This document shows, piece by piece, positions 1 to 20,206 of a stretch of DNA of 20,206 nucleotides. The translations under genes and the position numbers were made by a program. The stretch comes from a virus. The number at the start of each line of letters is the position of its first letter. Within the stretch, counting starts at the first letter, position 1. Location: IMG/VR virus record IMGVR_UViG_3300042569_001086, positions 1 to 20,206 of that record; one strand, written 5' to 3'. The notes under the pieces are model-generated. The model ran no database searches, was not told the DNA's origin, and saw only the letters and a program-made list of their open reading frames with translations.

Positions 1-7
1 ATAGTAT

Positions 8-406
8 ATGACCATCGAAGAACGCTTCAAGGCCGCCGAGGCCGCTGTCGTCTCCCTCACCGCTGAACGCGACGATCTCCGCAAGACGGTCGAAGCCTCC
101 GTGGTCAACGTCTCTGCCGAACTCGACCAGGCTAAGGTCGATGCCGCCGCCAAGGATGCCAAGGTTCAGGAACTGGAAGCCGCTCTCGCCGAGGCCAACG
201 CCAAGGTTGCCGAGCTCGAAGCCTCCAAGGCCACCGCCTCCGTCGAAGCCGCGAACATCCTCGCCTGCTCTGGCGTTGCTCCTGTCGCCGCCCCTGTCGC
301 CGCCGCTGCCCTCGGTTCTATCCACGAGCAGTATGCCTCGATGCCTGCCGGCCCTGAGCGCCGCGCCTTCCTCAAGAAGCACAAGGCCGTCCTCTTCTCC
401 AAATAA
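8..406 (+). CDS. Coiled-coil protein next to capsid gene; candidate scaffold or internal head protein
   Basis: A 132-residue protein. Residues about 3-75 are rich in Ala, Glu, Lys and Val with heptad-like spacing, as expected for a long coiled coil. An Ala/Pro/Val-rich linker (about 85-100) follows, then a basic C-terminal tail containing ERRAFLKKHK. A helical protein with a small basic C-terminal helix directly before the major capsid gene is the usual arrangement of a scaffolding protein, whose C-terminal helix binds the coat protein. The gap to the capsid gene is 30 bases and they are probably co-transcribed. The start follows TAGTAT rather than a Shine-Dalgarno site; only seven upstream bases are visible, so a longer N-terminus outside the window cannot be fully excluded. 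The function is inferred from position and coiled coil only. Confidence 0.6.
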   Translation: MTIEERFKAAEAAVVSLTAERDDLRKTVEASVVNVSAELDQAKVDAAAKDAKVQELEAALAEANAKVAELEASKATASVEAANILACSGVAPVAAPVAAAALGSIHEQYASMPAGPERRAFLKKHKAVLFSK

Positions 407-436
407 TTTCCCCTCACTTCAACCTACTAGCTACCC

Positions 437-1291
437 ATGCCTAACACCATCAACAGCGCTCTGATCGTCGATACCGTCGCCGAGCTCAGCCTCACCTCCC
501 TCTCGAACCGCCTCGCCGGTCTTCGCAACTTCGCCTCCGACTTCTCCTCGGACGTGAAGCGCCCGAAGGACGTCGTCCAGGTGGCTCTCTCCACCGCTGG
601 CAGCACCACGCTGACCAACCCGACCGCCTTCAACACCATCGGCGACAGCACCCTCGGCGCCTCTGCCGTCACGCTGAACCACCTCTACCAGCCCTTCGGT
701 CTCTCCTACGCTGATATCCAGAACGGTATCCGCCTCGAGAAGATCCTGAAGATCAACATGGACAAGCTGGCCGACTCCATCTGGGCCGCCGCCACCGCTC
801 CTATCACCGTCGCCAACTTCGGCGCCGCCACGGTTACCGCCGCTGACTCGGCTGTCACCCCTGGCTCCGCTCAGCTGAAGGCTCTCTGGGCTGGCGTCTC
901 GAAGGCCGGTCGCAAGACCCTCATCGTGAACCCGGGCATCTACAGCCAGCTCATCCCGACGGCGACCACTGGTCTCCCTCTCTCTGAAGGCGCTTACGGT
1001 TTTGAAGGTGGCGTGTTCTACGCCAACGTCTTCCCGTCTGAAGCCAAGCTCGCTGGTTTCGCCTGCTCGTCTGAAGCCATCGCGATGGCCGCTGCTTCCC
1101 CTGACCTCGAGTCCGTCGGCCAGCAGTTCCTCCTCCGCGAAGTCGTCCCGATCGAAGGTCTCGGTATCTCGGTCTCGTACAACGTCTGGGTCGATGCCTC
1201 CACCCGTAACCTCATCGGTTCCATGGAACTGATGTTCGGTGCGTCGAAGGCCATCACCTCCGGCACGATCGCCAGCGTCTACAACCCGTAA
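437..1291 (+). CDS. Major capsid protein
   Basis: A 284-residue protein, the expected size for a compact HK97-fold coat protein. It has no signal peptide or membrane segment, is rich in Ala, Ser, Thr and Val, and has few Cys. A central stretch (about residues 75-115, including LYQPFGLSYADIQNG) leads into alternating helix/strand segments. The C-terminal third contains GISVSYNVWVD and ends in beta-rich sequence. From memory this pattern resembles coat proteins of environmental siphoviruses; that is recall, not a search result. Support comes from its place between a scaffold-like gene and head-tail joining genes, and from the strong terminator directly after it, which suits a very highly expressed gene. 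There is no Shine-Dalgarno site: the leader is CTAGCTACCCATG. Confidence 0.8.
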   Translation: MPNTINSALIVDTVAELSLTSLSNRLAGLRNFASDFSSDVKRPKDVVQVALSTAGSTTLTNPTAFNTIGDSTLGASAVTLNHLYQPFGLSYADIQNGIRLEKILKINMDKLADSIWAAATAPITVANFGAATVTAADSAVTPGSAQLKALWAGVSKAGRKTLIVNPGIYSQLIPTATTGLPLSEGAYGFEGGVFYANVFPSEAKLAGFACSSEAIAMAAASPDLESVGQQFLLREVVPIEGLGISVSYNVWVDASTRNLIGSMELMFGASKAITSGTIASVYNP

Positions 1292-1311
1292 TCCGGGCTG
1301 AGTCCTGAAAC

Positions 1312-1336
1312 AGCCCCCAGCGATGGGGGCTTTTTT
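1312..1336 (+). terminator. Rho-independent terminator after the capsid gene
   Basis: The seven-base stem AGCCCCC (1312-1318) pairs perfectly with GGGGGCT (1325-1331) across a six-base loop, and T continues to 1336. This is a textbook intrinsic terminator 20 bases after the capsid stop codon. Since the next gene runs in the same direction only 28 bases later, it probably attenuates rather than ends the transcript, raising capsid mRNA over head-tail joining mRNA. Confidence 0.9.
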
Positions 1337-1364
1337 GTATCCCTAAATCCCTACCCACCCTCTC

Positions 1365-1736
1365 ATGTCCCTATACGGAACCTTTCTCGCAGACTATCAA
1401 TTGCTCCTGGCTGACATCGGCGTCCCGGCCACGGTCGGGGCCAACCTGTTCCTCGTCGGCCTGTCCTCCCCCATGAACACCCCCAAGTTCGACGCGGGCG
1501 GCTTCACCGAGGAGAAGATGTGGACGGTGCGTTTCGCCGCCGCTACGGCCCCTTGGACGGCTTCTGATGGCCGGGTTGGGGGTCAGGTCGCCACTATCGT
1601 CTCTGGCGTCCCTATGGCCACCCTAGCCCCTGGCAAGAAACTGACGGTCAACGGGCAGGTCCTCCGGGTCAAGGGCCAGTCCTACAAGCAGGCCAGCGCC
1701 GTCATCGAGCTGACCTGCATCGACGACAACCAGTAA
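1365..1736 (+). CDS. Candidate head-tail connector / head-closure protein
   Basis: A 123-residue protein predicted to be mostly beta-strand, with no membrane segment. The C-terminal half (LTVNGQVLRVKGQSYKQA, then a strand ending in ELTCID) looks like a small beta-barrel, the fold used by many head-closure (stopper) and gpFII-like joining proteins. It lies directly after the capsid gene and its terminator. Its stop overlaps the next start as TAATG, pointing to translational coupling. No Shine-Dalgarno site is present. The role rests mainly on gene order (capsid, connector, neck protein, tail terminator, tube), so other small head or neck roles remain possible. Confidence 0.5.
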   Translation: MSLYGTFLADYQLLLADIGVPATVGANLFLVGLSSPMNTPKFDAGGFTEEKMWTVRFAAATAPWTASDGRVGGQVATIVSGVPMATLAPGKKLTVNGQVLRVKGQSYKQASAVIELTCIDDNQ

Positions 1737-2698
1737 TGGCCAGCAAGGGAGCCATCGACCCAGCCAGCCTAGCCGACTTCAACGCGGCTATGCGGCACTT
1801 TGCCGCCGAGGTAAAGGGCGACATGGAGATGGTCACCCGCGAGCAGATCAGGCTGATGTGCCGCGACGCCATGACCTTCACCCCTCCCCTGCCGAAGGGC
1901 GGAGGCCGTGGCCTGAGCTCTGCCGCCCACAAGGCCGGCATGGGCAAGACGGCCAAGGACATCAAACGCATCTTCATCCCTGCGGACAGCCCCAAGAAGG
2001 GGATGCCCGTCCTGCTGCGCCGCGTCATCAACTCCGTCAGAGGCGACGACCGACAGGCGTTCATGGAAATCTACGGCAACTTCGATTCAGGCAAGGCACG
2101 CGGAATCTCCCCGGTCATGCGTAAGATTCTGGAAGACGTGAGCTGGGAACGTTCATTCAAGAAGGCCAAGAACTACCTGAACAAGGCGAACATCTTCGGG
2201 CAGATCAGGGCAATCGAAGGGCAGACCAACGACCTCCGAGGCATCCACGACAAATACAAGAACGCCGTGAACGGACGCTGGAAGCGCAACCAGCCCGTCG
2301 GCGGACCGCAGTATATGGTCGGCTCAGTCCAACAACTCCAAGCCTATATAGCCGAACGTCAGGCCAAGGTTGGCCGAGTCAAGTCTGGCTGGGCGGCGGT
2401 CCTATCGCAGGTCCCAAAGCCCGTGACCAAGAAGGGCGTCGAGCGTAACTTCGGCGCATACAACGCCCCGTGGGTGGACGCCAACAAGCGCTCGGCCCAG
2501 GGCGTGTTCAGCGCCAGCCGTAGCCCGGGCTTCGTCTCCATGACCGTGATGAATCTGATCGGTAACATCAACAACGTGGCAGGAGAAGCTGGGACCGAGA
2601 ACTTGGTCTACGGCAACCGCGTCAAACAAATGCGTGCCGCCGTGCTCGCAAGGTTTGAAAAAACGTTGGCTCAGGCTAACGCTCGTAAGACCAAATAA
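1736..2698 (+). CDS. Minor structural (neck / head-tail joining) protein
   Basis: A 320-residue basic protein rich in Lys, Arg and Asn, with no signal or membrane helix. The N-terminal third is helical and carries FTPPLPKGGGRGLS; the C-terminal third contains PWVDANKRSAQGVFS and ends in the helix MRAAVLARFEKTLAQAN. Proteins of this kind sit between capsid and tail-terminator genes in siphoviruses and are usually annotated as HK97-gp10-like or minor tail proteins, but this one is about twice the usual gp10 length. Its start overlaps the previous stop by one base. I do not recognise a definite family, and the call comes mostly from the neighbourhood. Confidence 0.45.
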   Translation: MASKGAIDPASLADFNAAMRHFAAEVKGDMEMVTREQIRLMCRDAMTFTPPLPKGGGRGLSSAAHKAGMGKTAKDIKRIFIPADSPKKGMPVLLRRVINSVRGDDRQAFMEIYGNFDSGKARGISPVMRKILEDVSWERSFKKAKNYLNKANIFGQIRAIEGQTNDLRGIHDKYKNAVNGRWKRNQPVGGPQYMVGSVQQLQAYIAERQAKVGRVKSGWAAVLSQVPKPVTKKGVERNFGAYNAPWVDANKRSAQGVFSASRSPGFVSMTVMNLIGNINNVAGEAGTENLVYGNRVKQMRAAVLARFEKTLAQANARKTK

Positions 2699-2702
2699 CT
2701 CT

Positions 2703-3140
2703 ATGGGAACCAAATCCGCCCGCCATATCGTGGAAGCCGCAGTGGCGACCTATCTCACCGCCCAGGTCGAACTGACCGGGGTCAACATCTACACGGGCGA
2801 CAGCGCCGACACGAACGTCCTGCCCAAGGCCATCGTGCTCTGCGACTCCGCCCGCCTGCCTAACGACTTCCCGGACGGCCTCGGGAACTACTCGTGCTCC
2901 GTCCGTGTCACCCTACTGGACTCTGCCGACGACGTGACCCTAGCCGATCACCGAGCCCGGATGGCCGCCATCGCCGGGGCCATGCAGGACCTCGAAGAGC
3001 TGCAGGACGTGTTCACCGCCCAAGGCGATGCCCACTGCTACGACATCACCCCCCTGTCCGAGGATGAAGGGGTCAACGAACGCTCCTGGGCATCGGTCCT
3101 AGTCTACGACATTCTGGTGGTCGTGAACCCCGAGGGCTAA
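2703..3140 (+). CDS. Tail terminator / tail completion protein-like
   Basis: A 145-residue acidic protein. The ATG at 2703, four bases after the upstream stop, was preferred over the in-frame ATG at 2634, which would overlap the previous gene by 65 bases. An N-terminal helix (HIVEAAVATYLTAQVEL) is followed by strand-rich sequence with a long helix near residues 82-97 and a final strand (VLVYDILVVVN). Size, alpha/beta layout and place just before the tail-tube gene fit gpU-like tail terminators, which cap the tail tube at the head-proximal end. This is inference from fold impression and order; no diagnostic motif exists for the family. Confidence 0.5.
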   Translation: MGTKSARHIVEAAVATYLTAQVELTGVNIYTGDSADTNVLPKAIVLCDSARLPNDFPDGLGNYSCSVRVTLLDSADDVTLADHRARMAAIAGAMQDLEELQDVFTAQGDAHCYDITPLSEDEGVNERSWASVLVYDILVVVNPEG

Positions 3141-3167
3141 CCTTACCCCTCAAACAATAGGTATACC

Positions 3168-3554
3168 ATGTGCGCCGCGATCGTAAAGGGAGTTACAGCA
3201 ATTTATGGCCTGCCGGGGGCAACCGTGGCTAACGCCGTGGTGCAAAGTTACACCAACGACGGCGAGTTCACGTCAGAAGCCACCATCGTCGATGAGGATG
3301 GTTTGACCGTTGCTTGGCGCGGTGACGACAGACGCTGCCAGCTGAGCGTGGAGCTCATCGCCAAGACCTCGACGATTCCTGTCCTCGGTGCATCCTTTGC
3401 CCTGACGGTCAACACCGCCTCTTCCTACTCTGGCGGTTCTGCTTCGACCAGCTTCTCCGGCTGGGTTACCAAGGTTTCCGACAAGGGCTCGAACCGTGGC
3501 TATTCCGCAGTCACCGTGACTGCCGTAGGCTACGAAGGCGTCGCTGGCGCTTAA
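3168..3554 (+). CDS. Tail tube protein (probable)
   Basis: A 128-residue, strand-rich protein with many Ser, Thr, Gly and Val residues, no helix-rich region and no signal peptide. Such a small beta-sandwich gene directly before a chaperone and a tape measure is typically the major tail (tube) protein. At 128 residues it is near the lower limit for the family. It has its own 27-base leader containing TAGGTATACC directly before the ATG, very like the leaders of the capsid and Ig-like genes, which fits high expression. There is no Shine-Dalgarno site. A baseplate or decoration protein is the main alternative. Confidence 0.55.
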   Translation: MCAAIVKGVTAIYGLPGATVANAVVQSYTNDGEFTSEATIVDEDGLTVAWRGDDRRCQLSVELIAKTSTIPVLGASFALTVNTASSYSGGSASTSFSGWVTKVSDKGSNRGYSAVTVTAVGYEGVAGA

Positions 3555-3558
3555 CCGC

Positions 3559-4098
3559 ATGGACAAGCGGTTCACATCCGCTTTCACGGACCCAGGACTG
3601 ACCAAACTCCTGGGCCGTTTTGTTTCCCCGTTCTGCCTGCTTCACCGCGTGCAACTGGAAGCAGCCGAAAGCCCCCTGCTCCGTTCGGGCGCAGGCATCC
3701 GTCCGCTCGATCTGCTGGTGGCCGTCAAGATTTGCTCCGGCGAACGCATCGATAAACTCACCCTGAAGGACTCATGGTATCTCGGCAAGATGACCTCGAA
3801 CGGTGATTACTTCGCTGAGCAGATTGACCGCTTCTCCAAGTTCGTCCTGATTGAGGCATGGCCCAAGTTCTGGGAGAAGAAGGCTAAGCACTCCGAGACA
3901 AGCGGGACCCCGTGGGTATTGACCGTGGTCGCCTCGCTCATTTCCAACGGCATCCCTGAGGAGCGCGCCTGGACTATGCCGGAGTGCCAAGCCATCTGGC
4001 TTAACTCCACCTTTGCCATCAGCAAGGGAGCCGAACTTAAGGTCCTCACCTCTGAGGACGAAGAACTAATCGAAACACTCGAAAAGACCGAAGCATGA
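3559..4098 (+). CDS. Tail assembly chaperone-like protein
   Basis: A 179-residue mainly helical, soluble protein between the tube gene and the tape-measure gene, the standard site of the gpG/gp13-type chaperone that coats the tape measure during tail assembly. The C-terminal half has the pattern EERAWTMPECQAIWLNSTF, a helical repeat-like segment resembling chaperones that end with a short helix and acidic tail (here DEEL...EKTEA). Its stop overlaps the tape-measure start as ATGA. I saw no clear slippery heptamer near the 3' end and no separate downstream frame, so a lambda-style G/GT frameshift product is not supported. Confidence 0.55.
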   Translation: MDKRFTSAFTDPGLTKLLGRFVSPFCLLHRVQLEAAESPLLRSGAGIRPLDLLVAVKICSGERIDKLTLKDSWYLGKMTSNGDYFAEQIDRFSKFVLIEAWPKFWEKKAKHSETSGTPWVLTVVASLISNGIPEERAWTMPECQAIWLNSTFAISKGAELKVLTSEDEELIETLEKTEA

Positions 4099-4997
4099 GC
4101 AACGTCATCAAGTTCAGCATCAACGGCGACACCAACGCCGATCAGGTCACGGAGAAGGTCAAGAAGTCCATCACCACCCTGGAGAAGAACATGGAGGGCG
4201 TTCAGGCACGCTTCAAGTCCTTCGGCAAGGACCTGTTCCTTTCCTTCGCGGCCCCGATGGTCCTGCTCAATGCGGCCATGAGTTCCATCTCTGCGGCCAT
4301 CGAAAAGAACCGGCAAGCCGTGCAGGACGCCAAGGCCGTGGCCGAAGGTGGCGGCAACAAGTATATGCGAGAGGGTACGGTAGGCTCCGCCCAGGAAGCG
4401 GCACGCCGTCGTCAGGACGCCCTAGATCGCCAGAACGCCAAGCTGGCGGCACAGGCTCTAGCCGAAGAGCAGGGCAAGGAAGGGGGCGTGCTTGGATTTG
4501 GTGGAGAAGCTGATGCGGGCATTGTCCAGTACCTAAAAGAATCTACAGGTCCTTTGGACTATCTCCGTCGAAATCTAAAAGCCGGTGCAATGTTCTTTGG
4601 CGTCAACGACTACTCTAAGGACGAAGAAATGCAGAAGGTACTCGAGAGCCGTTCCGCTGCTCGCGTCGCCGTAGACCCGGAGATGATTGCCAAGAAGAAG
4701 GCCGAAGAGGCCGCCGTCAAACAGAAGGAGGCAGCCGAGTCCCAGATCGCGGCGCAAAAGGAAATCGATAAGATGCCGACCACCTTCAAGGGACCAGAAG
4801 GCTTTTCCAACGTCGTCGGCGTCGGAGCCAACCCGGTGCTCGAGGCCATGGCTTCCCAACTCGAAGAGGCCAAGAAGACCAACGAGCTCCTGGCTCAGCT
4901 CGTCACCCCCTCCCGGACCAACAGCTGGCTGGACGCTCCGGCCGGCGCTACCTCGTCCGCCGCGCCTTCCCGCGCCGCAGCCCTCAGGGGCCGATAA
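4095..4997 (+). CDS. Short tail tape measure protein (candidate)
   Basis: A 300-residue, very helical protein rich in Ala, Glu, Lys and Gln. Residues 1-45 form a coiled coil. A hydrophobic helix (about 49-70, LFLSFAAPMVLLNAAMSSIS) follows, then long charged helices (KKKAEEAAVKQKEAAESQ) and a C-terminal helix LEAMASQLEEAKKTNELLAQ before an Ala/Ser-rich tail. A coiled coil plus one membrane-active segment after a chaperone is the tape-measure signature. Tape length sets tail length at about 0.15 nm per residue, so 300 residues implies a tail near 45 nm, short for a siphovirus. Bases 4491-4620, encoding a Gly-rich, Tyr-containing stretch, have lower GC than the flanks. It overlaps the chaperone stop by four bases. 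Confidence 0.6.
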   Translation: MSNVIKFSINGDTNADQVTEKVKKSITTLEKNMEGVQARFKSFGKDLFLSFAAPMVLLNAAMSSISAAIEKNRQAVQDAKAVAEGGGNKYMREGTVGSAQEAARRRQDALDRQNAKLAAQALAEEQGKEGGVLGFGGEADAGIVQYLKESTGPLDYLRRNLKAGAMFFGVNDYSKDEEMQKVLESRSAARVAVDPEMIAKKKAEEAAVKQKEAAESQIAAQKEIDKMPTTFKGPEGFSNVVGVGANPVLEAMASQLEEAKKTNELLAQLVTPSRTNSWLDAPAGATSSAAPSRAAALRGR

Positions 4998-5002
4998 ACT
5001 TT

Positions 5003-5929
5003 ATGGCACGTCAAGACTACGGCAACAACCTATCAGCCCCGGTCCTTCAGCCTGGAGGCAAACTGAGTAACGACGGCTATGGCCTGCTCACGGCCACCTG
5101 CGTCTGGAAGGCGAACAAGGACAACGACCTCTCGGTAGGCAACCGAGGCTCGACCTGTCCCATCAACGCGGCCTGCGCGGCCCACAAGTTCGCGGTGTCC
5201 TACGACAATCTCGGCATGGCCACGATCACCGTGGACTACATCGGAATCGACCCGACCGTCAACGAGGGTACGTACACCAACCCTGAGGTCGGCGCGTCTA
5301 ACGGCCTGACATCCGAGAACATCACGACCAACCCGAACTTCTTCACCCCTGGCGGTGACGGGTACGATGGCGTCATCGCCGGAGCCTCTGGAACCTACGT
5401 CCAGTCTCCCATCGGTCCTCTGGTTGAAATCAAGAGCCCCGATGACTTCATCGAAGTCATCACCGGAACCAACTCTGACGGCACTCCGATCACGGGCCTG
5501 TTCAACAAGAAGCAGTCCTACATCGGACTCAACGGCGCTTGCTTCGAGGACGTGAACGGCGGTCGCTTCATCGGTTTCGTCAATTCGAACTTCAAGCACT
5601 TCTACGGTAAGACGCAATACCTCGCCCCTCAGTCATCCTTCTCCGGGCACTTCTACACGAGCGAGGCTTCCGAAGTTAATCATATGCTGAGATTCCTCGG
5701 CACGACCTCCCGCGATAATGACTGGTCCAGCACCATGCCAATTATTGTTCCAGAATACGCGGGAACCTCTTGGGTATCCAGTACTGAAAACGGTTCTTAC
5801 AATCAGCTGCTTCTCTCTCAGGTCAACGTTCAGGACTACGGTCTACTCTACAAGGTGAACTATGAAGTTCGCTATAGCGTTGTGGGTTGGAACGATCAGG
5901 TCTACCGAGACAACAGACTGATGCCATGA
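5003..5929 (+). CDS. Tail-tip / baseplate structural protein, unknown role
   Basis: A 308-residue soluble protein with abundant Gly, Asn, Thr and Tyr and few Lys/Arg, typical of beta-rich phage structural proteins. It directly follows the tape measure, where the distal tail protein is normally found. The sequence reads as repeated strands: TATCVWKANKDNDLSVG near the N-terminus, a Gly/Asn-rich central loop (about residues 95-130), and a C-terminal block (VQDYGLLYKVNYEVRYSVVG). There is no signal peptide, membrane helix or recognised catalytic motif. Its stop overlaps the next start as ATGA. I do not recognise the family; distal tail protein is a reasonable but untested guess. Confidence 0.5.
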   Translation: MARQDYGNNLSAPVLQPGGKLSNDGYGLLTATCVWKANKDNDLSVGNRGSTCPINAACAAHKFAVSYDNLGMATITVDYIGIDPTVNEGTYTNPEVGASNGLTSENITTNPNFFTPGGDGYDGVIAGASGTYVQSPIGPLVEIKSPDDFIEVITGTNSDGTPITGLFNKKQSYIGLNGACFEDVNGGRFIGFVNSNFKHFYGKTQYLAPQSSFSGHFYTSEASEVNHMLRFLGTTSRDNDWSSTMPIIVPEYAGTSWVSSTENGSYNQLLLSQVNVQDYGLLYKVNYEVRYSVVGWNDQVYRDNRLMP

Positions 5930-7677
5930 GCCTACAACCCGGCGACGGATATACCTTCTCAGCCTCGTCCAGTGGGTTCACCCTGGATATCCAAAAGCCC
6001 TGGACGCCAGCTACCGACGGTGGCACGGGGCTGATGCTAGGCATCAGCCTGCCCAAGTTCCCCGACCCGCCTACGCCGCCAGACATCCCTTCGCCTATCG
6101 ACGGCACGGTCCCCCTTCAGTTCCAGTGCAAGGTGTTGGCCATGCCTGTCTCCGGCACGCCGACGCCTGTCGTGCAGGTGGCCATGGGCTCGGTCACCTA
6201 CACGCATTCCTTGATGCCCTACATCAAGACTGGGCCGTTTACAGACCACAGGCAGGCATACATCAACTTCGTTGCGGTCAAGTCCCCTGAGGTCACTCCA
6301 GCGCCCTTGGTTGACGCTACTTCCCCTTGGATGCTGGCTGGCGGTGGCTACGCCCTGACCGGGGAAGGCCGCTGGTACGTCACCCTGTCGAAGTGGGACG
6401 CTGGCAATGGCGCCTTCGAGGGCGGTCTGCTAGATCAGAACCTGCCGTGGGTGTCCTTCGTCAAGGACGGCTCGGACGAGTTCGACGCCCTGTTCGTAGA
6501 CTCTGGCCCTTCGCTCTACCAGAACCAGACCAACATCCAGAAGATGGAAGGATACCAGGAGGTCCTCGCTGAGGGCGAGACCCTGCTGGACTGGGGCCAC
6601 TGCCACACGACCTATTTCAACCCCCGCTTCTTCGGCCATCACGTCCGGGTGCTAGCTATCATCGACTCCGTCGCGGCTGTCCCTTCGGCTGCGGCTATCA
6701 CAGTACTCAAGGAAGGAAGCCCTGAGCTAGGAAACGAAATCCAAGTCCTAACTTTTGTAGGCCAGTACAAGTCCGGCAACGTGACCCTGTCCTACGGATC
6801 GCCTACTCCTGTCGCCGCCACTCTTCCGTTCGACCCATCGACGCAGTCCGCCTTCGATTTGCAACAGTGCCTTAACACCATCCCCGCGTTGACTGGCAAT
6901 GTCCTAGTCCAGAAGTCCGCCCCTGGTGTCTATCAAATCGAGTTTACCAACGTCCTTCGCAAGACGAACGTGCCGACCCTGATCGTCACTTCGACGCTTA
7001 CCTCCTTCACGACCTGGTACAAGGTCAGCCAGATGCACGTGGGTTCGCAGGATATCGTCATCCCCTGCGAGCTCAACGCGACCTTCCTGATGAACAAGGC
7101 TGGAGTCACCGAGGCCGAAGACCCCTACTACATCAACGAGGCCACGACCCCTCCGTGGGACAACGTGGTTAATAACGAGGACGCCATCGCCGCCAACGCG
7201 CTTGGCTTCATTCCCGCTTGGGCTACCCCTGTCATCAACGACACCGTGCCGCGTGCGTTCACGACCGAGTACCTCAACTACGCCGAGGAAGCAGGCTGCA
7301 CCGGCGACGACCCTTCCATGGACCACCCCTTCAAGGTCATCCACGTCGAGACGGATGCCGGACTCAGCGAGTACCGCATCATCTCGGGCACGGTCAACAA
7401 CGAGACCCCTGGCAACATCGCCAGCACGATCACCGTCTCGACTGGGCCCTTCGAGGTCTGGGTCAAGGCGCCTTACGCATCGGGCGTCTACCCTGCCGCG
7501 ACTGGCTTCGACTGGGTCATCGGAACGCCTGTTCCTGCGGACAGCGATACCGACGCCTACATCCGCGTGGCCTCCGTCAACGGCGCTACGGTCACGCAGT
7601 ACGTCACCGGCTCGCTCTGGTCTGACCGCATCAAGATGGGCACGCAGACGGCCCGCTACTACCACGCCCGCATCTGA
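5926..7677 (+). CDS. Large tail-tip protein with a GTFTLTF-like beta-sandwich module
   Basis: A 583-residue, strand-rich protein. The ATG at 5926 overlaps the previous stop (ATGA) and was chosen over the in-frame ATG at 5887. A Pro-rich segment (PDPPTPPDIPSPIDG, about residues 46-60) probably links an N-terminal domain to the rest. Residues about 269-361 follow a pattern I know from repeat domains of large surface and phage proteins: a strand pair, a P-F-D-P/A-Q-L-N helix (FDLQQCLNTIPAL), GNVLVQ, then a strand and a TNVPTL turn. The C-terminal region is again beta-rich. It stands where tail-hub or tail-tip proteins lie, but no gpJ-like hallmark is visible. The gene ends in TGATG, coupled to the next. 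Confidence 0.5.
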   Translation: MSLQPGDGYTFSASSSGFTLDIQKPWTPATDGGTGLMLGISLPKFPDPPTPPDIPSPIDGTVPLQFQCKVLAMPVSGTPTPVVQVAMGSVTYTHSLMPYIKTGPFTDHRQAYINFVAVKSPEVTPAPLVDATSPWMLAGGGYALTGEGRWYVTLSKWDAGNGAFEGGLLDQNLPWVSFVKDGSDEFDALFVDSGPSLYQNQTNIQKMEGYQEVLAEGETLLDWGHCHTTYFNPRFFGHHVRVLAIIDSVAAVPSAAAITVLKEGSPELGNEIQVLTFVGQYKSGNVTLSYGSPTPVAATLPFDPSTQSAFDLQQCLNTIPALTGNVLVQKSAPGVYQIEFTNVLRKTNVPTLIVTSTLTSFTTWYKVSQMHVGSQDIVIPCELNATFLMNKAGVTEAEDPYYINEATTPPWDNVVNNEDAIAANALGFIPAWATPVINDTVPRAFTTEYLNYAEEAGCTGDDPSMDHPFKVIHVETDAGLSEYRIISGTVNNETPGNIASTITVSTGPFEVWVKAPYASGVYPAATGFDWVIGTPVPADSDTDAYIRVASVNGATVTQYVTGSLWSDRIKMGTQTARYYHARI

Positions 7678-8168
7678 TGGGCGTAGTGATCGGAGCCAAC
7701 GACGCGCTCACGGGCGACTACTACAGCACGTGGGGAAAGGTGCGTTCGCCTATCCTTGGGCAAGACACGTCTGGCGGGGTAGGCACGATCGGCACGCACT
7801 CCATCGAGTACACGGCAGCCGGAGGCTTCCTCACGGACAACGACACCCCTGTGCGCTTCGATATGCGATACGACAGCACGACGTGGCCCGCTGGATTCTG
7901 GCGGCCAACGTTTACCTTTTATGAAACCAACCTGTCTGGCACGAATGGCTGGTACGCTGAACTGTTTGTTCCCTCCCCATCCCTGACCAACGAGGACATC
8001 ACCGAACTGACGGGGGAGACCGTCGTGGCCTCTGGCACGATCGGGACGTTTACCATCGCCTCGTCTTTCTTCACTCCTGGGCAACTGATACAGGCGGGCT
8101 CGGGCTTTACGCCCCCCTACCCGGTCGAGCAGCCTATCTTCTCCGTGGGCAAGCTGAACGCCTTCTGA
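7677..8168 (+). CDS. Hypothetical tail-region protein
   Basis: A 163-residue protein starting on the last base of the previous stop (TGATG), so probably translationally coupled. It is rich in Gly, Thr, Phe and Tyr with few charged residues and reads as beta-strand throughout (GTHSIEYTAAGGF, RPTFTFYETNLSG, GTIGTFTIASSFF). There is no signal sequence, membrane segment or recognised motif. Its place between the large tail-tip gene and the baseplate/fibre genes suggests a virion tail component, perhaps an accessory of the preceding protein. I cannot name a family. Confidence 0.45.
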   Translation: MGVVIGANDALTGDYYSTWGKVRSPILGQDTSGGVGTIGTHSIEYTAAGGFLTDNDTPVRFDMRYDSTTWPAGFWRPTFTFYETNLSGTNGWYAELFVPSPSLTNEDITELTGETVVASGTIGTFTIASSFFTPGQLIQAGSGFTPPYPVEQPIFSVGKLNAF

Positions 8169-8209
8169 CCCCAAGGGGGTAAACCCTACCATTTGCACAA
8201 TAAGTAGCC

Positions 8210-8524
8210 ATGTCTGACACCGTCACGCTATCGCAGGGCAACACGTTCGCCTGCACCTTCGTCTGGACCCCTGGCGCTACCGGCCCTGCCAACCTGCTGG
8301 CCACGACCCTGACCTCGACTGTGGAGGACAAGTGCGGCAACCTCTACGAGCTGACGATCACCAAGGCGCTGGACGGCCTGTCGTTTACCTGCACCTACCC
8401 GGGCTCGACCGCCGACTGGGGTCTGGGCCTCGGCAAGTGGGACATCAAGTTCGTCTTCCCGGGCTCGACCATTTCGCGCACCGAAATCTTCCGCGTCAAC
8501 GTCATCGACAGCGTCACCGTCTAA
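8210..8524 (+). CDS. Small Ig-like (BppU N-terminal-type) baseplate protein
   Basis: A 104-residue protein made almost entirely of strands: MSDTVTLSQGNTFACTFVW, a central VEDKCGNLYELTITK strand pair, WGLGLGKWDIKFVFPG, and a final IFRVNVIDSVTV strand. The layout, opening with a Gln-Gly-Asp/Asn-Thr turn and closing with a V-x-V-x-D strand, is common in small phage Ig-like proteins related to the N-terminal domain of baseplate upper proteins, which anchor receptor-binding fibres. It lies immediately before the tail-fibre gene (gap three bases), which supports a fibre-attachment role. A 41-base leader with TAAGTAGCC before the ATG suggests separate, high expression. Family assignment is from memory of the pattern. 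Confidence 0.55.
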   Translation: MSDTVTLSQGNTFACTFVWTPGATGPANLLATTLTSTVEDKCGNLYELTITKALDGLSFTCTYPGSTADWGLGLGKWDIKFVFPGSTISRTEIFRVNVIDSVTV

Positions 8525-8527
8525 GCC

Positions 8528-11338
8528 ATGCCTGACGCGACGATCACCTCGACGGCTTCGACCTTCGGGACCATCTCGGGGGTATTTTCCGCCGACCAGT
8601 CCACCATCTCGGGGACCATCTCGGGCATCGTTGCTGGTACGCTGGACGGTTCGGTGGGTGTTCCTGGGCCTCAAGGGCCGACTGGGCCGCAGGGGCCAAC
8701 GGGGCCTGCGGGTCCTGCCGGAGCCCCCGGTCAGGGCGTCCCTGCTGGCGGCAGCTCAGGTCAGTACCTCCAGAAAGTATCTGGGGTCGATTACGCAACG
8801 GACTGGGTGACGCTTAACCTCTCGGGCTTGGCCACCGAGTCTTGGGTCACCGCTGGTTTCTACCCCCTCTCTGGTAACCCATCGGGCTTCCTGACGGCAG
8901 CCAGCCTATCAGGATACGCTACGGAGTCGTGGGTGACCTCGCAGGGCTACATCACTTCGGCGGCCCTGACTGGGTACGCGCCCCTCGCCAGCCCGGTCTT
9001 CACGGGCGACGCACGCGCCGTAACCCCGGCCTTCGGCGATAACGACACCTCGATTGCCACCACGGCCTTCGTTCAGGCTGGCCTCCTCGGCGGCACGGCC
9101 AACGCCCGCAACCTCGAAGTCTACGTCCGCAATCAGTCGGGGGCTTCTATCCCTGCGGGCTCCATCGTCTACATCAGCGGAGCCACGGGCAACCGTCCCC
9201 TGATCACGTTGTCCCAGGCTAACAACGACGCGAACTCGGCCCAGACAATGGGCTTCACTAAGACGGCCATCGCGAACAACGCCTTCGGCTACGTCATCGT
9301 CCGCGGCGAAGTCGAGAACCTCGACACGTCAGCGCTGACCGAAGGCGCTCAGTTGTACCTGTCCCCCACGGTGGCCGGTGCTTACACGACGACCAAGCCC
9401 ACCGCCCCCCAGCACCTCGTCTACGTCGGCATCGTCATCCGTTCGCACCCGACCCTCGGGACTATCCTCGTCGCTGTCCAGAACGGCTACGAGCTGCACG
9501 AATTGCACGACGTGGCCCTGTCCTCGGAAGCCAACAACGACCTGCTGGCCTACGAGTCCTCGACGGACCTCTGGAAGAACAAGACCTTTTCGGCCCTTGG
9601 CCTGCTGACCTCGGCTGACGCGGCGACGACCTACGCCCCCAAGGCTTCCCCAGCCCTGACTGGCAACGTCACGATCACGTCCAACTCGGCTACGGCTGCG
9701 CTGACTATCACGCAAGATGGTGCGGGCGACATCCTGCGCTTGAATGACGTTGCAGGCGACACGACCTTCACCTTCGTCGATGCCTTGGGCAAGGTTAACA
9801 CTGTTGCCGCGACCACTGCCTCGGCTGGCCTGAACGTCCCGCATGGCACCGCCCCGACGACCCCGGTCAACGGTGACGTCTGGACGACGACCGCTGGCCT
9901 GTTCGCCCGCATCAACGGAGGCACACAGCAGTACCCAGCTCTCAGCACAAATAATACTTTCTCGAACGCCTCCAGCACATTCGGCAGCTCGACGGCGACC
10001 GGCACGATCAACGTGGCTTCGGGTGCGACCATCAGCGCCTCCACCAAGACGGTCAACGTTGGCACAGGTGGGGTCGTCGGTAGCACGACCAACATGACTA
10101 TCGGGCCGGTCCTTGGTGCTTCGACCACCTCGATTGGTGGCACGACCGCCGCGTCTACGCTTAACCTTGCCACGGGTGCGACCCTGACGGCCACGACCAA
10201 AGCCGTCAACATCGGCACGTCTGGCGTCGCTGGCTCGACCACTAACATCACCATCGGTTCGACCACCGGCACTTCGACGACAACGCTCCAGGGCATCACG
10301 AACGGCGTCACGGAAGCGGTCGATACGAACAACACGGAACTGGCGACCACGGCCTTCGTCGTCGGTCAGGCTGGTTCGGCCACGCCTATCGTTAACGGCA
10401 CTGCCGCCGTCGGCACGTCCCTCCGCTACGCTCGCCAGGATCACGTCCACGGCACGGACACGACGCGCGCCGCGGTAGACTCTCAAGCCTTCACCGGCAC
10501 GCCTTCCCTGCCGACCGGCACGACTGGCGTCACGCAGACCGCGGGCAACAACACCACGGCGCTGGCGACTACTGCGTTCGTCACGGCGGCGGTCCCGGCG
10601 TTCGCGACGTTGACCGAGGCCCGTCAGTTCTCGAATACGACCAAGGTATTGTCGCCTAGCCTGGCAATTTGGTCGATGTTCTCAGCGGACATCGTCTACA
10701 TCCAGCGCAGTAACTTCACGGTTACCAACGTTGGCTCTGTCCAATACACAAACCTTGGCACAATCACGACAGAGACACGACTTGCATCGGCAGCCGCCAG
10801 CTCTTCCCGTGCCCGGACTTTTGGCCCAAGTCAGGTAGACCAGACCCAGTCGATGACTGTCAGGGCTAACCCTACATCGCACCTTAATTTCAGTCGGCCT
10901 ACTTATCTTGGCGGGCGTTCTCACACATTCAGTATCACCGATCCCGTGCTGACGATGGCTTTCTACTACGGCAAAGCCGAAGCGGATGGCGTCGGTAATT
11001 TGACTCGTCGAGGCATGGGCTGGAAAGTAACCGGAGGAACGGGAAGCCGATTCCTGACTCTTGAAGTTCACAACGGAACGACACTCACAAGCGTAACATC
11101 CTCTTATGCCGTTGTAGGAGGTACTGCTTTTGACTGGGACATTATTAGCGACGGAGCAGGGAACGTAACCCTTTACGTCAATGGATCTTCAGTTGCCACA
11201 AGTTCCGCCGGCCCTACCGGACTGGTCAACTTGACTCCTGTCCTCTGGCAGGAAGAATACAGCACCAGCGGCGTGCCTGCCATCACCTTCCACACCGCGT
11301 ACCATAGCCGAGGACGCATGGCCGTCATCAACTACTAA
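8528..11338 (+). CDS. Tail fibre with collagen-like stretch and C-terminal lectin-like domain
   Basis: A 936-residue fibre, probably trimeric and used for host recognition. Residues 1-43 form a Ser/Thr/Gly-rich attachment region. Residues 44-70 are nine collagen-like G-X-Y triplets, known to nucleate trimers in phage fibres. Fibre-type repeats (ATESWVT, GYAPLASPVFTG) follow. Residues about 196-333 resemble a module frequent in environmental phage fibres (PAGSIVYISGATG to GYELHELHDV). ATTAFV-type repeats occur near residues 180, 610 and 685, and a 51-residue tandem repeat starts at residue 494. From about residue 715 a glycan-binding-type beta-sandwich appears (DWDIISDGAGNVTLYVNG), with GC falling from about 70% to about 52%. 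It ends in TAATG, coupled to the next gene. Confidence 0.85.
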   Translation: MPDATITSTASTFGTISGVFSADQSTISGTISGIVAGTLDGSVGVPGPQGPTGPQGPTGPAGPAGAPGQGVPAGGSSGQYLQKVSGVDYATDWVTLNLSGLATESWVTAGFYPLSGNPSGFLTAASLSGYATESWVTSQGYITSAALTGYAPLASPVFTGDARAVTPAFGDNDTSIATTAFVQAGLLGGTANARNLEVYVRNQSGASIPAGSIVYISGATGNRPLITLSQANNDANSAQTMGFTKTAIANNAFGYVIVRGEVENLDTSALTEGAQLYLSPTVAGAYTTTKPTAPQHLVYVGIVIRSHPTLGTILVAVQNGYELHELHDVALSSEANNDLLAYESSTDLWKNKTFSALGLLTSADAATTYAPKASPALTGNVTITSNSATAALTITQDGAGDILRLNDVAGDTTFTFVDALGKVNTVAATTASAGLNVPHGTAPTTPVNGDVWTTTAGLFARINGGTQQYPALSTNNTFSNASSTFGSSTATGTINVASGATISASTKTVNVGTGGVVGSTTNMTIGPVLGASTTSIGGTTAASTLNLATGATLTATTKAVNIGTSGVAGSTTNITIGSTTGTSTTTLQGITNGVTEAVDTNNTELATTAFVVGQAGSATPIVNGTAAVGTSLRYARQDHVHGTDTTRAAVDSQAFTGTPSLPTGTTGVTQTAGNNTTALATTAFVTAAVPAFATLTEARQFSNTTKVLSPSLAIWSMFSADIVYIQRSNFTVTNVGSVQYTNLGTITTETRLASAAASSSRARTFGPSQVDQTQSMTVRANPTSHLNFSRPTYLGGRSHTFSITDPVLTMAFYYGKAEADGVGNLTRRGMGWKVTGGTGSRFLTLEVHNGTTLTSVTSSYAVVGGTAFDWDIISDGAGNVTLYVNGSSVATSSAGPTGLVNLTPVLWQEEYSTSGVPAITFHTAYHSRGRMAVINY
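10007..10294 (+). repeat. Imperfect 153-bp tandem repeat inside the fibre gene
   Basis: Two copies, in frame, of a 51-codon unit. The first starts at residue 494 (INVASGATISASTKTVNVGT) and the second at residue 545 (LNLATGATLTATTKAVNIGT), both continuing through a G-STTN-TIG segment. The second copy is slightly shortened before the LQG turn. The repeat is also visible in DNA as shared blocks such as GGGTGCGACC and GTCAAC. Such repeats form the shaft of fibres and can vary in number by recombination. Confidence 0.75.
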
Positions 11339-11532
11339 TGACCTACACCTACAAAGTCACAGTCGTCGGCGTGGCCGTGAACAACTGGCAAGACCTCCGC
11401 GACCTTGTCTTCAGCTCGGCCCAGCCCGTCGAGGAAACCTACGGCGGCCAGATCGGCACGTTTACCTTCGACTCCCCGCAGACCCCCGACGACCTCGGCC
11501 CCCTCGTCCGCGTCGAACTCATTTCCGAATAA
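11338..11532 (+). CDS. Small hypothetical protein coupled to the tail fibre
   Basis: A 64-residue protein whose ATG shares one base with the fibre stop (TAATG), implying coupled translation. It starts with a strand (YTYKVTVVGVAV), continues with a short helix (WQDLRDLVFS) and ends acidic with a further strand (LVRVELISE). No Cys, signal or membrane segment. Small proteins directly after fibre genes are often fibre-assembly chaperones or attachment proteins; that is only suggested by position here. Codon use matches its neighbours and not the AT-richer fibre tip. Confidence 0.6.
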   Translation: MTYTYKVTVVGVAVNNWQDLRDLVFSSAQPVEETYGGQIGTFTFDSPQTPDDLGPLVRVELISE

Positions 11533-11536
11533 CACC

Positions 11537-11668
11537 ATGATTACCCACCTCCTCGCTCTCCTAGTCGGCTTCGTCGCCGGAGCCCTCGTCATGCGCAAGC
11601 ACAAGGCCAAGGCCGACACGCTCGAAGCCAAAGGCCGTCAGGCCCTCGACGCCCTCAAAGGCAAGTAA
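11537..11668 (+). CDS. Small single-pass membrane protein
   Basis: A 43-residue protein. ATG at 11537, four bases after the previous stop. An N-terminal hydrophobic helix (about residues 4-18, HLLALLVGFVAGALV) is followed by a strongly basic helix (MRKHKAKADTLEAKGRQ). The arrangement suggests an N-out or N-in single membrane anchor with a cytoplasmic basic tail. It opens a run of membrane-protein genes that includes the holin, so a lysis-accessory role is possible, but nothing in the sequence proves it. Confidence 0.6.
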   Translation: MITHLLALLVGFVAGALVMRKHKAKADTLEAKGRQALDALKGK

Positions 11669-11671
11669 GCC

Positions 11672-12397
11672 GTGCGCCTGCTCCTGGTCATCGCCGTCCT
11701 GGCCCTGACCGGGTGCAGTCTGTTCCGCAAGGGAGACGCGGAGCCCCTGCCCGTCCAGCCTCCCGGCCCGACCAAGCCTGACGTCGTCGCCACGCTCGGC
11801 AAAGACCTCGACAAGACGGATCACCGCGTAGCCTCGGCCCTCGTGGCAATCGAGCGCAACGCCGACAAGCCCAAGGTCGTCGTCGCGGAGTCCCGTCTGG
11901 CCCAGTCGTATCTCCCCGCCCCGCCCGAGTCTGACGTGGCCTTCGCCATGGCCCGGGCGACCAAGGGCGACCCTGTAGACTACGCGAAGCAGATGGCCTT
12001 TGGTCGTCAACTCGCCACCGCCGTGACCAAGGCATGGGAGAAACTCGAAACCCAGCAGGCCGAAGCCCTCCGCGTCTCGCAGCTGAAGGACGCCCGCATC
12101 GTCGAACTGACCAAGGAGGTCGAGCGCGTCCGCAAGGAAGCGAGCCGGAACATCTGGACGCTGGCAGGCGCTGGCCTTGCCGTCCTCGGCGCAGTCACGA
12201 CTGCGTTCGCCGGTCCGCGCATCGGCCTACCTTTGATGGCCTGCGGCGCGGCGATGGGGGCTTTTCCGTTCGTTGTCGAGTCGCCCCACTGGGACCTGAT
12301 CGTGACCATCACCCTCGGGCTCGGCGCTTGCCTGCTCATCTGGGTCGCTTGGGATTACGCCAGGGACAGAGTCAACGCCAAGCCTCCGCAGGAATGA
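11672..12397 (+). CDS. Lipoprotein with coiled coil and C-terminal membrane helices; spanin-like candidate
   Basis: A 241-residue protein starting with GTG, three bases after the previous stop. Residues 1-15 are a lipoprotein signal: hydrophobic LLLVIAVLAL then the lipobox LTGC, Cys15 being the acylated residue. Ser16 follows, which favours outer-membrane sorting. After a Pro-rich linker there is a coiled coil (about 115-158, including LETQQAEALRVSQLKDARIV), and the C-terminus holds about three hydrophobic segments (161-181, 184-202, 207-227). A lipid anchor at one end and membrane helices at the other is the plan of a unimolecular spanin, which links the two membranes and fuses them at lysis; known ones have a single C-terminal helix. 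The stop overlaps the holin start (ATGA). Function is inferred. Confidence 0.6.
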   Translation: MRLLLVIAVLALTGCSLFRKGDAEPLPVQPPGPTKPDVVATLGKDLDKTDHRVASALVAIERNADKPKVVVAESRLAQSYLPAPPESDVAFAMARATKGDPVDYAKQMAFGRQLATAVTKAWEKLETQQAEALRVSQLKDARIVELTKEVERVRKEASRNIWTLAGAGLAVLGAVTTAFAGPRIGLPLMACGAAMGAFPFVVESPHWDLIVTITLGLGACLLIWVAWDYARDRVNAKPPQE

Positions 12398-12774
12398 GCC
12401 CTCCTCCTCCCCCCATCGACCCCGAGTCCATCCCGAAGGAACTGAAGGATGGCGTTGTGGCCGGCACGATTGGAGCCATGAGCATGGCCGCCAGACTTTT
12501 GCTCAGCACGGAGAAGCACACCTGGTCGTGGGTTGCTCGCCGCGTATGCGCCGCTAGTTTGACCGCCGCAATCGCAGGCTACGCCCTGACCGATTACATC
12601 TCGAGCCCGGGCCTACGGATGGGAGCCATAGGGGCCCTTTCTTATTCCAGTCCAGAGGCTTTAGACGCGCTACTACGCTGGGTCAAAGCCCGGGCAGAGC
12701 GTGAGGTCGAGAAGGTTTCCAAGCCAGCCAAGTCCAAGCCCAATGCCAAAGCCAAGCGAACCAAGCGCAAGTGA
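12394..12774 (+). CDS. Holin, LydA / class III type
   Basis: A 126-residue protein with the pattern of the LydA-like phage holin group: a Pro-rich N-terminus, helix 1 (about residues 19-37, with MSMAARLLL), a charged turn with TWSWVARRV, helix 2 (50-68), helix 3 (73-86, MGAIGALSYSSPEALDALLR), and a Lys-rich tail. Holins oligomerise in the inner membrane and open holes that start lysis; the charged tail is a standard feature. The ATG overlaps the stop of the spanin-like gene (ATGA). The endolysin-like gene is not adjacent but lies 5.4 kb away on the other strand. The next membrane gene starts inside the 3' end of this one. Confidence 0.75.
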   Translation: MSPPPPPIDPESIPKELKDGVVAGTIGAMSMAARLLLSTEKHTWSWVARRVCAASLTAAIAGYALTDYISSPGLRMGAIGALSYSSPEALDALLRWVKARAEREVEKVSKPAKSKPNAKAKRTKRK

Positions 12775-13072
12775 GGGCAACCTCCTGCTGGCCGTCTGCC
12801 TGCTGGTGACCTTTGCGGGCATGGCCTCGGTGACCACGGCTTACACGGCTGGGTACGTGATTGACCAGGTGCAGTCAACTGATGCGCTTGTCATGTTGGT
12901 CGTTGATGGGGGCAAGCTGCGGTCCGACTCTGCCGACCTTGAGCGGAATATGTCCTCGGCCACCCTAGCCCTGCAGTCCGTCCGCGAACTAGGGCTGGCC
13001 CTGTCGTTTGGATGCCTTGCCGTGGCCGTGGCGGTGGGTATCAGGCTCTGGCGGGGTAGACGGCAGGGTTGA
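12743..13072 (+). CDS. Second small membrane protein overlapping the holin
   Basis: A 109-residue protein (ATG 12743; an in-frame ATG at 12701 would add 14 residues but lengthen the overlap). It has two membrane helices (about residues 13-37 and 83-102) joined by a ~45-residue soluble loop containing a short helix (SADLERNMSSATLALQSV), and ends RLWRGRRQG. The topology puts the loop on one side and both basic ends on the other. It overlaps the holin gene by 32 bases in another frame, so this stretch encodes two proteins. An antiholin, pinholin or accessory lysis role is plausible from context, but no family motif is visible. Confidence 0.6.
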   Translation: MPKPSEPSASEGNLLLAVCLLVTFAGMASVTTAYTAGYVIDQVQSTDALVMLVVDGGKLRSDSADLERNMSSATLALQSVRELGLALSFGCLAVAVAVGIRLWRGRRQG

Positions 13073-13077
13073 CCCAT

Positions 13078-13122
13078 AAGCCCCCCTCCTAGGGCATCCT
13101 AGGCGGTTTCCCGATGGGGCTT
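13078..13122 (+). other. Nested inverted repeats between lysis and DNA-metabolism genes
   Basis: AAGCCCC (13078-13084) pairs with GGGGCTT (13116-13122), enclosing a second palindrome in which CCTAGG (13088-13093) is repeated at 13098-13103 around a GCAT spacer. No T-run follows, so it is not a standard terminator. It could form an RNA structure or be an operator, and its 3' edge touches the candidate promoter. Confidence 0.5.
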
Positions 13123-13149
13123 GACGGCGGCCTGCCCGGGCGGCATACC
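13121..13149 (+). promoter_or_regulatory. Candidate sigma-70-like promoter for the DNA-metabolism operon
   Basis: TTGACG (13121-13126, five of six matches to the -35 consensus) is followed by 17 bases and CATACC (13144-13149, a weak -10 keeping ATA). It lies upstream of the ligase gene in the only gap of about 95 bases on the + strand. The -35 is good and the -10 poor, so strength is uncertain. Confidence 0.4.
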
Positions 13150-13167
13150 TTGCCTATCCCGCACAAC

Positions 13168-14055
13168 ATGAGCTCATCCTCCGACCCTAACGCCGACCTC
13201 TACGCTTTCATCTTCAACATGATTGAAAGCCAGCCGCACTTCCGTGTCGGCGCTCGCAAGCCTGCCGCCGCCCCTCTCTCCCCGGCCATGCTGGCCAAGC
13301 CCTACAAGGGCATCCTCCCCGAGTCCTACGCGGTCGAGCCGAAGATTGACGGCGTCCGCGTGATCGTGGAAGTCTGCCGCCAGACGCTGGCCGTGGCGTT
13401 CAAGACGCGCAACGGCAACCCGCTCAACTCCCTTGCCCACCTTGGCGAGTGGTTCAGCGAGACTGCCAGCAAGCACGGCGTGTTCACCTTCGACTGCGAG
13501 GCCATCAGCGGTCAGGACTTCTACGACTCCGTCGGTGCTGTCCGCTCCAACGACCCCGCCGAAGGTGCGTTCCTCTGGCTGCTCGACCTGCCCGATGACG
13601 TCGGCACTTACCGCGACCGCCGTTCCCTGATGGCCAAGTTCACCTACGACAAGCGCGTCAATCTGGTCGAGTCCTTCGTCGGCATCAGCCCTAACGATGC
13701 CTTCCGTCGCTTCGTCTCGCAGGGCTTCGAGGGTGCGATGGTCAAGGACCTCGACGCTCCCTACTCGCAGGGCAAGCGCTCCAATGCCTGGTTGAAGGTC
13801 AAGGCCGTGGACGCCGAGGACTGCCCGGTGGTCTCGGTGCATGAAGGCCAAGGCCGTCTGGCTGGCACGATGGGCCACGTCGTCGTCGAGAACAACGGAA
13901 GCCTCGTCCGCGTCGGCGGTGGCTTCAGCGACGAGCAGCGCGCCATGATCTGGGCGAACCGCGACACCGTCATCGGTTCCTACCTTGAGGTCACCTTCCA
14001 GAGCAAGACGCCCGACGGCTCCATGCGCCACCCCCGTATCCGAGGCGACAAGTAA
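13168..14055 (+). CDS. ATP-dependent DNA ligase
   Basis: A 295-residue phage-type ligase that seals nicks using ATP. Motif I is EPKIDG with the adenylated Lys59; Arg81-Asn82-Gly83 forms the Ia region; FDCEA (108-112) is motif III; EGAMVK (188-193) motif IV; WLKVKA (208-213) motif V. The rest is the OB-fold, ending SMRHPRIRGDK. All catalytic residues are present and the size is typical for T7-like small ligases. The ATG at 13168 was chosen over the in-frame ATG at 13114 because the extra residues are unlike ligase N-termini and would run through the palindrome and the promoter. It opens an operon with RecE-like and RecT genes, where it may seal recombination intermediates and Okazaki fragments. 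No Shine-Dalgarno site is visible. Confidence 0.9.
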   Translation: MSSSSDPNADLYAFIFNMIESQPHFRVGARKPAAAPLSPAMLAKPYKGILPESYAVEPKIDGVRVIVEVCRQTLAVAFKTRNGNPLNSLAHLGEWFSETASKHGVFTFDCEAISGQDFYDSVGAVRSNDPAEGAFLWLLDLPDDVGTYRDRRSLMAKFTYDKRVNLVESFVGISPNDAFRRFVSQGFEGAMVKDLDAPYSQGKRSNAWLKVKAVDAEDCPVVSVHEGQGRLAGTMGHVVVENNGSLVRVGGGFSDEQRAMIWANRDTVIGSYLEVTFQSKTPDGSMRHPRIRGDK

Positions 14056-14068
14056 TCTCCCCCCGCAC

Positions 14069-14857
14069 ATGAACAACAAAGACTACCACGCCAGCCCGGC
14101 GGTCTCGAACTCAAAGCTCTCCCGCTTCCTCGAGTCCCCGCGTCTGATGAACACGCCCCGCAAGAAGACCCCTTCCCTCCGCTGGGGTTCGCTTGTCCAC
14201 ACCATCATCCTCGAGCCTCAGCTCGTAGGCGAAGAATGGGCCGTGATGCCCGAGGGCCTCGACAAGGGCAAAGGCGCCAAGGCCCGCGAAGAGGAGTTCC
14301 TCCTGGCTAACGACGGCAAGGAGATCGTGAGCCATGATGAGTTCACGCAACTCTCGGCCATCGCCGAAGCCGTCCAGCAGGATGACGAAGCCGCCGCCCT
14401 GCTCTCCGGCGAAGGGGTCAATGAGTCTTCCTACTTCTGGAAGGACTCCGTCACCGGCATCGATATGCGCTGCCGACCTGACCGCTACCGCGACGACGGC
14501 CTGCTCGTAGACGTCAAAACGACAACGTCCATAGAGCACTATGCCTACCGCCGATCAGTCTGGGAGTATGGCTATGACCGCCAGAGTGCGCTTTATATCG
14601 ACGGCATCGAAGCCGTGACCAGCCGCCGCCCCCGTGGATTTGCCTTCATCGCCATCGAGGGCAAGGACGCCCCAGAAATCTTCGTCCAGGTGTTCGTGAT
14701 GACCGAGGCCGACATCGAGATTGGCCGCAAGCGTTACCGCGCTGGCCTCGACCTGATGGATCGCTACATCAAGACCCACGGCGCTGACCCGATCGCATGG
14801 CCCAAGAAGACCGGGCCGGGCGTCATCGAGGTGGACCTCTCCAAGTTCAACGTCTGA
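14069..14857 (+). CDS. RecE-like 5'-3' exonuclease (PD-(D/E)XK, exonuclease VIII C-terminal type)
   Basis: A 262-residue nuclease. The fold pattern is clear: helix SNSKLSRFLESP at the start, RWGSLVHTIILEP (38-50) with His44, Glu119, CRPDRYR (135-141) with Asp138, VDVKTT (147-152) with Asp148 and Lys150, and YGYDRQSALY (167-176), the QxxxY motif. These are the catalytic residues of RecE/lambda-exonuclease/AddB-type nucleases. It resects duplex ends to give the 3' single strands loaded by the RecT partner two genes downstream. Only the nuclease domain is present; E. coli RecE is much longer. Upstream leader CCCGCACATG lacks a Shine-Dalgarno site. Confidence 0.85.
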   Translation: MNNKDYHASPAVSNSKLSRFLESPRLMNTPRKKTPSLRWGSLVHTIILEPQLVGEEWAVMPEGLDKGKGAKAREEEFLLANDGKEIVSHDEFTQLSAIAEAVQQDDEAAALLSGEGVNESSYFWKDSVTGIDMRCRPDRYRDDGLLVDVKTTTSIEHYAYRRSVWEYGYDRQSALYIDGIEAVTSRRPRGFAFIAIEGKDAPEIFVQVFVMTEADIEIGRKRYRAGLDLMDRYIKTHGADPIAWPKKTGPGVIEVDLSKFNV

Positions 14858-14861
14858 AACC

Positions 14862-15068
14862 ATGTCCTGCGCTTACTTCCTCAAATACAAAACGGCCGGG
14901 GGATGGGATGCCTTCTTCAATCCCGAGTCCATTTCCCACATCTACCCGAACTGTGGGTTTACCATCGTCACAATGACTAACGGCTACGAGTTCACCTTTG
15001 ACAGCACCGTTGAAGATTTCCTCGAACGCATCCGCAAGGATATCGCCGAGGCCACCCGCACCCTCTGA
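14862..15068 (+). CDS. Small FlbD-like protein between recE-like and recT genes
   Basis: A 68-residue protein beginning four bases after the nuclease stop. The stretch AFFNPESISHIYPN, TIVTMTNGYEFTFDSTVED, then helix FLERIRKDI follows the general pattern of small FlbD-like beta proteins (asparagine-Pro-x-x-I, a T-x-V-x-x-x-x-G turn, then a helix). That pattern is shared by many short proteins and does not fix a function. Its location between two partners of the RecE/RecT pathway suggests it may modulate one of them, but this is only guilt by association. Confidence 0.6.
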   Translation: MSCAYFLKYKTAGGWDAFFNPESISHIYPNCGFTIVTMTNGYEFTFDSTVEDFLERIRKDIAEATRTL

Positions 15069-15079
15069 CCCTTTCCCAC

Positions 15080-15865
15080 ATGAGCAACACACCCGCACTC
15101 CCCCCGAAGAACACCATCGAACTCGTCCGCTCTGCCGGACTGCAGGAGCAGGTCGCCAAGGCCCTCCCGAACGCCGACGACGCCAGCCGCTTCATGCGCT
15201 GCGTGATCACCGCGTGCAACAAGAACCCCAAGCTGTGGGACTGCACCCCCGCCAGCGTGGCCTCCGTGGTCCTGCAGGCCGCCCAGTGGGGTCTGATGCC
15301 TGACGGCCACCACGCCCACCTCATCCCCTACGGCAACGACGCCACCCTGCAGTTCGACTACAAGGGCATCCTTGCGCTCGTCATGCGCTCGGGCGAAGTC
15401 GCCCACATCCACGCCGACATCGTCTGCCAGAATGACAAGTATCGGTTCAACCTGGGCAAGGTCGAAGAGCACGTCGTTGACCTGTCCAAGGACCGGGGCG
15501 AAGCCTACGCGGTGTACGCCATGGTCCGCTTCAAGGACGGGGAAACCGCCGCGATCCAGATGAGCAAGGCCGAGGTCGAAGCCATCCGCAAGGCCAGCCG
15601 CTCCGGCTCCTCCGGCCCTTGGGCTACCTACCCGATGGAGATGTGGAAGAAGACCGCTTTCAAGCGCCTTGCCAAGTGGCTCCCCCGCCTGCCGCGTGAC
15701 GTGCAGGAGGCCATCCGCAAGGACAACGAGGCCGAGTACGGCCAGCGCACGGTCGAAGGCCAGCCGGTCCAGCCCGCTGCCGAAGCCGTGAAGGACCTGG
15801 TCAAGAAGGCCAAGGCCACCGAGCCCGAGGTCGCCCCTCAGGGAGACGAGCCCATCGACGTTTAG
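15080..15865 (+). CDS. recT: RecT-family single-strand annealing protein
   Basis: A 261-residue recombinase of the RecT family. It shows AQWGLMPDG (68-76), HLIPYG (80-85), QFDYKG (91-96), and the strongly diagnostic block GPWATYPMEMWKKTAFKRL (179-197). RecT binds single strands produced by the exonuclease and anneals them to complementary DNA, driving phage recombination and end repair. The C-terminal 50 residues are acidic, Ala/Pro/Glu-rich and probably disordered, where RecT proteins contact partners. With the RecE-like gene and ligase it forms a complete annealing module. A terminator follows 26 bases after the stop. Confidence 0.92.
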   Translation: MSNTPALPPKNTIELVRSAGLQEQVAKALPNADDASRFMRCVITACNKNPKLWDCTPASVASVVLQAAQWGLMPDGHHAHLIPYGNDATLQFDYKGILALVMRSGEVAHIHADIVCQNDKYRFNLGKVEEHVVDLSKDRGEAYAVYAMVRFKDGETAAIQMSKAEVEAIRKASRSGSSGPWATYPMEMWKKTAFKRLAKWLPRLPRDVQEAIRKDNEAEYGQRTVEGQPVQPAAEAVKDLVKKAKATEPEVAPQGDEPIDV

Positions 15866-15891
15866 GCTGACGCAGGAGTGCCGTGTAGCCG

Positions 15892-15926
15892 GGCCCGTCC
15901 TCGAAAGGGGGCGGGCCTTATTGTTT
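15892..15926 (+). terminator. Rho-independent terminator after recT
   Basis: GGCCCGTCC (15892-15900) pairs with GGGCGGGCC (15909-15917) with one G-T wobble, loop of eight bases, followed by the T-rich run TTATTGTTT (15918-15926). It separates the recombination genes from the nucleotide-metabolism genes downstream. Confidence 0.75.
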
Positions 15927-15961
15927 GCGTAGGTGCAGACGCTGGCAGACAACATCCACCC

Positions 15962-16216
15962 ATGGGAAAGAAACCCAAGGTCCCGAAGGTCATCGTCCGA
16001 CCCCTGCCCGGGGACATCGCAGGGCTGGCCTGCAAGAAGGACAACACCATCGAGCTCGACCCGAACATCATCACGGAGCGCGAACGCCTGCGCGTGACCG
16101 TGCACGAGGCCCTCCACCTCGGCGACTGGAAAGCCCCGGAGAAGAAGGTGGACCGCATCTCGCGCAAGATCGCGGACGTGCTCTGGTCCCAAGGCTACCG
16201 CAGAACTTCCCTATGA
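15962..16216 (+). CDS. Mini HExxH metalloprotein
   Basis: An 84-residue protein. The ATG at 15962 was chosen because upstream in-frame codons run through the terminator. It contains HEALH (48-52), the HExxH zinc motif, in a helix; DWKAPEKKVDRISRKI follows with Glu60/Asp64 as possible third ligands, and WSQGYR closes the protein. The N-terminal half is a basic strand region. Small proteins of this plan (HEALH, acidic helix, L-W-x-x-G-Y-R end) occur in phages and are usually unnamed. The zinc motif suggests a peptidase-like or structural metal protein. The stop overlaps the kinase start (ATGA), indicating coupled expression. Activity is not shown by the sequence alone. Confidence 0.65.
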   Translation: MGKKPKVPKVIVRPLPGDIAGLACKKDNTIELDPNIITERERLRVTVHEALHLGDWKAPEKKVDRISRKIADVLWSQGYRRTSL

Positions 16217-16833
16217 AACACGTGCTGATTCCAATCGCTGGCTTCGCAAGGAGTGGCAAAGACACCCTCGCAGACTCCATCTACGAGCTGCTGGAACAAG
16301 ACGAGCCGGAGTATTCCTGCATCGTCCTTAAGTTCGCCGACGCGCTGAAGGAGTCCCTCCAGATTTCCCTCGACGAAGCGGGCGTGAACATCGACGCCTT
16401 CACCGAGGACACCGCCAAGAAGGCCGCGCTCCGTCCGCTCCTGGTCGCCTACGGGGAGTACTGCCGAACCCAGAACCAGAACGTCTGGGTGGACAAGGTC
16501 ATCGAGCACATCAACAACTGGGCCGATATCACCTGCAAGGACGCAGGCGCCGAACACTCCGTCATCCTCGTGCCGGATATGCGCTACGAGAATGAATATC
16601 TGAAACTCGAGGCCCTCTGCGTCAAACGCGGCTGGGCCTTCGTCCCGATCTACATCGAACGCCAGGGCAACTTGCCCGCCAACAACGCCGAGGCCGAGTC
16701 CATCGGACTGATGGCGGCGCACGACTGCTTCCGTAAGGGGAACGCCCTGCAGGTGTGCTTCCCCGACAACTCCGTTGACGCGATCCGTCAGTGGGCCCGT
16801 AAGTTCACCCAGTCAATGAGCCTATACCGATGA
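16213..16833 (+). CDS. Deoxynucleoside monophosphate kinase
   Basis: A 206-residue P-loop kinase that would phosphorylate dNMPs to dNDPs for phage DNA synthesis. The Walker A is GFARSGKDT (10-18), with the Asp after Lys typical of the phage dNMP-kinase type. LKFADALKESL (39-49) is the base-contact helix region; RPLLVAYGEYCR (74-85) with a following Trp92 is the lid/substrate segment; VPDMRYENE (120-128) matches the DxRxxNE pattern of the group. Only the ATG at 16213 gives a sensible N-terminus; it overlaps the mini-metalloprotein stop by four bases. The 3' end overlaps the phosphoesterase start (ATGA). Confidence 0.8.
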   Translation: MKHVLIPIAGFARSGKDTLADSIYELLEQDEPEYSCIVLKFADALKESLQISLDEAGVNIDAFTEDTAKKAALRPLLVAYGEYCRTQNQNVWVDKVIEHINNWADITCKDAGAEHSVILVPDMRYENEYLKLEALCVKRGWAFVPIYIERQGNLPANNAEAESIGLMAAHDCFRKGNALQVCFPDNSVDAIRQWARKFTQSMSLYR

Positions 16834-17588
16834 ACATCACCCGGAAGTGGAAGCGGTTCGCGGTCGTCAGTTGCTCGCACGGGCATCTCATCGACCCGGC
16901 GGCAGGCAAGGCCGTCACGGATTTCATCAAGGCTTTCCAGCCTCACCGCTTCGACCACGCCGGGGACTACACCGACCTCTCGCCCATGATGGGCAACGGC
17001 AAGGGCGACGGCGACCCGCTCGGCCCGGACGTCGAGGAGGGGCTCGCCTTCCTCGAGCAGCTGAAAGCGTACAAGGACCTCGAGCTCGTCATCCACGACG
17101 GCAACCATGAGGTCCGCTTGCGCCGTCTCTCGCACTCATCCAACCAGGTCATAGCCGAGTGCGCCCGCCTGCTGCTCGTCCAGATTCAACAGCACTGCCT
17201 CAAACTGAAGGCCAAGCAGATCCCGTATAACGGCATCTGGGAAGGCTCGCGCATCGGGAACGGACTGATCACCCACGGCTCGATTTATAACGAGAACGCC
17301 TGCCGCGACATGGCCGAGATGTACTGCAAGGGCGGCGTCTCGGTGGTCATCTTCGGGCATACCCATTCCCCGGGCATCGCCAAGGGTCGCCGCGACGACT
17401 CTCCCCTGGGCATCAATGTCGGCACGCTGACCCGCATGGGTTGCATGGACTACGCGAACACCCGGAGAAAGACGTTCTCATGGGGTCAGGCCATCTGCTA
17501 TGGGGAGTACTCCGACGACCTGATCGTGCCCACCCTCTACGTCCACCCGCAGGAACTGGCAGGCCAGCCTTGGCGCATCAACGTATGA
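16830..17588 (+). CDS. Metallophosphoesterase (calcineurin-like) with altered motif I
   Basis: A 252-residue two-metal phosphoesterase. Motif II is GDYTD (45-49), motif III GNHE (91-94), motif IV THG (148-150) and motif V GHTH (176-179), all well formed. Motif I is normally D-x-H; here it reads SCSHGH (14-19), so the metal-bridging Asp is Cys15 while His17 is kept. Similar phage enzymes act on nucleotides, nucleic acids or phosphoproteins; the substrate is unknown, and weakened activity or a shifted metal site is possible. It follows the kinase by ATGA overlap and precedes the winged-helix gene by another ATGA, so it is in the nucleotide-metabolism operon. Confidence 0.75.
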   Translation: MNITRKWKRFAVVSCSHGHLIDPAAGKAVTDFIKAFQPHRFDHAGDYTDLSPMMGNGKGDGDPLGPDVEEGLAFLEQLKAYKDLELVIHDGNHEVRLRRLSHSSNQVIAECARLLLVQIQQHCLKLKAKQIPYNGIWEGSRIGNGLITHGSIYNENACRDMAEMYCKGGVSVVIFGHTHSPGIAKGRRDDSPLGINVGTLTRMGCMDYANTRRKTFSWGQAICYGEYSDDLIVPTLYVHPQELAGQPWRINV

Positions 17589-18079
17589 GCAAGACCAGCA
17601 AGCTGCTGTCGGTCCTCATGGCTGAGCTAAACCGCGAGCCCAAGGAATACCCGTGCCCCAAGGGCTGGTTCACCGTGGACCAGATCCGCGTCGAGCTGAG
17701 CATGGCCCACACGCGCAACGCATCCTCCCGCGCGCTCGACCTGCAGCGCCGTGGCCTGCTGGAACGTCAGCCCCATCAGTTCAAGTCCGGCACGGGCCAG
17801 TGCCACATGGCCTACGTCTACCGCCCCGTCCCGCCCTACAAGTCCATCAAGGAAGCCGCCGATCAGATGTTCGTCCACCGCGCCGACAAGGTTCCCAAGG
17901 GCTGGGTGCGCCTGGTCGATTACGCGGTCAACAAGAACGTCTCGGACGTGGCTGTCCGTGGCCGAGTCGCCCGGGCCGGCCTGAAGCCCAAGTACTGGAA
18001 GACCCCTCGCGGTATCATCGGCCTGCACCTGAACGCGTACTACTGGAAGCCAGACCTCGACCGCCTGTATAAAGCATAA
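17585..18079 (+). CDS. DNA-binding protein with two helix-turn-helix regions
   Basis: A 164-residue basic protein. Residues about 27-82 look like a winged helix (WFTVDQIRVELS, then RALDLQRRGLLER as recognition part, and a strand with QCHMAYVYRP). Residues about 105-143 look like a second helix-turn-helix (WVRLVDYAVNKNVSDVAVRG, ending PKYWKTP). It likely regulates phage transcription or acts in packaging/replication. The start overlaps the phosphoesterase stop (ATGA). It is the last + strand gene before the convergent boundary. No specific family was recognised. Confidence 0.6.
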   Translation: MSKTSKLLSVLMAELNREPKEYPCPKGWFTVDQIRVELSMAHTRNASSRALDLQRRGLLERQPHQFKSGTGQCHMAYVYRPVPPYKSIKEAADQMFVHRADKVPKGWVRLVDYAVNKNVSDVAVRGRVARAGLKPKYWKTPRGIIGLHLNAYYWKPDLDRLYKA

Positions 18080-18155
18080 GGGCCACCCTTGCGGATGGCC
18101 CGAGCCCAGCTGCCCTCTTGCGATCCCGCACAAGTGATTGTGCCGGGCTCACAGA
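18080..18155. other. Convergent intergenic region with two hairpins
   Basis: Between rightward and leftward genes. GGGCCACCC and GGATGGCCC (18080-18101) form a stem with one mismatch; CCCGCACAA (18125-18133) and TTGTGCCGGG (18138-18147) form another with one bulge. Neither is followed by a clear T-run on either strand, so a bidirectional terminator is likely only from context. Confidence 0.55.
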
Positions 18156-18629
18156 CTAACGTGCGACGGCAGGGCGTTTTGGCAAGCCCCAAGCCAGCGT
18201 GTTCACCTGTCGCGCCTTGTCGAACTTGACGCGGGGGACATACGCCCAGCTGAAACCGTAGCGCTCGTAGCCCGACCAGCCGAGATTCCAAGCCAGCCAG
18301 ATTTCCCCGGGGTAAGGCTGTCGCCCGATCTGCCCCGCGAGCCTGACCTTCAGGACCGTCAGCCAGGTGCGAGCGTAGTCGCGGGCTCTGATTGGGGCCT
18401 TGGCGTCAGAGTAAGGGTAGACGGCCAGCCCCGCCTTGCGCCGGATAGCCGAGCAGTCGGACCACGCTGAGGAGTGCCACTGTAGGCATCCGATAGCCTT
18501 CCCTGCGTCCCCATCGGGGGTCTTAGACCCACGGCCAGAGGACTCGACCTGCTCGACGGCCTGCAGGGTCTGCTCTGGAATGGCCTCAGAGGTCAGCAGG
18601 GCGGCGGAGAGGGCTAGGACTAGGGTCAT
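18156..18629 (-). CDS. SLT-type lytic transglycosylase, probable endolysin
   Basis: A 157-residue enzyme cutting the glycan strand of peptidoglycan. Residues 1-15 are a hydrophobic signal-like segment (LVLALSAALL) with a plausible SEA cleavage site, so export by the Sec system is likely. The lytic-transglycosylase motifs appear in order: ES (Glu29-Ser30) as catalytic Glu, GCLQ (47-50) in place of GLMQ, and AWNLG (113-117) in place of AYNAG. The size fits a single catalytic domain. It lies on the opposite strand from the holin and spanin-like genes and ends the leftward operon. The start overlaps the upstream stop as ATGA. A virion-associated or cell-wall entry role cannot be excluded. Confidence 0.75.
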   Translation of the reverse strand: MTLVLALSAALLTSEAIPEQTLQAVEQVESSGRGSKTPDGDAGKAIGCLQWHSSAWSDCSAIRRKAGLAVYPYSDAKAPIRARDYARTWLTVLKVRLAGQIGRQPYPGEIWLAWNLGWSGYERYGFSWAYVPRVKFDKARQVNTLAWGLPKRPAVAR

Positions 18630-18958
18630 GGGGTCGGGCGGCCTTGACGGGCCACGCAGGGGGTCAGGCCGAGACGCCTGTAGGTAGCGTAGAGGGTATG
18701 ACGGGAAACCCCGCTGGTCTCTGACAGTTGCGGGACGGTCAGCCCCTGGTCATGGGCGGCTAGGACCAAGTCCTTGACCGAGCCCTTCACGCGGCGCTCA
18801 CGGAGGGAGGGCAGGCCGAGGTGCTTGATGGCGCAACGGACCGAGCGCAGGTTGTGCCCGGTTAGGGTGGCGACCATCTGAGCGGTGAGATGAGGGTGAG
18901 CCGTGGCGATCACGGCGGCCTTGACCACGCCGTAGTTAGTCCGTGATCTCGAGGTCAT
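18626..18958 (-). CDS. Tandem helix-turn-helix regulator
   Basis: A 110-residue basic protein with two similar DNA-binding units: residues about 24-49 (LTAQMVATLTGHNLRSVRCA) and 74-97 (TVPQLSETSGVSRHTLYATY), the second like transposase/resolvase-type HTH. It lies directly upstream of the lytic enzyme gene (ATGA overlap), so it may control it or be an assembly or terminase-small-subunit-like protein. Its start overlaps the previous gene by 23 bases. Confidence 0.6.
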   Translation of the reverse strand: MTSRSRTNYGVVKAAVIATAHPHLTAQMVATLTGHNLRSVRCAIKHLGLPSLRERRVKGSVKDLVLAAHDQGLTVPQLSETSGVSRHTLYATYRRLGLTPCVARQGRPTP

Positions 18959-19193
18959 CGGTGGCTTCCTTGATTGCGCGGGTCAGGCCGACCACCTCGT
19001 AGGGGTCAATCTCTTCGCCGTCGGTGTCGATGACCGAGACGATTTCCGTCTCCTCCCAGTCGAGCTCCCAGTGGCCGCGAACCTCGGTCCCGAAGGCGTG
19101 GTCGAAGGAGTCGTCCACATACATGGCAGGGCCGTCGAGGATGACCTGGTACTCGGCCCCCTTATGTTTCACCGTCAGTTCGTGCTCAGCCAC
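18936..19193 (-). CDS. Small acidic hypothetical protein
   Basis: An 85-residue strongly acidic protein. The GTG start at 19193 gives an 8-base overlap (GTGGCTGA) with the upstream stop, in line with the packing of this operon; the in-frame ATG at 19256 would overlap by 71 bases. Strands at the N-terminus (HELTVKHKGAEYQVILDG) and in the middle (VRGHWELDW, EIVSVID) suggest a small beta fold, followed by a helix with acidic end. DNA-mimic or protein-binding roles are possible for such acidic phage proteins, but nothing specific is visible. Confidence 0.55.
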   Translation of the reverse strand: MAEHELTVKHKGAEYQVILDGPAMYVDDSFDHAFGTEVRGHWELDWEETEIVSVIDTDGEEIDPYEVVGLTRAIKEATDDLEITD

Positions 19194-19461
19194 GGCGTTT
19201 GCGCTTGGCGGGTTTCTTGGGACGACGAACTTCCTTGGGGATGATGGGGTCATCAAGCCCGTTGACGCAAGGCGTCGGCTCGTAGGTATACGTCGATACG
19301 CCGGGGAGTCCGACCTGCCAGCGTTCGCGGTCCATGACCTGACGGATCAGGTCGGTCACGGCCTTGTCGGCCATGGCCTTGAACGCGTCGCGCTGGAGTT
19401 CGACCTCGGCAAGGCGTAGCCGGAGCCGGGTGATTTCATCGTAGTCTGGTAGGTTGCTCAT
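19186..19461 (-). CDS. Small helical protein with basic tail
   Basis: A 91-residue protein. Residues about 8-45 form a helical, probably coiled-coil region (ITRLRLRLAEVELQRDAFKA), then a hinge (VGLPGVSTYTYEP), and a Lys/Arg/Pro-rich tail (KEVRRPKKPAKRKRRG) that could bind nucleic acid. The start overlaps the upstream stop as ATGA. No family recognised. In this operon it may act as a regulator or scaffold for the adjacent HTH proteins. Confidence 0.55.
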   Translation of the reverse strand: MSNLPDYDEITRLRLRLAEVELQRDAFKAMADKAVTDLIRQVMDRERWQVGLPGVSTYTYEPTPCVNGLDDPIIPKEVRRPKKPAKRKRRG

Positions 19462-19814
19462 TTGGTGCGGAGTTTGGGGAGTTTGCGGTATTGGCGGTAG
19501 GAGTGGATTGAGTTCGCATCGACGCGGAAGCGTTCGGCGGCCTCGGTATAGGTGGCGTTATTCTTGTGCGCCCAGTGGTAGGCTTCGCGGCCTAGCTCGC
19601 TGGCGAGTTTGCCGACCTTGGGCTTCTTGCCCCTAGGCTCGACAGGCTTGCGCTTGTCGGTCGGCCAGCAGCCAAGGGCCTTGAGCAGCGCCCTGGTCTG
19701 GGCGGCCTTCTGGTAATGCTCCTGCAGGGCGGCTTCGGGAAGCGGCACGAACTTGTCGATGAGGTCGTGCAGTTCGCTGATGCCCGACGAGCGGGAGTTG
19801 TAGGGCGTGGTCAT
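19458..19814 (-). CDS. Small protein with C-terminal helix-turn-helix
   Basis: A 118-residue basic protein. The N-terminal half is helical with LHDLIDKFVPLP. A Lys/Pro-rich linker (about residues 53-68) leads to a probable helix-turn-helix (about 88-112, TYTEAAERFRVDANSIHSYR) of the kind found in transposase-like and Psq-type DNA binders. The ATGA overlaps at both ends show it is part of the same transcript. It is likely a DNA-binding regulator or a packaging-related protein; the target is unknown. Confidence 0.6.
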   Translation of the reverse strand: MTTPYNSRSSGISELHDLIDKFVPLPEAALQEHYQKAAQTRALLKALGCWPTDKRKPVEPRGKKPKVGKLASELGREAYHWAHKNNATYTEAAERFRVDANSIHSYRQYRKLPKLRTK

Positions 19815-19963
19815 TTGCTCGGCTTCCAGACGTTAAGGCTGAACAGGTATTCCCAGCGCTTGCGGTGATCGGCGAGACGCTCGGCCACGATGCGCTGCTC
19901 GGCGGGGGTGAGTTGCTTAAGCCCGGGACGGCTCCGCTCGGGGCGGCGCTTCTGCTTAGGCAT
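19811..19963 (-). CDS. Tiny basic helical protein
   Basis: A 50-residue protein. The ATG at 19963 overlaps the upstream stop by eight bases and is preceded at 10 bases by AAGGAG, one of the few plausible Shine-Dalgarno sites in the window; an in-frame start at 20020 would add 19 residues but overlap by 65 bases. It has a basic N-terminus (PKQKRRPERSRPG) and a helix (TPAEQRIVAERLADHRKRWE). It might bind nucleic acid. No family recognised. Confidence 0.5.
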   Translation of the reverse strand: MPKQKRRPERSRPGLKQLTPAEQRIVAERLADHRKRWEYLFSLNVWKPSK

Positions 19964-20180
19964 GGGGCTTGGTCTCCTTGGCGGCGTTCCAGTCCCTTGC
20001 GAAAGCCGAAGCCATAGCAAACATACAGTCCGTGTTTTCGAGTTCCTTGGTCAGCCGCTCGACCTCGGCCTTGAGACGGGCGTTCTCCTTCCTCAGCTTC
20101 GCGATCTCGGCGTCACAGGCCGCGACAGCCTGGTCGGCGATGTGCAGGGGTATCATCCGCGTGCGGTCGATGTCGCTCAT
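19956..20180 (-). CDS. Small leucine-zipper-like coiled-coil protein
   Basis: A 74-residue protein. The ATG at 20180 is preferred because it gives an ATGA overlap with a frame running in from beyond the window; a TTG at 20195 in frame would add five residues and has GGGGAGGG only two bases upstream, too close. Residues about 27-50 have heptad spacing of Leu and charged residues (EIAKLRKENARLKAEVERLT), a dimeric coiled coil. The rest is a helix of mixed character. It may pair with the neighbouring coiled-coil or HTH proteins. Confidence 0.55.
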   Translation of the reverse strand: MSDIDRTRMIPLHIADQAVAACDAEIAKLRKENARLKAEVERLTKELENTDCMFAMASAFARDWNAAKETKPHA

Positions 20181-20206
20181 AGCACGTTGAACCAAGCCCT
20201 CCCCGC
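20177..20206 (-). CDS. 3' end of a further leftward gene (partial)
   Basis: An open frame enters at the window edge and ends with TGA at 20177-20179, reading AGRAWFNVL at its C-terminus. The ATGA overlap with the next gene matches the pattern of this operon. Only nine residues are visible, so this is a weak call. Confidence 0.35.
   Translation of the reverse strand, partial: AGRAWFNVL

Follow-up and report, generated by a model that had tools for sequence, protein, structure and literature searches.

The gene at positions 11672-12397 (+) of the window, i.e. the whole 20,206-nucleotide stretch of the virus record IMGVR_UViG_3300042569_001086 that we analysed, probably encodes a unimolecular spanin-like lysis protein whose inner-membrane anchor would be polytopic, made of three helices. 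The disruption of the outer membrane is a poorly understood step in phage lysis. The initial annotation had left the choice between a new spanin architecture and a lipoprotein with another membrane role. The first part of this alternative is now favoured by the sequence context and the second appears less probable, because the gene belongs to a lysis cassette shared by different kinds of phage, no second convincing lipoprotein turned up in the window or in five long relatives, and the periplasmic part has no Cys.

The ORF starts with GTG and its translation has 241 aa. At the N terminus a single Arg and a brief hydrophobic run come before the lipobox noticed initially, LTGC at Cys15, which is followed by Ser (signal peptide 11672-11716, Cys codon 11714-11716). 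Among 118 distinct relatives parsed, the N terminus is complete in 113 and all 113 have a lipobox, as called by pattern match: LTGC (65), LAGC (41), TTGC (3), MAGC (2), TAGC (1) and LVGC (1). Relatives lacking it, which would have spoken against the annotation, are thus absent from the readable set. Of the five uncounted relatives, three lose the lipobox to a contig end; in the other two, one truncated within its signal peptide and one parsed wrongly, LTGC is still visible. With T or M at -3, six of the 113 fall outside the strict [LVI][ASTVI][GAS]C pattern, as PMC6139136 words it. Judged from the sequence, the N-terminal lipoprotein signal that characterizes u-spanins is present in the family. 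Position +2 is S in 62 sequences, K in 45, T in 3 and A in 3, never Asp. From the lipobox to the first membrane segment no Cys occurs in any of the 113 sequences, the boundary being approximate in three that have no exact landmark.

The window protein is a member of a large environmental phage family, not the quirk of one genome. Compared with viral contigs, it found a relative in 198 stretches, of which the best 80 (66-92% identity) were kept; scans with two diverged members returned 89 and 201 stretches, the best 80 of each being kept. Once exact duplicates were removed, 130 distinct loci were examined out of about 200 relatives found; these are the best-scoring matches from three overlapping scans, neither a random nor an independent sample. 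At E<=0.1, tblastn detected no relative of the lipoprotein among 50,697 named phage records, so that no tested spanin, and none of the 13 described u-spanin families, is related to it by sequence at this threshold. The named phages gave no match either for a holin relative, for the 43-aa protein encoded upstream or for the major capsid candidate of the window. In species genomes, a two-peptide-pattern scan matched 32 stretches, zero of which was confirmed as a relative, and a second scan, with the integrase lying beside the cassette in one locus (L092) as query, revealed no confirmed bacterial or prophage relative. The Pfam and PHROG matches of the window protein itself are at chance level, the Pfam noise being judged against other families in the same search. 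Solved structures gave no significant match by sequence (best E 0.74) or by fold (best E 0.67). The full-length fold is shared with four uncultured Caudovirales proteins to which no function is given, A0A6J5MZD0, A0A6J5LR36, A0A6J5P2W9 and A0A6J5MD62 (230-245 aa, E 6e-18 to 1e-4); the likeness comes from fold matching, at only 18-51% identity.

About three C-terminal membrane segments had been announced, and the family bears this out. With Kyte-Doolittle hydropathy over 19-residue windows, applied to 113 sequences including that of the window, three segments are found in 111 and two in 2 at threshold 1.3, whereas at threshold 1.0 the count is three for 107 sequences and four for 6, and at the strict threshold 1.6 it is three for only 28, two for 74 and one for 11. 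Those of the window protein are at residues 161-179 (12152-12208, hydropathy 1.68), 184-202 (12221-12277, 1.85) and 209-227 (12296-12352, 2.26), all encoded on the plus strand; the second contains a GxxxG-type motif, found within this segment in 100 of the 109 sequences checked. Three membrane helices are thus well supported, yet they are not strongly hydrophobic, and the lack of membrane helices that could have contradicted the annotation was not seen. Among the 107 sequences that show precisely three segments at threshold 1.0, loop 1 has on average 1.0 K/R and 0 D/E, and loop 2 0 K/R and 1.85 D/E. These charges fit a predicted N-out/C-in topology; the tail after the last segment is of mixed charge and gives no help.

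Two AlphaFold2 models, one of the window protein (47 sequences, mean pLDDT 67, pTM 0.31) and one of a more distant relative, 58% identical to it (35 sequences, mean pLDDT 72, pTM 0.33), agree on short helices followed by a helix of ~75 residues that enters the membrane and by a further two membrane helices (about 104-180, 182-202 and 207-234). Both models are of moderate confidence, and we trust them for the helices, not for the overall arrangement. The lipobox is followed by the Pro-rich linker of the initial annotation (residues about 16-35, 11717-11776), modelled with low confidence at pLDDT <50, and then by a periplasmic region of four short predicted helices (residues 36-97, 11777-11962), where conservation within the protein is highest, with an average of 1.00 in block 71-80. 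The coiled coil proposed initially would correspond to the long predicted helix (residues 104-160, 11981-12151): its conservation is periodic near 3.5 residues, only 1 of 2000 shuffles being as strong, and in the best heptad register, picked after the data were seen, 15 of the 17 a/d positions hardly vary, versus 18 of the 40 others. The hydropathy of the same helix shows no significant periodicity (274 of 2000 shuffles as strong). Adding 57 helical residues, about 50 residues in short helices and about 20 of linker, we estimate that the periplasmic part would reach near 20 nm if stretched out completely, which would suffice to cross a periplasm of usual width. Mean pairwise identity is 83% in the periplasmic part versus 63% in the membrane part. 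The contrast is greater between the window protein and that of locus L005 (N-terminal part 96% identical, membrane part 53%), pointing to a possible recombination where the two domains meet.

The gene lies in a cassette ordered as follows: a one-TM protein, the lipoprotein, usually an HExxH peptidase, a holin-III-like holin and a two-TM protein, with an SLT-type endolysin nearby. Downstream neighbours were counted on the 105 loci with at least 1.5 kb downstream, and the upstream one on the 119 loci with enough upstream sequence. A holin relative lies 3' of the lipoprotein gene in all 105; in the window the two genes overlap by the ATGA at 12394-12397, stop of the one and start of the other (holin 12394-12774, +). 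The direct precedence of a holin gene, initially reported, holds in the window, and a holin lies downstream in every usable locus, which also answers the search for relatives next to holins that the annotation had proposed. The holin call itself is weak for the window gene, which scores 22.6 bits against PF16083 for a cut-off of 28.4, and firmer in a relative, whose holin matches the phrog_6384 holin at E=4.6e-8. On the other side, the gene of a 43-aa protein with one hydrophobic segment (11537-11668, +; phrog_3879, unknown function, E=5e-9) is found in 108 of 119 loci; in the window 3 bases separate its stop from the lipoprotein start. It is possibly a small lysis regulator. The two-TM protein, of unknown function (12743-13072, +), follows the holin in 93 of 105 loci and was not found by the same search in 12; its gene overlaps the 3' end of the holin gene out of frame. 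A scan for promoters and terminators gave nothing useful.

In 99 of 105 loci the small peptidase is encoded directly after the lipoprotein gene, ahead of the holin; in the window (15962-16216, +) and a few close relatives it is found about 4 kb downstream instead. HExxH is kept in the 124 copies extracted. These proteins (also L063:6719-6985 and L092:6716-6994), mostly of 84-105 aa, have weak similarity to SprT/M78 and to PHROG metallo-proteases. As for the endolysin, of the 68 loci whose downstream sequence reaches 5 kb or more, 48 have an SLT-like protein in the flank retrieved, encoded on the same strand in 45 and on the opposite one in 3. A relative of the SLT-type endolysin occurs in 15 of 16 long records that we chose, and 7 of the same 16 score above the cut-off of the Pfam SLT model itself. 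The L063 protein scores 28.1 for this cut-off of 21.3. The window candidate, related to these proteins, is encoded on the opposite strand (18156-18629, -). Both it and the L063 protein (9296-9742) begin with what looks like a signal peptide, so that they would be secreted without need of a holin pore. The window also has long ORFs antisense to tail genes—6904-7665 (-), 9329-10486 (-) and others—which are probably a by-product of the high G+C.

A rival to the spanin reading is a holin-like function. The protein may be an inner-membrane lipoprotein that regulates the holin, or a second holin-like protein, its lipid and helices both residing in the inner membrane and its long helix serving in holin oligomerisation or timing. 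Besides the start/stop overlap seen in the window, Phage_holin_3_6 (PF07332, holin superfamily III) is matched by 29 of 47 members at E<=1, over the coiled-coil and membrane part where ranges are given, i.e. the long helix and the membrane segments; from this weak similarity the membrane part may have a holin-like role. However, the best score (27.4 bits, L069) stays under the curated cut-off of 28.4, the lipobox and the conserved periplasmic domain are outside the match, and unrelated families are matched too—DUF1192 by 23 of 47 members, MCU by 22 and Pico_P2B by 17—though with weaker best E-values. The better conservation of the periplasmic part over the membrane part points the other way as well, and a comparison with the adjoining holin family gives an hhalign probability of 0.1, so that homology of the C-terminal part with this holin is not supported; nor is homology with the two-TM protein (probability 10). 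TIGR04211 (NCBIfam), matched by 35 of 47 members (best E 4.4e-4), was set aside as coiled-coil-plus-anchor noise, the window protein reaching 13.7 bits for a cut-off of 65. The absence of Asp at +2 argues against retention in the inner membrane; the +2 sorting rule derives from enterobacteria and may not be that of the host of this phage. Finally, a purely holin-like role would leave these phages without apparent spanin. Altogether we consider this explanation rather unlikely.

Both conserved neighbours, the two-TM and the 43-aa protein, look like membrane proteins, and one of them might be the inner-membrane partner in a two-component spanin whose outer-membrane half would be the lipoprotein. 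We find this very improbable: o-spanins do not possess a membrane anchor such as the lipoprotein has, the 43-aa protein is not long enough to span, and the two-TM protein offers only a short stretch between its segments, in addition to being missed in the 12 loci mentioned above.

The cassette is common to records with differing head proteins (phrog_9953, phrog_1328, phrog_21 portal and tape measure) and is present in phages of at least three different head types. It thus behaves as a mobile lysis module, and its sharing across head types is what is expected for a lysis module, not for a virion part. In L092 a phage integrase (PF00589, 7638-8702, -) lies directly downstream of it, which would be consistent with a temperate lifestyle for one carrier or more. 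Phage lipoproteins with roles in superinfection exclusion or envelope protection exist, and one of them could travel by chance with lysis genes in a cassette that moves among phage types. We give hardly any credit to this idea, against which stand the unchanging position next to the holin at every usable locus, the wall-spanning helical design with its membrane anchor, and the lack of another spanin candidate in the window and five long records. In the window, the scan for the lipobox pattern picked out this ORF alone; in the five long records it added none that convinced, the remaining matches, sorted by eye, being short ORFs, cytoplasmic-looking stretches or holin parts.

The spanin reading is best appreciated by comparison with the known systems. 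As presented in PMC6139136, u-spanins (T1 gp11 type) have, like the window protein, an N-terminal lipobox, a periplasmic domain free of Cys (58 of 58 published u-spanins), a C-terminal membrane anchor—here detected by hydropathy and in both models—and a place among lysis genes with no separate i- or o-spanin found. Two features differ. Known u-spanins are described with one TMD (PMC6139136; PMC7830690, whose table lists 1 TMD), whereas the window protein has about three C-terminal helices; and their periplasmic domains are mainly beta, whereas ours is predicted to be helical and coiled-coil-like, both models being all-helical. No multi-TMD u-spanin was found in the excerpts of the open-licence PMC literature, including PMC6139136, PMC7830690, PMC12596118 and PMC8776804. 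With the Rz/Rz1 two-component spanins, as PMC6139136 outlines them, the window protein shares a Pro-rich stretch in the lipoprotein and a coiled-coil-type periplasmic helix, but it carries both functions on one chain, without periplasmic Cys and in the reversed order: lipid first, helix then membrane. Two PHROG 'Rz-like spanin' families are weakly matched, phrog_3198 (17 of 47 members, best E=2.8e-4) and phrog_812 (17 of 47, best 8.5e-4), over the signal peptide and linker where ranges are given for the window protein; this lends weak support to the spanin reading. As no named phage matches and neither the single TMD nor the beta-rich domain is found, we place the protein outside the described u-spanin families, as a new spanin-like variant.

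We infer a host with an outer membrane from the lipoprotein and from the weak capsid, portal and terminase similarity of the window phage to Verrucomicrobia phage P8625, in which no lipobox ORF was found. In such a host, the N terminus would be exported and receive its lipid at Cys15 before being sorted to the outer membrane. The periplasm would be crossed by the Pro-rich linker, the small helical domain and the long helix with its coiled-coil-like character, this last helix continuing into the inner membrane before two further helices, N-out/C-in. As long as the wall is intact the protein would be held in its mesh; once the holin and the SLT-type endolysin act, the tethers would cluster, and the clustered helical rods may pull or zip both membranes together, thereby disrupting the outer one. 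A bolder version, to which we concede a slim chance, makes the protein a spanin-holin chimera: while the lipidated coiled-coil arm tethers the outer membrane, the three-helix, holin-III-like bundle would also oligomerise and open or depolarise the inner membrane. Inner-membrane breach and outer-membrane fusion would then be coupled in one molecule.

In the figures that PMC6139136 (Kongari et al.) reports, 91 of 677 genomes have no spanin; the same work relied on the rarity of lipoproteins in phages for finding spanins, and its criteria, as presented there, left other membrane topologies unconsidered. If a polytopic spanin-like protein is indeed what we describe, the known spanin topologies would be extended by a large, uniform, multi-helix and all-helical family of uncultured phages. 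It would also mean that a one-piece spanin design can employ a coiled-coil arm, and it would provide an annotation rule for environmental viromes, where such genes remain unnamed.
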